Positions 1-64,000 of a stretch of DNA of 64,000 nt are shown one piece after another. The translations under genes were made by a program, and so were the position numbers. The stretch is taken from the NCBI RefSeq assembly GCF_028882255.1, contig NZ_JARBUY010000002.1:136342-200341 (forward strand). The letters run 5' to 3'. The notes under the pieces are model-generated. The model was not told the DNA's origin, did not search any database, and worked only from the letters and a program-made list of their open reading frames with translations. Every line of letters begins with the position of its first letter. Position 1 is the first letter of the stretch. Source of the DNA: Maribacter polysaccharolyticus (GTDB lineage Bacteria > Bacteroidota > Bacteroidia > Flavobacteriales > Flavobacteriaceae).

Positions 1-235
1 TGTTTCTGGCGGCTGATAAACCGGCATTTTCCTGATACACATAGTTCACTTCAGGGTAATTGGAGCATACGCTCTTCGTATCATCCAAAGACCCGTCGTC
101 AACGACAATTACTTCAAAATGTCGATAGGATTGGGCATAAACGCTTTCAATTGCCTTTGGTAAATACGTTCCATGGTTGTAGCAAGTGATGACCACTGAA
201 ACTAGGGAGGGGGTTGAGTTTAAAGGTTTTGCCAT
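1..235 (-). CDS. Family 2 glycosyltransferase, N-terminal part (cut by window edge)
   Basis: The ATG lies at 235-233 and the frame stays open to base 1, so about 78 residues are visible and the rest is outside the window. The visible part is a GT-A nucleotide-sugar binding start: a hydrophobic strand ending in VVITCYNHGTYL, then VIVVDDGSLDDT, then a GLSAARN stretch. These are the usual family 2 motifs; the first Asp pair of VVDDGS would bind the UDP or GDP sugar. It is the most downstream visible member of a leftward polysaccharide cluster and starts 9 bases after the stop of the next glycosyltransferase. Acceptor and sugar cannot be told from this part. Confidence 0.85.
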   Translation of the reverse strand, partial: MAKPLNSTPSLVSVVITCYNHGTYLPKAIESVYAQSYRHFEVIVVDDGSLDDTKSVCSNYPEVNYVYQENAGLSAARN

Positions 236-243
236 AGCGTTGG

Positions 244-1500
244 TTAGGGGGTTGATGGTGGTTTGTGTTTATGGTTATGGTAAAAACGTATCCCGGATAT
301 AAGACCTTTTATTTCGCTCCATAGGGTCTGGTACCGAAATCCATAATTCGGGAAACCGGATAGGAGTAAGGAAAGATAATAATTGGGTAGTTTAAAATAC
401 AAATATTTTTTATACCCAACTGCTTTGTTTTGGGCATGCTGTATGAGTACCGAGGCCGAATGTCCACGCATATACCCGAACAGTTGCTTGTGAAGCTGAG
501 CCATTTCCTTTCGATGTTCGTGAAAGACATAGGCCCTAGGGTTGTAATGAATGGCCATATTGTTGGCCAACATGCGAAACCATATTTCGGAATCCCCGCT
601 GCAACCGGCAGCACCGACATCCAATCTATCATCAAAATAATTGACCTGTTCAATGGCCTTTTTTCGAAAGGCCATATTGGCACCTGCACCAATATCCCAT
701 ACTTTTGGTGCACCTGGGGCTTTAAGGATGAAATCGCCGGTAAAATGGATATCCCGATAGCCTTTGTTGAATCCCCAATGTTTTTCGAATAGCTGTTGGC
801 TTTCGGTCTCAAGGGATGAAGCGATCACCAAACCCGTCATCGCATCGATATCTTCTTGTAAGAAAGTTTCCCAAATGCGGAAAGCCCATAAGCGGTCTAC
901 CGATACATCGTCATCGGTATAGGCCACTATGGGGAACGAGGCCAACCGTGCACCGGTATTCCTGGCTATATCCAATCCCGGCCGTGGTTCTTTATGGTAA
1001 CTGACACTGGGGTATAAGGCTACGGCGGATTTTGTACTATCGTCTGAGGGAGCGTTATCAACGACAATGATTTCCCGAGGCTTACAGATTTGTTTGCTTA
1101 AACTATCGAGACATTTTTTTAAACTTTCGCTGCGGTTTCGGGTACAGATCACAACAGATACATCAACCTCATCTGGTATGTTCAAAGACCTGTAGGGAGA
1201 AAGTATTTCATCCATGACCTTTGAAAATTCTAAAAAATCCTTGGTGCTATAAGCTTGTGCGATATGGTCTATTTGTTGCTTGTCGGCTTTGTAATGGGTC
1301 AACGTGGGGATTATTACGTCCAAGATCTCCATTCCAAGATCGGCAATCCCGACTTCTTCCATATATAAATGACCGAGGGGTATTTTGTGCCACCAAAAAA
1401 CATAGTAATACCTTTTGCCCGGTTCAGGAATCGGAACAAATGAAGAGCCCTTTTCTTCCAATTGTACATATTGTGTGATGTAAGGAGATCCGTTTAGCAT
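244..1500 (-). CDS. Family 2 glycosyltransferase, 418 aa
   Basis: A cytoplasmic, probably membrane-associated glycosyltransferase. Residues 1-110 are an extension with no motif I recognise. The GT-A fold starts near residue 113 with SVVICTRNRSESL, followed by VVDNAPSDDST near 147 and the metal-binding TDDDV at 195-199. The C-terminal third is basic and has a hydrophobic stretch that may touch the membrane. It lies between two other glycosyltransferase genes of the same strand with only short gaps, so it very probably belongs to one polysaccharide operon with the Wzm/Wzt exporter upstream. The sugar donor is unknown. The N-terminal extension is unlike that of its neighbours. Confidence 0.88.
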   Translation of the reverse strand: MLNGSPYITQYVQLEEKGSSFVPIPEPGKRYYYVFWWHKIPLGHLYMEEVGIADLGMEILDVIIPTLTHYKADKQQIDHIAQAYSTKDFLEFSKVMDEILSPYRSLNIPDEVDVSVVICTRNRSESLKKCLDSLSKQICKPREIIVVDNAPSDDSTKSAVALYPSVSYHKEPRPGLDIARNTGARLASFPIVAYTDDDVSVDRLWAFRIWETFLQEDIDAMTGLVIASSLETESQQLFEKHWGFNKGYRDIHFTGDFILKAPGAPKVWDIGAGANMAFRKKAIEQVNYFDDRLDVGAAGCSGDSEIWFRMLANNMAIHYNPRAYVFHEHRKEMAQLHKQLFGYMRGHSASVLIQHAQNKAVGYKKYLYFKLPNYYLSLLLSGFPNYGFRYQTLWSEIKGLISGIRFYHNHKHKPPSTP

Positions 1501-1510
1501 GGAGATTGTA

Positions 1511-2521
1511 TTATTTTGGGTGCTTTTTTTTAAATATACTTCGGTAGGGGTCGGTCCACATATGTAGCAGTAAGCGGCTTATTCTTGAAATGATATGCCA
1601 GTCTATGTGTATGCCTAATATGGTTTTGATTTGGTTATAGGCGATTTTATTGTTCCTATGGGAAAACCAAGGTACATACGTATCTTCCAGTATCCAATGC
1701 GCAAAGTTCTTTTTGGCCGTTTTAAGCATTCTTCGGCGGTCTTTTTGGGGCAGATAATTCATTATTGCCGAGGTGACTTTTGCAATATCCTTTACGTTTT
1801 GTCCTGTTTGATAACTGTGCCAAGTAATTGAATTTTTATGTTCCCTGTATTCAGCAAGGAATTCTGGGATATAAGCCGTCTCATATTCTTTGGCTATCCG
1901 TGCCCACATCTCCCAATCCTCACCATAATGTACTAAATAAAAGCTTCCTAACTTCTCATAGACTTCCCGTTTCACGGTCATGGCCACATATTGTAGACGG
2001 GGTCGCTCCGCAAGTTTATATATCCAGTTCTCCAATAGGCAAGGATAATCGGCTTCCAGATGGGATCGACGAGTGAAATTACCTTCGCCATTTATATACT
2101 CCCATGCGCAGGAAGCTGCGCCTGCCTGTGGGAATTTATTGAATATATCCGTTACGGAATGGTAATATCCTTGTTTGATCCGATCATCACCATGTAACAG
2201 GTGGATATATATACCTTTTGAACGATTGATGCAGGTTTCGAAATTTCTAAGGCTACCTAAATTCGTTTTTTGTCTATAGTAGCTTACGCGACCATTACCT
2301 ATGGTTTTTACAAGGTCTTCTACATTCGCGTCGGTACTACAATCATCTATGACCTCGATCTGCATCAAATTTGGGCCCATATCCTGTTGTAATACACTCT
2401 GTATGGCCTCGGGCAAATATTGGGAACAATTGTAGGCCGGAATCATCACAGACCATAACGGGCGGGGTAATCCATCCGTAATGGGGGCGATTTTTGGCGG
2501 GGTCTGTGGTATCCTTTCCAA
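1511..2521 (-). CDS. Family 2 glycosyltransferase, 336 aa (paralogue of 5692-6747)
   Basis: The GT-A domain starts at residue 22 (LWSVMIPAYNC), with DDCS at 59-62 and the DXD-type motif HGDD at 110-113. It is a clear paralogue of the 351-residue enzyme at 5692-6747: the segment NLGSLRNFETCINRSKG is the same in both, and 32 bases of that segment are identical in DNA. The two flank the ABC exporter and one further glycosyltransferase, so the operon contains an old duplication. The last 100 residues are basic and less conserved. It probably adds one sugar in the repeat unit of an exported glycan; the sugar cannot be named. Confidence 0.88.
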   Translation of the reverse strand: MERIPQTPPKIAPITDGLPRPLWSVMIPAYNCSQYLPEAIQSVLQQDMGPNLMQIEVIDDCSTDANVEDLVKTIGNGRVSYYRQKTNLGSLRNFETCINRSKGIYIHLLHGDDRIKQGYYHSVTDIFNKFPQAGAASCAWEYINGEGNFTRRSHLEADYPCLLENWIYKLAERPRLQYVAMTVKREVYEKLGSFYLVHYGEDWEMWARIAKEYETAYIPEFLAEYREHKNSITWHSYQTGQNVKDIAKVTSAIMNYLPQKDRRRMLKTAKKNFAHWILEDTYVPWFSHRNNKIAYNQIKTILGIHIDWHIISRISRLLLHMWTDPYRSIFKKKHPK

Positions 2522-2538
2522 TTTATTTCTGTATATAA

Positions 2539-3450
2539 TTACATTTCCATTTTTAGGAATGACTTCAGTTTCGCGAGTATTTTTTTCTTGGAATTATATA
2601 AAATGGGATATTTCAAGGGGCGTAAAGCCTTTTTTACCATTAAATCTAGTTGAGGGTCTCGGATGTTGTTTTTGTCTAAATAAGACATGAACCATTCGAG
2701 ATAGTATTTTCGTACTTTAGTGTAAAGGCCAGCTGAATGAACCGTTTTTACGATGGACTCTTGACGTTGGCGGTACATGTTATTGCAGGCCGATGAAATA
2801 TACACGCTTTCCTTTAAATATATTTTACTTAAAAAGGCTTGGTCTTCGTACAAAGCATATTCCCGTTTAAAGGATTCCTCAAAATATCCCACATTTTCGA
2901 TCGCCTTTCTTTTTGCCATTAATGAAGATGGGCAAGGAGCTGCACCGTCTCCTAAAGGATAAAGTAGGTACATTAAATGTGGGGGGTCATAAATCTTATC
3001 CGGGCTGGCACCAACTCGAATCAAGACATTGTCCAACCCGTCATCGTCCCAATTATACCAATAGGATGATGCCTCGGCCAATAAGCCAATGGATGGGTTT
3101 TTATTAAAAATAGCGACTTGTTCGCTTAATTTTGTAGGTAGCCAAATATCATCCGCGTCAAGAAAAGCTACCAAATCGCCTTTTGATTTTCTTATTCCTT
3201 CATTCCTGCTGGCACTAAGCCCCTTGTTTTTATGGTTATGATGGTCATGATAATGGATCTTGCCTTTAAATTTTTTCTCAAAATCCAAAGCTATGGAAGG
3301 GCTATTGTCGGAAGACCCATCGTCAATCAAAAAAAGTTCCCAATTTTCATAGTCTTGCTCAAGCACACTGTTTACTGCTTCTCCTAAAAATTTCTCCTCG
3401 TTTAAAAAGCAAATTATGATTGAAACTAGTGGTTGGTCTTGACTATTCAT
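2539..3450 (-). CDS. Family 2 glycosyltransferase, 303 aa
   Basis: A compact GT-A enzyme: VSIIICFLNEEKFL at the N-terminus, IDDGSSDNS at 42-50, GLSASRNEG around 77-85 and the metal-binding LDADD at 97-101. The length fits a single-domain family 2 transferase without membrane segments. The gene lies 17 bases upstream of the stop-to-start junction with the 336-residue paralogue and follows the ABC ATPase by about 100 bases, which is the widest gap in this cluster. It probably acts in the cytoplasm on a lipid-linked glycan before export. Confidence 0.88.
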   Translation of the reverse strand: MNSQDQPLVSIIICFLNEEKFLGEAVNSVLEQDYENWELFLIDDGSSDNSPSIALDFEKKFKGKIHYHDHHNHKNKGLSASRNEGIRKSKGDLVAFLDADDIWLPTKLSEQVAIFNKNPSIGLLAEASSYWYNWDDDGLDNVLIRVGASPDKIYDPPHLMYLLYPLGDGAAPCPSSLMAKRKAIENVGYFEESFKREYALYEDQAFLSKIYLKESVYISSACNNMYRQRQESIVKTVHSAGLYTKVRKYYLEWFMSYLDKNNIRDPQLDLMVKKALRPLKYPILYNSKKKILAKLKSFLKMEM

Positions 3451-3547
3451 CCTTGATTTGTTGTTTTATATAAAGTTATAACCCTGAGTTTTCGTAAACT
3501 TGTTGCTTGTTTTGGTTGATAAATCCATACGGGCAATACGATTATAG

Positions 3548-4822
3548 TTAGTCATGAATTTCAGTTTGTCTGGTGATTACGGGGAATTTTGGGCGAACAT
3601 ATCCCATCCATTTTCCGTACCAATTGATATTTTCCCTAAAATCGGCCACCTCAAAAGATAAACACGCCTCGTAATAATACAATTGCTTGGAAGAATTTTC
3701 AACGAAGATGAGGGAAATATAATATGACCCATCATTTAGGAAATCTCCCGGTATATGGCATTCTCCTTCGATGATTCCTTTTTTATATAGCAGTGAATCA
3801 TGGGAAACATCAAAAATACATTCACCTGAAATAGTAAAAAGGTGTACACCTACGGCCAATAGAATGTTTTCACTTGCATTATAAAAGCGAAATTTAACGG
3901 TCAGTGGGGTCCTGATGTCCACAACGGAAAGCGCATCAACAAAATGGGGTGTTAGTTCTGTATAAAGTACGCGAATGAAATCATTTCCCGGCGCTTCGTT
4001 CAATGTATGGAACTCCTTAATCCAATTTTGTTTTTGCAGTGTGCTCAAATATTGGTTCACCACCGTTTTTGCATTTCCCCTGGCGCATACACTTCCTTTG
4101 TCCAACCACAATGCCTTGGAGCAAAGATTACTTACGGCCTGTAGATTGTGGCTGACGAATATAATGGTACGACCACTTTTGCTGGACGCTTCATTCATTT
4201 TTCCTAGGCATTTCTTTTGGAATTCCGCATCACCTACGGCCAAAACTTCATCGATAATAAGGATATCCGGCTCTAAATGTGCGGCTACCGCAAAGGCCAA
4301 TCTAACATACATTCCGGAAGAATACCTTTTTACCGGGGTATCGATAAATGCCTCAACTCCGGCAAAATCAACGATTTCATCAAATTTCCTGGATATCTCG
4401 GATTTTTTCATTCCAAGGATATGACCACTGATATAAATATTTTCCCTACCGGTAAGTTCCGAATGGAATCCTGTTCCCACCTCAAGCAAACTACTGATGT
4501 GGCCCCGTCCTCGAACGATACCTTCGGTAGGTTTTATGATGCGCGATAATATCTTCAATAGGGTTGATTTTCCGGCACCATTGTGACCGATAATGCCTAA
4601 GGCCTCACCTTCTTTTAGTTCAAAGTCGACATTTTTGAGGGCCCAAATGACCTCGGAAGTATCAACCTTTTTACCTCCCCTGATATACTGGTCTGGATTT
4701 TGCTTTTTTAAGACATTACGCTCCCACCACGATTGCATATCACGACGTAATGATCCGGAGCCTATGGTACCCAGTCGATATAATTTGGAAATATTTTCAG
4801 CCTGTATTACTATATCGGACAT
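3548..4822 (-). CDS. ABC transporter ATPase for polysaccharide export, Wzt type
   Basis: The nucleotide-binding half of an ABC-2 polysaccharide exporter. Walker A is GHNGAGKST at 79-87, the signature is YSSGM at 167-171, Walker B is ILIIDE at 187-192, and a switch histidine sits in FVSHN near 223. Residues 1-50 hold the extended N-terminus seen in Wzt and TagH proteins. Residues from about 250 to 424 form an extra beta-rich domain without ABC motifs; in Wzt proteins such a domain recognises the glycan end before export. It pairs with the permease immediately upstream (6-base gap). This pairing is the best evidence that the cluster makes an O-antigen or capsule exported by the ABC route. Confidence 0.93.
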   Translation of the reverse strand: MSDIVIQAENISKLYRLGTIGSGSLRRDMQSWWERNVLKKQNPDQYIRGGKKVDTSEVIWALKNVDFELKEGEALGIIGHNGAGKSTLLKILSRIIKPTEGIVRGRGHISSLLEVGTGFHSELTGRENIYISGHILGMKKSEISRKFDEIVDFAGVEAFIDTPVKRYSSGMYVRLAFAVAAHLEPDILIIDEVLAVGDAEFQKKCLGKMNEASSKSGRTIIFVSHNLQAVSNLCSKALWLDKGSVCARGNAKTVVNQYLSTLQKQNWIKEFHTLNEAPGNDFIRVLYTELTPHFVDALSVVDIRTPLTVKFRFYNASENILLAVGVHLFTISGECIFDVSHDSLLYKKGIIEGECHIPGDFLNDGSYYISLIFVENSSKQLYYYEACLSFEVADFRENINWYGKWMGYVRPKFPVITRQTEIHD

Positions 4823-4828
4823 AATTTT

Positions 4829-5695
4829 TTATAAGATATCAATCAATTTATCACTCATTTTATTGAACAGCATAATCCCTAATAGAACAATGACCACCAT
4901 AAAACTAAAACTATAAAGAAGCTGGATCGCATTTACGTTGTCGATGCCTAAAAATGCAAACCGGAAATACTCAAAGAGGGCGGATAATGGGTTGAGGTGC
5001 GCTAACCATTGAAATTTTTGGGGAACCATACTCATGGTGTAAAAAACGGGACAAATAAACATAAGCAAGCGTATAACGAGCTGTATCAACGACAAAAGGT
5101 CCCGGTATTTGGCGGTAAGGACAGAGAATATCAAACCGCCCCCAAATCCGATACCTGCAGTTATGATGATTACCGGAAAAACCAAAAGCCCTTGACCGGC
5201 ATTAAAGTCGACCAGTCCACTGAAATAACAGAAAAGATAAACGGCAACAAGCAATAGTAGCTGGATACCAAATAATATCAACTGCAGCCAGAGGGTCGAA
5301 AGTGCAACTATAATTCTAGGGAAATACACTTTACTGAAAATTTCAACATTTTGGAAAAAGGTATTTGACGTTTGCATGAACGTTTCCGAAAACAGGTTCC
5401 AAAGGGTAATACCGATTAAATTAAACAAAAATGGAGGTACACCTCCCGTAGGAATGCCGATAACTTCATTGAACACAACAACATAGGTAATTACGGTTAA
5501 CAGTGGTCTGATCAATGCCCAAAATGGTCCTAATAGGGTTTGTTGGTATAATCCTAAAAATTCTTTCCTGGTCAATTGCAGCAATAGATCCTTAAAGGAA
5601 TAAAGTTCGGCCAAACTAATGTTCCACCATGATGTCCCGGGTTTGATCTCCCATTCCCAATTAGTAGTACCAAGGCTATTGGTTTTGTCGTTCAT
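4829..5695 (-). CDS. ABC-2 type polysaccharide export permease, Wzm type
   Basis: An inner-membrane protein of 288 residues with six or so hydrophobic segments, of the ABC-2 permease family. The region before the first membrane segment has the usual DLLLQLTRKEFLGLY and LGPFWALIRPLL stretches of Wzm and TagG proteins. It forms the channel for a lipid-linked glycan together with the ATPase encoded directly downstream. Its start codon overlaps the stop of the upstream glycosyltransferase by four bases, so the two are translationally coupled. Confidence 0.92.
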   Translation of the reverse strand: MNDKTNSLGTTNWEWEIKPGTSWWNISLAELYSFKDLLLQLTRKEFLGLYQQTLLGPFWALIRPLLTVITYVVVFNEVIGIPTGGVPPFLFNLIGITLWNLFSETFMQTSNTFFQNVEIFSKVYFPRIIVALSTLWLQLILFGIQLLLLVAVYLFCYFSGLVDFNAGQGLLVFPVIIITAGIGFGGGLIFSVLTAKYRDLLSLIQLVIRLLMFICPVFYTMSMVPQKFQWLAHLNPLSALFEYFRFAFLGIDNVNAIQLLYSFSFMVVIVLLGIMLFNKMSDKLIDIL

Positions 5696-6747
5696 AGTAT
5701 TTTGGATCTACTGTTCTTAATTGATTCAATCTTTTTTCCCTTCCTTAGGATGCTTTCAATTTGCTTGTATCTTAGAATATACATGGCATAAAAGCGTATT
5801 ATCCAATAGAGTGTAGTAAGGTCCTTACTCATGCCCCAAGCTCCCTTAACTTGCCTCAAGGCGGCTTTTCTATGGTTTAAAAGTAGGCTGTTGGCACATT
5901 TAACGGTGTATTGGGCAGTATCTGCCAAGGCAGCTTTTTTTATTTTGGATCGCTTATGTTCAGGTAAATACTGCTGTATGATATCGATTACCTTTCCCAT
6001 GTCCAAAAAATTTTGACCACTAAGAAAACTTTTCTGGGTAATGCCACTTCTGGGATCAAGCCTGTAAGAAGCAAGATGTTTAGGGGAGTAGGCTACCGGA
6101 AATTTGGAGCCTATCCTCGCATACATCTCCCAATCTTCACCGAAATGGACCGCAAAAAAACTGCCCAATGCTTCAAAAGTGGTACGCTTGATTACTATTG
6201 CTGGAGGTTGGAGAAGATTCTTTACCGCTATCTTGTCAAAAAAATCGGGAATGATTCCCGGTTGCTCTAGAATACTATCCTTTTTTTTGGCAACCAAACG
6301 GCTAGCATTATCGATAAAATTGAAATTCGTATAGGCCGCCCCTGCTTTTGGATAATCACGGAACAAAGCCGCTATTTCATCGTAAAAACCGACTTCTATC
6401 CTATCATCACCATGGAGGAGATGAATGTACTTTCCTTTTGAACGATTGATGCAGGTTTCGAAATTCCGTAAACTTCCCAGATTTTCTTTTTGTCGGTAAT
6501 AACCAATTCGTCCTTTACCTATTTTCTTTACCAATTCTTCAACATCACCATCCGAACTACAATCGTCCACAACTTCAATCTGCATCAACTCCTGACCTGC
6601 ATCCTGCTGTAGGACACTTTCCATCGTTTCTTTAAGATAATCCATGCAGTTGTAAACAGGGATCATTACCGACCAAAGTGGATTGTAGTCACCTGAATAG
6701 GGTTTTATAAGTGGTGGATGATCGGGAATACGTTTGAACATATACAA
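5692..6747 (-). CDS. Family 2 glycosyltransferase, 351 aa (first gene of the cluster)
   Basis: Paralogue of the enzyme at 1511-2521 with the same order of motifs: LWSVMIPVYNC from residue 24, DDCSSD at 61-66 and HGDD at 112-115. The C-terminal part is rich in Lys and Arg and probably lies on the membrane. A second ATG two codons downstream (6741) would match the paralogue's N-terminus better, so either start is possible. It is the first gene of the leftward cluster; upstream lie 1.6 kb without a coding gene, so the operon promoter should be in that stretch, though I see no clear TAnnTTTG box there in the right direction. Confidence 0.88.
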   Translation of the reverse strand: MYMFKRIPDHPPLIKPYSGDYNPLWSVMIPVYNCMDYLKETMESVLQQDAGQELMQIEVVDDCSSDGDVEELVKKIGKGRIGYYRQKENLGSLRNFETCINRSKGKYIHLLHGDDRIEVGFYDEIAALFRDYPKAGAAYTNFNFIDNASRLVAKKKDSILEQPGIIPDFFDKIAVKNLLQPPAIVIKRTTFEALGSFFAVHFGEDWEMYARIGSKFPVAYSPKHLASYRLDPRSGITQKSFLSGQNFLDMGKVIDIIQQYLPEHKRSKIKKAALADTAQYTVKCANSLLLNHRKAALRQVKGAWGMSKDLTTLYWIIRFYAMYILRYKQIESILRKGKKIESIKNSRSKIL

Positions 6748-6783
6748 TCTACTTTCAGCCGATATTACGCATAAAGATTAAAC

Positions 6784-6860
6784 GCAAGTTAATTGTAAAT
6801 AACTTGCAATGAATATTAAAAATAACTAAAATTTTAATTTTAGTATGTGATGATTTCACA
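6784..6860. repeat. Stack of three short inverted repeats upstream of the polysaccharide operon
   Basis: Three adjacent hairpin-forming sequences are visible: GCAAGTTA/TAACTTGC at 6784-6791 and 6800-6807, ACTAAAATT/AATTTTAGT at 6825-6833 and 6836-6844 with a two-base gap, and TGTGA/TCACA at 6846-6850 and 6856-6860. They lie 37-113 bases upstream of the first glycosyltransferase. They could be protein-binding sites or 5' leader structure of the operon. No function is shown by the sequence. Confidence 0.4.
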
Positions 6861-7150
6861 TTAATATCAGCGGTATTTTGTCATTGTCCTTTTTATCACA
6901 TCTTTTGTTTTGGATATAATATCATTGCTAGTTAACTAGGGTAATGATTTTTGGCTTAATCACATTAACCTTTGTTTTAAGGAAGGACAGGTTACCATGG
7001 TAGAACACTGCTTTTTATTCTGGGATTCGCTCTGGATTTACGATTCATTCATGACTTGCCCTAGAAGATTATAGTTGTTTTATTGTTGGGGGTATTTTGC
7101 TTCAATAAGCAGAAGAGTGCCAATTAGTTGGAATTATTTGTATTTGCAGA

Positions 7151-7189
7151 CTTCGTAAGTCCCGCCCGAACGTGTTGAAGTTGAAAAAG
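7151..7189. repeat. CGGTGAGTCCCGCCCGAAC-type repeat, copy 1 (partial)
   Basis: This copy keeps AGTCCCGCCCGAAC and TGTTGAAGTTGAAAAAG and lacks the left part of the repeat. No hairpin follows it, unlike copies 4 and 5. Confidence 0.6.
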
Positions 7190-7242
7190 CACAAACTTTT
7201 AGGAATTTGGGATTACTGTTTAGAGGCAGTTGGGGCTTTGAG

Positions 7243-7358
7243 ACGGCCTATTTTCATTTTGGTAGTAAATCAAGGAATTTCCACTTCGGCTTTGGGAATC
7301 CATCCATAAAGCATTTCACTTTAGTGAAAGGGGCCTGGATGGTGCGGCTGTGGAAAGT
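7243..7358. repeat. Foldable 116-nt element, copy A
   Basis: Aligns without gaps to copy B at 7803-7918, with 27 differences by my count. It can fold into three stacked helices: TTTCCAC (7278-7284) with GTGGAAA (7350-7356), CCATCCA (7300-7306) with TGGATGG (7336-7342), and a hairpin TTTCAC (7314-7319) with GTGAAA (7324-7329). The middle helix has a different sequence in copy B but still pairs fully, so selection for structure is likely, in RNA or single-stranded DNA. The ends ACGGCCTATTTT and GCGGCTGTGGAAAGT are nearly invariant. Strand of action is unknown because both strands can fold. Confidence 0.65.
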
Positions 7359-7417
7359 TAGGATACTTTGAAACTTTACTGTTGATCGACGGGCCTAGGC
7401 TACGGCTGGCCCCTCTT

Positions 7418-7442
7418 AACCAAGGTACACCGTACCTTGGTT
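7418..7442. repeat. Perfect inverted repeat, 11-bp arms
   Basis: AACCAAGGTAC at 7418-7428 and GTACCTTGGTT at 7432-7442 with a three-base loop. It lies in about 100 bases present in copy A's unit but absent from copy B's unit, so it may be an insertion. No T-run follows on either strand, so it is not a standard terminator. Confidence 0.55.
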
Positions 7443-7521
7443 GTTCGGTCCTGGTTCTTTTTATTCATCGGCTTATCCATTGTTTTTTAAACGTATTCAT
7501 GAATGCTCTGCATTTGGGGCA

Positions 7522-7559
7522 ATGCAAAAAAGAACAGGATTAAAAAAGGGAGATGGGGT
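7522..7559. repeat. 38-bp direct repeat, first copy
   Basis: Identical over all 38 bases to 7976-8013. It begins ATGCAAAAAAGAACAGG and ends GGGAGATGGGGT. Its AAAAAGAAC can pair with GTTCTTTTT at 7454-7462, which lies 64 bases upstream here. Confidence 0.8.
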
Positions 7560-7589
7560 GTTCTAAGGGTCTATGGAAATCACTGGGAT

Positions 7590-7642
7590 GGGAATTGCTT
7601 CGCTTCCTTTAGTGGGTTCCACCCAAACATATTGAGAAGAAA
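7590..7642. repeat. CGGTGAGTCCCGCCCGAAC-type repeat, copy 2 (degenerate)
   Basis: Starts GGGAATTGCTTCGCTT and keeps the spacing of copies 4 and 5, but the core is changed to AGTGGGTTCCACCCAAAC. No hairpin follows. Confidence 0.45.
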
Positions 7643-7802
7643 AGGCCTGACCTTAGTGCATTGTTTTTTTAACTATAGATCCTGTTTAGGAAATCATTCA
7701 TCAATAGAATGTTTATGAAAATGTGTTTCTAAGCCACTGGACCTAATGTTTCCAGTGTACGTAGAGCTTTTATGGCTTATGAATGCTGTTGGGAACAGGG
7801 AA

Positions 7803-7918
7803 ACGGCCTATTTTTATTTTCGTAGTAAATCAAGGAGTTTTCACATGGGGCAAAGGTAGGCGCCCAAAGAGCATTTCACCCAAGTGAAAGCGGTCTGGGC
7901 GCTGCGGCTGTGGAAAGT
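7803..7918. repeat. Foldable 116-nt element, copy B
   Basis: Exactly 560 bases to the right of copy A and of the same length. Pairings are TTTTCAC (7838-7844) with GTGGAAA (7910-7916, one G-T wobble), GCGCCCA (7860-7866) with TGGGCGC (7896-7902), and TTTCAC (7874-7879) with GTGAAA (7884-7889). Against copy A, three base pairs of the middle helix are changed on both sides at once (C-G to G-C, A-T to G-C, T-A to C-G). The loop of the small hairpin changes freely (TTTA to CCAA). Confidence 0.65.
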
Positions 7919-7975
7919 CCGTGGATTTCAAGACAAGAAAAATCAGCCTAGCGTTTTTTGGTTCTTTTTAGGGCG

Positions 7976-8013
7976 ATGCAAAAAAGAACAGGATTAAAAA
8001 AGGGAGATGGGGT
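7976..8013. repeat. 38-bp direct repeat, second copy
   Basis: Identical to 7522-7559. Here the partner GTTCTTTTT is at 7961-7969, only about ten bases away, so GTTCTTTTT and AAAAAGAAC form a compact hairpin. Confidence 0.8.
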
Positions 8014-8043
8014 AATCTAGGGTTTTACGTAATTCGATAGGAT

Positions 8044-8085
8044 GGGAATTATGGTACTTCGCTCGGTGAGTCCCGCCGAATTCGA
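8044..8085. repeat. CGGTGAGTCCCGCCCGAAC-type repeat, copy 3 (partial)
   Basis: Contains CGCTCGGTGAGTCCCGCC and breaks off after it. Read on the minus strand it codes RRDSPSEVP and then TAA, as copies 4 and 5 code RDSP followed by four residues and TAA. Confidence 0.5.
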
Positions 8086-8110
8086 TGTGGCATTGGTGGC
8101 CCGTGCCGAT

Positions 8111-8190
8111 GGGAATTACCTCACTTTGTTCGGTGAGTCCCGCCCGAACCTATTGAAAGTGAAAAAGCCGGCATCTAATGCCGCTTTTTT
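8111..8190. repeat. CGGTGAGTCCCGCCCGAAC-type repeat, copy 4, with hairpin
   Basis: Bases 8111-8167 match 8241-8297 at 51 of 57 positions without gaps. The copy runs into the hairpin 8162-8190: AAAAAG, one unpaired C, CGGCAT, loop CTA, ATGCCG, CTTTTT. The arms with A and T runs on either side make a two-way terminator-like structure. On the minus strand the repeat reads FNRFGRDSPNKVR then TAA. Confidence 0.6.
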
Positions 8191-8240
8191 GTCTTTACTT
8201 CGTTTAAGATGGTGAGAAAATAAAACGAATTTCCAATGGC

Positions 8241-8319
8241 GGGAATTACCTCGCTTTGCTCGGTGAGTCCCGCCCGAACATGTTGAAGTTGAAAAAGTCC
8301 TCATTCCATGAGGCTTTTT
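8241..8319. repeat. CGGTGAGTCCCGCCCGAAC-type repeat, copy 5, with hairpin
   Basis: 130 bases to the right of copy 4. The hairpin 8292-8319 has the same build as that of copy 4 (AAAAAG, one unpaired base, six-base stem, three-base loop, CTTTTT), but the stem is CCTCAT/ATGAGG instead of CGGCAT/ATGCCG, with two base pairs changed on both sides. On the minus strand it reads FNMFGRDSPSKAR then TAA. Confidence 0.6.
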
Positions 8320-8337
8320 TGTTTCGTCCACCTTCAC

Positions 8338-8351
8338 CCAAGCTAGCTTGG
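8338..8351. repeat. 14-bp perfect palindrome
   Basis: CCAAGCTAGCTTGG lies between repeat copy 5 and the tRNA-Leu terminator. It may be a binding site or chance; nothing else supports a role. Confidence 0.3.
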
Positions 8352-8368
8352 CTCAGTTACCGGAAACA

Positions 8369-8398
8369 AAAAAGTCCTGACAACCGTCAGGACTTTTT
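8369..8398 (-). terminator. Intrinsic terminator after tRNA-Leu
   Basis: A perfect 13-bp stem, AAAAAGTCCTGAC at 8369-8381 and GTCAGGACTTTTT at 8386-8398, with loop AACC. It lies 11 bases past the 3' end of the leftward tRNA-Leu gene and works on both strands by symmetry. Confidence 0.85.
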
Positions 8399-8408
8399 CA
8401 ACTATCTG

Positions 8409-8492
8409 TACTCGAGGCGGGACTTGAACCCGCACGGCCTAATGGCCATTGGATTTTAAGTCCAACGTGTCTACCAATTCCACCACTCGAGC
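8409..8492 (-). tRNA. tRNA-Leu (anticodon UAA)
   Basis: Read leftward, the gene starts GCTCGAG and ends CTCGAGT plus discriminator A, giving a seven-pair acceptor stem with one G-T pair at position 1. The anticodon loop is CTTAAAA, anticodon TAA. The 84-base length and the long variable arm fit a class II leucine tRNA; the T-arm is GCGGGTTCAAGTCCCGC. CCA is not encoded. The only clear promoter upstream serves tRNA-Gly, and a terminator-like hairpin lies in between. Confidence 0.95.
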
Positions 8493-8520
8493 CTGTCTGC
8501 CCAAATAGGCATGACCGGAT

Positions 8521-8547
8521 TAAAAAAAAACGCTGGCAAGCAGCGTT
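8521..8547 (-). terminator. Intrinsic terminator between tRNA-Gly and tRNA-Leu
   Basis: On the minus strand AACGCTG, loop CTTGC, CAGCGTT, then a run of nine T. It follows the relic copies of the tRNA-Gly 3' end and precedes tRNA-Leu by about 28 bases. Confidence 0.75.
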
Positions 8548-8548
8548 A

Positions 8549-8580
8549 TTGGTGGGAAAACGGAATTTGAATACCGACTT
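8549..8580 (-). repeat. Degenerate third copy of the tRNA-Gly 3' end
   Basis: The stretch GGGAAAACGGAATTTGAATACCGAC resembles the T-arm and acceptor end of tRNA-Gly and is closer to the relic at 8607-8640. It has lost both the acceptor sequence and the CCCAGAG flank. A hairpin CGACTT/AAGTCG at 8575-8589 follows, as a hairpin follows the other relic. Confidence 0.45.
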
Positions 8581-8606
8581 CGAAAGTCGACATGATTCCA
8601 AATCCA

Positions 8607-8640
8607 TTTATAAAACCCAGAGCGAAAAACGGGATTCGAA
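8607..8640 (-). repeat. 34-bp direct repeat of the tRNA-Gly 3' end (relic att-like site)
   Basis: Identical over 34 bases to 8745-8778, which is the 3' half of the T-arm, the acceptor 3' strand and 14 bases of flank of tRNA-Gly. The rest of the tRNA is missing here. A duplicated tRNA 3' end is the usual mark left by an element that integrates by a tyrosine recombinase. Confidence 0.7.
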
Positions 8641-8718
8641 TACTGACTCAAGGTCAGTACCTTGACATTCCGCAAGGCGGAATCGTCAATGGCCCGCGAC
8701 CGAGGTCGCTGTAAAATG
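8641..8718. repeat. Three hairpins between the two tRNA-Gly 3' ends
   Basis: Consecutive inverted repeats: TACTGAC/GTCAGTA starting at 8640, ATTCCGC/GCGGAAT inside TTGAC/GTCAA around 8670-8695, and GCGACC/GGTCGC around 8697-8711. No open frame of note lies here. They fill most of the 104 bases between the two direct repeats. Confidence 0.5.
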
Positions 8719-8744
8719 ATTCGATAGCAATTACCCTTACTCTC

Positions 8745-8778
8745 TTTATAAAACCCAGAGCGAAAAACGGGATTCGAA
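8745..8778 (-). repeat. 34-bp direct repeat at the 3' end of intact tRNA-Gly
   Basis: Partner of 8607-8640. It overlaps the tRNA gene from the discriminator base into the T-loop, so an element inserted here would keep the tRNA intact. Confidence 0.7.
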
Positions 8779-8831
8779 CCCGCGACCTCCACCTTGGCAA
8801 GGTGATGCTCTACCAACTGAGCTATTTTCGC
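8759..8831 (-). tRNA. tRNA-Gly (anticodon GCC)
   Basis: 73 bases, read leftward from GCGAAAA to TTTTCGC plus discriminator T. D-arm AGCTCAGTTGGTAGAGC, anticodon loop TTGCCAA (anticodon GCC), T-arm GCGGGTTCGAATCCCGT. All four arms pair. CCA is not encoded. Confidence 0.97.
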
Positions 8832-8867
8832 ATTTTAAAGAACTGCACATCGTTTTGGATGCGGATG

Positions 8868-8897
8868 CAAATTTAATACATTTCTATAAAAGGCAAA
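8868..8897 (-). promoter_or_regulatory. Promoter of tRNA-Gly, Bacteroidota type
   Basis: On the minus strand TTTG (8894-8897) and TAAATTTG (8868-8875) are 18 bases apart, which fits the TTTG / TAnnTTTG pattern. Transcription would start near 8861, about 30 bases before the tRNA. Confidence 0.7.
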
Positions 8898-8967
8898 GAA
8901 TTTCTTTCTAAAATATTCAAACCTTTATAATCTTTGAAATCTTCCTGTTTTCCAATGCCTCCCAAGT

Positions 8968-11589
8968 CTAAGAAGAGGCCTTCTTGTTCTTGCTGAGCAA
9001 TCGTTTGATTTCGTTCAACTTCATCAAGGCCTCTACAGGGGTAAGGGTGTTGATGTCCAAATGGATGATTTCCTCCTTGATCTGTTCCAGTAAAGGATCG
9101 TCAAGGTTAAAGAAACTCAATTGCATGTCGTCTTCTACGGCCTGTAACTTGTCGGTCAACTCCTCACTTGAATGCGATTTTTCGAGTTTCTTTAGGATCT
9201 TATTCGCTTTGTGGATGACCTGTTGGGGCATACCGGCCATTTTTGCCACATGGATCCCGAAACTATGCTCACTTCCCCCCGGGGTCAATTTTCGTAAGAA
9301 CAGCACCTTGTCTTTCAGCTCCTTTACGGATACATTGTAATTCTTGATCCGTTCAAAAGTCGATGCCATTTCATTGAGTTCATGATAGTGGGTGGCGAAA
9401 AGGGTTTTGGCACGGGCAGGATGCTCGTGGAGGTATTCCGATATGGCCCAGGCAATGGATATCCCGTCATACGTACTTGTTCCCCTTCCGATTTCGTCCA
9501 ATAGGATCAGACTTCTTTCCGATAGGTTGTTGAGTATGGAGGCCGTTTCGTTCATTTCGACCATAAAAGTGGATTCGCCCATGGAAATATTGTCACTGGC
9601 ACCCACCCGGGTAAAAATCTTGTCGACATACCCTATCTTAGCCGATGCCGCTGGTACGAAACTTCCCATTTGGGCCAATAATACGATCAAAGCCGTCTGT
9701 CGTAAAATGGCCGATTTACCACTCATATTGGGCCCCGTGATCATGATGATCTGCTGGTTTTCCCGATTGAGTACCACATCATTCGTGATATAGGGCTCCC
9801 CTAGGGGCAATTGCTTCTCTATAACCGGATGGCGACCTCCCAGAATTTCCAGTTCGGTGGAATCATTGAGCTGTGGTTCGTTGTAATCATTGCTTTTGGC
9901 CAATTGGGTAAAACCGCAAAGGCAATCCAATTGGGCAATTTGGTGGGCATTGTTCTGTACGGGTACGATATATTCCTGCATCCATACCACGAGCTGGGCG
10001 AACAGTTGTTGTTCTAGCTGTAGAATGCGCTCTTCGGCACCGAGTATTTTGGCCTCGTATTCCTTCAGTTCCTCGGTGATATAGCGTTCGGCATTGACCA
10101 AGGTCTGCTTGCGTATCCATGTTTCGGGAACCTTGTCCTTATGGGTGTTCCTGACCTCGATATAATATCCAAATACGTTGTTCGATGCTATTTTTAAGGA
10201 GGTTATCCCCGTTTTTTCGGTCTCCCTTTCCAACATCCGGTCCAAGTATTCCTTTCCGGAAAAGGCCAGGCCCCGGAGTTCATCAAGTTCCTCCGAATAC
10301 CCTTCGGCAATGGTATGGCCTTTGAGTACGTTCACGGGAGCTTCCTCATTCACCATTTCCTTGATCTTGTTGCGCAACATATCACAGGAGTGCAATTGAT
10401 CCCCGATCATTCGAAGCGCCTCATTCGGACAGTTTTTCGTCAGTTGTTTTATGGGGAGAATGGCTTCCAAGGAATTTTTCAGGAGGATGACTTCCTTCGG
10501 ATTTATTTTTCCGGTGGCCACCTTCGAGATCAACCGTTCAAGATCCCCCATAAGTTTTATCGGGTGGCGTAATTTTTCGAAATCGCTTTCCTCCTTGATC
10601 AAATAGGAGATCACTTGATGGCGCCTTCGTATTTTTTCGATGTTCTTCAAGGGTAAGGCCAACCAACGTTTCAACATTCTGCCTCCCATGGGCGAAACCG
10701 TATGGTCGATGACTTCCAAAAGGGTTACGGCATTGGGGTTCGGGGAATGGTAGAGTTCAAGGTTTTTGATGGTGAATCGGTCCATCCAAATATACTCTTC
10801 CTCTGCAATGCGTTTTATGGTATTGATATGTTGCAATTGCCGATGTTGGGTCTCCGACAGGTAATGCAATACGACGCCCGAAGCAATGATCCCGTTCCCC
10901 AATCGATCGACGCCGAATCCTTTTAAGGAGTTGGTCTTAAAATGATTGGTAAGGGTTTCCAGGGCATAATCTTCCTGAAACAACCAGTCTTCGGTAAAAA
11001 AGGTATGGTAACGGTTGCCGAATAGGGATTGGAATTCCGATTTATGGGATTTGGAGACCAAAATTTCATTGGGCCCCAGGTTTTGGAGCAATTTATCCAC
11101 TTGTTCCTCATTGCCTTCGGCCATCAAAAATTCACCCGTGGAAATATCCAAAAAAGAAACCCCCAATACTTTTCGGCCAAAATGGACGGCACAAAGGAAA
11201 TTGTTCGTTTTGGCGTTCAGGATGTCATCGTTCATCGCAACCCCTGGGGTCACTAACTCGGTAACCCCGCGTTTTACGATGCTTTTGGTGAGTTTGGGGT
11301 CTTCCAATTGGTCGCAAATGGCCACCCGTTGCCCGGCTTTTACCAATTTTGGCAGATAGGTGTTCAACGAATGGTGGGGAAAACCGGCCAATTCGGTACG
11401 GTCGCCCCCATTATTCCGATGGGTTAGGATAATACCCAATATCTTGGAAGCCTTTACGGCATCTTCCCCAAAAGTTTCATAAAAATCCCCGACCCGAAAT
11501 AGCAACAAGGCATCAGGATATTTGGTCTTGATGGTGTTGTATTGTTGCATTAAAGGAGTGACCTTCTTTGTTTTTTTCTTAGCTGCCAA
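8968..11589 (-). CDS. mutS: DNA mismatch repair protein MutS
   Basis: Recognises mismatched base pairs and small loops in DNA and starts repair with MutL. The mismatch-reading motif GDFYETF is at 34-40 with Phe36 and Glu38, the same positions as in the E. coli protein. The ATPase has Walker A GPNMSGKS at 619-626, [13 protein letters not shown] around 694-705 and THYHEL near 735. The 873 residues are a normal MutS1 length. The gene stands alone on the minus strand, 136 bases past tRNA-Gly in the leftward direction. Confidence 0.98.
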
Positions 11590-11606
11590 AAGCGAATTTA
11601 TTAGTT

Positions 11607-11614
11607 TATTTTTG
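11607..11614 (+). promoter_or_regulatory. Possible promoter box of the TrmH-like gene
   Basis: TATTTTTG fits TAnnTTTG, but I see no TTG at the right distance and the leader would be over 110 bases long. Confidence 0.3.
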
Positions 11615-11732
11615 TGCCCGATCCAATAAAAACGAAATGTACGGTTTTTGATAGGGTTTGGAAATGATTGTTGATATTTTCGGAAAAGTTTTACGACCCG
11701 AACAGGGTTGTAAAGGATAAGATAGGAGAACT

Positions 11733-12263
11733 ATGCGTAAGTTAAGGAACGAGGAATTGGACCGCTTGGATATTGAGGCTTTTAAGGAAGCGGAGAAAAC
11801 CCCCTTGGTCATTGTATTGGATAATATACGGAGTTTGAACAATATTGGCTCCGTTTTCAGGACGGCAGATGCCTTTTTGGTCGAGAAGATTTATCTCTGT
11901 GGCATTACCGCCACCCCGCCACATAAAGATATTAGAAAGACGGCCTTGGGGGCCACGGAGAGTGTTTCTTGGGAGTATTGTAAGGATACCTTGCAACTGG
12001 TGGCCGCTTTGAAGGCCGATGGGTATCGGATACTTTCCGTAGAACAGGCCGAGAACGCCACCTTGCTACATCGGTTTGCGGTAGATAAAACGGCAAAATA
12101 CGCCCTTGTGTTTGGCAATGAGGTAAAGGGGGTCGACCAGGAAGTCGTCAGTGCCAGTGATGGCGTTTTGGAAATCCCACAATACGGTACCAAGCATTCG
12201 TTGAACATTTCGGTAAGCGCTGGGGTCGTGATCTGGGACCTTTGGTCAAAGTTCGGAAAATAA
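11733..12263 (+). CDS. TrmH-family (SpoU) RNA 2'-O-methyltransferase
   Basis: A SPOUT methyltransferase that would methylate a ribose 2'-OH in tRNA or rRNA with S-adenosylmethionine. Motif 1 is DNIRSLNNIGSVFRTAD at 30-46, motif 2 LVFGNEVKGVD at 125-135, motif 3 IPQYGTKHSLNISVSAGV at 148-165, which forms the knot. At 176 residues it is the catalytic domain only, without the N-terminal substrate-binding domain of RlmB. The target nucleotide cannot be told. It is transcribed away from mutS and ends at a hairpin. Confidence 0.9.
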   Translation: MRKLRNEELDRLDIEAFKEAEKTPLVIVLDNIRSLNNIGSVFRTADAFLVEKIYLCGITATPPHKDIRKTALGATESVSWEYCKDTLQLVAALKADGYRILSVEQAENATLLHRFAVDKTAKYALVFGNEVKGVDQEVVSASDGVLEIPQYGTKHSLNISVSAGVVIWDLWSKFGK

Positions 12264-12292
12264 AAGACCCTGATGGGTGCATCAGGGTCTTT
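12263..12292. terminator. Two-way hairpin terminator between convergent genes
   Basis: AAAGACCCTGATG and CATCAGGGTCTTT form a perfect 13-bp stem with a four-base loop directly after the TrmH-like stop codon. The T-run is short (TTT). Confidence 0.65.
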
Positions 12293-12384
12293 CGGATATA
12301 GAGTTTGAGCTAGTCAGTTGCTGGTTAAGCGGCACTAATTAATGAAAACATAAGGTCATACACAAGTAATATGTGAAATATTTC

Positions 12385-13530
12385 TTAAAATTTTAAGTCC
12401 AGTGCAAAATCCTGGATTTTGGAGATAATGGTCTTATAATCTTCGGAACGGGCCACAAAATCCAATTCCCCAACATCTATGATAAGGGTATTTTGGTCCG
12501 GATAACTCTTGAAAAAGTCGAAATACCCTTTGTTGATCTTGTTCAAGTAGTTGGCTTCAATGCTTTGTTCGTAGGCCCTTCCACGTTTTTTGATGTTTTT
12601 GAGCAGTCTTTCCGTAGATTGGTAGAGGTAAATATAGATTTTAGGTTTCTGTACCTCTTTGTACATAAGGTTGAAGAGTTTGCGGTAAAGTTCGAACTCA
12701 TCGTGCTGTAAGGTGACTTGGGCGAATATCAACGATTTGTAAATATCATAATCACTGACCATGAAGTTCTTGAAAAGGTCGAACTGGGAGGTATCATCGG
12801 TGAATTGTTGGTAGCGGTCGGCCAAAAATGACATTTCCAACGGAAAGGCATAACGCCCCTGGTCTTCGTAGAATTTGGGTAAAAAGGGGTTGTCTGCAAA
12901 TCGCTCCAAGACCAATTTCCCATTAAAGTCCTCGGCGATTTTATGGGCCAAGGTGGTTTTTCCTGCCCCGATATTCCCTTCAATGGCCATAAAACTAAGG
13001 TCTGAGAATAACGCCTTTCTGGACTTATAGAGCTTATGGGGCGTCTTTTGTATACGGCTTTTGTCCCTACATTGCTGTATCAGGTTACGGGTATCCTTGC
13101 CAAGTACCGGATGGTAAAACTGTGGGGCAATATCGGCAAGCGGTAATAGAACGAATTTCCGTTCCTGTAGATTGGGGTGGGGAATGGTCAGGACATCGGT
13201 TTGCACGGTCTCGGCCCCGTAATAAATAATGTCGATATCAATGGTCCTCGAGGCATACCCTTCATCCACGGTACGCTTACGGCCCAATCTTTCTTCGATG
13301 GATAGGGTTTTTTCAAGGATTTGATCAGGGGCCAAATGGGATTCCACAAGGATGCAGGCATTTAGGAAATCTTCCGCATCGAATCCCCAGGACGCACTTT
13401 CATACACTTTGGAAATGGCGGGTACGGGGCCAATTTCGGAATGGATATGAAATATGGCGTTTTGTAGGTTTTGCAGGCGGTTACCGAGGTTACTGCCGAT
13501 AGATATGTAGACCTTTTTAAGTTCGTTCAT
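12385..13530 (-). CDS. folK: FolK fused to a deoxynucleoside kinase, 381 aa
   Basis: The N-terminal 155 residues are 6-hydroxymethyl-7,8-dihydropterin pyrophosphokinase of folate synthesis: IGSNLGNR at 11-18, RTIDIDIIYYG at 95-105, PHPNLQERKFVL around 117-128. A linker of about 25 residues leads to a deoxynucleoside kinase: P-loop GNIGAGKTT at 185-193, ERF near 209, ADRYQQF near 237-243. The second half would phosphorylate a purine deoxynucleoside for salvage. The start ATG at 13530 was chosen because FolK proteins begin a few residues before the SIGSNLG strand; an upstream GTG at 13563 is less likely. Confidence 0.93.
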   Translation of the reverse strand: MNELKKVYISIGSNLGNRLQNLQNAIFHIHSEIGPVPAISKVYESASWGFDAEDFLNACILVESHLAPDQILEKTLSIEERLGRKRTVDEGYASRTIDIDIIYYGAETVQTDVLTIPHPNLQERKFVLLPLADIAPQFYHPVLGKDTRNLIQQCRDKSRIQKTPHKLYKSRKALFSDLSFMAIEGNIGAGKTTLAHKIAEDFNGKLVLERFADNPFLPKFYEDQGRYAFPLEMSFLADRYQQFTDDTSQFDLFKNFMVSDYDIYKSLIFAQVTLQHDEFELYRKLFNLMYKEVQKPKIYIYLYQSTERLLKNIKKRGRAYEQSIEANYLNKINKGYFDFFKSYPDQNTLIIDVGELDFVARSEDYKTIISKIQDFALDLKF

Positions 13531-13569
13531 AATATTAGGGCAAAGTAAACAAAACAATTTCACTTTGGT

Positions 13570-13577
13570 TATCTTTG
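13570..13577 (+). promoter_or_regulatory. -7 box of sppA
   Basis: TATCTTTG fits TAnnTTTG; the start codon follows 24 bases later. No good -33 TTG is visible. Confidence 0.5.
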
Positions 13578-13601
13578 AAGCTTAATAATAATATGACATA
13601 A

Positions 13602-15362
13602 ATGAAATTTTTGAGGAATCTTTTGGCGGCCATACTGGGGTGTTTGATTGCTTTCGGAATCGTGTTCATCATGTTTGTGATGTTCGTAAGCCTTGTGGGA
13701 AGTGCCGATGAAAGTGTCGTGGTCAAAGGGAATTCCGTTTTGGAATTGCAATTGCAACAACCGGTGAATGATTATGTGGGGGACAATGAGTCCGATCCGT
13801 TTGCTGGCTTTTTGGGGAAGGCACAAGGGTTGGACGAGATACTCCATGCCATTGCGGTCGCCAAGACCGACCCGGATATCAAGGGGATAAGTATCAATAA
13901 TAATTTTTTGCTTACCGGACTCGCACAGACCCAGGAATTGCGTAAAGCCCTGAGCGATTTTAAGGAAAGTGGAAAGTTCATCTATAGTTATGCCGATTAT
14001 TATATGCAGAAAGATTATTACTTGGCTACGGTGGCAGACTCCATATTCCTGAATCCGGTCGGGGGAATGGATTTTAAGGGACTATCTTCCGAAGTATTGT
14101 TTTATAAAGACCTGCAGGAAAAAACCGGGGTCAAGATGGAGGTCATCCGCCATGGAAAATATAAAAGTGCCGTTGAGCCCTTTTTGGCCAATGAGATGAG
14201 TGATGCCAACAGGACCCAGATCAAGGAATTGTTGAACTCTTTATGGAACACCATGGTCGCCGATATTTCCGAAGGACGTAACCTTAGTGAGGCCAATGTG
14301 AATGTCATCGCGGACACCCTAGGGGGGAGGTCCCCGAAGTATGCCAAAGCCTCCGGGTTGATAGATGGTATTCTCTTCTATGACCAATATATGGATAAAC
14401 TACGGTTCGCATTGTCCTTGGGTAAAGATCAGGAGGTAAATAGGGTATCGGTAATTGATTATACCAAACGTTCGAATAAGAAGGCCATTTATAAAGGGGA
14501 TGACAAAGTCGCCGTGATATACGCCCAAGGGGAAATATTATACGGGGAAGGAGGACAGGATGTGATCGGTCAAGGGATTATCACCGGAGCCTTGAATAAG
14601 GCGGTGGATGATGACAAGGTAAAGGCTATCGTACTCCGGGTCGATTCCCCGGGCGGAAGCGCCTTGACCTCCGATATTATTTGGAGGGAGATTGAGTTGG
14701 CCAAGGAGCACAAGCCCGTTGTGGTTTCAATGGGTAATGTTGCCGCATCGGGCGGTTATTATATTGCTGCCGGCGCGGATAAGGTCTTTGCCGAACCCAC
14801 TACGATCACCGGTTCCATAGGGGTTTTTGGGACGATTCCGAATATCAGCGGATTGGCCGATAAAATCGGGGTCAATGCAGAGCAGGTGGGTACCAATGAA
14901 AATTCCATGGGGTATTCCGTTTTTGAACCCATGACCGATAATTTCAGGAGTTTGATAACCCATGGTATCGAAGAAACGTATGAAACCTTTTTGGATCGCG
15001 TGGCCAAAGGACGTAAAATCACCGTCGCACAAGCCGATAGTATGGCCCAAGGTCGTGTCTGGAGTGGGGTAGATGCCAAGAGATTGGGGTTGGTCGATGA
15101 ATTGGGTAATTTGGATGATGCCATTGCCGCTGCTGCCGAGCTGGCCGGGGTCACGTCCTATAGGGTGAGGAAATTCCCAAAATACAAATCGGGTTTTGAA
15201 CGGTTTATGGAAGATATGGCTACCGCAAAAACGAACGTCATTCAGAATATGGTAAAGGAGGAAATTGGGTTGGAGACCTACGATATCCTGAAGCAGATGA
15301 AATCTGCGATGGAACAAGAAGGAATCCAGGCCAGGATGCCTTTTGTATTGGATATAAAATAG
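13602..15362 (+). CDS. sppA: Signal peptide peptidase SppA, long (67K) form
   Basis: A membrane-anchored serine protease that degrades cleaved signal peptides. One N-terminal membrane segment spans about 7-33. The Ser-Lys dyad is split between the two repeats as in the E. coli enzyme: Lys188 in KYKSAVEPF and Ser383 in NVAASGGYY. The length of 586 fits the two-domain long form. It is followed after three bases by the queuosine-precursor transporter and is divergent from folK. Confidence 0.95.
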   Translation: MKFLRNLLAAILGCLIAFGIVFIMFVMFVSLVGSADESVVVKGNSVLELQLQQPVNDYVGDNESDPFAGFLGKAQGLDEILHAIAVAKTDPDIKGISINNNFLLTGLAQTQELRKALSDFKESGKFIYSYADYYMQKDYYLATVADSIFLNPVGGMDFKGLSSEVLFYKDLQEKTGVKMEVIRHGKYKSAVEPFLANEMSDANRTQIKELLNSLWNTMVADISEGRNLSEANVNVIADTLGGRSPKYAKASGLIDGILFYDQYMDKLRFALSLGKDQEVNRVSVIDYTKRSNKKAIYKGDDKVAVIYAQGEILYGEGGQDVIGQGIITGALNKAVDDDKVKAIVLRVDSPGGSALTSDIIWREIELAKEHKPVVVSMGNVAASGGYYIAAGADKVFAEPTTITGSIGVFGTIPNISGLADKIGVNAEQVGTNENSMGYSVFEPMTDNFRSLITHGIEETYETFLDRVAKGRKITVAQADSMAQGRVWSGVDAKRLGLVDELGNLDDAIAAAAELAGVTSYRVRKFPKYKSGFERFMEDMATAKTNVIQNMVKEEIGLETYDILKQMKSAMEQEGIQARMPFVLDIK

Positions 15363-15365
15363 TTT

Positions 15366-16076
15366 ATGGTCCTGAAGGATAAAAAGCTGGCCTATAAAGT
15401 ATATCTTTATTTGGGTGCCATGTTCATCACCTCTTTGGTGGTGTCTAACCTGATTTTTCAAAAGTTTTTTTATTGGAAACCGTTTGGGGACTTCAGTATA
15501 TTCGGGGCGAACCTTTTTGAGATTTCGGTAGGAATTTTGCCTTATCCCATCACTTTTTTGATTACAGACCTTATTTCCGAGATTTTTGGAAAGAAAAAGG
15601 CCAATCAAATTGTTACGGCAGGCATTTTCGCTTCCTTTTTTTCCATGGGAATCGTCTTATTGGCCGATGTCGTCCCGGCCATCGAAAACTCTCCCGTGAA
15701 CAATGCCACTTTCAGCAAGGTGTTCGCGCTTTCGCCCATAGCCGTATTGGCGTCGATGTTGGCCTATCTGTTTGCACAATACGTGGATATTGCCATTTAC
15801 CATTTTTGGAAGCGAGTGACCCAAGGCAGGCATCTATGGCTCCGCAATAATTTTTCGACCTTTTTGTCGCAATTCATAGATACCTTTACCGTCGTAAGTC
15901 TGTTGTGTCTGTTCAAAGTATTGCCATGGAGTATGTTTTATGGCTTGGTTGTCAGTGGTTTTCTGTTTAAGGTTTTAATCGCCTTTCTCGACACCCCTTT
16001 TTTATATTTATTCGTATATCTATTAAGAAAAAGATTCGGATTGACAATTGGGCAGGAAATAAATTTGGAAGCATAA
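15366..16076 (+). CDS. Queuosine precursor transporter, YhhQ family
   Basis: An inner-membrane protein of 236 residues with about six hydrophobic segments. The ITDLISEIFGKKKANQIV segment and the C-terminal DTPFLYLFVYLL are typical of the YhhQ/QueT-type carriers that import preQ0 or preQ1 for the tRNA base queuosine. It starts three bases after sppA stops, so the two are cotranscribed; a functional link is not obvious. Confidence 0.88.
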   Translation: MVLKDKKLAYKVYLYLGAMFITSLVVSNLIFQKFFYWKPFGDFSIFGANLFEISVGILPYPITFLITDLISEIFGKKKANQIVTAGIFASFFSMGIVLLADVVPAIENSPVNNATFSKVFALSPIAVLASMLAYLFAQYVDIAIYHFWKRVTQGRHLWLRNNFSTFLSQFIDTFTVVSLLCLFKVLPWSMFYGLVVSGFLFKVLIAFLDTPFLYLFVYLLRKRFGLTIGQEINLEA

Positions 16077-16124
16077 AATATTCTCTAGGTCCGTGAGTTA
16101 TATTCCTAAACGATAAGCTATTGT

Positions 16125-18851
16125 ATGATGAAAAAGAAAATCCTAAAAATATTTGGGGCTGTTATGTTGCTCTTTGTAGGTGTCCTTGTGGCTGCACCAT
16201 TCATTTTAGAGGCCAAAATCGGCGACATTCTAAAGGGTAATGTCAATGATAACGTGAATGCTACCTTTGATTTTTCAGAGGCAAAATTAAGTCTGATCAA
16301 GAGCTTTCCCAATGCGGAAGTAACCTTGAACGACGTTTCTTTTGTCAATAAGGCCCCTTTTGAGGGGGATACCCTTTTTGGGGCCAAGGAAATAGCCTTG
16401 AAAATGGGAATGGGGGAACTCTTCAAGGGTTCGGGTGAAGCGATCGGCATTAAGTCCCTGACCGTTGATGGCGCCTTGGTGAATGTGAAGATAAATGCTG
16501 AGGGTAAGGCCTCCTATGATGTCGGGATGGCCGGCGAGGAGGAAGATACGTCAGGGGAATCGGCTGCCGAAAGTTTTACGCTGGACCTGCAATCCTATGA
16601 GATTACAAATTCCAAGATCATCTATGATGATCTGGCCGGGGGCATGACCTTGGTCTTAAGTGAATTTCAGCACAAAGGGTCGGGAGACTTAAGCTTGGCG
16701 AAATCGGAGTTTGATACGACTACCGAGGCTTTGGTCTCATTTTCGATGGATAGTACAAAATACCTCAACAATAATAAGGTGAAACTCGATGCTTTGATAG
16801 GGGTGGATCTTGAGGAAAATACATACACCTTTTTAAAAAACGAAGCCACGGTAAATCAATTGCCTTTGGTATTTGATGGCTTTGTAAAGCTCAACGATAC
16901 CAATCAGGAGGTAGCTATCAATTTCAAGGCCCCTTCCTCGGATTTTAAAAATTTCCTGGCCTTGATCCCTGAAGAGTATTCAAAGAGTATAGAAAATGTG
17001 ACCACTACCGGGGAGTGTACGGTGGAAGGGGAGTTCAAAGGTATTGTCGACGATGTTCATATTCCTGCCTTTAGGGTAGCGATAGCTTCGGAAAATGCAT
17101 CGTTCAAATATCCCGACCTGCCCAAAACGGTCAAGAATATATATTTGGACATAACATTGAACAATACGACGGGTATTACGGCGGATACCTATGTGGATAT
17201 CAAAAAGATATCCTTTATGATCGATGGGGATACGTTCAACCTTTCTTCGAAGATCACGGATCTTTTGGGGAATACCAAGGTTAGCGCCCATTTGGACGGT
17301 ATCATGGATCTCGCCAATATATCCAAAGCATATCCCCTTCCGGAAGACATGAAGCTTTCCGGGAAGTTGAATGCCGATGTGACCACGGCCTTCGACATGG
17401 CCTCTATCGAGAATGAACAGTACGGGAACACCAAGACCTCGGGGAAAATGCAACTCAGCGATTTTGAATATAGCTCCCCGGAATTGAAGAACCCGGTGCG
17501 ATTAACAACGACATCCATGACCTTTAATCCGGCTACGGTTACCTTAAACAGGTTGGAGGGCAGTACGGGACAGACCGATTTTAATGCGAAAGGGACCATT
17601 AACAACCTTTTGGGCTTTATGTTCAATGACGAAAAAGTCGAAGGTAATTTCGATGTGGCTTCGACTAAGTTCGTGGTCAGCGATTTTATGACCACTGTCG
17701 ATACGCCGGAGGCCGAGGGGGGATCTGGTACGGAAGAACAATTGAAAATCCCTTCGTTTTTGGATTGCACGATCAATGCCTCGGCAGGTACGGTAATATA
17801 CGATAACCTAACCTTGAAGGATGTGAAGGGTACCTTAAGGATCGCCGATGAAAAAGCAGCACTTAAGAATATGACGTCTTCACTGTTCAATGGGAAAGTA
17901 TCTTTTGATGGAGAAGTGTCCACTAAGGATGAAACATCCACCTTTGCCATGAAATTGGGAATGGATCAACTGGGTATTTCCGAGAGTTTTCAATCGATGG
18001 CATTGTTGAAGGTGTTGGCCCCCATAGCGAGTGCCATTCAGGGAAAATTGAATTCCGATATCGAATTGTCCGGTTATTTGAACAGCGATTTCACCCCCGA
18101 TCTGACCACCATCACCGGTAATATGTTGGCTGAATTGCTATCGACCGAGATCAATACGAGTCAGGCCCAGGTCCTTTCTGCCTTGGACAGTAAGTTCGAT
18201 TTCATCAATTTGGATAAATTGGACCTTAAAGGGTTGAAAACGGCCCTTTCGTTTGAGAAGGGTATAGTAAAAGTAAAGCCGTTCACCTTGACCTATGACG
18301 ATATCGCCATAAAGATAGATGGTAGCCATTCGTTTGATAAAAAGCTGAATTATACGGCCACCCTCGATGTTCCTGCCAAATATCTGGGGAGCGAGGTAAA
18401 TGGGCTCATCGCCAAGATCGATGATAAGGAATTGGAAAACCTCACCATTCCGGTAATCGCTTCTATCGGAGGTAATTTCACGAGTCCTGAGGTGACTACC
18501 GATTTGACTTCCGGGGTAAAAAGCCTCACTACGAAATTGGTAGAGGTGCAAAAACAGAAGTTGGTCAACCAAGGAAAGGCCAAGGCCAATACACTGATCG
18601 GAAATATCCTAGGCGGAGGAAACGCAGCGGAAAAAGATACCGCAACAACTTCCCAAAATGGGACCCAAGAAACGGTCAAAGGGGTTTTGGGTAATGTATT
18701 GGGGAGTGGTAGTTCAAAAAACGATACCACCACCCAAAAAAGCGACACCACCGCTACAACAACCAAAAGCAAGGTGAAGGAAGCGACCAAGAATATCCTA
18801 GGGGGCTTATTGGGAGGAAAAAAGAGCACTGAAAAAGATTCGGTCAACTGA
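16125..18851 (+). CDS. AsmA-family envelope protein, 908 aa
   Basis: A large protein anchored by one N-terminal membrane segment (about 8-28), with a periplasmic body made of beta-strand repeats as in AsmA, TamB and YhdP, which carry lipids between the membranes. The C-terminal core with LNYTATLDVPAKYLG is typical of AsmA_2. Residues after about 800 are low-complexity, rich in Thr, Lys, Ser and Gly, with three similar NILGG or NVLGSG repeats. Its last eight bases overlap the stop of the convergent DUF2797 gene. Start could also be the second ATG. Confidence 0.85.
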   Translation: MMKKKILKIFGAVMLLFVGVLVAAPFILEAKIGDILKGNVNDNVNATFDFSEAKLSLIKSFPNAEVTLNDVSFVNKAPFEGDTLFGAKEIALKMGMGELFKGSGEAIGIKSLTVDGALVNVKINAEGKASYDVGMAGEEEDTSGESAAESFTLDLQSYEITNSKIIYDDLAGGMTLVLSEFQHKGSGDLSLAKSEFDTTTEALVSFSMDSTKYLNNNKVKLDALIGVDLEENTYTFLKNEATVNQLPLVFDGFVKLNDTNQEVAINFKAPSSDFKNFLALIPEEYSKSIENVTTTGECTVEGEFKGIVDDVHIPAFRVAIASENASFKYPDLPKTVKNIYLDITLNNTTGITADTYVDIKKISFMIDGDTFNLSSKITDLLGNTKVSAHLDGIMDLANISKAYPLPEDMKLSGKLNADVTTAFDMASIENEQYGNTKTSGKMQLSDFEYSSPELKNPVRLTTTSMTFNPATVTLNRLEGSTGQTDFNAKGTINNLLGFMFNDEKVEGNFDVASTKFVVSDFMTTVDTPEAEGGSGTEEQLKIPSFLDCTINASAGTVIYDNLTLKDVKGTLRIADEKAALKNMTSSLFNGKVSFDGEVSTKDETSTFAMKLGMDQLGISESFQSMALLKVLAPIASAIQGKLNSDIELSGYLNSDFTPDLTTITGNMLAELLSTEINTSQAQVLSALDSKFDFINLDKLDLKGLKTALSFEKGIVKVKPFTLTYDDIAIKIDGSHSFDKKLNYTATLDVPAKYLGSEVNGLIAKIDDKELENLTIPVIASIGGNFTSPEVTTDLTSGVKSLTTKLVEVQKQKLVNQGKAKANTLIGNILGGGNAAEKDTATTSQNGTQETVKGVLGNVLGSGSSKNDTTTQKSDTTATTTKSKVKEATKNILGGLLGGKKSTEKDSVN

Positions 18852-19638
18852 TGGTTACCGAAACAAAATAGCCCTCACTGCCACGAACGTTAAAAACGGT
18901 GTTGTCGTTGAAAATGAGGTATTGTCCTTTTATACCGGTCAAAACGCCTTTGTAACTCGGCGTTTTGGTCAAATTAAGGCTTTTGACCTTGTTGGGGTAT
19001 TGCAATACGGGAAACTCCATATGGGTTTCTTGGTTGTTTGCTATAAAATAGGCCTTGGCTTCCTCGGGAATATAGGGTTCCAGTTTATTGCGCCAAGTGA
19101 CCAGATCCTCATCATCGACATTGTTCGTCAGCATTTTACGCCAGTTGGTCTTATCACCGATATGGTCCTTTAAGGCAACTTCGGTAATGCCGGCCAAATA
19201 CCTATTGGGGACTTCGACGATTTCTATGGCCTCATGGGCGCCTTGGTCTATCCATCTGGTAGGTACTTGTGATTTTCGGGTAACCCCGACCTTGATGTTG
19301 CTCGAATTGGCCAAGTAAACAATGTGGGGCTGCAGCTGTACCTTTTTCTCATAAGCGAGATCCCGATCTTCCTTGTCGAGATGTGCCGTACTCAATTCCG
19401 GCCGCATGATCCAATCCCCTGCCGTAGGGGTTTCAAAAAAACAGGATTTGCAAAAACCTTGTCTGAAAATAGGCAAATCCTCCCCGCAATTCAAGCATTG
19501 GTATTTTAAGAAATCTATTTGGAAATTTCGGTTCAATACTTGGTTTACATTTAAGAAATTGTCTTCAAAAAGCATGTAATATTGAATGGGACGTGCCATT
19601 TCGGTCTCCATTTTTCGTAGTACTCCCTGGTAGTGCAT
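18844..19638 (-). CDS. DUF2797 protein with zinc ribbon
   Basis: 264 residues. Cys48, Cys51, Cys63 and Cys66 form a likely zinc ribbon. Residues 116-134 carry KVGVTRKSQVPTRWIDQGA, the mark of DUF2797, whose pattern resembles the GIY-YIG nuclease fold (a Gly-rich strand followed by RW and a Gln). The acidic metal residue of GIY-YIG enzymes is not obvious. Function is unknown; nucleic acid binding is my inference from the ribbon and the resemblance. It converges on the AsmA gene with an eight-base overlap. Confidence 0.8.
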   Translation of the reverse strand: MHYQGVLRKMETEMARPIQYYMLFEDNFLNVNQVLNRNFQIDFLKYQCLNCGEDLPIFRQGFCKSCFFETPTAGDWIMRPELSTAHLDKEDRDLAYEKKVQLQPHIVYLANSSNIKVGVTRKSQVPTRWIDQGAHEAIEIVEVPNRYLAGITEVALKDHIGDKTNWRKMLTNNVDDEDLVTWRNKLEPYIPEEAKAYFIANNQETHMEFPVLQYPNKVKSLNLTKTPSYKGVLTGIKGQYLIFNDNTVFNVRGSEGYFVSVTIS

Positions 19639-19718
19639 AAAAGAAATTCTTATTCGATGTTCTATTTGAAAATGATAACTATATACGTTAATTTTAACTT
19701 GTTAAAGATACCCAAAAA

Positions 19719-21233
19719 ATGCCGATACCACTGTTTAATTCCATTGCAAGCTGGTTGCTTAAAAAACGTTATCACCAGATAGAGCTCTTTTTGAAATACC
19801 CGGCAGAAGTGCAAGAGGAGGTGTTGCATCAATTGTTGGATATTGCCGAGGATACTGAAATCGGGAAGACCTATGATTTTGAGTCGATGACGAATTATTC
19901 GGACTTTCGGCAAAGGGTGCCCATCATCTCCTATGAGGAAATGGAACCGATGATCGAACGTACGCGAAAAGGGGAGCAAAACGTTTTCTGGCCCACCTCG
20001 ATCAAATGGTTCGCAAAAAGCAGCGGCACGACAAATGCAAAAAGTAAATTCATTCCGGTAAGTTCCGAAGCTTTGGAAGATTGTCATTATAAATCGGGGA
20101 AAGATCTTTTGTGTCTTTATTTGAATAACAATGAAAACTCCCAACTGTTCACCGGAAAGAGTTTGCGGCTTGGGGGGAGTAAGGAACTGTACCAGGACAA
20201 CGATTCGTTCTTTGGGGATTTGTCCGCTATCTTGATCGATAATATGCCCCTATGGGCAGAATTCAGCAGCACCCCTAGTAATAAGGTGTCGCTAATGAGT
20301 GAATGGGAAAGCAAGCTCAGGGCCATTATCCATGAAAGTTCCCAAGAGAACGTAACGAGTTTGGCGGGAGTGCCCTCATGGATGTTGGTGTTGTTGAACA
20401 ATGTACTTCAGGAAACGGGGAAAGACAATCTGTTCCAGGTATGGGAGAACCTCGAGGTATATTTTCATGGAGGGGTAAGTTTTGTCCCATATAAGGAGCA
20501 GTACCAGAAATTGTTGCCGCGAAAGAATTTCAGGTATTATGAGATTTACAATGCTTCAGAAGGATTTTTTGCGATACAGGACAGGAACAATGCCAATGAC
20601 CTACTGTTGATGCTCGATTACGGTATTTTTTATGAATTTATCCCGATGGAAACGCATAATACCGAAGAACAGCGGGCGATACCCCTCTGGGAGGTTGGGC
20701 TGAACAAGAATTATGCGATCGTTATTACGACCAATTCGGGACTGTGGCGCTATAAAATTGGGGATACCGTGCGGTTTACCTCTATCAACCCCTATCGTAT
20801 CCGTATCACTGGGCGAACCAAGCATTTTATCAATGTTTTTGGGGAGGAGTTGATCATTGAGAATGCCGAAGAGGCCTTAAAACGTATTTGCTCCAAAACA
20901 GGAGCGGCGATCAAGGATTATACGGTGGCGCCCATTTTTATGTCGGGAAAGGAAAAAGGGGCCCATGAATGGATCATCGAATTTAGGAGGGCACCGGAGG
21001 ATCTCGATTATTTTACCGAAGTATTGGATAATGCCCTCAAAGCCCTGAACTCCGATTACGAGGCAAAGCGCTATAATAACATCACCCTGAAAATGCCCAA
21101 GGTACACGCGGCTCGGGAAAATCTGTTCTACGACTGGCTGAAATCGAAAAATAAATTAGGGGGGCAACATAAAATTCCAAGATTATCGAACAAAAGGGAA
21201 TATATCGAGGAATTGCTTCAAATGAACCAATAA
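19719..21233 (+). CDS. GH3-like acyl-adenylate enzyme
   Basis: 504 residues of the GH3 family, first known from plant enzymes that join amino acids to auxin or jasmonate. The ATP-binding stretch SSGTTNAKSKFIPVS is near residues 103-117, YNASEGFF is near 280, and the hinge RITGRTKHFINVFGEEL with the catalytic-type loop follows near 365-381. The bacterial substrate is unknown. It is divergent from the DUF2797 gene and followed after 70 bases by the hydrolase-like gene on the same strand, which may form an operon with it. Confidence 0.9.
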   Translation: MPIPLFNSIASWLLKKRYHQIELFLKYPAEVQEEVLHQLLDIAEDTEIGKTYDFESMTNYSDFRQRVPIISYEEMEPMIERTRKGEQNVFWPTSIKWFAKSSGTTNAKSKFIPVSSEALEDCHYKSGKDLLCLYLNNNENSQLFTGKSLRLGGSKELYQDNDSFFGDLSAILIDNMPLWAEFSSTPSNKVSLMSEWESKLRAIIHESSQENVTSLAGVPSWMLVLLNNVLQETGKDNLFQVWENLEVYFHGGVSFVPYKEQYQKLLPRKNFRYYEIYNASEGFFAIQDRNNANDLLLMLDYGIFYEFIPMETHNTEEQRAIPLWEVGLNKNYAIVITTNSGLWRYKIGDTVRFTSINPYRIRITGRTKHFINVFGEELIIENAEEALKRICSKTGAAIKDYTVAPIFMSGKEKGAHEWIIEFRRAPEDLDYFTEVLDNALKALNSDYEAKRYNNITLKMPKVHAARENLFYDWLKSKNKLGGQHKIPRLSNKREYIEELLQMNQ

Positions 21234-21303
21234 ATGAGGTTTTTACAAATGAATGGTGGAAATTGGTTAACACACAGACCTTTAACTAAACCATTTTACC
21301 ACC

Positions 21304-21891
21304 ATGGCAGAACGACTTGTGGTCATATCCGATATGTGGGGCGCCAAAAAAGGCGTTTGGGCCACTTCTTATTTAGTGTATCTTCAACAGTATTTTAATA
21401 TAAGCTATTATGATAGCCAACAATTGGCCAACTTGGATGCCTGTGTCGATTGTACCGATCAAGAACTGAAGGATGGTTTTGATCATGGGGGTATTGAAAC
21501 GGCAATCGGACAATTGAGGCAGAAGGAAAAAATACCGGCACGTTATCTGACGTTCGGAGTGGGAGGGGAAATCGTCTGGAAGGCCATTTTGAAAGGACTT
21601 CCCGTAAAATCATTATATGCCGTTTCTGCCCACGGTTTACCTTTTGAAGGCCAACGGCCTAAAATACCCGTTCGCTGGGTATACGGGGCTCTTGATGCGG
21701 ATAAGCCATCGAGTGCACAACTTGTTCGGATGCAAAGGTATGTCGAAATCGTCCAAGGCTTTGGACAGGATTTGTATACAGACGATACGATCATCAAGAA
21801 AATCGCCAAAAATCTTTTATCCCTGGTGACGCATAAAACAAATGGAACGACAAAAGTCGTCCAAATTAAGAAACCGCTTTTAGTTTCTTAA
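21304..21891 (+). CDS. Alpha/beta-hydrolase-like protein lacking the nucleophile serine
   Basis: 195 residues with a hydrolase-like order: LVVISDMWG at the N-terminus, TFGVGG at 83-88 where active members have a Ser-containing GxSxGG elbow, [26 protein letters not shown] in the second half. The elbow position is Gly85, so hydrolysis by the usual triad is not expected. It follows the GH3 gene on the same strand and overlaps the convergent clpX by 26 bases. It may be a binding protein; no function can be named. Confidence 0.65.
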
Positions 21892-23101
21892 TGGTCTCAA
21901 AGGATAATTTGTTCTCGGCATAGGGCTTGGTCACCTTGAATTCAGTTTCCCCGTTACTTGGCATTTCGAACATGGCATCGGTGAATATGGCCTCACATAA
22001 AGAACGTAGGCCCCTTGCCCCCAATTTGTATTCAACGGCTTTTTTTACGATGTAATCCAAAGCCTGATCGGTTATGGTGAAGGTGATATCATCCATAGCG
22101 AACAACTTTTCATACTGCTTTATGATCGCATTTTTGGGTTCGGTCAAAATAGATCGCAGGGTTTTTTCATCCAAGGGGTTCATATAGGTCAATACGGGCA
22201 ACCTACCTATAATTTCGGGGATAAGCCCAAATTCTTTTAAATCTTTAGGGATGATGTATTGAAGGATATTGTCTTCGTCTATATGTTCATCGGCTTTGGA
22301 AGCACTATAACCTACGGCTTGCATGTTCAGTCGTTTGGTTATGGCCCGCTCGATACCGTCGAAAGCCCCACCGGCAATAAAAAGGATGTTTTCGGTGTTT
22401 ACCTCGATGAATTTTTGATCGGGGTGTTTTCTGCCTCCTTTAGGGGGGACATTCACTACCGTACCTTCCAATAATTTTAAGAGGCCTTGTTGTACACCTT
22501 CCCCGGAAACATCCCTGGTTATCGAAGGGTTGTCACTCTTTCGGGCAATTTTATCTATTTCATCAATAAATACGATACCGCGTTCCGCTTTTTCAAGGTT
22601 GTAATCGGCGGCCTGTAACAAACGGGTCAGGATACTTTCAACGTCCTCACCGACATAACCTGCTTCGGTAAGCACCGTGGCATCGACTATGGCTAAAGGG
22701 ACGTTCAGCATTTTTGCAATTGTTTTTGCCATCAGGGTCTTTCCGGTTCCTGTTTGGCCCACCATGATGATATTACTCTTCTGGATCTCTATATCGTCTT
22801 CCTTGCTACTGGGTTGCAACAATCTTTTATAATGATTGTACACCGCAACCGACATTACTTTTTTGGTCTGTTCCTGCCCAATGATGAAGGTGTCTAGAAA
22901 ATCCTTGATCTCCATAGGTTTCTTCAAAACCAATTCTGAAGACAGGTCATTGTTTTTTGCTTGATTGGACTCTTCGGCTACGATGCCATGGGCCTGTTCA
23001 ATACAACGGTCACATATATGGGCATCCAAACCTGCAATCAAAAGATTTGTCTCCGGTTTTTTTCTTCCACAAAAAGAACATTCTAAATTTTCCTTCGCCA
23101 T
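21866..23101 (-). CDS. clpX: ATP-dependent Clp protease ATP-binding subunit ClpX
   Basis: The unfoldase that feeds proteins to ClpP. The zinc-binding domain has Cys8, Cys11, Cys30 and Cys33. Walker A is GQTGTGKT at 115-122, the pore loop GYVG at 148-151, Walker [10 protein letters not shown] follows, and the sensor 2 region GARGLRSL is near the end. 411 residues is the usual length. It lies downstream of clpP on the same strand with a 92-base gap. Confidence 0.98.
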
Positions 23102-23193
23102 AGTAATATTTTTCTATCCAATAGAACGATAGAATTCGTGTTTTGGTTCATCGCCTATAAAACAAAGGCGCTTTTTTTAAGGGTTTGTCGCTT

Positions 23194-23874
23194 TTAGTTC
23201 TTTTCCCTTACTAAAATCTCGTCGATCATCCCATATTTCTGGGCTTCCTCGGCTTTCATCCAGTAGTCCCGGTCACTGTCTTCTTGGACTTTCTCCAAGG
23301 TTTGTCCGGAATGCTGGGAAATGATCTCATAAAGCTCATCCTTTAATTTAAGGATTTCCCTAGCCGTAATTTCAATATCACTGGCTTGTCCTTGCGCACC
23401 ACCCATGGGTTGGTGGATCATTACGCGGGAATGGGTAAGGCCACTGCGCTTCCCTTTTTCCCCTGCACATAATAAAACCGCGCCCATTGAAGCCGCCATT
23501 CCTGTACAGATGGTCGCCACATCGGGTTTGATGAATTGCATGGTGTCATAAATGCCCAAACCTGCATAAACGCTTCCACCTGGGGAGTTGATGTAGATCT
23601 GGATGTCTTTGGAGGCATCGGCACTTTCCAAAAACAACAATTGGGCCTGTACGATGTTCGCTACCTGGTCATTGATGCCGGTTCCCAAAAAAATGATCCT
23701 ATCCATCATCAATCGGGAGAATACGTCCATGGCTATGGCGTTCAATTGCCTTTCCTCAATGATATTTGGTGTCATGTTCATAGGGTACATGCTACTCATG
23801 ATCTTATCATAATACATGCTATTGATTCCCTGATGGTTTATTGCGTAATTCTTGAACTCTTTTCCGTAATCCAT
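23194..23874 (-). CDS. clpP: ATP-dependent Clp protease proteolytic subunit ClpP
   Basis: The serine peptidase of the Clp complex, 226 residues. Catalytic residues are Ser129 in GMAASMG, His154 in MIHQP and probably Asp199 in EDSDRD. The ATG at 23874 was chosen because a longer frame from 23919 would begin inside the trigger factor terminator. It lies in the order tig-clpP-clpX, usual for this protein quality-control set. Confidence 0.97.
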
Positions 23875-23898
23875 GTGGTTCTTCTTCAATATTTTAGA

Positions 23899-23931
23899 TA
23901 AAAAAGGTGCCGAAAACAACGCTTCGGCACC
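23899..23931 (-). terminator. Intrinsic terminator after tig
   Basis: On the minus strand GGTGCCGAA pairs with TTCGGCACC and is followed by six T. It separates tig from clpP. Confidence 0.85.
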
Positions 23932-23992
23932 GTAAAGATACTTATTTTAATGAGACCTTTGAAGCTAAGAATTTTGCTTTTTGACCCCAATA

Positions 23993-25315
23993 TTATCCGT
24001 AAACTTCCTTGACAAAGTTTTTATAGGTAACTTCTTTGGTCTTTAAATTGACTTTTTCCTTGTACAGGTTAAGCAATTTTTGGCTCATCAATTGCTCTGA
24101 AAGTCTTTTTACCTCATCTTGGTTCCCCAATACACGGGCAGCTATATTGTCCAATTCCTCTTCTTGTGGGTTCAATTGACCGAATTGTGCCATTTGGGTC
24201 TTGATGAATCCTTTGGCGAATTCCTTTAATTCGTCAAATTGGATTTGGATATCGTTGTCTTTGATGATTTTCCCTTCGATCAATTGGTAACGAAGTCCCT
24301 TTTCCGATTTTTCGAATTCTTCACTGGCTTGATCATCCGATAAGGGCTCTTCTCCTGTCATTTTGATCCATTTGGTCAAGAATTCGGAAGGGAGTTCGAA
24401 TTTGATGTTATCAATGAAATTTTCAGTAACATCGTTCAATAGCTTTTGATCGGCTTGTTGTTCAAATTGTTTTTCGGAATCTTCCTTGATACGATCTTTC
24501 AATTCCTGTTCCGATTTGATGACATCCTTACCGAAAAGTTTGTCGAACAATTCCTGGTCAAGGGCCGCAGCTTCCCTTTCATTGATTTCCTCAATGGTGA
24601 AAGACACTTCGATATCCAAGTCTTTGGCTTTTTCCTGTGAAAGGCCCAATACACTTGATAGTAGGTAATCTTCCTTAAAAAGATCTTTGGTGGCAAGTAC
24701 GACTTCATCACCGACTTTTTTGCCTATGAGGGCTTTAAGGGCTTTTTTGCTTTTGATCTTATCGAGCTCTAAAGTGGTTTTGTTTTCGATGGCTTCCGCC
24801 TCATTCTTAAACGTACCGATAACCTCGTAATCCTCGGCGATTTCCGTTTGGCTTACCAATTTGCCATATTGTTTTTGAATACGCTCTATTTGTTCGTCGA
24901 CCATTTCATCATCGGCAATGATTTTGTAGTGCGTAATCGCTTTTTTGGTGTGTAAAGGAACTTCGAAAGCCGGGGCAAGTCCCAATTCAAATTCGAAATT
25001 CAATTGCTCATTGTCCCAATCGAAATTGTCCTGTTGTTTTGGTAGTGGATTGCCCAAGACATCCAATTTTTCCTCGGTAAGGTATTTGTTCAGGTTGTCT
25101 TGGATCAGTTTGTTGACCTCATCGACCAAAACCGCTTTACCATATTGTTTTTTGATCAAGCCCATGGGTACATGGCCTTTTCTGAATCCGGGGATGTTCG
25201 CCTGTTTTCTGTAATCTTTTAGGATACTTTCTACTTTGTCCTGGTAGTCTTCCTTGGTAATGGCAACCTTTACGACTGCGTTTAGATCGTCAATTTGCTC
25301 TTTCGTAATATTCAT
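23993..25315 (-). CDS. tig: Trigger factor
   Basis: A ribosome-bound chaperone that meets nascent chains. The ribosome-docking motif is GFRKGHVP at 43-50. The middle peptidyl-prolyl isomerase domain is poorly kept, as is common in Bacteroidota, and the C-terminal arms are helical and charged. 440 residues is the usual length. It is transcribed on its own from the promoter at 25460-25490 and ends at a strong terminator. Confidence 0.95.
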   Translation of the reverse strand: MNITKEQIDDLNAVVKVAITKEDYQDKVESILKDYRKQANIPGFRKGHVPMGLIKKQYGKAVLVDEVNKLIQDNLNKYLTEEKLDVLGNPLPKQQDNFDWDNEQLNFEFELGLAPAFEVPLHTKKAITHYKIIADDEMVDEQIERIQKQYGKLVSQTEIAEDYEVIGTFKNEAEAIENKTTLELDKIKSKKALKALIGKKVGDEVVLATKDLFKEDYLLSSVLGLSQEKAKDLDIEVSFTIEEINEREAAALDQELFDKLFGKDVIKSEQELKDRIKEDSEKQFEQQADQKLLNDVTENFIDNIKFELPSEFLTKWIKMTGEEPLSDDQASEEFEKSEKGLRYQLIEGKIIKDNDIQIQFDELKEFAKGFIKTQMAQFGQLNPQEEELDNIAARVLGNQDEVKRLSEQLMSQKLLNLYKEKVNLKTKEVTYKNFVKEVYG

Positions 25316-25459
25316 TTCTGTATCTTAATTTTGCATGCTTCCTTCCTTTTGTTCGCTTGGGCAAACGGGAAGAAGGGGATTGTTTTTTTTCATGTTCCCC
25401 CAACGAAAAAATTTATGGGGGCCTTCCTTTCGTTTTTTACCATTAATTAAAATGGGATG

Positions 25460-25490
25460 CAAAAGTAGTATATTTTAAACACCCGAGCAA
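25460..25490 (-). promoter_or_regulatory. Promoter of tig, Bacteroidota type
   Basis: On the minus strand TTG (25488-25490) and TACTTTTG (25460-25467) are 20 bases apart. Transcription would start near 25453, leaving a leader of about 138 bases that holds a CCCCC/GGGGG stem. Confidence 0.65.
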
Positions 25491-25527
25491 CTTTTTAAGT
25501 CCCTGTATTCCAAACGGTAAATCGTTT

Positions 25528-25872
25528 TTATCGGTCTTCTTTCAATAAAGAAAAAAGTATCGATTGCAAAAAGGAAAGTAGAAGACTGAATAAAAGGGCC
25601 CACCAAAGGTTGTCAACCGAAAATCCGGTGATGAGATTATCGGCCAATAATATGATGATGGCATTGATGATCAACAGGAAGAGTCCTAGGGTCAAAATGG
25701 TCACCGGAAGGGTCAATATCACCAAAATCGGTTTTACGATAAAGTTCAATAGACTCAGTACGATAGCCACGATTATGGCTGTAGTATAGGTGTCAACGTC
25801 AACTCCGGGTAATATTTTGGAAAGTATGACCACGGCCAGGGCGCTAAGGAGGATGCGTAAAATAAGTTTCAT
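25528..25872 (-). CDS. Phage-holin-4-like small membrane protein (YvlD type)
   Basis: 114 residues with four hydrophobic segments and the motif LLNFIVKPILVILTLPVTI after the second, which marks the phage_holin_4_2 family also called YvlD. These are chromosomal inner-membrane proteins, not lysis proteins, and their role is not known to me. The gene stands alone with about 230 bases upstream in which I see nothing. Confidence 0.8.
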   Translation of the reverse strand: MKLILRILLSALAVVILSKILPGVDVDTYTTAIIVAIVLSLLNFIVKPILVILTLPVTILTLGLFLLIINAIIILLADNLITGFSVDNLWWALLFSLLLSFLQSILFSLLKEDR

Positions 25873-26105
25873 ATGGTTTTTTTTTGATAAAGGTGCCGGG
25901 GCCTCCCAGCACCACTAAAAGTATAAAATTAATTTCTATTAATTATAATGTAAAGTGGGTCTTATAGGTTGTTCATCGCGACCAAAAATACGCAATGGCC
26001 ATGGGTAGCTGTATAATGGTTGCCTTTGCTTAGCGTTGTCGGGGTCGGATGGAAAAGACCCAAGCCAGATTGGAATCAGGCAAATACGATCAAGTGGATG
26101 CAGGG

Positions 26106-26879
26106 TCAGGATTGGATAAAGTCGATCGTTTTGTTGAAAAATTGTTCCGGATTTTCGGCATGTAACCAATGTCCTGCGTTATCGACCATTTCTATTTTGG
26201 CGTTTGGAGAATGCCTTAGGATGGTCTCATTGTCGGCAGGGGTAATGTATTCCGATTTTTCGCCCCGAAGAAAAAGGGTGGGTCCGTTATATTGGTCCAT
26301 GGCACTTAGATGCTCCCCGATCTCCTCCATCTTATTGCTGAGTACCTTTAAATTGCATCGGAAGGCCAATTTTCCTTTTTCGGCCCAATAAAGGTTTTTA
26401 AGTAAAAATTGCCGAATGCCGAATTCAGGGATGTATTTGCCCAATTCTTTGTCGGCTGCACCTCTTGAGGCTATTTGGTCGAAATCCAATCGATTTAGGC
26501 CATTGATGATGTATTGGTGGTGGGGCGGGTAATATTTGGGGGCAATATCCGCCACGATCAATTTGCCGAGAAGGGATGGGTAGCTCATTGCGAACTGCAT
26601 GGCCGTCTTACCGCCCATCGAATGCCCTAATACAATTACTTCCTTTAAGTGGTGGTGGTCGATATATTTTTTCAGGTCTTCGGCAAGGATGTCGTAATTG
26701 AATTCTTCAGCATGGAAACTTCGTCCATGGTTGCGTTGGTCTATCAAATGTACCTGTAGGCCTTGTTTGGCGTATTGGGTACCAAGGGTTTTCCAATTAT
26801 CGGACATTCCCAAAAAACCATGCAAGATCAAAAGCGGTTGTCCCGCCCCTAAAATATTGGAGTGTAAGATCGGGTTCAT
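26106..26879 (-). CDS. Alpha/beta hydrolase, YbfF-like esterase
   Basis: 257 residues with an intact triad layout: HGFLG near 20-24 for the oxyanion hole, nucleophile Ser87 in GHSMGG, and His in [10 protein letters not shown] near the end. RNHGRS around 49-54 is typical of YbfF-type acyl esterases. Its ATG overlaps the pdxJ stop by four bases (ATGA), so the two are coupled. The substrate is unknown. Confidence 0.88.
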
Positions 26880-27589
26880 CGCAATTTGTTCAAATACATG
26901 TTCACAACATTTTCCAAGCCCAAGTAGAGGGCTTCGCAGATCAAGGCGTGACCGATGGAAACTTCCAAGAGGTTGGGGATGTTTTCTTTGAAATATTTGA
27001 CGTTTTCCAAACTTAGGTCATGGCCGGCGTTGATGCCCAATCCCAACTTTGAGGCGGTTTCGGCGGCTTTTATAAAAGGATCAATGCCTTTAAGGTTGCC
27101 ATTGGTGTAGGCCAGCGCATAACTTTCTGTGTAAAGTTCGATGCGATCCGTACCTGTTTCCGCAGCCCCTTCCACCATCTTGGTGTCGGCATCTACGAAA
27201 ATAGAGGTTCTTATATTGTGTTGTTTGAAAGTCGCTATCACGTCTTTTAGGAAATTCTTGTTCGCAAGGGTGTCCCAGCCGGCGTTGGATGTAATCGCAT
27301 CGGTGGCATCGGGTACCAAGGTAACTTGGGTCGGTTTTACTTCCAAAACCAAATCCATGAATTTTTGGATGGGGTTGCCTTCGATATTGAACTCCGTTGT
27401 GACTATTTTTTTCAAATCCCGGGCATCCTGATACCTGATATGTCTTTCATCGGGGCGGGGATGAATGGTTATTCCTTGGGCCCCAAAAGACTCTATGTCC
27501 TTGGTCATCTTCAGTAGATCGGGGACATTGCCACCCCTTGCATTTCTCAAAGTGGCGATTTTATTGATGTTTACGCTAAGCTTGGTCAT
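26876..27589 (-). CDS. pdxJ: Pyridoxine 5'-phosphate synthase PdxJ
   Basis: Joins 1-deoxy-D-xylulose 5-phosphate with 3-amino-2-oxopropyl phosphate to make pyridoxine 5'-phosphate (vitamin B6). [16 protein letters not shown] at the N-terminus, [11 protein letters not shown] and HDLSLENV are hallmarks. The start at 27589 gives 237 residues, the family length; the longer frame to 27634 would start upstream of the -7 box at 27615. Confidence 0.96.
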
Positions 27590-27614
27590 TGCGATTTTAA
27601 TGGTTTTTGCAGTG

Positions 27615-27622
27615 CAAAAATA
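27615..27622 (-). promoter_or_regulatory. -7 box of pdxJ
   Basis: TATTTTTG on the minus strand, 26 bases upstream of the chosen start codon. Confidence 0.45.
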
Positions 27623-27679
27623 CAAAATAGGCATGCCTTTTGATGTATTTAATTAGTATTTTGCGTATTATTTTAAGCT

Positions 27680-28336
27680 ATGAGGATTCAAACACACATT
27701 ATTACAACGATACCCGTCTTTGAGGTCAAGGAGCCTTTGGAGAAATTGGTCCAATTTTTTATGGAGAACACGTATTCCCATGTTGCCATAATGAATGAGG
27801 GGCAGTTTTTGGGCGTGTTCAGTGAAAATGATCTGGAGCACTTTAGTGTAGACAAGAAAATAGAGGATTTTAAATATAACCTGGAATCGTTTTTTGTCCG
27901 TAAAGATACGAGCTGGTTCGATGTGCTTGAGGCCTTTGCCAGGAATGAGGCCAACTTGGTTCCTGTTCTGGGTGATAAGAACGAAGTGCTAGGATATTAT
28001 GATATTACCGATATCGTGGGGGTTTTTATCGAGATGCCCTTTTTTACGGAGCCTGGAGGTATCTTGGTCATCGCCAAGGAAATCAAGGGTTATTCGTTCA
28101 GTGAAATCGTACAGATCGTTGAAAGTAACAATAGTAAGTTCATAGGGGGGTTCATTTCGGAAATGAACAATGAAGAAGTGCAGATTACGATTAAGATAAG
28201 TGGAAATAACATGACCGAGGTTCTGCAGACGTTCAGACGATATGATTATAACATCATTTTCGGGAATGTCGATGATCGGTTCATTGATGACTTAAAACAA
28301 AGGTCGGACTATCTGGACAAGTATCTGAACGTATAA
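27680..28336 (+). CDS. CBS-domain protein, 218 aa
   Basis: Two CBS motifs fill residues 1-120 (VAIMNEGQFLGVFSENDL near 32-49, LVPVLGDKNEVLGYYDITDI near 93-112), which usually bind adenine nucleotides. The rest, to 218, is an ACT-like segment without a clear catalytic motif. It is upstream of nadK on the same strand; a TAnnTTTG box between them suggests separate transcription. A role as an energy sensor is only an inference. Confidence 0.85.
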   Translation: MRIQTHIITTIPVFEVKEPLEKLVQFFMENTYSHVAIMNEGQFLGVFSENDLEHFSVDKKIEDFKYNLESFFVRKDTSWFDVLEAFARNEANLVPVLGDKNEVLGYYDITDIVGVFIEMPFFTEPGGILVIAKEIKGYSFSEIVQIVESNNSKFIGGFISEMNNEEVQITIKISGNNMTEVLQTFRRYDYNIIFGNVDDRFIDDLKQRSDYLDKYLNV

Positions 28337-28432
28337 CGGTAACAATCGGGGCCGTCTGCCCTGGAAATCGAAAATTTCAATAAACACCTATTGAAAACAA
28401 AAGGCTACTCGATAGGGATACTTATATTTGCA

Positions 28433-28440
28433 CAACGATA
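28433..28440 (+). promoter_or_regulatory. -7 box of nadK
   Basis: TATATTTG, 36 bases upstream of the ATG at 28476. It lies inside a longer frame from 28428, which argues for the later start. Confidence 0.5.
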
Positions 28441-28475
28441 GGTCTGATTGTCGAAAATCCAATAAACAAAAAGAA

Positions 28476-29357
28476 ATGAAAGTTGCCATTTACGGACAGG
28501 TGTATCATACTGATGTCTTGGGATATGTGGGGGAACTCCTGGATGAGCTTAAGAAGCATTCGGCAACGGTCGCCATTGAAGAACGTTTTAAAGAACATTT
28601 GTCCCAAAGTTTGGATGTCGGGAGTTATGGGGCTTATAACGAAACCCAAGGTCTTGATCGTTCTTTTGATATGTTCGTCAGTTTTGGGGGCGATGGTACC
28701 ATCCTAAGGGCAACTACTTTTGTGCGTGATTTGGGAATACCTATCGTAGGGGTGAATACGGGTAGGTTGGGATTTCTTTCCACCTTTAAGAAAGAGGACG
28801 TCCGAAAAGTGGTTCAGGCATTTTTACAGGGGGAATATACCATCGTGGAAAGAAGTCTGGTCGAAGTTAGGGAAGGGGTCAAGGAAGAGGAGATCGGCGG
28901 TCTCAATTTTGCATTGAACGAAATCGCCATAAGTAGAAAGGATACGACTTCCATGATCACGATAGAAACCTATCTTAATGGGGAGTATCTGACATCGTAC
29001 TGGGCCGATGGCTTGATCATTTCGACCCCTACGGGTTCCACGGGTTATTCGTTGAGTTGCGGTGGCCCGGTAATCGTTCCTACGGCAAAATCATTGGTGT
29101 TGACCCCTATTGCACCGCATAACCTCAATGCCAGGCCGTTGGTCATATCGGACGATACGATAATACGGTTAAAGGTTTCGGGTAGGGAGGACCAACACCT
29201 TGTATCGTTGGATTCCCGTATTGCGACCGTGGCCAATGGTACCGATATTGAGGTGAGAAAAGCGAACTTTACCATTAATATGATTGAGTATACTTCGGAA
29301 AGCTTTTTGAAAACCCTTCGTAATAAATTGTTGTGGGGGGAAGATAAGCGTAATTGA
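28476..29357 (+). CDS. nadK: NAD kinase
   Basis: Phosphorylates NAD to NADP. GGDGT is at 71-75, followed by NTGRLGF near 94-100 and STPTGSTGYSLSCGGP near 180-196, the three marks of the family. The start at 28476 gives 293 residues, the length usual in flavobacteria, and has AAAGAA directly before it. Confidence 0.97.
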   Translation: MKVAIYGQVYHTDVLGYVGELLDELKKHSATVAIEERFKEHLSQSLDVGSYGAYNETQGLDRSFDMFVSFGGDGTILRATTFVRDLGIPIVGVNTGRLGFLSTFKKEDVRKVVQAFLQGEYTIVERSLVEVREGVKEEEIGGLNFALNEIAISRKDTTSMITIETYLNGEYLTSYWADGLIISTPTGSTGYSLSCGGPVIVPTAKSLVLTPIAPHNLNARPLVISDDTIIRLKVSGREDQHLVSLDSRIATVANGTDIEVRKANFTINMIEYTSESFLKTLRNKLLWGEDKRN

Positions 29358-29435
29358 CCCAAGTAAAACAAGCATTGGAAAACAATATTTAGCTTCAAAT
29401 GTTGTTTATCATGTGGGAACATGCATATTATCCAA

Positions 29436-29468
29436 TTGAGGTTTAGATCATAATTTGGTGTAAATTTG
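29436..29468 (+). promoter_or_regulatory. Promoter of the DUF6089 gene and perhaps uppS-bamA
   Basis: TTG at 29436-29438 and TAAATTTG at 29461-29468, 22 bases apart. The ATG at 29486 follows closely. Genes to 33530 follow on the same strand with very short gaps. Confidence 0.6.
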
Positions 29469-29485
29469 CAAACTTTGTAGAATTT

Positions 29486-30181
29486 ATGAAGTATTACTTT
29501 TTTTCAATGCTTTTCTTTCTTTGTGTGGCGCTAAGTGCACAAACTTATGAAATCGGGGCTTTTGTCGGTGGCGCCAATAATATCGGCGATGTGGGTAGGA
29601 CAACTTTCATAGCACCTTCGGATGTGGCCTTTGGGGGATTGTTCAAATGGAATAAAAGTAAAAGATATGCTTGGCGTGCTAGTTTAATTTATGGTAAATT
29701 TACGGCCGACGATTCAAAATCCGATATGGCTGCCAGGCAACAAAGGGGATATGTAGTGGACAACTCCATTTTTGAGGCTTCGGCAGGTTTGGAGTTTAAC
29801 TTCGTGGAATATAATCTGCATAAAATAGGTCCGGCTTTTACGCCTTACCTCTACACGGGGTTTACCTATTTCAGGTATGATTATGATTATATCGATGCGG
29901 GGCAACAGTTGAGTCTTGATCAAAAAGATGGCTCTTTGGCCATTCCTATGATCGTAGGGGTTAAAATGAGATTGAATCAGTTCTTGGTTATTGGGGCAGA
30001 AGTGGGGGCGAGATATACCTTTACGGATAATTTGGATGCCAGTAATCCTGAAAAGTCGAATATCAATCAACAATTGGATGTTGATTTTGGGAATATTTTT
30101 AGTGATGATTGGTACGTTTTCTCCGGGGTAACCTTAACCTATACCTTTGGTAGGAAACCATGTTCCGATTGTTTTGAGTAA
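29486..30181 (+). CDS. DUF6089 outer-membrane beta-barrel protein
   Basis: 231 residues with a signal peptide (about 1-18, ending in ALSAQ) and alternating strands with aromatic ends as in an eight-stranded barrel. YEIGAFVGGANNIGDV at the mature N-terminus is typical of DUF6089. It is directly upstream of uppS and bamA, as in many Bacteroidota, which suggests a role in the outer membrane; its exact job is unknown. Confidence 0.85.
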   Translation: MKYYFFSMLFFLCVALSAQTYEIGAFVGGANNIGDVGRTTFIAPSDVAFGGLFKWNKSKRYAWRASLIYGKFTADDSKSDMAARQQRGYVVDNSIFEASAGLEFNFVEYNLHKIGPAFTPYLYTGFTYFRYDYDYIDAGQQLSLDQKDGSLAIPMIVGVKMRLNQFLVIGAEVGARYTFTDNLDASNPEKSNINQQLDVDFGNIFSDDWYVFSGVTLTYTFGRKPCSDCFE

Positions 30182-30187
30182 AATAAA

Positions 30188-30928
30188 ATGGAAACAATTG
30201 AAGAAATCGATGACCAAAAAATGCCTAGGCATATCGCCATTATCATGGATGGTAATGGTAGGTGGGCCAAAAAAAAAGGCAAACTAAGGGTTTTTGGCCA
30301 TGAGAATGGGGTTACGACCGTAAGGCGAACCGTTGAGAGTAGTGTAAAGATAGGTCTCGACTATCTTACCCTGTATACCTTTTCTACGGAAAATTGGAAC
30401 CGACCTAAATTCGAGATAGATACCTTAATGAGGCTTTTGGTCAACTCCCTGAAAAAGGAACTTGAGACGTTCAACAAGAATAACGTACGGTTCAATACCA
30501 TAGGGGATATTAAAGCCTTGCCGAAAAATGCCTATCAAGAACTTTTGGAGGTAATGGAAAAAACCAAGGAAAACACGGGTATGACCCTGACTTTGGCACT
30601 TAGTTACGGGGCTCGGGACGAAATGTTGCACGCCGTTAAACAGATTGCGACCAAAGTTAAAAATAATATAATTTCTCCCGAAAATATTGACGAAACCATT
30701 ATTAATAACCATCTTTACACGCACAATTTGCCAGATGTAGACTTGCTTATCCGAACTAGTGGAGAACACCGGATAAGTAATTTTTTATTATGGCAAATAG
30801 CATACGCGGAATTATATTTCATAGATGTATTTTGGCCAGATTTTAAAGAGCATCATTTAGTAAAGGCTATAATAGATTACCAGAACAGAGAACGAAGATT
30901 TGGAAAAACTAGCGAACAACTCAACTAG
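30188..30928 (+). CDS. uppS: Undecaprenyl (isoprenyl) diphosphate synthase
   Basis: Makes the C55 carrier lipid for peptidoglycan and other surface glycans. IIMDGNGRWAKKKG holds the catalytic Asp21, and RTSGEHRISNFLLWQ near residues 190-204 is the family C-terminal motif. 246 residues is normal. It starts six bases after the DUF6089 gene and is followed at once by bamA. Confidence 0.97.
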   Translation: METIEEIDDQKMPRHIAIIMDGNGRWAKKKGKLRVFGHENGVTTVRRTVESSVKIGLDYLTLYTFSTENWNRPKFEIDTLMRLLVNSLKKELETFNKNNVRFNTIGDIKALPKNAYQELLEVMEKTKENTGMTLTLALSYGARDEMLHAVKQIATKVKNNIISPENIDETIINNHLYTHNLPDVDLLIRTSGEHRISNFLLWQIAYAELYFIDVFWPDFKEHHLVKAIIDYQNRERRFGKTSEQLN

Positions 30929-30932
30929 CGAT

Positions 30933-33530
30933 ATGAAAAGGTTCATGTCCCTTGAACCACTGATCACTTTCTTATTACTTTTTATCGTAACAATTACCTC
31001 GGCACAAGATGTATCTTATGAAGATGGTAAAAAATATATCTTAGGCGGCCTTGAGGTTACAGGGCTCCAAAGTTATAATGAGCAGACGGTAAAAACCTAT
31101 ACCGGTCTGCGGGTAGGTCAACCAATTACCTTGCCAGGGGAGCAGATCAGCGCGATTATCAATAAACTTTGGGGATTGGAACTTTTCACCGACATCGACT
31201 TTTATGTCACCGATGTCCAAGACGAAAAGGTTTTCCTCGAATTGCACATTATCGAACGTCCTACTTTGTCCAAAGTTAAAATGAACGGGGTAAAGGAAAG
31301 GAAGGTCGAAGAGATCTTAAAGGATACCGATCTTAAGAGGGGGAAGAAGATTACCGAAAGTCTTATCGCCAATAGTAAGAATTACATTCAGAACCAATTC
31401 AAGAAGAAAGGATACTTGAACGCCAAAGTCAATATCATCACGGCGGTCGATACTTCGGCCACCAATGCGCGTAGTATGGTCGTAAACGTTGATAAAGGGG
31501 ACAAGGTAAAAATAAAGGATATCGTTTTAGAGGGGAATGAAAAGATGAAGGCCAAAAAATTACTTAAGGCCTTAAAGAATACCAAGAAAAAGCAATTGGG
31601 TCGGTTTTGGAAAAAATCCAAGTACATTGAGGATGATTATGAGGACGACCTAACCCTCTTGGTCGATAAATATGCCGAAAATGGGTACAGGGATGCCCGT
31701 ATACTTTCCGATACCATCATTAATGTGGATGAAGATAATATCAAGATAAAGATCAAGGTAGAAGAAGGAAACAAATATTATTTCGGGGATATCGATTTTG
31801 TGGGTAACAGTGTGTATCCCGACCATATATTGAGTAGGGTTTTGGGAATCAAGAAAGGGTCTACCTATAACGGGGTACTCTTGCGTGAGCGTATTGCCGA
31901 TGATACCAAACCGGATGCCAATGATGTAACCAGTCTATACCAAAACAATGGATATCTTTTTTCAAGCATCAACCCGGTAGAGGTTTCGGCGGAAAATGAC
32001 ACGATCAATTTTGAGATTCGGATTGTCGAAGGTAAAGAGACCTTTTTGGATCATGTGACGATCAATGGGAACAGTAAAACCAATGATCACGTTATTTTCA
32101 GGGAATTACGTACCCGTCCTGGTCAAAAGTATAGTAAATCGGATATTATCAGGAGTATCCGTGAGTTGGGTCAACTTGGTTTCTTCGATGCCGAGCAGAT
32201 CCAACCAGACATCATAAACCCAAAGCCCAATGAAGGTACTGTCGATTTGGAATATAGCCTTGTGGAATCGGGCTCGAGCCAAATAGAACTCCAAGGGGGT
32301 TATGGCGGTGGAGGTTTCATCGGAACTTTAGGTCTTTCGTTCAGTAATTTTTCATTGCGGAATATATTCAATAAGGAAGCTTATAAACCGGTACCTATGG
32401 GTGATGGTCAGAGTTTTGCCGTACGTGTGCAGGCCAGTAAATCCTATAGGGTGTATAGTTTGAACTTTTCAGAGCCGTGGTTGGGCGGTAAAAAACCGGT
32501 CCGTTTCAATTTGTCATTGTCCCAAACCAAACAGTTCAGCTCGAGCTATTCAAGTTCGGGGACGATAGAGGTGGATAAGGATCGTGGATTCTCGATTACG
32601 GGAGTCTCTGCCGGATTGGCCAAAAAAGTTCAATGGCCCGATGATTACTTCGTGGTTTCCCATTCGTTGGGATACCAGCGATATGAATTCAACGATTACA
32701 ACTTGGGCTTGTTCAACTTTGGAAACGGAAGTTCCAATGCCATTTCCTATACCTTGGGTATTTCCAGGAATGCTACCTTGGGAGGCACCATATTTCCAAG
32801 GGGAGGTTCCAATTTTGAGATAACGGGTAAATTTACCCCGCCATATTCCTTATTCAGTAATAAGGATTATAGGGAGTTGAAGGAAGAAAGTGAGGAACTT
32901 ACCGAATTGAGTTATACGGAGGGGCTAAGCAGCGAGGAGTCGGATCGTTTGGAAGAAGTGGATCAGGAACGATTCAGATGGTTGGAATATTATAAGGTAA
33001 AATTCAAAGGGGATTGGTATACGACCCTTGTTGGGGATTTGGTTCTTAGGACCAATGCCGAATTTGGTTTTCTTGGAAGTTATAACAGTTCGGTAGGTGA
33101 TGTGCCTTTTGAGCGTTTCTATATTGGGGGTGACGGTATGGGGAATTATACCTTGGATGGAAGGGATGTCGTTCAGCTGCGAGGTTATGATGAGCAGGCA
33201 TTGACCCCGGTAAATTCCGATTCCGGTTCGGTTGACGGGGCCTTGATTTATAATAAATTTTCCATGGAACTGCGATATCCACTTACTTTGAAACCTTCAG
33301 CCTCGATCTATGGCCTGGCATTTTTAGAAGGGGGTAATGGTTTCAACAATTTTCAGGATTTTAATCCGTTTGAAATAAAACGATCGGCTGGAGTGGGGCT
33401 GCGAATATTTATGCCTGCGTTTGGTTTGCTGGGAATTGATTTCGGTTATGGATTTGACCAAAGTTACAGTTCAAGTTCTTCAGGGCCAAGTGGATGGCAA
33501 ACACACTTCATTATCGGCCAACAGTTTTAA
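30933..33530 (+). CDS. bamA: Outer-membrane protein assembly factor BamA
   Basis: Folds and inserts beta-barrels in the outer membrane. The chosen ATG (30933) lies five bases past the uppS stop and gives a signal peptide ending in TSAQ. Several POTRA repeats follow (about residues 30-430; GxxxxTxxxILR-type turns such as NSVYPDHILSRVLGIKKG), then a 16-stranded barrel with many aromatic ends and a C-terminal Phe. A longer start at 30900 would overlap uppS by 29 bases. Confidence 0.95.
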   Translation: MKRFMSLEPLITFLLLFIVTITSAQDVSYEDGKKYILGGLEVTGLQSYNEQTVKTYTGLRVGQPITLPGEQISAIINKLWGLELFTDIDFYVTDVQDEKVFLELHIIERPTLSKVKMNGVKERKVEEILKDTDLKRGKKITESLIANSKNYIQNQFKKKGYLNAKVNIITAVDTSATNARSMVVNVDKGDKVKIKDIVLEGNEKMKAKKLLKALKNTKKKQLGRFWKKSKYIEDDYEDDLTLLVDKYAENGYRDARILSDTIINVDEDNIKIKIKVEEGNKYYFGDIDFVGNSVYPDHILSRVLGIKKGSTYNGVLLRERIADDTKPDANDVTSLYQNNGYLFSSINPVEVSAENDTINFEIRIVEGKETFLDHVTINGNSKTNDHVIFRELRTRPGQKYSKSDIIRSIRELGQLGFFDAEQIQPDIINPKPNEGTVDLEYSLVESGSSQIELQGGYGGGGFIGTLGLSFSNFSLRNIFNKEAYKPVPMGDGQSFAVRVQASKSYRVYSLNFSEPWLGGKKPVRFNLSLSQTKQFSSSYSSSGTIEVDKDRGFSITGVSAGLAKKVQWPDDYFVVSHSLGYQRYEFNDYNLGLFNFGNGSSNAISYTLGISRNATLGGTIFPRGGSNFEITGKFTPPYSLFSNKDYRELKEESEELTELSYTEGLSSEESDRLEEVDQERFRWLEYYKVKFKGDWYTTLVGDLVLRTNAEFGFLGSYNSSVGDVPFERFYIGGDGMGNYTLDGRDVVQLRGYDEQALTPVNSDSGSVDGALIYNKFSMELRYPLTLKPSASIYGLAFLEGGNGFNNFQDFNPFEIKRSAGVGLRIFMPAFGLLGIDFGYGFDQSYSSSSSGPSGWQTHFIIGQQF

Positions 33531-33576
33531 TTTAAGAATCGGACCATTGCTAAATCATTCATTTTAAAAGTTTTAG

Positions 33577-33584
33577 TATTTTTG
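33577..33584 (+). promoter_or_regulatory. -7 box of the first ompH gene
   Basis: TATTTTTG, 36 bases upstream of the ATG at 33620. Confidence 0.45.
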
Positions 33585-33619
33585 GCACGATATTTTCTAT
33601 GTATTAAAACGGAATAATA

Positions 33620-34528
33620 ATGAAACCAAAAATAAAAGTTCTCTTACTAGTGGCAATCATGTTAGGTGGAGCCCGAACTTTGGCCCAACGGGGAGTTCGA
33701 ATGGCCTATGTGGATATGGAATACATTTTGGAGAATGTAGAGGAATATCGCGATGCCACCGAACAGTTGGAGAACAAGGTGCAAAAATGGAAAGTGGAGA
33801 TAGAGCAAAGGCAGAGTGTGATTGCTCAAATGAAGAAGGATCTAATGGCCGAAAAAGTACTTTTGACCGTTGAGTTGATCGAAGAACGTGAGGAGGAGAT
33901 ACAGATCCTGGAAAAAGAGATGATCGAATACCAACAAGATCGTTTTGGTCCGCAAGGGGATTTGGTTATGCAGAAAAGGCGTTTGATCCAGCCGATCCAA
34001 GATCAGGTCTTTAATGAAGTACAAAAGATAGGGGCCAATAAAAAGTATGATTTTATTTTTGATAAATCTGCGGATGTTGTAATGTTGTATTCCGAAAAAA
34101 GACATGATATCAGTGAGTTGGTTTTGCGGGGTATTGCCAGGACAAGAAAAATAAGCAAACCGAAAAAGACAAATGATAGATTGTCGAATTTCGAAGATGA
34201 TGGGGAAGCTGGGGAAGAAGAGGTGAGCGATGCCTTGAAAGAAAGATTGGAATTGGCGAAACAGGCCGAAGAAGCCAGAGAGCAAACGGCGGCGGAGAAA
34301 AAGGCCGAACAGTTGAAGATCAGGGAAGAGCGGAAGAAAGCCTATGATGAAAGAAGGAAGAAACTCCTAGAAGAAAGGGAGGCGAAAAAGAAAGCGCAGG
34401 AAGAAGAGCGGAATAAGGAGTCCGAGGAAGAGGATACGGAAGAGAACGAAGAAACCGAAAATAAAGAGAATACCGAAGAAGAAACGGGAAACCAAATAAT
34501 TGATACGAATATCATTAACTTAAATTAA
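33620..34528 (+). CDS. OmpH/Skp-family chaperone with a long charged tail
   Basis: A periplasmic chaperone for outer-membrane proteins. The signal peptide covers about 1-22. Residues 25-170 form the Skp fold: RMAYVDMEYIL, then two long helices rich in Lys and Glu, then KYDFIFDKSADVVMLY. From about 185 to 302 follows an acidic-basic tail of Glu and Lys runs that ordinary Skp proteins lack and that should be a long single helix or disordered arm. It is the first of two ompH paralogues downstream of bamA. Confidence 0.9.
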   Translation: MKPKIKVLLLVAIMLGGARTLAQRGVRMAYVDMEYILENVEEYRDATEQLENKVQKWKVEIEQRQSVIAQMKKDLMAEKVLLTVELIEEREEEIQILEKEMIEYQQDRFGPQGDLVMQKRRLIQPIQDQVFNEVQKIGANKKYDFIFDKSADVVMLYSEKRHDISELVLRGIARTRKISKPKKTNDRLSNFEDDGEAGEEEVSDALKERLELAKQAEEAREQTAAEKKAEQLKIREERKKAYDERRKKLLEEREAKKKAQEEERNKESEEEDTEENEETENKENTEEETGNQIIDTNIINLN

Positions 34529-34553
34529 TACTCAAATATTTTAATTAGCAATC

Positions 34554-35063
34554 ATGAAAGAAGTAAAGAAAATAGTAGTTGCCTTGGTGTTGTTTGTTGC
34601 GGCGACAAGTTTTGTTCAAGCCCAAAGTAAAATTGCACATATAGATGTTACGCAACTTTTGTCCCAAATGCCTGAAATGAAATCGGCTGAAGCCGAATTG
34701 AAGAAGTTGCAAGAAACGTACAGGGCCGATATTGAAAGTTCTATGACCGAATTGAAGAACAAATATACCCAGTATTCAAATGAGTCTTCTTCCAAATCTG
34801 AAGAGGAGAACCAAAAACGGGCCCAGGAATTACAAGTGTTCGAAAAGAACATTGGTGAGGCACAACAAAATGCACAGCAAGAGCTTCAAAAGAAACAAGC
34901 TGAATTGTTCGCTCCTATCTCGGAAAAAGCAAAGGCTGCCATTGAAAAAGTGGCTGCGGCCCTTGGGTATGACTACGTAATCGATGCTCAAGCAGGGGGT
35001 GGATTGATCGTGGCGAAAGGCAAGGACATTCTTCCTGAGGTCAAAAAGGAATTGGGCTTCTAA
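34554..35063 (+). CDS. OmpH/Skp-family chaperone, 169 aa
   Basis: A standard-length Skp protein: signal peptide 1-23 ending in FVQAQ, IAHIDVTQLLSQMP at the mature start, coiled-coil tentacles around 45-125, and YDYVIDAQAGGGLIVAKG near the end. It lies 25 bases downstream of the larger paralogue and ends before the palindromic terminator, so it closes the envelope operon. Confidence 0.94.
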   Translation: MKEVKKIVVALVLFVAATSFVQAQSKIAHIDVTQLLSQMPEMKSAEAELKKLQETYRADIESSMTELKNKYTQYSNESSSKSEEENQKRAQELQVFEKNIGEAQQNAQQELQKKQAELFAPISEKAKAAIEKVAAALGYDYVIDAQAGGGLIVAKGKDILPEVKKELGF

Positions 35064-35081
35064 GGTACCCTAAGGAACAAT

Positions 35082-35123
35082 AAAAAAAACCACTCCGATG
35101 CGCGCATCGGAGTGGTTTTTTTT
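35082..35123. terminator. 42-bp perfect palindromic two-way terminator
   Basis: Eight A, then CCACTCCGATGCG, its exact complement and eight T. It follows the second ompH gene, and its T-run contains two bases of the stop codon of the convergent glycosyltransferase gene at 35122. Confidence 0.92.
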
Positions 35124-35991
35124 ATTTACGGCCGATGAGTTTTTTCTTAATTCCCCTCCATCTCAATTGGCGTATAAAGATTCCTTCTTCCGGTGAGACC
35201 ATTTTGGGCAGTTGTTCCCCTTTGGCCTTAAAAAAGCCTTTCATGTTGTGGTAGAGGATTTTTGGATTTTTCTGTTTAAAGGCCATTTTGGAGGAAGCGA
35301 TCAGGGCAAGCCAAAATCCATAATCCATGGCGTACATAGCTTCGCCCTGCATCAGTTTTGCTTTGGCGTTATAGGCTTTTCCCGTTGGGCGTAGGTGTTT
35401 TACCTTTAACCCCGCTATTGTTTTGATGTCAAAACCGTGGTATTGGGTGAGTAACTCATCCATGGTATCCCAGCCCATTTTATTTTTAAGTCCGCCTATG
35501 GCTTTAAAACACGCCTTGGTGTAGGCCTTAAAGGCTCCTCTAACGTGTTTTTTGTCCATGGGGTGGTTAAGGGTCCATAGGTTGTTTGCATCGAGCTCAT
35601 AAACGAACCCACCGGCCAAACCTATTTTCGGGTCTTGTTGGAATACCTTGGCGATCGTTTCAAAATAGTTTTCAGGGAGTATAAGGTCGGCATCGAGTTT
35701 TACAATGAAATCATAGGAATCATCCAACAGATCATGGCCTTTTCGAAAGGCATTGATCACTTTGCTCCCTGGAAGATGTTCATCGGAAGAACTGGTGTTC
35801 AGTTTGGTGAAAAAACCATGGGTGTTGCAGTATCGGTCTATGATATTCTCCGTGCCATCGGTAGAATGGTCATTTACGATGATCGCTTTTTTGGGAAGAA
35901 GGGTTTGTGTGGTAATGGACCTTAAGGTTTCCTCCAAAAATGCTTCCTCATTATGGGCGGGTATGACGATATAGTATTCCATTAAAATCAA
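35122..35991 (-). CDS. Family 2 glycosyltransferase, 289 aa
   Basis: A GT-A enzyme: YYIVIPAHNEEAFL at the N-terminus, VNDHSTDGT at 39-47, LDADLILP at 99-106. It ends with a basic tail. It is downstream of a methyltransferase gene by eight bases and shares no close similarity with the glycosyltransferases at the left end. A start at the internal ATG (codon 4) is equally possible. The glycan it works on is unknown. Confidence 0.87.
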   Translation of the reverse strand: MILMEYYIVIPAHNEEAFLEETLRSITTQTLLPKKAIIVNDHSTDGTENIIDRYCNTHGFFTKLNTSSSDEHLPGSKVINAFRKGHDLLDDSYDFIVKLDADLILPENYFETIAKVFQQDPKIGLAGGFVYELDANNLWTLNHPMDKKHVRGAFKAYTKACFKAIGGLKNKMGWDTMDELLTQYHGFDIKTIAGLKVKHLRPTGKAYNAKAKLMQGEAMYAMDYGFWLALIASSKMAFKQKNPKILYHNMKGFFKAKGEQLPKMVSPEEGIFIRQLRWRGIKKKLIGRK

Positions 35992-35999
35992 TTAGGCTT

Positions 36000-36524
36000 T
36001 TAAGCTGTTCGCTCTGCATATACGATATAGTATCTTGGGGTAAAGCTGCGTAGGAGGGGTCTAATGCCTATTTTCTTAACGGGATTGCTCCATTTGGCAC
36101 GGTCAATGATCTTCCATCCGGCTTTTTCCAATAGCCAATCGAATTGCCAATCCTCAAATTCATGAAAATGCCTGTCCCAAGGGTCTGTTTTACTCTGGTA
36201 GGCAGGGGCGAACCACAATCGCAAGGGAATGCTGGCTACCAGTTTCTTTGCCTTTATTTCACGTAGCACATTAAAGGGTGCTATAAGATGTTCGAATATC
36301 TCAAAAGCCGTAACGACATCGGTAGGGGTATCGGTAATGTTGGTGAAATCCAGATCTAAATCCTCACCTTGGGTATTTGCTACCGTATATCCCGTTTCTT
36401 TCATGATTTTGGAAAAGGGGTTTTCTACGCCTAAATCCAAGATCGTTTCATCTGTAGTGATATGCTTCTGTAAAAAAGCCAGGGTATTCTCAAATCGCTT
36501 ATTTGGAAAAGTCTTTTCGTACAT
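36000..36524 (-). CDS. SAM-dependent methyltransferase, 174 aa
   Basis: A short class I methyltransferase. ETILDLGVENPFS holds the first glycine-containing strand, TDVVTAFEIFEHLIAPFNVL the post-motif strand, and RHFHEFEDWQFDWLLEKAGW the late part. The first motif is less Gly-rich than usual. With the downstream glycosyltransferase it forms a two-gene unit, so it may act on a glycan or lipid, but the substrate cannot be told. Confidence 0.8.
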   Translation of the reverse strand: MYEKTFPNKRFENTLAFLQKHITTDETILDLGVENPFSKIMKETGYTVANTQGEDLDLDFTNITDTPTDVVTAFEIFEHLIAPFNVLREIKAKKLVASIPLRLWFAPAYQSKTDPWDRHFHEFEDWQFDWLLEKAGWKIIDRAKWSNPVKKIGIRPLLRSFTPRYYIVYAERTA

Positions 36525-36585
36525 TTAAACTAGGTCGTATGGTATGGCCCCACAATCGGGGTCAATCTTTGTATATGGGGTACGA

Positions 36586-36625
36586 AGTTAAAAAAATATG
36601 CAGAGGCATTACCCGATACCTCTGC
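36586..36625 (-). terminator. Intrinsic terminator after the KASIII gene
   Basis: On the minus strand GCAGAGG and CCTCTGC pair around a 12-base loop and are followed by ATATTTTTTT. Confidence 0.7.
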
Positions 36626-36656
36626 AATTCTTTAATTGGGATTAATTCGAAGTCCG

Positions 36657-37715
36657 TTATACCTCGTATACCATGGCATTGATGTTCATACCGGCGCCAA
36701 CACTGGCAAATAGGACCAAATCGCCTTTTTCAATGTTATGGCCTTCTATGTTCCCTTTTCTTACCTTATCGTAAAGTGTAGGGATGGTGGCCACAGAGCT
36801 GTTTCCCAATCGCCCAATGGTCATCGGCATAATACCTTTAGGGGTTTTGAGCTTGTATAATCTGTAAAACCGTTTTAATATGGCCTCATCCATTTTTTCA
36901 TTGGCTTGATGGATGAATATTTTTTTGACTTCGGAAATGTCCCTTCCCGTTTTGTCCAAGCATTCCTTCATGGCTTGGGGTACGTGTGAGATGGCGAATT
37001 CATAAATTTTTCGGCCGTACATTTTTATGTAACGCCTATCCTCATCAAGGTCTTTGTTGTACGATTCGCCAAAAAACAGATAAAAGGCCTCATCATTGGC
37101 ATAAGTTGCGGTCTCATGGTTGAGGAATTGTCCTTTGCCTTCGGTTTCCTCGATAATGGCGGCACCTGCGCCATCGGCATATAGCATCGTGTCCCGGTCA
37201 TAATCATCAACGACCCTGGAAAGGGTATCCGCTCCGATGACCAAACATTTTTTTGCCATTCCGGCTTTGATGAACGCATTGGCTTGTATGACCCCTTCGA
37301 TCCATCCAGGACAGCCAAAAAGCACATCATAAGCGACACATTTTGGATTTTTGATGCCCAATCTGTGTTTTACACGTGTTGCAAGACTGGGAAGCGTATC
37401 GCCTTGGATTTTTCCAAGGGACACATCGCCGAAATTATGGGCAAATATGATATAGTCCAAGGTTTCTTTATCTATGCCTGCATTTTCAATGGCCTTTTCT
37501 GCGGCTAAGTACCCAAGGTCAGAGGTGTTCATCTCTTTTTTAGCGTAACGTCTTTGGCCAATACCCGTAATCGATTTGAATTTTTCTATAATGACTTCGT
37601 TCGGACCTTCGATGGAAGATCCATCGGTGTTCAAGAAAGTGTTCTTTTCGAAATCTGAGTTTTCAATGATGGTTGTTGGTCTAAAAGACCCTGTTCCGGT
37701 AATCGCTATGCTCAT
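36657..37715 (-). CDS. KASIII-type 3-oxoacyl-ACP synthase family enzyme
   Basis: A thiolase-fold condensing enzyme with the full triad: Cys135 in FGCPG, His269 in FIHQAN and Asn305 in GNSSV. It would start fatty acid or related chains by condensing an acyl-CoA with malonyl-ACP. At 352 residues it is longer than standard FabH (about 320), mainly in the first 60 residues and the segment around 195-230, so it may be a side-branch paralogue and not the main FabH. It stands alone and ends at its own terminator. Confidence 0.88.
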   Translation of the reverse strand: MSIAITGTGSFRPTTIIENSDFEKNTFLNTDGSSIEGPNEVIIEKFKSITGIGQRRYAKKEMNTSDLGYLAAEKAIENAGIDKETLDYIIFAHNFGDVSLGKIQGDTLPSLATRVKHRLGIKNPKCVAYDVLFGCPGWIEGVIQANAFIKAGMAKKCLVIGADTLSRVVDDYDRDTMLYADGAGAAIIEETEGKGQFLNHETATYANDEAFYLFFGESYNKDLDEDRRYIKMYGRKIYEFAISHVPQAMKECLDKTGRDISEVKKIFIHQANEKMDEAILKRFYRLYKLKTPKGIMPMTIGRLGNSSVATIPTLYDKVRKGNIEGHNIEKGDLVLFASVGAGMNINAMVYEV

Positions 37716-37874
37716 TGGTGCTGAAAATTTTATGCAAATTACCCAATCCCCGAATTTTTAGGGGTTTAAAAAAGGGTAACAATACGATGTTCAAGATAAT
37801 TCAATATATATAAATTAATAAACAATTGACTTAAAACTGGGTCAAAAGGCTCGAGTTTATGGGGGTTTGTAATG

Positions 37875-40730
37875 TTATTTATATTCCATATACGCTTCAA
37901 TGGGGGTGCAACTGCAAATAAGATTACGATCTCCATAGGCGTCATCGACCCTTCTTACCGTTGGCCAAAACTTGTTGTCCGATACGTAGGGCAAAGGAAA
38001 GACCGCTTCTTGTCTGCTGTATGGGAAATCCCAGTGCTCACTTGTCAACATCGACATGGTATGGGGTGCGTTTTTCAGCGGGTTGTCCGTCGGGTTGTCA
38101 ACGGCCCTGTCGATCTCTTTGCGTATCGAGATCAAGGCGTCGCAAAAACGATCCAATTCCGCTTTGCTTTCGCTTTCGGTGGGTTCGATCATCAAGGTTC
38201 CTGCAACCGGAAATGATACCGTGGGTGCATGAAAACCATAGTCCATCAAACGTTTGGCTATATCGGTGACTTCAATGCCGTTTTGTTTGAAAGGTCGGCA
38301 ATCTATGATCATCTCATGGGCTGCCCGGCCATTTTCCCCGGTATAGAGTACTTCGTAATTTCCACTTAACCGTTCTTTGATATAATTGGCATTCAAGATG
38401 GCCATTTTGGTGCTGTGGGTCAACCCTTGTTCCCCTAGCATTTTTATATACGCATAGGAGATCAGGCACACGAGGGAGCTGCCCCAAGGGGCTCCTGAAA
38501 TAGCGGTAATGGCATTGGTGCCCCCGGTCTTTACCAATGGATTCCCGGGCAAGAATGGTTTTAATTGCTCGGCAACGCAAATAGGACCTACTCCGGGGCC
38601 ACCACCGCCATGGGGAATGGCAAAGGTCTTATGTAGATTCAAATGGCAAACGTCGGCCCCGATCGTGGCAGGGTTGGTAAGCCCTACTTGGGCGTTCATA
38701 TTGGCCCCATCCATATATACTTGGCCGCCATGTTCGTGTATGATCTTGGTAATATGCTTTATTGAGGATTCGAATACGCCATGTGTAGACGGATAGGTGA
38801 CCATTAAAGCCGCAAGGTTATCGGAATGTAATTTGGCTTTTTCCTCCAAGTCAACAATATCGATATTTCCCCTTTCATCGGTTTTGGTTACAACGACCTT
38901 CATCCCTGCCATAACGGCTGAAGCGGGATTGGTACCATGGGCCGAAGCCGGGATAAGACAAATGTTGCGGTGTTCTTCGTTTCGCGATTTATGATAGGCA
39001 CGAATCAGCATCAATCCGGCATATTCCCCTTGTGCACCGGAATTGGGTTGTAAAGAGGTACCTGCAAAACCGGTAATCGTTGTTAGGTCTTTTTCGAGAC
39101 CCCGAAGTACTTCTTGATAGCCTTCGGCTTGATCTAAAGGTACAAAAGGATGTATGTTGCCCCATTCGGCCCAACTTAGCGGTAACATTTCAGTGGCCGC
39201 GTTCAATTTCATGGTACATGAGCCCAAGGAGATCATGGAGTGGTTCAACGATAGGTCTTTGCGTTCCAATTTTTTGATATAACGCATCAATTCGGTTTCT
39301 GAATGGTATGTATTGAAAACCTCATTTTCAAGAAATGGCGATTTACGGGACAGGGTGTACGGAATCACTTCATTCACCGGTTCCTTTATGGAACCGTTTT
39401 CGACTGTACTTTTCAACTCGGTAAAGCAGGAAAGAATCGTATCCAAATCGGAGACTTCGGTAGCTTCGTTTATTGAAATCGATACGGTTTGATCGTCGAT
39501 ATAATTAAAATTGATGCCCCTGTCCGCCGTAATATCCTTAAGGGTTTCCGCATGGGGGACATTGATTTTAAGGGTGTCGAAATATATGGTATTCAACTGT
39601 TCAAATCCTAAATTCGCAAACGCTTCACTTAACGTTCTTGTTAGGTTGTGTATTTTATCGGCAATGTATTTTAACCCTTGTGGTCCATGGTATACCGCAT
39701 ACATTCCTGCCATTACGGCCAAAAGTACTTGGGCCGTACAGATATTCGAAGTAGCCTTGTCCCTTTTTATGTGTTGTTCCCTGGTCTGTAGGGCCATACG
39801 CAATGCCGGTTGTCCGTCGGCATCTTTCGTGATCCCGATTATCCTACCGGGGATATTTCTTTTGTACTGCTCTTTGGTGGCAAAGAAAGCCGCATGTGGC
39901 CCTCCATATCCCAATGGAATGCCAAATCGTTGGGTGGTACCTACAACCACATCGACACCGAACTCCCCTGGAGGCGTTAATAAAACCAAACTTAGGATAT
40001 CGGCAGCGACCGCCACTTTAATTTCGTTTTCCTTGGCCTTGGCTACGAAAGTGGCATAATCCTTAACCTCCCCATATTTTCCCGGATATTGCAACAATGC
40101 CCCAAAAAAGTCATTTCCAAATTCGAATTCTTCATCATTACCGATGACCAATTCTATGCCGAGGGGTTTGGATCGGGTTTGTAAAAGGGATATGGTCTGG
40201 GGTAAGACTTCGTCGGATACGAAGAACTTTGCGATTCCATCTTTCTTTTGTGGTCTGGTTCGTACTTCGAATAACATCGACATGGCCTCTGCGGCAGCGG
40301 TACTTTCGTCCAGGAGGGAGGCATTGGCCAGTTCCATCCCGGTCAAATCAATGACCATGGTCTGGAAGTTCAAAAGGGCCTCCAAACGGCCTTGGGCAAT
40401 TTCGGCTTGGTAAGGGGTGTAAGCCGTATACCAACCCGGATTCTCCAAAATATTCCTTTGGATAACGGAAGGGGTGATCGATTCGTGATATCCCAACCCT
40501 ATATAAGACTTGTAAAGCTTGTTTTTTAAAGATAGTTCCTTGATGTGCGAAAGGAACTCATGTTCGCTCATCGCCTTTGGTAGTGCTAGGGGTTTTGCCA
40601 ACCGTATGTCAGAAGGAATGGTTTCTGTAATTATTTGGTCCAGACTCCCGGCCTTTACGGTTTGGAGCATTTGCTCAAGGTCTCCTTCATTGATTCCAAT
40701 GTGGCGTGAAGCAAACAAATCGGTTCTCAT
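37875..40730 (-). CDS. gcvP: Glycine dehydrogenase (decarboxylating), P-protein
   Basis: The pyridoxal-phosphate subunit of the glycine cleavage system. The PLP lysine is Lys701 in [17 protein letters not shown]. The 951 residues make the fused long form in which both halves of the P-protein are joined. The T and H proteins are not in the window, so the system is split in this genome. A TAATTTTG box lies 21 bases upstream of the ATG. Confidence 0.98.
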
Positions 40731-40750
40731 AGGTACTGAATTTTGATGGG

Positions 40751-40758
40751 CAAAATTA
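40751..40758 (-). promoter_or_regulatory. -7 box of gcvP
   Basis: TAATTTTG on the minus strand. I see no glycine riboswitch in the short leader. Confidence 0.45.
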
Positions 40759-40844
40759 GGGATTTAATCCAAGGTATTTAAGCGGATTGCCCATGTAATG
40801 GACTAAAGTTTTTAACCAAATCAAAGGGTTATAAACAGTTTGGT

Positions 40845-40852
40845 TACTTTTG
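40845..40852 (+). promoter_or_regulatory. -7 box of the UbiA-like gene
   Basis: TACTTTTG ends only four bases before the ATG at 40857. If real, the transcript would start at or beyond that ATG, so the gene may be leaderless or start at the next ATG (40866). Confidence 0.45.
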
Positions 40853-40856
40853 CCCG

Positions 40857-41681
40857 ATGAACACCATGAAACGACTGTTCGATTTTTATTTGGATGCCAG
40901 TATACATGTGTCTTTGGCAGTGGTTTCCTTGTCAATGGTCACCGCCCTTTTTTTTGATATTCCCTTAAAGGGCCATTTGGGCTATTTTATTTTTTTTGGG
41001 ACGATCGTCAATTATAATTTCATCAAATATGGGGTGGAAGCCAAAAAGTACCTTTTAGTAGGGAGCCGTTACCATAAAAATATCCAATTCTTTAGTTTTG
41101 TTTGTTTTTTCCTTACCTGTTACCATGGTTGGTTCTTGGGCATGGCTTCATGGGGGGTCATTCTTATCTTAACTGGGTTGACCGGTCTTTACGCGCTTCC
41201 GGTTTTGCCGAATGCCCGGAATTTAAGGAGTCTCGGCGGACTAAAGGTTTTCATGGTGGCCATGGTATGGGCCGGGATAACCGTTGTTTTGCCTTTGGTG
41301 GAAATGCAAAAGGTACTGGTGTGGGATGTTTGGGTCGAAGTGGTACAACGGATATTGTTGGTGTTGGCTTTGTTGATCCCTTTTGAGATAAGGGATCTTG
41401 CCTATGATGCCCCTGATTTAAATACCATTCCCCAGCGTTTTGGGGTATTTCGGGCCAAGATTTTCGGGATTTTTATTGTAATCCTCTTTTTGGGGCTTAC
41501 GTATGCAAAGGATTTCGTGACGGATTTGGAATTGATTTCCAAGGGGATGCTTTCTCTGGTTTTGGGTGGACTGATATTGGCAACCAAGCGCAATCAGTCC
41601 AAATATTATTCCTCTTTTTGGGTCGAGGCCGTACCTATGTTATGGGGAGGGTTGATTTGGGCCATGGTGTACTGGTTCTAA
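40857..41681 (+). CDS. UbiA-like membrane protein with a degenerate first motif
   Basis: 274 residues with about eight hydrophobic segments. The second UbiA motif is recognisable as FEIRDLAYDAPDLNTIPQRFG, but the first Asp-rich motif (NDxxD type) is NYNFIKYG here and has no Asp. Prenyl transfer needs both, so activity is uncertain. The last bases overlap the stop of the convergent small zinc protein by four. Its start may be the second ATG. Confidence 0.7.
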   Translation: MNTMKRLFDFYLDASIHVSLAVVSLSMVTALFFDIPLKGHLGYFIFFGTIVNYNFIKYGVEAKKYLLVGSRYHKNIQFFSFVCFFLTCYHGWFLGMASWGVILILTGLTGLYALPVLPNARNLRSLGGLKVFMVAMVWAGITVVLPLVEMQKVLVWDVWVEVVQRILLVLALLIPFEIRDLAYDAPDLNTIPQRFGVFRAKIFGIFIVILFLGLTYAKDFVTDLELISKGMLSLVLGGLILATKRNQSKYYSSFWVEAVPMLWGGLIWAMVYWF

Positions 41682-41905
41682 ATTTTTTCCTGAAGTTCCT
41701 TTTTCATTTTTACCTTTTCTTTTTCCGGAATGGCACGTAAAGGTGCTTTGTCGCAAAGTGAGGTCAGTTGGGAGTTCTGTTTTGAGAATTTGGAACAGGT
41801 CTTACATACCATTAAATGCAGTATCAATTTGATCTTTTCGAAAAAAGTCGCCTCTTTGTATTGTTCCTTATTGCAGATTATTGCTGCTTCTTCACACGAA
41901 ATCAT
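41678..41905 (-). CDS. Small putative zinc anti-sigma factor, 75 aa
   Basis: A short soluble protein with CEEA at the N-terminus and HLMVCKTC near residue 30-37. The HxxxCxxC pattern is that of ZAS-type anti-sigma factors, here reduced to the sigma-binding domain with no membrane segment. Its ATG lies one base after the stop of the ECF sigma gene, the usual arrangement for a sigma and its own regulator. Role inferred from the pattern and the pairing. Confidence 0.75.
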   Translation of the reverse strand: MISCEEAAIICNKEQYKEATFFEKIKLILHLMVCKTCSKFSKQNSQLTSLCDKAPLRAIPEKEKVKMKKELQEKI

Positions 41906-41906
41906 A

Positions 41907-42461
41907 TTAAAACCAATTTTTATTAAGACAGTCCATTAAAGCGGTTCTGGCCCTGTGGATCATTACCCAAAGATTAGACGGGTTTATTCCCAGTTCTTTA
42001 CAGATGTCCTCGGTATCCATTCCCTGAATGGTCTTCATTGAAAAGACCATAGCCTGTTTTTTCGGTAATTTTGAAATGCATTCTTGAATGGTCAATCCCA
42101 GTTCCTCGTTTTCGATATCATCGTTCTCAAGGATGCTCAAGGGATCGGCAACCTGTTCTTCTAGCCAATCCCCATCAGCGTCGATTTGGCTGCTGTAGCC
42201 CATACGTACCTCGGCTTTGCCTTTATTGGAGTTGATCTTGCGATAATAATCGATCACTTTTCTTTTTAGGATGGCGATAAGCCATGTGCGTTCGGCAGCG
42301 GTACCCTTGTAATTGGATGCTGATTTTAATCCTGCGAAAAAGGTTTCCTGCACCAAATCCTTGGCGATTTCCGCGTCATTGATCCTGGCTACGGCATAAT
42401 TGAAAAGATAATCCGCATAGTTGTCTACCCAGGTGTCAGGATGTAATTGATGTTGTTCCAT
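41907..42461 (-). CDS. ECF-type RNA polymerase sigma factor
   Basis: 184 residues. Region 2 is DLVQETFFAGLKSASNYKG with TWLIAILKRKVIDYYRK, region 4 is LPKKQAMVFSMKTIQGMDTEDICKELG followed by NLWVMIHRARTAL. No region 1 or 3 is present, so it belongs to the extracytoplasmic group. Its partner anti-sigma follows at one base. A TATTTTTG box at 42479-42486 lies just upstream. The signal it answers is unknown. Confidence 0.93.
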   Translation of the reverse strand: MEQHQLHPDTWVDNYADYLFNYAVARINDAEIAKDLVQETFFAGLKSASNYKGTAAERTWLIAILKRKVIDYYRKINSNKGKAEVRMGYSSQIDADGDWLEEQVADPLSILENDDIENEELGLTIQECISKLPKKQAMVFSMKTIQGMDTEDICKELGINPSNLWVMIHRARTALMDCLNKNWF

Positions 42462-42478
42462 GAATTTATTACTGGTTC

Positions 42479-42486
42479 CAAAAATA
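42479..42486 (-). promoter_or_regulatory. -7 box of the sigma factor gene
   Basis: TATTTTTG on the minus strand, 17 bases upstream of the ATG. Confidence 0.4.
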
Positions 42487-42534
42487 GATTAAATTTAAAG
42501 ATTATACGTATTTTTAAATAAAAGTGGTTTTATT

Positions 42535-42891
42535 ATGAGGTTTATGTTATTGATTGGAATACTGCTGGTTATGAATTCGGGTTGTTCAGGGATCAAGGAA
42601 AAGGATATCACCGAAATTCCACAGACGGCAATGGATGGTATTGTTTTGGTGGATGTCAGGACGCCGAAGGAATTCGAAGAAGGTCATTTGGAAAATGCCT
42701 TGAATATTGATTGGATGGGCGATGGTTTTATGTCCGAATTTGAAAAAATAGACAAGGATAAAACCATTTACCTGTATTGTCGTAGCGGAAGACGTAGTGC
42801 CAGTGCCACCAAATTCCTGGATTCCTTGGGGTATTTGAACGTGTATAACCTAAAGGGAGGTTATCTGGCCTACAAGGCTGCAAATGAATAA
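42535..42891 (+). CDS. Rhodanese-domain protein, probably secreted or lipid-anchored
   Basis: 118 residues: a hydrophobic start with Cys17 in NSGC that may be a lipobox, then one rhodanese domain with VDVRTPKEFEEGHLENALNID and the active Cys82 in YCRSGRRS. Such domains move sulfane sulfur. The export signal suggests a periplasmic role. It is divergent from the sigma factor gene with 73 bases between. Confidence 0.88.
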   Translation: MRFMLLIGILLVMNSGCSGIKEKDITEIPQTAMDGIVLVDVRTPKEFEEGHLENALNIDWMGDGFMSEFEKIDKDKTIYLYCRSGRRSASATKFLDSLGYLNVYNLKGGYLAYKAANE

Positions 42892-43021
42892 GTGGGGATG
42901 ATAATTCGCTAGCCCTTTTTTTTGCGTATCAGGTTTGATAAGGAACTTTTGTCCGGGTTTTCTGTTTCGTTCCCATGGGCATGTGGCTATTTGGGAAGGT
43001 GATGGTACTTGGTGCGGTTAT

Positions 43022-43053
43022 ATCGGTTCCCTGGGCAGTGCCAAGGAACCGAT
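43022..43053. repeat. Inverted repeat with 9-bp arms
   Basis: ATCGGTTCC and GGAACCGAT around 14 bases, in the 240-base gap between the rhodanese gene and the M3 peptidase gene. It could end transcription from either side, but no T-run follows. Confidence 0.35.
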
Positions 43054-43131
43054 GTTCCGATAAGGTATATTCCCTTGCGTGGGAATTGAACCCTAAACCA
43101 GACTGTCTTTTTCGTTGGTGTACGGTCAGGT

Positions 43132-45150
43132 TTATAACAATCCCGCTCTTTTCAATAAAGCTTCTACCTTGGGTTCCGCGCCCCTAAAGCGTTTATACAG
43201 GACCATAGGTTTTTCGGTTCCGCCTTTTGAAAGTATGTTGTCCTTGAATTTGGATGCGATCTCTTTATTGAAAATCCCTTTTTCCTTAAAATAGGCAAAG
43301 GCGTCCGCATCTAAGACTTCTGCCCATTTATAGCTGTAATAACCAGAGGAGTAGCCCCCTTGGAAAATATGTGAAAATGCCGTACTCATACAGGTTTCCG
43401 GGGTGTCAGGATAGAGTTGTGTTCCTTTGAAAGCTTCGGTTTCATGGCTTTTTACGTCTTTGATGCCCGAAGGGTCAGCGCCGTGCCATGACATGTCCAA
43501 AAGTCCAAAACTCAACTGGCGTAATGTGGCCATGCCTTCATGAAAGGTGGAGGACTCCTTTATTTTAGTGATCAGTTCCATAGGGATGGTTTCACCCGTA
43601 TCGTAATGTTTGGCAAAAAGTTCCAAGGCCTCTTTTTCGTAACACCAATTCTCCATTACCTGACTGGGCAGTTCAACAAAGTCCCAATAGACCGATGTGC
43701 CCGATAAGCTGGGGTAGGTGGTGTTGGCCAGCATGCCATGTAGGCCATGACCGAATTCATGGAACAATGTGGTCACTTCATTGAAGGTCAATAAAGAGGG
43801 TTTGCTCGGGGTGGAACGGGTAAAATTGCAAACATTGGAGATGTGTGGGCGAACGTTTTCCCCATTCTTCACATATTGTGGTTTGTAAGAGGTCATCCAA
43901 GCACCCCCGCGTTTTCCTGACCTAGGGTGAAAATCGGCATAGAACAACGAGATGAAGTTTCCTTTTTCGTCGGTTACCCTGAAGGTTTTCACCTCTTCGT
44001 TGTAGGTGTCGATGTCAAAGACTTCGTTAAATCGGAGGCCGAACAATTCCCCGGCAACCTTAAAAACCCCGTCGATGACGTTTTCCAATTTAAAATAAGG
44101 CTTTAACTTTTCGTCATCCAGATCAAAAAGTTTCTGCTTTAATTTTTCGGCATAATAAGAACCGTCCCATTTTTGTAGCCGATCTATGCCGTCGAGGTCT
44201 TTGGCAAAATCTTCCAATTCCTTAAACTCCCGTTCTGCCGCGGGTTTTGCTTTTTCCAAAAGTTCGTTCAAAAACTCATGGACCTTTTCCGGGGTTTCGG
44301 CCATGCGCTCTTCCAGTACAAAATGCGCATGTGTTTCATAACCCAGTAGTACGGCCCTTTCATGGCGAAGATTGGCGATCTTAAGTACGTTTTCCTGATT
44401 GTCGAGTTCATTTTGATAAAACCCCTTGCTGCCGAAGGCCATGGAAAGCTTTTTTCGCAATTCCCTGTTTTTTGCATATTTCATAAAGGGGATATAGCTG
44501 GGGTAGTCCAAAGTGACCAACCAACCTTCCTTGTTCTTTGATTTGGCCATTTGGGCCGCTGCCTCTTTTTCGCCCTCTGGGAGTCCATCCAGGTCTTTTT
44601 CGTCGGTAAGGTGCATCTCGAATGCGTTGGTTTCGGCCAAAACATTTTCGCCGAACTTTAATTTCAGTTTCGAAAGTTCGGTGTCGATCTCGCGCAAGCG
44701 TTTCTTTTTGTCATCGGGCAAATTGGCACCATTTCGGCTAAAACTCTTATATTTTTTGTCGAGCAGGGTGTCTTGCTCCACGGTGAGGGCAAGAGCGTCT
44801 TTTTGTTCGTAAACGGCCTTGATCCTCTTGAAAAGCGCCTGGTTCAAAGTAATGTCATTACTGAATTCGGACAGCAAAGGGGATACTTCTTGGGCGATTT
44901 TCTGTATTTCCTCGTTCGTTTCCGCGGAATTCAAATTAAAGAATACACTGGAGATCCGATCCAACTGTTGTCCCGAAAATTCCAAGGCTTCGATGGTGTT
45001 TTCAAAGGTCGGGGCGTCACTGTTTTCGGTAATCGCATCGATTTCTGCACGCGCATCTTCGATGGCCTGTAAGAATGCCGGTTTAAAATGTTCGTTTTTT
45101 ATTTTTGAAAAGGGTGCCCTATCAAAAGACTGAAGAAGTGGGTTGCTCAT
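43132..45150 (-). CDS. M3-family metallopeptidase (oligopeptidase A / Dcp type)
   Basis: A cytoplasmic zinc peptidase for short peptides, 672 residues. The zinc motif is HEFGH at 464-468 inside FHEFGHGLHGML, with the third ligand expected about 25 residues later in YWDFVELPSQ. No signal peptide, so it acts in the cytosol. It is the last gene of the leftward run purK-purE-membrane protein-peptidase, six bases after the small membrane protein. Confidence 0.95.
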   Translation of the reverse strand: MSNPLLQSFDRAPFSKIKNEHFKPAFLQAIEDARAEIDAITENSDAPTFENTIEALEFSGQQLDRISSVFFNLNSAETNEEIQKIAQEVSPLLSEFSNDITLNQALFKRIKAVYEQKDALALTVEQDTLLDKKYKSFSRNGANLPDDKKKRLREIDTELSKLKLKFGENVLAETNAFEMHLTDEKDLDGLPEGEKEAAAQMAKSKNKEGWLVTLDYPSYIPFMKYAKNRELRKKLSMAFGSKGFYQNELDNQENVLKIANLRHERAVLLGYETHAHFVLEERMAETPEKVHEFLNELLEKAKPAAEREFKELEDFAKDLDGIDRLQKWDGSYYAEKLKQKLFDLDDEKLKPYFKLENVIDGVFKVAGELFGLRFNEVFDIDTYNEEVKTFRVTDEKGNFISLFYADFHPRSGKRGGAWMTSYKPQYVKNGENVRPHISNVCNFTRSTPSKPSLLTFNEVTTLFHEFGHGLHGMLANTTYPSLSGTSVYWDFVELPSQVMENWCYEKEALELFAKHYDTGETIPMELITKIKESSTFHEGMATLRQLSFGLLDMSWHGADPSGIKDVKSHETEAFKGTQLYPDTPETCMSTAFSHIFQGGYSSGYYSYKWAEVLDADAFAYFKEKGIFNKEIASKFKDNILSKGGTEKPMVLYKRFRGAEPKVEALLKRAGLL

Positions 45151-45155
45151 AGAAA

Positions 45156-45482
45156 TTAATGTATTGACGTGTTGTTAGATTTTTGGTGTTTAAAATAAGT
45201 GCTGATTAGGTCGATAACAAGAAATGGTAAAGTGATTGATAAAGCGAATACGGCTCCCGTGATAAAGCTGAAATTACGGGCAGTATCCGAAATTTTGTTT
45301 TCCAGGAAAAACTCCCATCTTATAAAAACGGAAATCTGGATCACGAGGTAGATCGCAAGGAAACCGAATGCACCCCTATAAAGGCTTTTTAAGTGGGGCC
45401 TTTTAAAGCCTTTCTTGTAAACGGCTAGCAATACGATTGAAAAAAGAGCAAAAAGACTGCATATGATGGTCGGAATGTTCAT
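45156..45482 (-). CDS. Small membrane protein of unknown function, 108 aa
   Basis: Three hydrophobic segments (about 4-20, 37-55, 75-97) joined by basic loops, with no motif I recognise. It lies between purE (51 bases) and the M3 peptidase gene (six bases) and is probably cotranscribed. Confidence 0.6.
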   Translation of the reverse strand: MNIPTIICSLFALFSIVLLAVYKKGFKRPHLKSLYRGAFGFLAIYLVIQISVFIRWEFFLENKISDTARNFSFITGAVFALSITLPFLVIDLISTYFKHQKSNNTSIH

Positions 45483-45533
45483 GCTTGAAGCAGGTTTTGT
45501 TCGATTTTATCGTTGAATATCCGCGTTGCTTTT

Positions 45534-46025
45534 CTATTTGATGTTCCTTACTTCTTTCGCCCCTTCGATCACTTTTTGTTTTAAACCTTCTTTATACAGG
45601 ATGATCTTGTCGAGCACGCATTTATCGGAACTACCGATGATCTGTGCGGCCAGTATACCGGCGTTTTTAGCTCCGTTCAACGCGACCGTTGCCACGGGGA
45701 CACCTCCGGGCATTTGAAGAATGGATAAAACGGAATCCCATCCATCTATCGAATTGCTGCTTTTGACAGGGACTCCGATAACGGGGAGTGGGGACATCGA
45801 GGCCACCATTCCCGGTAGGTGGGCTGCCCCTCCGGCACCTGCGATGATGACCGAAATACCGTTCTTATGGGCATTTTTACTGAAATCGAAAAGTTTTTCG
45901 GGCGTGCGGTGGGCCGATACGATGTCGACCTCGACCTCAATATCGAATCCTTTTAAAATGGCAATGGCATCTTGCATTACCGGCAGGTCGCTTGTGCTTC
46001 CCATGACTATGGCTACTTTGCTCAT
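45534..46025 (-). CDS. purE: N5-carboxyaminoimidazole ribonucleotide mutase PurE
   Basis: Converts N5-CAIR to CAIR in purine synthesis. GSTSDLPVM at the N-terminus, SAHRTPEKL near 39-47 and GAGGAAHLPGM near 64-74 are the active-site loops. 163 residues is normal for class I PurE. It follows purK after 50 bases. Confidence 0.97.
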   Translation of the reverse strand: MSKVAIVMGSTSDLPVMQDAIAILKGFDIEVEVDIVSAHRTPEKLFDFSKNAHKNGISVIIAGAGGAAHLPGMVASMSPLPVIGVPVKSSNSIDGWDSVLSILQMPGGVPVATVALNGAKNAGILAAQIIGSSDKCVLDKIILYKEGLKQKVIEGAKEVRNIK

Positions 46026-46075
46026 GATGTTCTGTTTAGAATCAAAATCCTTCAGGATAGGGGTTTTGATTTTGT

Positions 46076-47239
46076 TTATTGCGCAGTTCGCGCTATTACT
46101 TTTATCGTTTCCTTTACTTGTTGTGCAATTTTACGGGCTTGGTCCAGATCTTTGTTTACAATGGTCACATGCCCCATTTTTCGAAACGGCCTGGTTTGTC
46201 TTTTTCCATAAATATGGGGCGTAACCCCATCCAATTGTAAAATTTCCTCGATATTTTGATAGACCACATCCCCTGTATGGCCTTCGGCGCCTACCAAATT
46301 CACCATGATTCCGGCGACTTTGCTTTCGGTATTGCCCAAGGGTAGGTTCAGTATGGCACGTATGTGTTGTTCAAATTGATTGGTGTAACTGGCCTCAATA
46401 CTATAATGTCCACTATTATGGGGTCTTGGGGCCACTTCGTTTACAAGGATCTCATCTTCATGGGTCTGGAACATTTCCACGGCCAATAGTCCGACATGTT
46501 GGATACGATCGGAAACTTTCAATGCGATTTCCCGAGCTTTTTGAGCAACTTTTTCATCGATTCGGGCTGGGCATATGACATATTCCACTTGATTGGCTTC
46601 CGGGTGGAATTCCATCTCAACCACGGGATATGTAATGACTTCCCCTTTTGCACTTCGGGCAACGATGACCGCAAGTTCATGTTTGAACGGTATCATTTTC
46701 TCGGTTATGCATTCGCCGGGAGGCAGTCCTTCAAGGTCGTCGATGCTGCGGATGATTTTGACCCCTTGGCCGTCATATCCGAATTGGGCACTTTTCCATA
46801 CAAAAGGAAAATCCAAGCTTTCATGTTCTATGCTTTCCTTGATTTCACTGGCATACGCAAAACGGGAGAACGGGGCCGTCGGGATATCATTGTCGATATA
46901 GAACAACTTTTGTTTGGCCTTGTTCTGTATAATGTGAAGTGCCTTGGTCGGCGGATATACTTTTATGCCTTCCTGTTCCAACTTTTCAAGGGCCGCTGTA
47001 TTTACATTTTCGATTTCAATGGTAAGTACATCGACCTGTTTGCCGAAATTATAGACGGCATCAAAATCGAGAAGGTCGCCTATAGTGAAATCATTGCAGG
47101 CAATCCGCGATGGCGCATCTTTGGAAGCATCCATCACTTTGGTATGGATGTCGAATTTGCGGGTTTCATAGAGCATCATTTTGCCCAATTGACCACCGCC
47201 TAAAATTCCCAATTTAAAGTCAGAAGAAAAATAATCCAT
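46076..47239 (-). CDS. purK: N5-carboxyaminoimidazole ribonucleotide synthase PurK
   Basis: An ATP-grasp enzyme that carboxylates AIR with bicarbonate. GILGGGQLGKMM at the N-terminus binds the nucleotide part, and the grasp domain has GYDGQGVKII and NEVAPRPHNSGHYS. 387 residues. The gene is divergent from hpt-adk; a TATTTTTG box at 47286-47293 gives a leader of about 40 bases. Confidence 0.97.
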   Translation of the reverse strand: MDYFSSDFKLGILGGGQLGKMMLYETRKFDIHTKVMDASKDAPSRIACNDFTIGDLLDFDAVYNFGKQVDVLTIEIENVNTAALEKLEQEGIKVYPPTKALHIIQNKAKQKLFYIDNDIPTAPFSRFAYASEIKESIEHESLDFPFVWKSAQFGYDGQGVKIIRSIDDLEGLPPGECITEKMIPFKHELAVIVARSAKGEVITYPVVEMEFHPEANQVEYVICPARIDEKVAQKAREIALKVSDRIQHVGLLAVEMFQTHEDEILVNEVAPRPHNSGHYSIEASYTNQFEQHIRAILNLPLGNTESKVAGIMVNLVGAEGHTGDVVYQNIEEILQLDGVTPHIYGKRQTRPFRKMGHVTIVNKDLDQARKIAQQVKETIKVIARTAQ

Positions 47240-47285
47240 GTGTTGTTACGAGTGCTTCAGGTTCATGTTCGACGGAAAACTGCAA

Positions 47286-47293
47286 CAAAAATA
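47286..47293 (-). promoter_or_regulatory. -7 box of purK
   Basis: TATTTTTG on the minus strand in the 138-base gap to hpt-adk. Confidence 0.45.
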
Positions 47294-47346
47294 CATCGAA
47301 TTCTCAAAACTGTGGGGTTGACATTCAAAAAGAGAAATCAAAATGG

Positions 47347-47354
47347 TATCTTTG
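47347..47354 (+). promoter_or_regulatory. -7 box of hpt-adk
   Basis: TATCTTTG, 31 bases upstream of the TTG start. It lies inside the longer frame from 47240 and so excludes that start. A TTGACA stands 26 bases upstream, farther than usual. Confidence 0.5.
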
Positions 47355-47377
47355 ACACCTTATATAAAACAAGACCC

Positions 47378-48484
47378 TTGATAAAACTACACGATAAATA
47401 CTTTAAGCCTTTTCTGCGGGAGGAACAGATTCTCGCTGCCGTAAAATCGATCGCCCAAAAAGTGGCTGCTGATTACAAGGATGAAGTGCCCGTTTTTGTG
47501 GGGGTGCTTAACGGATGCTTTATGTTCGTTGCCGATTTCTTAAAGGAATATCCGTATGCCTGTGAAGTTTCGTTCATAAAATTAAGTTCCTATCAGGGCT
47601 TGACCTCTACGGGAATTGTTGAGACCTTGTTGGATATACCTGATAATTTGGAAGGCAAGAGTGTGATCATCCTGGAAGATATCATAGATTCTGGCCGTAC
47701 CTTAAAGGAATTGATCCACCTTTTCAACAATACCAATGTAAAGGAATATAAGGTCGCGAGCTTGTTTTATAAGTCCGAGGTGTATAATGGGGAATATGCA
47801 ATAGATTATGTAGGTATCGATATCCCGGATAAGTTTATAGTAGGGTACGGACTTGATTACGATGAGTTGGGGCGTAACCTGAGAGAAGTATACCAATTAA
47901 ATCAAAAACATATGATCAATCTAGTTCTTTTCGGTAAACCTGGAGCCGGAAAAGGTACCCAAGCAGCGTTCTTGAAAGAGCAATATAATTTAAAACATAT
48001 TTCAACGGGGGATGTTTTTCGTTACAACATCAAAAATAGCACCGAGTTGGGCAATTTGGCCAAATCCTATATGGATAAAGGCGATTTGGTTCCCGATGAG
48101 GTCACTATAAAAATGCTGCAGGATGAGGTTGAAAAACATTCGGATGCAAGTGGTTTTATTTTTGATGGTTTTCCAAGAACCGTGGCACAAGCAAAGGCCT
48201 TGGATGAATTTTTACGTACCAAGGACATGAAAATAGACGCCACGCTCGCTTTGGATGCCAATGATGAGGTATTGATACAGCGTCTTTTGGAACGTGGTAA
48301 GGTCAGTGGTAGGACCGATGATCAAGATGAGTCCAAAATAAGGAATCGTTTTGAGGAGTACAATCAAAAAACGGCTCCATTACAGGCCTATTATGAAAGC
48401 CAAGGAAAATTCCATAGTGTTAACGGTATAGGGGAAATCGAGGATATTACCCGTCGTTTGGCCAAGGTGATCGAGGAATTGTAA
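47378..48484 (+). CDS. Hypoxanthine phosphoribosyltransferase fused to adenylate kinase
   Basis: Residues 1-175 are a purine phosphoribosyltransferase with the PRPP motif EDIIDSGRT at 100-108. Residues 179-368 are adenylate kinase: P-loop GKPGAGKGT at 186-194, GFPRTVAQ at 264-271, and a short LID (RGKVSGRTDD from about 307) without zinc cysteines. The fusion would make IMP or GMP by salvage and balance adenylates in one protein. The start is TTG at 47378 (MIKLHDKYFKP), as homologues begin there and the ATG upstream lies before the promoter. The junction keeps a Met (179) at the usual adk start. Confidence 0.94.
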   Translation: MIKLHDKYFKPFLREEQILAAVKSIAQKVAADYKDEVPVFVGVLNGCFMFVADFLKEYPYACEVSFIKLSSYQGLTSTGIVETLLDIPDNLEGKSVIILEDIIDSGRTLKELIHLFNNTNVKEYKVASLFYKSEVYNGEYAIDYVGIDIPDKFIVGYGLDYDELGRNLREVYQLNQKHMINLVLFGKPGAGKGTQAAFLKEQYNLKHISTGDVFRYNIKNSTELGNLAKSYMDKGDLVPDEVTIKMLQDEVEKHSDASGFIFDGFPRTVAQAKALDEFLRTKDMKIDATLALDANDEVLIQRLLERGKVSGRTDDQDESKIRNRFEEYNQKTAPLQAYYESQGKFHSVNGIGEIEDITRRLAKVIEEL

Positions 48485-48604
48485 TTGTCCGTCAAAAGTT
48501 ACTTGTCTTATACCAAGGGGCTTTCGAAAAGGATAAGGAATGGGCCAATTTGACGTGCAGGAATATCTTCAGCACCGATCAATACAAGATAAATATAGTT
48601 AAGG

Positions 48605-49606
48605 ATGACCGAAGGTAATTTTGTTGATTACGTTAAGATCCATGCCAACTCTGGTAATGGAGGTAAGGGTTCCGTGCATTTGCATCGGGAAAAATACATT
48701 ACCAAAGGGGGTCCTGATGGGGGTGATGGTGGCCGTGGCGGACATGTGATCGTTCGCGGGAACAAGAATTTATGGACCTTGGTGGGCTTTAAGTTTCAAC
48801 GTCATTTCAAGGCAGGTCATGGTGGTCATGGTAGTAAGAACAGAAGTACCGGGGCCGATGGTGAGGATGTCTATATGGATGTTCCTTTGGGAACCGTGTT
48901 CCGCAACAGTGAGACCAACGAGATCCTGTTCGAAATTACCGAAGACGGGGAAGAAAGGATCCTTGCCGAAGGGGGTATGGGAGGTCGTGGTAACTGGCAT
49001 TTTAAATCGGCTACGAACCAAACGCCCCGTTATGCCCAGCCTGGGATAAAAGGGCAGGAAATCGATGTTATCCTTGAATTGAAAGTCTTGGCCGATGTCG
49101 GTTTGGTCGGATTTCCCAATGCAGGTAAATCAACCTTATTGGCAGCCATAACGTCGGCCAAGCCCAAAATAGCGGATTATGAATTTACTACGCTCAAACC
49201 CAATTTGGGCATTGTCGAATATCGTGGTTTCCAGAGTTTTGTCATGGCCGATATTCCCGGTATTATCGAGGGGGCTGCGGAAGGGAAAGGTCTCGGCCAT
49301 TATTTCCTTAGGCATATCGAACGCAATTCGATGTTGTTGTTTCTGATTCCGGCCGATAGTAAGGATATCAGTAAGGAATATGAAATCCTATTGGATGAAC
49401 TCCGTAGGTACAATCCGGAACTCTTGGATAAAGAACGATTGGTCGCCATCTCAAAAAGTGACATGCTCGATGCGGAATTGATGGATGAGATGAAAATTGA
49501 GCTCGATAAGGATTTCAAGGATATCCCCTATATGTTCATTTCCTCTGTATCCCAGTTTGGAATCATCGAACTGAAAGATAGACTTTGGAAGATGCTCAAC
49601 AGTTAA
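48605..49606 (+). CDS. obg: GTPase ObgE/CgtA
   Basis: A ribosome-assembly GTPase. The N-terminal glycine-rich Obg fold spans 1-157 ([14 protein letters not shown]), then a G domain with GFPNAGKST at 169-177, [12 protein letters not shown] near 216 and SKSD for the base. 333 residues, without the extra C-terminal OCT domain. It follows hpt-adk on the same strand. Confidence 0.97.
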
Positions 49607-49672
49607 TCGAAAAATGGGACGGTTCTAAACGAAAAGTCTGATTTTTCTTTACATTTAAGAAAAGCTAAGGCG

Positions 49673-50197
49673 ATGAAAATCATACCCTACTTATTATTGG
49701 TCCTTTTGTTTACTTCGTGTCAAGCCGTTCGTGTGCAGACCGATTATCAAAAAGGCACCGATTTTTCAAATTACGCGACCTACAATTATTACAGTGATAT
49801 GGAAACGGGATTGGGTGATTTGGAAGAAAGGCGCTTTCTAAAGGTGCTCGATGCCGCTTTAAGGGGCAAAGGGTTGCTGTTATCCGAAGAGCCCGACTTT
49901 TTTATCAATATCCAAAGTGAAATCTACCAGACTCCAAATGACAATACGGTTGGATTGGGGGTAGGTGGTGGCGGAAGGAATGTCGCTGGTGGACTGTCTG
50001 TCGGAATTCCCATTGCGTCTTCAAAGGTTCAACGCGAAATCATACTCGATTTTATCGATAGTCAAAAAGAACAATTGTTTTGGCAGGCTGTAAGTAGTAG
50101 TAGTTTCCACGAAAATACATCACCTACCGAACGGGAAGCCAAACTTCAGGAAATAGTTGAAAAGGTATTGTCAAAATATCCGCCTAAAACCAAATAA
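49673..50197 (+). CDS. DUF4136 lipoprotein
   Basis: 174 residues with a lipobox LLFTSC, lipidated Cys16. The rest matches DUF4136: DYQKGTDFSNYATYNYY after the anchor and a C-terminal stretch EREAKLQEIVEKVLSKYPP. A glycine-rich loop GLGVGGGGRNVAGGLSVG lies in the middle. It is an envelope protein of unknown role. Confidence 0.87.
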   Translation: MKIIPYLLLVLLFTSCQAVRVQTDYQKGTDFSNYATYNYYSDMETGLGDLEERRFLKVLDAALRGKGLLLSEEPDFFINIQSEIYQTPNDNTVGLGVGGGGRNVAGGLSVGIPIASSKVQREIILDFIDSQKEQLFWQAVSSSSFHENTSPTEREAKLQEIVEKVLSKYPPKTK

Positions 50198-50306
50198 CGG
50201 CCAGCTGTATTTTTGACTTCCCGTATGATGGTCGTACAGCTATGTGGATTAGGGATATGCCTTAGGTCAACTTTGTTTTTCGTTCGGGATTTTACAACCC
50301 ATATAA

Positions 50307-50794
50307 AATAAATCCGACCCTTTTTTCATACCATTTGAACAGCATGCCTTCGATTACCTACTAAAACCGATAAATGAAAAACGCTTCGCCATGGCCATTG
50401 ATAAAGTGAAGGCTAAATTGGAAGCATCGAATAATGAAACGGCAGTCAACGCAGCAAGGTTGACCGGAAGCAGTCAGGTTTTCATAAAGGATGGGGAAAA
50501 GTGCCGGTTGATAAAAATCGGGGATTTTTCCCATTTGGAAGTCGTAGGCAATTATAACCGTGTGTTCTTTCGCGATGAAAGGCCCATGCTTTATAAATGG
50601 TTCAACCAAATAGAGGAAAAGCTTCCCGAAAAATACTTTTTTAGGGCAAATCGCCAACAGATTATCAATACGAATTTCATCCAGGATTTGGTGCCCTGGT
50701 TCAAGGGAAATTAAAATTGAGTATGCGCAACGGTGAAGAAGTGGAAGTGTCCCGAAGGCAATCCTATCTTTTCAAAGACCGAATGGGTCTATAA
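50307..50794 (+). pseudogene. Decayed LytTR response-regulator gene
   Basis: Only the end of the receiver domain is left: from 50307 the frame reads into AFDYLLKPINEKRF, the typical last helix of receiver domains before a LytTR part. The DNA-binding LytTR domain follows (YNRVFFRDERPMLYKWFNQIEEKLP, then FFRANRQQIINTNFI). At about 50713 the frame hits TAA, but one base of shift continues LKLSMRNGEEVEVSRRQSY and FKDRMGL to a stop at 50794, as the domain should. So the gene is cut at the 5' end and frameshifted near the 3' end. No sensor kinase is adjacent. The frame from ATG 50391 is a piece of it. Confidence 0.8.
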
Positions 50795-50818
50795 GAAGCG
50801 TCAATCAATGCTCCCCTC

Positions 50819-51193
50819 TTAAGCTCTAAGCAAATCTTTGTACCGGTCTTTGTAATTGTATAACATCACTATATTAAGGATAAGTAAAACCAATGCCCTT
50901 AAAATGGAACCCGGTTCCAGAAAGGCATGGAATAAGATGGTGTTTACCGATACGGTAAGGAGTACCAACATCATTAAGGCCCCATATTTGTTGACCAATA
51001 ATGAAATACCTGCGAGTATTTCGATAATGGCCACTACCTTAAGGGTATTGGTGCTCATAAGAGCGGAAAAATAATCGGTTGCTGCGGCCGACATTTCGCC
51101 CATTGGCATAAAATGAAAAAACTTATCGAATCCTACGGCGAGTAAAAAAACGCCAAGGACAAAACGGAGTACTAAGAAAATCGTAGCGTTCAT
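50819..51193 (-). CDS. DoxX-like membrane protein, 124 aa
   Basis: Four hydrophobic segments; LRFVLGVFLLAVGFDKFFHF at the start and AIIEILAGISLLVNKYG in the middle are typical of DoxX and related proteins. Function is unknown. It stands alone, convergent with the LytTR pseudogene. Confidence 0.75.
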   Translation of the reverse strand: MNATIFLVLRFVLGVFLLAVGFDKFFHFMPMGEMSAAATDYFSALMSTNTLKVVAIIEILAGISLLVNKYGALMMLVLLTVSVNTILFHAFLEPGSILRALVLLILNIVMLYNYKDRYKDLLRA

Positions 51194-51264
51194 AATTGAT
51201 TGTTTTTGAGTTGATGAACAATTAAATTATGAAAAAAAATACCAAAAAAATGAATAATTGGCAA

Positions 51265-54200
51265 TTATTTAAGAGTTATGTTTATTCTCTGACCTTCGCT
51301 ATGACTGCTGAACTCCGGGGCATACATGCTTTGAATGGTGGTGATGCCCGTACTGAAATCACCGGCATTGTTAACGTTTAGGTCATATTCGAAAACATAG
51401 ATGCCTTTTGGGAGTGAATCGAAAAAGAAATCGGTGCTGGCATCTTTCGTGCTTTCATAATACCCCAACCCATCTTGCCATTTGTATTGCGATAGCACAT
51501 TTATGGGTTCCAGTCCGGCTGCACGCATGTCTTTCATATGGACGAATTCCATATTCCGGTCAGCACGGAGTTCTATGCGCACCCGTACAAGATCGCCTAC
51601 CTTTAAATTGGTTTTAGGGGTTATTTCCGAAATTTCCTCACCGGTATCGGTATGGGTTCTCAAGAACAGTTTCTTTTTCAGTTGTATAGGGGTCGCGGAC
51701 GGGGTTATGTTGTCCAAGTCCTCAAAATACTGCCAATAAAGGGCTCCCCAAACGATACCCTCTCCTTTTTCGGTAAGTTGCACCTCACCTAGGTTTGTAT
51801 TTATTTCACTGTTGTTCCACGATGTCTTAAAATATCCGGTACCGGCTTCAACCCGTATGTTTTCCATTTTGGACGGTTCTATTTTTTTACCGCCCACCAA
51901 AATATCCACGGCATCGGTAACCGAAAGCCAATCGCTTCCTTGACGCAATAGGGCGTAGACCGCATCGGTAGTGGCTTTGGTCGATTTCCATTGGTTGGTC
52001 TGTTTGTTTTTCAGCAACCATATTTTAAGTTTATCGACCGTAGTGCTATCATCTGAGATTTCCGAAAAAGCTTCAATCAGTAACGCTTGGGTCTCAACAG
52101 GGGCTTGGTACCAAGACCAAGATGGGGTGTTTTCTTTCCAGTACATGCCCATTTCCCCAGAAACAATACTGTTATCCTTTAGGGAACGTAGAATTTTACT
52201 AGCCGTTGCATTATCGTCCTTTCTATGCAGTACCAAAGCCAATATTCCCTTGGCATAAAGACTTTTTTCGATCCAATATTTCTTGGCTTGCCCTAAGTAG
52301 TAGGAAGTAATGGCATCAAGCTTTTCCGAGGTTGCTATTTCCGGGAAAAAACTGCGCATATAGAGGTAATGCATTTGCAGATACGTCAAATGGTCATTGT
52401 CGATGTTCTTCGCATGCTTGTTCATTTGCTCGTATTCCTTCATAAAGGCTTCATCCAAATAGTGAATGGCTTTAGCGGTCATGGCAGGCAGCTTGGTATC
52501 CTCATCGGTGTGTACAGACAGCTTTTTCAAATGCCCTAGGCCCGTAATGATATGTTGTGTGATAAAACGGTTTTCCCTTCCGCCTTTAAACCATGCCCAG
52601 GCCCCGTTCGACATTTGGTTTTGTTTCAATTGGTTCAGGGCTTTGGCTTGTGCCTGTTGCATTTGGTTCAGGTCGAACAATAGGGCAATACGTTTTTTCT
52701 GCTCGGTTTCCGATTGTGCATCCCGCAACCAAGGGGTTTCCTGAATGAGCAATGCTTTTAGCTCCTGGTTCTTTTCCAAATTGCTCAATAAGGCATCGCT
52801 ATGGGCCCATTGGTCAAAGACCTCCTTGATCCTAGGGGAGCTATTGACAATATGACTCGCCAAGGTATTGGCGTAATATCTAGAAAATACCTGTTCGTTG
52901 CAATCATAAGGGAATTCCATGAGATAGGGCAGGGCCTGTACGGCATACCATGCCGGGTTCGAGGTGATCTCTAAAGTTAGTTTGTGGTTTTCTAGGGTCG
53001 TTGAAGCAGGGTCCTTCAATTTATCCAAAGTAAAGGTCTTGGATTGGTTACTGCCTACCCACATGGGTAAGGTTTCGGTCACCAGCATGCGGTTGGTCAA
53101 AACCGGAAGCACATTTTGTTCGCCATCACTAAAATCACCGGCTTTTGCAATGATCCTGTATTGCAGGGCCTGTAAGTTAGCCGGAATCTTCAATGTCCAT
53201 GACACTTGGGTGTTTCCAAGGGCATCTGCCGAAAAGGAAATTTGTTGTGTTTCGGCAAGTAGGAGATCATTTGTGATCTGCTTTCCGGAAATCACATCGG
53301 TCAAGGTTATTTCCGCTTGCCCTGTCAGTTTTTTTTCCGTTAGGTTGGCGATTTTGGTGCTGATGGTAATTTGATCTCCTGCGCGGAGAAAACGCGGTAC
53401 ATTGGGTGTCACCATCAATTCCTTTTGGGTCACGGTCTCGAGCGTACTCATGGCACTTTGTAAGGACTTGGTATGTGCCAATAGCTGTAATTTCCATTGG
53501 GTCAGCGCTTCGGGTGTCGTAAAGCTAAAAGATACATGGCCCTCCTTGTCAGTATGCAATTGGGGAAAGAAGAAGGCGGTTTCCTGAAGGTTTTTGCGAA
53601 TTTGGATAGGACCTTTGTCTTCTTCCGTAATTGGGGCTTTTTGCTCGTTCCCTACTTCAATACCCGTTGTGTTTTCAACAGCTACTACTAGGTTCAAAGT
53701 TTCCGGATCAGCTTCCATCGCGATCTGTTGATCGGCATTTTTCATTACCCTACTTAGGCCGCGAATATGAACGGGACTATTTCCGAACTGCAACCCAAAC
53801 CAGTTAAAGGTGTTGTAATATGGGGGCTTGTACCGGTTTCTATACATTGGTTCGCTGAATGTGAAAAAATAGGAGTTCCCGAAACTTCGATCTGCATTGG
53901 TACGGAAGTTCGAATAATAGATAGGTTGGTGTAAAGGGTTAAAACCCCAAGAGTGGTCTTTAAAGGCGTCCAAAGAGGCATCATACATATTCGCCAATAC
54001 TTCGGCGGCGACCTTTTCACCTTTTGGGCCTTTGATTTCAAAGCTCCATGTTTCATCGGTTCCCGGTTTTATCTTGTCCCTAAAGGTCAAGGTTTCGATC
54101 TCCAAATCGGTTTTAGGGTAAGGGATGGAGATGGGCAAGACTCCGGTATAAAAAGAGTTATATGCCGAAAAACTATAGGTAAGGGAGAACCCTCCTAAGT

Positions 54201-57200
54201 CTTCTTCGGTAACGGGAACAACGATTTTCTTTCCTCCGTTTCCTAGGGTGACCAATTGGGTTTGGATAATCTTACGGTCTTTTTCGACCATTACCCTTAC
54301 ATTCAGCATTTCCGCATTGGAGTAAAAGGTTATTACCGCTTTATCACCTATCGCATAATGGTCTTTGTCTGTCTTGATATGGAATAGCTGATTGTCGGGC
54401 AAACTATTATCCTTTTCGCTGAAAAGGGTCATATGGGTTAGGTCTTTGACGGTCTGTCCGAATTTATCCTTGGTTTCCAGGGTTATTCGGTATTTTCCGG
54501 AAACCCATTTTTTGATGCTACCAAGGTTTATGTCCATGGAAGTACCCGTATCGAAGGATGTTTCCAAAACCAATGGCCCGTTTTCCCATTGGGTTTGGTC
54601 ATGCTCGTTTGCATAGGCATCGTGGGGGAAAAGCTTTCTGAATTCCCCTTCGTTAAAACCGGGATAATCCGGGGCTTCCCATGGCCTGTTTCGCAATACA
54701 TGGGCAGGGGATTTCAACTTATAGATTTTTAGGGTCCCTTTAGCGGGAACAAATTGGCCGTTGAGGTTATTGGTGTATACGGTAATAGTATGGTCTTTTT
54801 TATCCTTATCCAAGGTTTCGCCAACTACGATGTTTGCGGTTAGTGCATGGTACCCTACGCGGACCGTGGTCATGGTACTATGGGTTTCCCCGTTTATATC
54901 GGTAACATCGGCACTGATTTCATAATTGAAGGTGGGCACACTTTCCTTAGCGACCGACATATCGGGAAGGGCCATGAATTTAAATTGATAGTTGCCTGAA
55001 GCATCCGTGGTCGTTTCCCCATGGGTAATTTCCTGGGGGGCGCCGTTGAAATAAGGTCGGTACCCAAAATACCATCTTGGGAAATCTACGATCCGTTTGA
55101 CCCTATAGGTGACCTTGGCATCGGTAATGGCGCTTCCGGCATAGGCCATGGCCTTACCGGAGACGATGACACTATCGTTTATTTTTACGGTGGCCGTAAT
55201 GGGATCGAATGAAGTCTCGAATTTGGGACGTTTATATTCCTCCACCGAGAAGTTCAGGCCCCCGTTGATATTGATGGCCTTGGAACGGACTTGCAAAGAA
55301 TGACGTCCTGTAAGTCCGTTGTTGGGGAGTATGAATTCCCCTGTAAATGATCCAAATTCATTGGTCCGTAATTCTTGTGAACTCACTTCTTGGCCATTGG
55401 CATCAAGTAGGGTTACGGTTATTGCCGTATTCGGCTGTACGTTGGATCCCGATTTTTCCTGTAAAATGGCGATTCCTTTAAAATACAAAGGTTGACCGGG
55501 GCGGTATATACTTCGGTCGGTAAAAAGAAATGAGTTATAGGTTGTTTCGGTATGGTCCTCTTGGTCATACTCCTTATCGATGAAATAATCCCCAAAATAG
55601 GCGGTATCGTCACCCGCCGTAATGGTGGCCCTGACACTCGTCCATCGTTTACTGCTTAATGGGATCAAGACTTGGCCCAAGGCATCGGTGGTATAGGTTT
55701 TGGTCAAAAAGCCACGGTCGTAGTTCTCTTTATACGTTAGTTGGAGTTGGGCGCCTTTCTTGGGCTGTCCATCGTTTCTGTCTATGACTTGAAAACGGTA
55801 TTCCGAAGATGTGCGGGTTTCGACCAGTGCCAAATCCGTAACTTGGATATCCGAATAGGCAAATGAAGGGTCTTGGTCCTTAGGGGTTGCCAAGATGAGA
55901 TATAAGCCGTTCCCCAATGCGGGTAAAAGTACCTCGGTGCTATGGTTTTGATGATCCCCTTCGTTTTTTAAAACGGCATCCCAGGATTTGACCAATTCGA
56001 GTTTTTTGATGAAAGCGAGTTTCTTGGGTTCGGGATGGTGTTTATGCAGTTCCTTTAGGTCCTGAGGGGAAATTTTAAAGGCCGAGAATTGCAGATGGTC
56101 GTGGTTTTTATAATTGACCAATATGCGGGATGGCTGGTCGGTGGGGATGGACTTCTCTGCGGTAAGTTCAAGGTTTTTGGACAATATGGTCGCTTTAAGG
56201 TCCCTACTTTTATCGGCAGCCTTACTCTTGGGAAATTCCTTGATAATACCATCGCATAGGGCAACGGCTTCCTTTAATTTCTTTTGGTGTTCTTTTTGGG
56301 TCTTTGGATGGTAGGTATTGCCCCATTGCCGGTATAACAAAGCGGTTTCATGCCGATAAAGGGCCGATGTCGCATGGGGGGCTGTCCCTAGGGATGATTG
56401 TTGTAAAACTTTCAAATAGAACGAGTCCTTATCGGGGAATACCGCATACTGGTGTACGTATTGAAGGCGTTCGATATCGACATCGACCATGGCTTCCGGG
56501 TTATTGTTCTCGAGGTGGAAAGCCAATAATTGCTGATAGGTCGCTATGGCCTGGGCCTGTAATGATGTCTTGTCCTCCGTATCCGATTTTACCTTTATGA
56601 ATTCTTGGACCTCGCCCAAAAAGGAAGGGTCATCGATTTCAAATTTATTCGCCGGTCGGGTAATGTCCGACTCTTGGGTCTTGTAAAAATCGAGGGCCGT
56701 ATGGGCCAAAATATCGAATAGGGTAGGGCGATAGGTTTCAGGGCCCTTTTGCTCATTTAGGATGTCTTTATACGTATCAATGGGGATCTGTTGTAATGAC
56801 TCGGGATGGGTGAGTGAATTTTTGAAACGAAGGTTTATTTCAGTGAACAGTGTCATGAGGTCCCAGGTTCTAAAATCGACCGGATCTATTTTTGTTTCGG
56901 TTTTTGTCCTATGGTAAAACTGATATCGGTTCTGCTGAAAATATTGCCAATATAAATTGGCCAAATAGCTTTCTAAGATGTTTTTGGTGGGAAATGCAGC
57001 CTTCAGGATTTCCTGTTTAAAATCATTTACAATACGCAATTGAGCGTCTTCCTCAAGGGTCAGGGCGTATTTGGAGGTGTATAAAAGGGATTTTATGATT
57101 TGACCCGTATTGTTTTCCTTATGCGCTTTTTTCGAGATTTTTTCGACCACCCCAAGTGCCGATTTGGTCAAGGCCTCCTTTTCAAATTGGGCTACATTTT

Positions 57201-57291
57201 CCCATAGCACTTCGTAAGATCCTTCATTTTTTTGGGAATTTGCCATTTGTGAAAATAGGATTATGGTGAGTAGGGTAATAAGATGTTTCAT
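51265..57291 (-). CDS. Large alpha-2-macroglobulin-like protein with a thioester motif
   Basis: About 2008 residues, the largest gene here. The ATG at 57291 starts a signal peptide ending in NSQ. Residues of roughly 30-500 lie before the macroglobulin beta domains and are alpha-helical; then come repeated MG-type domains (SIYRPGQPLYFKGI, VSVEEYKRPKFE-like turns), the helix-rich thioester domain with Cys1464 in YDCNEQVF (CxEQ), and an end domain. Such proteins trap proteases in the periplasm. They often lie beside pbpC (PBP1C); none is near. It is monocistronic. Confidence 0.9.
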   Translation of the reverse strand: MKHLITLLTIILFSQMANSQKNEGSYEVLWENVAQFEKEALTKSALGVVEKISKKAHKENNTGQIIKSLLYTSKYALTLEEDAQLRIVNDFKQEILKAAFPTKNILESYLANLYWQYFQQNRYQFYHRTKTETKIDPVDFRTWDLMTLFTEINLRFKNSLTHPESLQQIPIDTYKDILNEQKGPETYRPTLFDILAHTALDFYKTQESDITRPANKFEIDDPSFLGEVQEFIKVKSDTEDKTSLQAQAIATYQQLLAFHLENNNPEAMVDVDIERLQYVHQYAVFPDKDSFYLKVLQQSSLGTAPHATSALYRHETALLYRQWGNTYHPKTQKEHQKKLKEAVALCDGIIKEFPKSKAADKSRDLKATILSKNLELTAEKSIPTDQPSRILVNYKNHDHLQFSAFKISPQDLKELHKHHPEPKKLAFIKKLELVKSWDAVLKNEGDHQNHSTEVLLPALGNGLYLILATPKDQDPSFAYSDIQVTDLALVETRTSSEYRFQVIDRNDGQPKKGAQLQLTYKENYDRGFLTKTYTTDALGQVLIPLSSKRWTSVRATITAGDDTAYFGDYFIDKEYDQEDHTETTYNSFLFTDRSIYRPGQPLYFKGIAILQEKSGSNVQPNTAITVTLLDANGQEVSSQELRTNEFGSFTGEFILPNNGLTGRHSLQVRSKAININGGLNFSVEEYKRPKFETSFDPITATVKINDSVIVSGKAMAYAGSAITDAKVTYRVKRIVDFPRWYFGYRPYFNGAPQEITHGETTTDASGNYQFKFMALPDMSVAKESVPTFNYEISADVTDINGETHSTMTTVRVGYHALTANIVVGETLDKDKKDHTITVYTNNLNGQFVPAKGTLKIYKLKSPAHVLRNRPWEAPDYPGFNEGEFRKLFPHDAYANEHDQTQWENGPLVLETSFDTGTSMDINLGSIKKWVSGKYRITLETKDKFGQTVKDLTHMTLFSEKDNSLPDNQLFHIKTDKDHYAIGDKAVITFYSNAEMLNVRVMVEKDRKIIQTQLVTLGNGGKKIVVPVTEEDLGGFSLTYSFSAYNSFYTGVLPISIPYPKTDLEIETLTFRDKIKPGTDETWSFEIKGPKGEKVAAEVLANMYDASLDAFKDHSWGFNPLHQPIYYSNFRTNADRSFGNSYFFTFSEPMYRNRYKPPYYNTFNWFGLQFGNSPVHIRGLSRVMKNADQQIAMEADPETLNLVVAVENTTGIEVGNEQKAPITEEDKGPIQIRKNLQETAFFFPQLHTDKEGHVSFSFTTPEALTQWKLQLLAHTKSLQSAMSTLETVTQKELMVTPNVPRFLRAGDQITISTKIANLTEKKLTGQAEITLTDVISGKQITNDLLLAETQQISFSADALGNTQVSWTLKIPANLQALQYRIIAKAGDFSDGEQNVLPVLTNRMLVTETLPMWVGSNQSKTFTLDKLKDPASTTLENHKLTLEITSNPAWYAVQALPYLMEFPYDCNEQVFSRYYANTLASHIVNSSPRIKEVFDQWAHSDALLSNLEKNQELKALLIQETPWLRDAQSETEQKKRIALLFDLNQMQQAQAKALNQLKQNQMSNGAWAWFKGGRENRFITQHIITGLGHLKKLSVHTDEDTKLPAMTAKAIHYLDEAFMKEYEQMNKHAKNIDNDHLTYLQMHYLYMRSFFPEIATSEKLDAITSYYLGQAKKYWIEKSLYAKGILALVLHRKDDNATASKILRSLKDNSIVSGEMGMYWKENTPSWSWYQAPVETQALLIEAFSEISDDSTTVDKLKIWLLKNKQTNQWKSTKATTDAVYALLRQGSDWLSVTDAVDILVGGKKIEPSKMENIRVEAGTGYFKTSWNNSEINTNLGEVQLTEKGEGIVWGALYWQYFEDLDNITPSATPIQLKKKLFLRTHTDTGEEISEITPKTNLKVGDLVRVRIELRADRNMEFVHMKDMRAAGLEPINVLSQYKWQDGLGYYESTKDASTDFFFDSLPKGIYVFEYDLNVNNAGDFSTGITTIQSMYAPEFSSHSEGQRINITLK

Positions 57292-57470
57292 GGTCATGAA
57301 TTTAGTACTCAAAGGTGTGCAAAACCTATGCCAATGACAACCGCTGATGAGTGAGCGGACGTATAGGGTGAGCCAATGACATTGTTGGTTGTTTGAAGTG
57401 TGATGGGTTTACCGAAAGGAAAATGGAAACGCATGACTACTGATATTCCCATGGGAAGGATCGATAAAGC

Positions 57471-58256
57471 CTATAACGACTTCAACAATCCGCCATCAAT
57501 GGGGATTTGGGTACCCGTAATGTATGCGGCTTGATCCGAAGCCAAGAAAGTGGCAAGGAAACCATATTCCTTGGGGTCTCCAATCCTTCTGACCGGCACT
57601 TTGGTTTCCATGTCGGTAAGAACCTCATCCTCGGAAATACCGAATTGTATCGCTTTTTTGGCATTTAATTGCCTAATGCGTTCCGTATCGAAATACCCCG
57701 TAAGAATACTGTTCACCGTTATTTGGTATTGGCCGACATCATTGGCCAATGATTTGGCCCAAGTAACTACTGCCGCCCTTATGGTATTCGACAGTGCCAA
57801 ATAGGACAAAGGTTCTTTTACCGATACCGAGGCCACATTGATAATACGGCCCCATTTGTTCGCGATCATATGTTTTAAAGCCAGTTCAGTGGTGAAGACG
57901 ACGGTTTTAAAAAGCAAATCGAAGGCTTCTTGGTAATCGGAAGTTTTCTTTTCCAAGGCACTGCCCGCCTCAGGGCCCTGGGTGTTGTTCACCAGGATGT
58001 CGACTTGGTTGTTTTCGAAATAAGTCTCCATCGTTTTGCGATAGTTTTCAAAGTCGGTAAAATCAACGACCAAATAGCTATGGCACTGATGGGGTGCTGA
58101 AGGAAGGTCGGCTATTATTTTTTTGAGTTTGTCCGCACTGCGTGACATAAGGGTGACACTGGCACCGCTTTTGGCCAATTGTTCTGCAATGGCCCTTCCG
58201 ATACCCCGGCTACTGCCGCCTACCAGTGCATTTTTGCCTTTTAATGAAATGTTCAT
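57471..58256 (-). CDS. SDR-family protein with an altered active site
   Basis: 261 residues of the short-chain dehydrogenase fold: GGSSRGIG at 13-20 binds NAD(P), NNTQG near 88-92, and SVSVKEPLSYLALSNTIRAAV where the catalytic YxxxK should be. Tyr is there, but the Lys is replaced (SN in place of SK), as in one known subgroup. Reduction by the standard mechanism is uncertain. The upstream gene is a cupin with a six-base gap, so they form a pair. Confidence 0.82.
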   Translation of the reverse strand: MNISLKGKNALVGGSSRGIGRAIAEQLAKSGASVTLMSRSADKLKKIIADLPSAPHQCHSYLVVDFTDFENYRKTMETYFENNQVDILVNNTQGPEAGSALEKKTSDYQEAFDLLFKTVVFTTELALKHMIANKWGRIINVASVSVKEPLSYLALSNTIRAAVVTWAKSLANDVGQYQITVNSILTGYFDTERIRQLNAKKAIQFGISEDEVLTDMETKVPVRRIGDPKEYGFLATFLASDQAAYITGTQIPIDGGLLKSL

Positions 58257-58262
58257 ATCGAT

Positions 58263-58574
58263 TTATTTATATTCTTCTCTTGTCGGACTAAAGACATCCA
58301 TGAGTTTACAGGGTGTCAATGCTTTTCCGCCGTGGGGAACATTCGGGGCGATAATGACCAGGTCACCGGGTCGATAAACCTTGGTGATGCCGTTCAAAGT
58401 AAATTCAAATTCCCCCTCGATGACATGCATGATCTGTTCATTTATATGGAAGTGTTCGGGTACTTCAGCATCTTTTTCCACCTCCCAAAAGGCCATCGAC
58501 ATATTTTCGGAATGAATCAATTTACCATGATAACCGGGCATGATTTCTCTAGTGGGGATATTTGTTAGGTTCAT
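58263..58574 (-). CDS. Single-domain cupin, 103 aa
   Basis: A small beta-barrel with EHFHINEQIMHVIEGEFEF as metal motif 1 (His, His, Gln-Glu type) and PNVPHGGKAL as motif 2. It is cytoplasmic. Paired with the SDR gene downstream, which suggests one short pathway of small-molecule change; the substrate is unknown. Confidence 0.85.
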   Translation of the reverse strand: MNLTNIPTREIMPGYHGKLIHSENMSMAFWEVEKDAEVPEHFHINEQIMHVIEGEFEFTLNGITKVYRPGDLVIIAPNVPHGGKALTPCKLMDVFSPTREEYK

Positions 58575-58765
58575 AGCTGATTATTTCTCTAACGAAGATA
58601 TGAAGAATAGCGACAGAAATGAAAAAACCCTATGGAAGGGTCGCTCTAAAACCGGAAGTCACTCGGTGTTGCCATTGTAGGGAGGGGAAACTTATGAAAT
58701 CCACCATTGATATATAAAGGCAGATCGCAATGGCGATTGCTGTTTTTTTTCGAATTTGCATTGCC

Positions 58766-58773
58766 TATCTTTG
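58766..58773 (+). promoter_or_regulatory. -7 box of mpl
   Basis: TATCTTTG, 18 bases upstream of the ATG at 58792. It rules out the upstream ATG at 58756. Confidence 0.5.
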
Positions 58774-58791
58774 CGGTATAATTCAATCTTC

Positions 58792-60150
58792 ATGCAAATA
58801 CATTTTATCGCTATCGGAGGTAGTGCCATGCACAATCTTGCTTTAGCGCTTCACCATAAAGGATATGTCATTACGGGCAGTGATGATGTCATTTTTGAAC
58901 CTTCAAAAACCCGACTTTCCGATAAAGGACTCCTTCCCGAGACGTTCGGCTGGTTTCCCGAAAAAATACATGCAGGTCTGGATGCCGTTATTTTGGGGAT
59001 GCATGCGAAACCTGATAACCCTGAGTTGTTAAAGGCCCAGGAGTTGGGGGTCGCCATCTATTCCTACCCGGAGTTCCTTTATGAGCAATCCAAGAACAAG
59101 ACCCGAGTGGTCATAGGGGGAAGCCATGGGAAAACCACCATCACCTCCATGATCTTGCATGTGCTCAGTTATCACGATATAGCGGTAGATTATATGGTGG
59201 GTGCCCAATTGGACGGATTTGATCGTATGGTCCATTTGACCGAAGAGAATGATTTTATGGTATTGGAGGGCGATGAATACCTGTCGTCACCCATAGATCG
59301 AAGACCGAAATTCCATTTGTACAAACCCAATATTGCCTTATTGAGCGGTATCGCTTGGGACCATATAAACGTATTTCCGACGTTCGAAAACTATGTAGAG
59401 CAGTTCCGGATTTTCATGGATAGTATTGTTAAAGGGGGGAGCATTACCTATAATGAAGAAGATCAGGAGGTGAAAAAAGTAGTGGAAGCCTCGGAAAATG
59501 CGATTCGTAAATTACCATATCGCACTCCTGAATATACCGTTGAAAATGGGGAAACCCTGTTGGAAACCCCCGAAGGTCCAATGCCTATTGAGGTATTTGG
59601 TAGGCATAACCTTAGTAATTTGGCGGGCGCCAAATGGATCTGTCAGAATATGGGCGTTGATGAGGAGGATTTTTACGAGGCCATTGCAACGTTTTCAGGA
59701 GCCTCCAAACGGTTAGAGAAAATTGCGGAAACCGATACGGCCGTGGTTTATAAAGATTTTGCCCATTCGCCAAGTAAGGTGATGGCGACAACGAAAGCCG
59801 TAAAGGAACAGTATCCCGATAGAAAGGTGATCGCCTGTTTGGAATTGCATACGTATAGTAGTTTCAATGCCGACTTCCTAAAGGAATATAAAGGGGCATT
59901 GGATGCTGCCGATGAGGCCGTGGTCTTCTTTTTGCCTGAATCGGTAAAGATCAAAAAATTGAAGGAAGTGACGCCCCAGCAGATCTCAGAGGCTTTCGTA
60001 CGTGAGGATTTAAGGATATATACCGATTCCGGGGCCTTTAAGGAATATGTGTTCGGGCAGGACTATGAAAATGCCGTGTTACTGTTGATGAGCTCCGGTA
60101 ATTATGGTGGATTGGATCTTGTGGCCTTGAAAACACTGATTCAAAAATAA
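58792..60150 (+). CDS. mpl: UDP-MurNAc:tripeptide ligase Mpl (murein peptide recycling)
   Basis: A Mur-ligase family enzyme that re-attaches the recycled L-Ala-D-Glu-meso-diaminopimelate peptide to UDP-MurNAc. HFIAIGGSAMHNLALAL is the first Rossmann motif as in MurC, and the P-loop is GGSHGKTT at 109-116. 452 residues, close to the E. coli length. Sequence context of MurC and Mpl is similar; SAMHNLA and the length favour Mpl. Confidence 0.9.
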   Translation: MQIHFIAIGGSAMHNLALALHHKGYVITGSDDVIFEPSKTRLSDKGLLPETFGWFPEKIHAGLDAVILGMHAKPDNPELLKAQELGVAIYSYPEFLYEQSKNKTRVVIGGSHGKTTITSMILHVLSYHDIAVDYMVGAQLDGFDRMVHLTEENDFMVLEGDEYLSSPIDRRPKFHLYKPNIALLSGIAWDHINVFPTFENYVEQFRIFMDSIVKGGSITYNEEDQEVKKVVEASENAIRKLPYRTPEYTVENGETLLETPEGPMPIEVFGRHNLSNLAGAKWICQNMGVDEEDFYEAIATFSGASKRLEKIAETDTAVVYKDFAHSPSKVMATTKAVKEQYPDRKVIACLELHTYSSFNADFLKEYKGALDAADEAVVFFLPESVKIKKLKEVTPQQISEAFVREDLRIYTDSGAFKEYVFGQDYENAVLLLMSSGNYGGLDLVALKTLIQK

Positions 60151-60361
60151 ACCCGAAGCGCTATACTGTTCGCGTTAGCTGCTCAAAGCGAAGGGGTTTA
60201 CCGTTTAATCGTTGGGCAACTTAGGGATATTCACAATTCCTTGGTTCGCCACTATGCCGAGCCCATCAAGTGTCAATCCAGGAGCAGTTGGAATATTTGG
60301 TGGCCATAGTGGTATGGCCGGATGGCAAAAGGTCTTTTTTTGAGGGGTTTCCTTTTTGGTC

Positions 60362-60805
60362 TTAAACCCCGAATTGCCGTAAATGGTGGTCTAAATGTTT
60401 GTACTGTAATTGTCCCCATTGTTCCCTAGTGAAGTTGCCAAAAAGGGGATGGGGGTTCCACACTTTACGGTCCCTGATTTGATATACATCGTGGATCAGT
60501 TTTTTTAAGGTTTCCAGCTCCGTATGGAAATCCTTATCTTCCTTGGTTTTGGCCATGGGGGCTGTAGGTAGGTTCTTTCGCCATGGTGTATCATTATAGA
60601 GCGATTTTTTGAAAAACCACCTGATCAAAGGATTGCCTTTTACGGTGGTTTTTTTGTTTTCAATGGCCGTTCTTAAAGGCACTTGGCAATGCCAGACCAT
60701 TTGGCCGACACTCATCTTTCCCCATTGCCCTAAGGTGTTTTCATTGAGCTGGTTGACCCGTTCCAGGGTCTCGTGGTATGCTTCTTCCTCAAAGATCGAT
60801 TTCAT
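60362..60805 (-). CDS. DUF1569 protein, DinB-like fold
   Basis: 147 residues with the all-helical pattern of the DinB/YfiT fold: WGKMSVGQMVWHCQVPL near 29-45, HPLFGNFTREQWGQLQYKHLDHHLRQFG at the end. The His of WHC and HLDHH could hold a metal ion. Function unknown. Convergent with mpl. Confidence 0.82.
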   Translation of the reverse strand: MKSIFEEEAYHETLERVNQLNENTLGQWGKMSVGQMVWHCQVPLRTAIENKKTTVKGNPLIRWFFKKSLYNDTPWRKNLPTAPMAKTKEDKDFHTELETLKKLIHDVYQIRDRKVWNPHPLFGNFTREQWGQLQYKHLDHHLRQFGV

Positions 60806-60870
60806 TGTATTGGGTTTAAGAATTATAAATGAAATTTACGATAAAAATAATTGTTCATTATCTTTAGGTC

Positions 60871-61569
60871 ATGCAAGACAAACCAACCTCATTTTCCATA
60901 AAGCATTGGTCCGATGATGATAAACCCAGGGAAAAAATGGTGCAAAAGGGAAAATCCATTTTGTCCGATGCCGAATTGATCGCCATTTTAATTGGGTCGG
61001 GAAGTCGAAATGAAAGTGCGGTAGAACTCTCCAAACGTATCTTGGCCTCGGTGAACAACAACTTGAATGAACTTGGAAAACTCTCCATAAAACAATTGAT
61101 GCAGTTCAAAGGCATCGGGGAAGCCAAGGCGGTCACCATAGCCTCAGCATTGGAAATCGGCAGAAGAAGAAGGGGGGAAGAGGCCCAAAGGATTACCAAA
61201 ATATCGAGTAGTAAAGACGCTTTTGAGCTTTTGCAACCGCAATTGGGCGAGTTGCCCCATGAAGAATTTTGGATCCTGTACCTGAATAATTCCAATAAGG
61301 TGATGCATATGGCCCAATTGAGCAAAGGGGGTATCACCGGTACTTTGGTAGATGTTCGTTTGGTCATGAAACAGGCCCTCGAACTTGGTGCAGTGGCCCT
61401 TATCCTTGCCCATAACCACCCTTCGGGAGGATTGAAACCGAGCAGTGCCGATAAACAGCTGACCCAAAAACTGAAAAATGGGGGTTTGGCCCTGGATATA
61501 AAAATTTTAGATCATTTGATCATTACCCAAAAGGATTACTTTAGCTTTGCCGATGAATCTATTTTATAA
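60871..61569 (+). CDS. radC: RadC-family JAB-domain protein
   Basis: 232 residues: a UPF/helix-hairpin-helix part (FKGIGEAKAVTIASALEIG at 79-97) and a JAB1/MPN-type metalloprotease-like domain with HNHPSGGLKPSSAD from 181. The family is called RadC, but its role in DNA repair is not firmly shown. It is divergent from the DUF1569 gene and upstream of the deacetylase-like gene. Confidence 0.93.
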   Translation: MQDKPTSFSIKHWSDDDKPREKMVQKGKSILSDAELIAILIGSGSRNESAVELSKRILASVNNNLNELGKLSIKQLMQFKGIGEAKAVTIASALEIGRRRRGEEAQRITKISSSKDAFELLQPQLGELPHEEFWILYLNNSNKVMHMAQLSKGGITGTLVDVRLVMKQALELGAVALILAHNHPSGGLKPSSADKQLTQKLKNGGLALDIKILDHLIITQKDYFSFADESIL

Positions 61570-61586
61570 CCCGCTACTACGTAAAG

Positions 61587-62882
61587 ATGTTACTGATTTA
61601 CACGCATAGGATAACACCACGGTTCAGTTACATCATGCGCCATATTTTCAAAAGGATTTTGGGAATAGAGGTGTCCTACACGACCAAGGTCGAAGACTTT
61701 ATAAAACATACGGGGGCCAAAATCACCTATACGAAACAACCCTTACAAAATGAGTTTTTTGTACGAAGCAACGATTTGCTTTTTGAACAGGGGATCAATG
61801 ACATCCAGATCAATGTTCTGGATTGGGAGGGGGTACCCTGCTTTTTTACAACCGGGGAGAATAGTGCCCTGCCTTTCGATATTTTTTCGGCAAGTTTTTA
61901 CCTGCTTTCACGCTACGAGGAATACCTGCCCCACGTAAAGGATATGCACGGCAGATTTTCCCCAAAGGATAGTCTGGCTTACCAAAATGATTTTCTGATG
62001 TTGCCGGTGGTCGATATTTGGGCCAACAAATTGCTGGACAGGCTTTTGGAGCGGTTCCCGGATATGGAAGTCAAGAAACCGGTCTTCAAATACACTTCCA
62101 TCTTGGATGTGACTACTTCCCATTGTTATGCCCATCGTGGATTTACGCGTAGTGTGGCCGGATTTCTGTTGGATTTGGCCCATTTAAGGATACGACGGTT
62201 GTTGGAGAGGGTCGTGGTATGGTTCAATCCGCGAAAAGACCCCTATGATAATTTCGATTTCCTAATCCAAAAAAGAAAGCAATACGACCTTGATTGTAAG
62301 TTCTTTTTTCAGTTCGCCTCCTATTCCACCTATGATAAGAATGTATCTCCCAATAACAATAACTTTCGTTATTTGATAAAGTCGATAGCCGATTATTGCA
62401 AGGTTTCTTTGGCAGCTTCCTATACTTCGTTCAATGATGTAGAGGTATTGCGAAAGGAGAAAAAGAGCCTGGCCAATGTGATCAATAGACAGGTAGATGA
62501 CGTAAGGATGCGGTACAATAGGGTAGACGTGCCCCAGACCTATCGAAATTTGGTCGATGCCGAGTTTACCGATGATTATTCGATGGGGTATACCCACGAA
62601 ATAGGATTTAGGGCTGGTACGTCCTTTCCGTTTTATTTATATGACATCAATTTGGAATTGCAACAACCCATAAGGGTCCATTCCTTTGCATTGCATGATT
62701 ACGCCCTTCGGGATGAAGCTTCTCTTGGGGATATTATGGGGAAAGTGAAGGTGTTGTACCAAGAAGTGAAAAAAGTGAATGGCAGGTTGATAACGGTTTT
62801 CTCGAACGAACTTTTAGGTACCGAACACCATATTGACTGGAAGGATATGTATGGGCAAATAATCAAAAACTACAATGTATAG
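61587..62882 (+). CDS. Polysaccharide-deacetylase-like protein (DUF7033 type)
   Basis: 431 residues. The N-terminal part (about 1-130) has LPFDIFSASFYLLSRYEEY, the mark of the DUF7033 family linked to deacetylases, and the later part a NodB-like barrel with SILDVTTSHCYAHRGFTR and YSMGYTHEIGFRAGTSFPF. The classical first metal-binding Asp-Asp is changed (LDVTT), so catalysis is open. It starts 18 bases after radC and overlaps yjjG by eight. Confidence 0.8.
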   Translation: MLLIYTHRITPRFSYIMRHIFKRILGIEVSYTTKVEDFIKHTGAKITYTKQPLQNEFFVRSNDLLFEQGINDIQINVLDWEGVPCFFTTGENSALPFDIFSASFYLLSRYEEYLPHVKDMHGRFSPKDSLAYQNDFLMLPVVDIWANKLLDRLLERFPDMEVKKPVFKYTSILDVTTSHCYAHRGFTRSVAGFLLDLAHLRIRRLLERVVVWFNPRKDPYDNFDFLIQKRKQYDLDCKFFFQFASYSTYDKNVSPNNNNFRYLIKSIADYCKVSLAASYTSFNDVEVLRKEKKSLANVINRQVDDVRMRYNRVDVPQTYRNLVDAEFTDDYSMGYTHEIGFRAGTSFPFYLYDINLELQQPIRVHSFALHDYALRDEASLGDIMGKVKVLYQEVKKVNGRLITVFSNELLGTEHHIDWKDMYGQIIKNYNV

Positions 62883-63564
62883 AGATCAAGTTTCGGATGT
62901 GTTTTTTGATTTAGATCATACCCTTTGGGATTTTGAAAGGAATTCGGCGCTTACTTTTGAGCGGATCTTACAAGAGAATCGGGTCGATGTCGATCTAGAC
63001 GATTTCCTTGAAGTATATATCCCCGTTAACCTGGCGTTCTGGAAATTGTACCGGGAAGAGAAAGTCACTAAATCGGAATTGCGCTACCAGCGGCTGAAAA
63101 CCGTATTCGACACCTTGAAATATAGGGTTTCCGATGCCGTCATCGATCAGTTGGCCATAGATTATATTGAGTATCTTTCAACGTATAACCATCTTTTTCC
63201 CAATGCCATGGAGGTCCTCGATTATTTAAAGCCGAAATACAAACTCCATATCATCACCAACGGATTTCAGGAGGTTCAGGAAAGGAAATTGAAAAATGCC
63301 CATATCCGGGGATATTTCGATCAGGTGGTGAATTCGGAAATGGCCGGGGTAAAAAAACCGAATCCCTTGATTTTTGAATTGGCATTGAACAAGGCAAAAA
63401 CGACTTCCGGGAATTCGATGATGATCGGGGACAGTATTGAAGCGGATATCCTTGGGGCCCGGGCCGTAGGCATACACACCTTGCATTTCAACGCACATAA
63501 CGAACCGGAACATGAAATTTGCCAGATCATTCATGATTTGGGTGAAATAAAAAAGTATTTGTAG
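62875..63564 (+). CDS. yjjG: Pyrimidine 5'-nucleotidase, YjjG family (HAD)
   Basis: A house-cleaning nucleotidase of the HAD superfamily. Nucleophile motif FFDLDHT with Asp12 and Asp14, motif II TNG near residues 124-126, motif III Lys in VKKPNPLIFE and motif IV GDSIEADILGA. 229 residues fits YjjG. Its start overlaps the deacetylase-like gene by eight bases. Confidence 0.9.
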   Translation: MYRDQVSDVFFDLDHTLWDFERNSALTFERILQENRVDVDLDDFLEVYIPVNLAFWKLYREEKVTKSELRYQRLKTVFDTLKYRVSDAVIDQLAIDYIEYLSTYNHLFPNAMEVLDYLKPKYKLHIITNGFQEVQERKLKNAHIRGYFDQVVNSEMAGVKKPNPLIFELALNKAKTTSGNSMMIGDSIEADILGARAVGIHTLHFNAHNEPEHEICQIIHDLGEIKKYL

Positions 63565-63565
63565 A

Positions 63566-63582
63566 GTTATACATAGTATAAC
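63566..63582. repeat. 7-bp perfect inverted repeat after yjjG
   Basis: GTTATAC and GTATAAC around ATA. It could end yjjG transcription or be an operator for the following gene; a T-run appears only nine bases later. Confidence 0.3.
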
Positions 63583-63618
63583 ATTATGTGCTTTTTAGCG
63601 ATAAAAAGGATTTCTACA

Positions 63619-64000
63619 ATGAAAATCAAAAGGATAGGGACGTATGTATGGTTGATGTTTGTTTTTTCAATTCTTTTTTCCTGTGTCGAGGAACAGGATT
63701 TCAATCAGTATGATGATCTTAGTATTACCCCGACCTATGAGGCCAGTGTCCTTTATTTGGAGGTTCCCGAAAGTACGATAAATGACTTGCCGGCACCGGA
63801 CACCTACTCCCGTGAATTTGAATTTGAAGCCTTTAGTGAAACCGTTTTCGCAGATCGGGTGCTGGAAGGGGTGTTGACCTATTATGTCGAAAATACGACC
63901 AGTAAACCCCTGGAATTGGAAATACGGTTTTTGGATGCGACAGGAAATGTTCTGGCTACCGAAGTATTCGAACTGGATCCGGAACCTTCTGCTGAGGTGA
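63619..64000 (+). CDS. Lipoprotein, N-terminal part (runs past the window edge)
   Basis: The frame from ATG 63619 stays open to the end of the window (127 residues). It starts with a basic-hydrophobic signal peptide and a lipobox SILFSC, lipidated Cys22. The mature part is acidic with beta-strand-like repeats (FEFEAFSETVFADRVLEGVLTYYVENT). No family is recognisable from this part. It would be an outer-membrane or periplasmic lipoprotein. Confidence 0.75.
   Translation, partial: MKIKRIGTYVWLMFVFSILFSCVEEQDFNQYDDLSITPTYEASVLYLEVPESTINDLPAPDTYSREFEFEAFSETVFADRVLEGVLTYYVENTTSKPLELEIRFLDATGNVLATEVFELDPEPSAEV

Follow-up and report, generated by a model that had tools for sequence, protein, structure and literature searches.

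We have found that copies A and B, two related segments of Maribacter polysaccharolyticus DNA, appear to represent the same half (D1) of a non-coding element that is dispersed among flavobacteria and that they have diverged from one another. Our best explanation, which as a whole we put forward tentatively, is that this element is mobile but non-autonomous, that each of its two ends is structured and faces outward, and that the computed structure probably acts as RNA. The repeat, its covariation, the pseudoknot of a second domain (domain I), and the MITE ends were demonstrated computationally; a conserved single-strand fold is seen at both ends, which seem to point away from each other. Both copies lie in the 64,000-nucleotide stretch analyzed here, which is referred to as the window.

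Two copies of D1 in the window

An earlier note on this DNA had reported an ungapped match between A (7243-7358) and B (7803-7918) at 89 of 116 positions; on recounting, the two were identical at 90 of the 116. The next-best 116-nt match to A within the window was 51/116 on the plus strand and 52/116 on the minus strand, and the window-wide means were 29.7 and 29.2, respectively (standard deviation, 4.8). The pairings described in that note were recovered as well: the middle helix is changed on both sides between the copies (CCATCCA/TGGATGG in A and GCGCCCA/TGGGCGC in B), the outer helix retains its pairing through a G-T wobble (TTTCCAC/GTGGAAA in A and TTTTCAC/GTGGAAA in B), and the small hairpin keeps its stem in both copies while its loop differs. 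The D1 repeat is longer than was described there: B continues through an anchor, a T-run, and a terminal hairpin, and A carries the arms of the same hairpin, with inserts before and between them (Table 1). Single-sequence folding energy was unremarkable, with z scores of -0.59 and -1.43 on the plus strand and -1.82 and -1.95 on the minus strand.

The copies are intergenic, with a glycosyltransferase gene on one side and two tRNA genes followed by mutS on the other; the gene upstream on the D1 strand (5692-6747, minus strand) runs in the opposite direction. A peptide, MQKRTGLKKGDGV, can be read after each copy and was rejected: its start is the hairpin arm, and only about 25 to 27 nt are retained in most relatives.

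Two other features of the neighborhood were noted. A second repeat family, of GGGAATTACCTCGCTTTGCTCGGTGAGTCCCGCCCGAAC-type hairpins, is found at 7155-7189, 8111-8192, and 8241-8322, and such hairpins adjoin D1 copies in the window and also in genomes G009 and G010. The tRNA-Gly gene (8758-8831) has a 34-nt exact duplicate of its 3' end at 8607-8640 and a degenerate 3'-end fragment near 8553-8590 (fragment regions, 8553-8640 and 8745-8831); these fragments look like attachment-site scars.

Table 1. Features of copies A and B, in window coordinates
Feature	Position	Strand	Evidence
Copy A of D1, 114 model positions	7243..7356	+	R1 score, 114.2 bits (copy was in the model); 90/116 identical to B
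Copy B of D1, 114 model positions	7803..7916	+	R1 score, 123.1 bits (copy was in the model)
Copy A, P2 (7300-7306 with 7336-7342) enclosing P3 (7311-7319 with 7324-7331)	7300..7342	+	Pairing, covariation
Copy B, P2 (7860-7866 with 7896-7902) enclosing P3 (7871-7879 with 7884-7891)	7860..7902	+	Pairing, covariation
Copy A, outer helix P1 (7278-7284 with 7350-7356)	7278..7356	+	Comparison of A and B; in other copies, P1 covaries (A-U and G-C)
Copy B, outer helix P1 (7838-7844 with 7910-7916)	7838..7916	+	Comparison of A and B
Linker of copy A in its long form, with two additional hairpins (GGCC.. and CCAAGGTA..TACCTTGG)	7357..7453	+	Related inserts also seen in copies from Maribacter and Arenibacter
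Copy A, terminal hairpin arms (7454-7462 and 7525-7535) with a 62-nt insert between them	7454..7535	+	Sequence; insert type common to relatives
Copy B, anchor (7945-7953) and T-rich linker (7954-7960)	7945..7960	+	Sequence
Copy B, terminal hairpin GTTCTTTTTAG / CAAAAAAGAAC, loop GGCGATG	7961..7989	+	Recurs on plasmids (7950-7989)

Distribution of D1

By BLAST, A and B stood alone at strong E values in the window's own genome. Among 59 other genomes, 4 of the 11 from the same genus carried long, strong D1 matches, and the best match in the other 48 had an E value of 3e-4 over about 32 nt; at E values up to 1, some match was seen in 52 of the 60 genomes searched, which is what chance would give. 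When the species collection, which may omit the window's own record, was scanned with a pattern, 74 stretches were returned, every one with a title naming Maribacter or Arenibacter. Model R1, built from 37 Maribacter D1 copies (37 of the 39 distinct copies were aligned), gave 59 matches when run on 50 of these 74 loci and had matches in at least 9 of 299 genomes of the family and at least 7 of 236 genera. Because only 11 to 17 candidates were scored per genome, copy numbers and absences in the genome scans, both with R1 and with the domain I model R2, are bounds. Within Maribacter and Arenibacter, D1 is present as a dispersed repeat, and further genera have diverged forms of it; the additional copies that the earlier note had asked for beyond the window do exist, and they mostly keep the pairings. 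A search of phage records gave no match, and viral contigs gave 0. At two Maribacter loci (L038 and L048), many D1 half copies (the first 66 nt or so) are fused to a repeat, GTCATTTCGAC..GAAATCCC, beside a gene that we take to encode an M61-type peptidase-like protein.

Covariation in D1

The conservation of structure that had been proposed from A and B is borne out by copies outside the model, in which the D1 helices covary and mostly keep their pairing. Cells with both sides changed numbered 35 in the 37 Maribacter rows (8.7 +- 4.4 in shuffled versions), 22 in the Arenibacter copies outside the model (8.8 +- 2.0), and 63 in 23 distinct rows that come from seven further genomes and were fitted to the model (23.1 +- 4.0); these counts were reached by 0 of 500 shuffles, and slid versions were far lower. 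The number of pairs with both-side change was not above that in the shuffles for Maribacter (reached by 53 of 500) or Arenibacter (62 of 500), nor was the number of pair types in the Maribacter and seven-genome sets. The Arenibacter set took in 46 of the 59 R1 matches and left out 6 from Maribacter, 4 that were cut off, and 3 that were weak; alignments A6 and A8 were fitted to the models. Compensatory change of the kind expected of a functional structured RNA is thus present beyond chance in D1, and likewise in domain I (see below), with relatedness between copies not removed.

In Maribacter, 98.8% of P2 cells are paired, and the first P2 pair is C-G in 24, G-C in 11, and U-A in 2 of the 37 rows. 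The 44 distinct Arenibacter rows, which were aligned by sequence and were not in the model, are paired in 97.1% of P2 cells and 95.5% of P1 cells, with a first P2 pair that is C-G in 20, G-C in 16, and unpaired in 8. In the seven further genomes, both sides change at 17 of 29 pairs; P3 goes from TTTCAC/GTGAAA to TTTTGC/GCAAAA, and P1 becomes GTTTGC/GCAAAC. P1 is partly lost in 14 long-form copies of the M. aquimaris/polysiphoniae type, and its last pair is unpaired in 16 of 37 rows.

On the plus strand, G-T pairs outnumber A-C in P1 and P2 by 69 to 16 and by 15 to 3 in two counts. The first small hairpin is not conserved and has an A-C excess (24 and 61 cells), and it was dropped as a conserved helix; totals over all D1 helices are reversed (G-T 33 versus A-C 38, and 41 versus 65) because this doubtful hairpin runs the opposite way. 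From these comparisons, we take P1 to P3 as real. In one MITE (L078, in G005), D1 has lost its P2-P3 hairpin almost exactly, which points to a deletion across the folded strand.

Domain I, a second structured domain

In Arenibacter and other genera, a second structured domain of about 134 nt, domain I, is found upstream of many D1 copies, and a hairpin lies outside this domain. It does not occur in the window and is present once in the window's genome, adjoining a MITE-like end. R2 had matches in at least 63 of the 299 family genomes and at least 53 of the 236 genera (11 to 17 candidates scored per genome); of 196 genomes sampled from the order, at least 8 had matches, three of which belong to other families. 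When 30 sequence-aligned domain I sequences were compared (30 of 44 stretches were taken in), both sides changed at 22 of 33 pairs, in 91 cells versus 22.9 +- 3.6; among 39 wider matches from 18 genomes, the change extended to 29 of the 33 pairs and 284 cells versus 73.9 +- 6.8. In the wide set, there were 4 G-T and 64 A-C wobbles (23 of the 64 in one doubtful pair), and domain I therefore appears to fold on the strand opposite D1, a conclusion that is supported less firmly than the fold itself; the smaller alignment showed no strand bias (21 to 25).

R1 gave a single strong match in 18 domain I regions; therefore, domain I often stands without a recognizable D1. By eye, strongly diverged D1-like parts follow some domain I copies. 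No row of 41 lay inside an open reading frame (ORF) of 90 codons or more (one site, L248 = L263, was counted twice, and one D1 was included). The upstream gene on the folded strand is codirectional with domain I in 31 of 43 cases (P = 0.0027; L248 and that D1 omitted), and the downstream gene is codirectional in 24 of 43. This orientation bias is a modest hint of an RNA role, given that copies sharing a genome are only partly independent and that the window copies do not follow it.

Several variant arrangements were encountered. Domain I occurs in tandem runs with a spacing of about 361 to 392 nt at L245 (G086) and L246 (G305). A third module, AACCGAAGGTTTTTAAGAAATAGC..GGAAGTGCGTT, has a 3' layout like that of domain I and D1, CTTCTTGATTTTTTGGTTCGTTTTGCATCAAGGCAAAATGAAC, at L185 to L188 (G244), L250 (G283), and L252 (G070), and its loop is, by eye, complementary to its anchor. 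At three loci of G286 (L277, L278, and L279), a REP-like sequence, CCTGCCTG..CGGCAGGCAGG, sits exactly in the apical loop of domain I (TCCAA^GG), and other domain I copies have REP-like inserts between the hairpin and the domain; small repeats seem to insert into hairpin loops.

A terminal pseudoknot and a possible triple helix

D1 and domain I, each on its own strand, share one layout: a multihelix domain, a short anchor, a T-rich or pyrimidine linker, and a terminal hairpin. The anchors and loops of domain I vary in concert (AGTGTC/GGACAAGC, GTGCCC/GGGCAAGC, GTGTAC/GTACAAGC, GTGCAC/GTGCAAGC, GGCTCC/GGAGAAGC, AGCGCC/GGGCGAGC, GCATCC/GGATGAGC, and CTTGAA/TTCAAG). From 40 domain I copies, two without the hairpin and three more with inserts or a wrong stem were dropped before the anchor-loop test. 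At least 4 contiguous pairs were found in 23 of 30 distinct rows, against a mean of 5.7 and a maximum of 13 when loops were shuffled 10,000 times; mean complementarity was 3.97 versus 2.62 in shuffled loops, for which the largest mean in 10,000 shuffles was 3.17. By this computation, the domain I loop is predicted to pair with the anchor as an H-type pseudoknot. The CCTTGAC/GTCAAG variant of D1 (G110 and G320) has a clear loop-anchor match; in the variant found in the window (TAGCG with GGGCGATGC), this pairing is weak.

The domain I linker repeats the pyrimidine arm of the hairpin. Linker and arm both had C in 15 rows and both lacked it in 8, and 1 row was discordant (L185 of G244, a misparsed hairpin that was retained; one row was skipped); the agreement has a P value of 0.0002 at the genus level with relatedness not removed. 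A linker that copies the pyrimidine arm suggests a U-A-U/C-G-C triple helix or a strand-exchange switch.

Mobility

The earlier note had considered a REP-type element moved by a transposase acting on single strands. Mobility held up, and the REP assignment did not: where its ends can be read, D1 moves as part of a MITE that has inverted repeats at its termini and is associated with duplications of 8 bp. D1 copies in G005 and G007 lie within units ending in GGATCAAG..TGGG and CCCAACTTTTGGGATTGAYCC. Nineteen distinct units with both ends were collected (one printed at both L062 and L064 was counted once), ranging from 275 to 1,052 bp, with most at 355 to 517 bp; the 8-bp duplication is exact in 10 (for example, AACAAAAT, CAAACCAT, and ACAAACCC), matches at 7 of 8 positions in 4, and is mismatched in 5. 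The D1 hairpin is absent from 4 of the 19 units, and many copies are truncated, nested, or without the internal hairpin. Terminal inverted repeats, target duplication, and a lack of coding capacity, which define a MITE, are combined in the Maribacter units and not in the window copies. A 3' end like the MITE end follows many Arenibacter copies. No MITE end was found at the window copies or beside the copies of other genera that were read; therefore, the core looks older than the MITE. A look for an autonomous partner sharing these ends covered nine loci (a 3' end without D1, or long units), which by eye contained no obvious transposase ORF. At L062 and L064 (contig 22 of G005), MITE units stand head to tail with a 474-base period and five bases between ends.

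A single-strand (Y1) transposase found no support as the mover: 12 D1-bearing genomes were searched, 9 of them have a Y1 gene, and none of their 15 Y1 loci holds D1 within about 1.5 kb. Y1 genes were present in 29 of 63 genomes with domain I and 88 of 236 without it (P = 0.25). On these two results, a REP moved by a Y1 transposase was rejected; nor is D1 a 20- to 40-bp palindrome linked to a Y1 gene. One finding complicates this picture: about 0.1 kb downstream of the sole Y1 gene in G244 lies a 51-nt module of the repeat of that genome. Reverse transcriptase was rejected as a required partner, since, of 16 genomes selected because they carry domain I, just 6 have it. Neither gene is required.

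Known families and occurrences outside flavobacteria

The earlier note recognized no family, and Rfam likewise gave no match to A or B at the gathering threshold; between 6750 and 8400, with E values up to 10, weak matches lay elsewhere, all below the cutoff and none over the copies. A known Rfam family was rejected for the repeat from searches of the window and 11 relative loci at gathering; the low-stringency lists held weak matches and no family match over the domains. RF01731 was absent from the window and these loci at gathering and from listings to E values of 10 and 1; it gave 0 matches in 247 Bacteroidota genomes, in a scan in which positive controls were equally silent. The HEARO and IS605-orfB (omega-type) RNA models had no match in the window or the relative loci scanned, and the open-access literature had no paper on the D1 repeat among the matches listed.

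Parts of the element recur more widely. Window positions 7950-7989 are found at 92.7% in 18 Bacteroides-group plasmid records, predicted to be conjugative, and in the two that were opened, the D1 3' cap is downstream of a gene for an ArdC-like single-stranded-DNA-binding protein. The domain I hairpin recurs in Pseudoalteromonas and Ilyobacter records. At two loci of one Pseudoalteromonas record, a domain-I-type 3' cap (anchor, linker, and terminal hairpin) directly follows the Rfam TwoAYGGAY RNA on the same strand, and this cap is not part of the Rfam model. R2 had no match in the Pseudoalteromonas or Ilyobacter loci, and the Ilyobacter locus that was opened had no Rfam match.

Discussion

We postulate that the fuller element would consist of domain I folding on one strand and D1 folding on the other, in opposite orientation. 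In domain I and some D1 variants, the hairpin loop would pair back to the anchor as an H-type pseudoknot, and the linker, as a copy of the hairpin's pyrimidine arm, could form a triple helix within the stem groove. The core, in Maribacter and Arenibacter, would be carried by a MITE that a transposase generating 8-bp duplications has moved. The folded strand may be present as RNA, often from read-through of the upstream gene; the knotted 3' end may block 3'-to-5' exonucleases, and the element may stabilize or trim transcripts at its landing site. We favor RNA over DNA as the folded strand on three grounds: G-U pairs are tolerated, the orientation of copies is biased, and there is a link to an RNA family.

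It is also conceivable, and in our judgment unlikely, that the folding of the ends takes place in single-stranded DNA, at the time of replication, conjugation, or repair, and that a DNA enzyme recognizes them; the structure would then serve mobility rather than a transcript. In favor of this are the mobility and hairpin ends of the element, the tolerance of G-T pairs in DNA too, the position of the D1 cap beside an ArdC-like gene in the two opened Bacteroides plasmids of the 18 matched records, and the repeat module close to the one Y1 gene of G244; however, none of the 15 Y1 loci holds D1, Y1 is not associated with domain I, and five genomes with 5 to 11 scored copies (G212, G286, G305, G320, and G130) have no Y1 match. 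In addition, the duplications at the known ends are 8 bp, and the two ends fold on opposite strands; to our knowledge, Y1 enzymes make no 8-bp duplications, and we know of no Y1 element with ends folding on opposite strands.

A transcription terminator or attenuator that has spread as a repeat is more improbable still. T-runs do adjoin a stable hairpin, no row of the 41 is within an ORF of at least 90 codons, and domain I is sense to the upstream gene in 31 of 43 cases, yet the stem is A/T rich, the T-run comes before rather than after the hairpin, and both the large conserved domain and the loop-anchor pairing would be superfluous for a terminator. Palindrome correction treats both DNA strands alike and leaves the one-strand G-T excess unexplained, as it does the long-range loop-anchor matching and the single architecture across 53 genera; we accordingly give the least weight to decaying MITE debris with no present function, in which paired changes would arise by template switching or gene conversion in imperfect palindromes, even though many copies are truncated, nested, or without the internal hairpin and copies within a genome are nearly identical and not independent.

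A wider reading, possible but on balance doubtful, is that a portable 3'-terminal RNA module (anchor, U-rich linker, and triple-helical pseudoknot) caps unrelated structured RNAs across phyla and that two such modules face outwards in the gene-less flavobacterial element. The capped RNAs would be flavobacterial D1, domain I, Pseudoalteromonas TwoAYGGAY, and perhaps the ardC-adjacent stretch of Bacteroides plasmids.

Triple helices in eukaryotic RNAs are exemplified by MALAT1 and the telomerase pseudoknot. The ENE triple helix of a plant retrotransposon, in the part of the report cited here (PMC12501189), is reminiscent of the flavobacterial ends in that a U-rich strand is predicted in the groove of an A/U stem near the 3' end of a mobile or non-coding RNA; unlike these eukaryotic examples, the flavobacterial triple helix is a prediction. 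The intrastrand triplex motif of Holder et al. 2015 (PMC4666352), as presented in the cited portion of that paper, likewise involves one strand folded back twice into a triplex, with many copies per genome; it is G/C rich, is 34 to 36 nt long, and is known from Enterobacteria and Cyanobacteria, and the words flavobacteri and bacteroidetes are absent from that portion of the text.

The TwoAYGGAY RNA (RF01731), listed in Weinberg et al. 2010 (PMC2864571) and also treated in PMC4333381, is, as far as the cited parts of these papers go, a similar structured RNA in which an outer stem encloses hairpins, and the function of both families is unassigned. The two Pseudoalteromonas loci scoring above its cutoff continue with an anchor, a pyrimidine linker, and a hairpin, as D1 and domain I do; however, its two AYGGAY-loop hairpins are absent from D1 and domain I, the flavobacterial loci scanned contained no RF01731, and R2 was silent on the Pseudoalteromonas loci. 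Likewise, the bcr1-bcr18 elements of the Bacillus cereus group are dispersed intergenic repeats, some MITE-like and some with conserved structure, and about half of the copies are transcribed, often in untranslated regions; they differ in phylum and sequence, and two inverted pseudoknot-capped ends are not described for them in the cited sections (PMC3446304). REP/REPIN elements with their RAYTs also have many intergenic palindromic copies, and REPs, in the cited portions of PMC3733652 and PMC3116915, are 20 to 40 bp long, carry a tag (GTAG, for example), and have a Y1 gene linked to them, unlike D1, which has about 114 nt (190 with the cap) and no Y1 link.

If our explanation is true, a widespread class of intergenic repeats in a major marine bacterial family would be not meaningless palindromes but structured RNAs that have been conserved. 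Orphan RNA families such as TwoAYGGAY would then have a common, testable feature in the shared terminal pseudoknot, and the flavobacterial ends would be bacterial counterparts to the triple-helix ends of eukaryotic non-coding and transposon RNAs.
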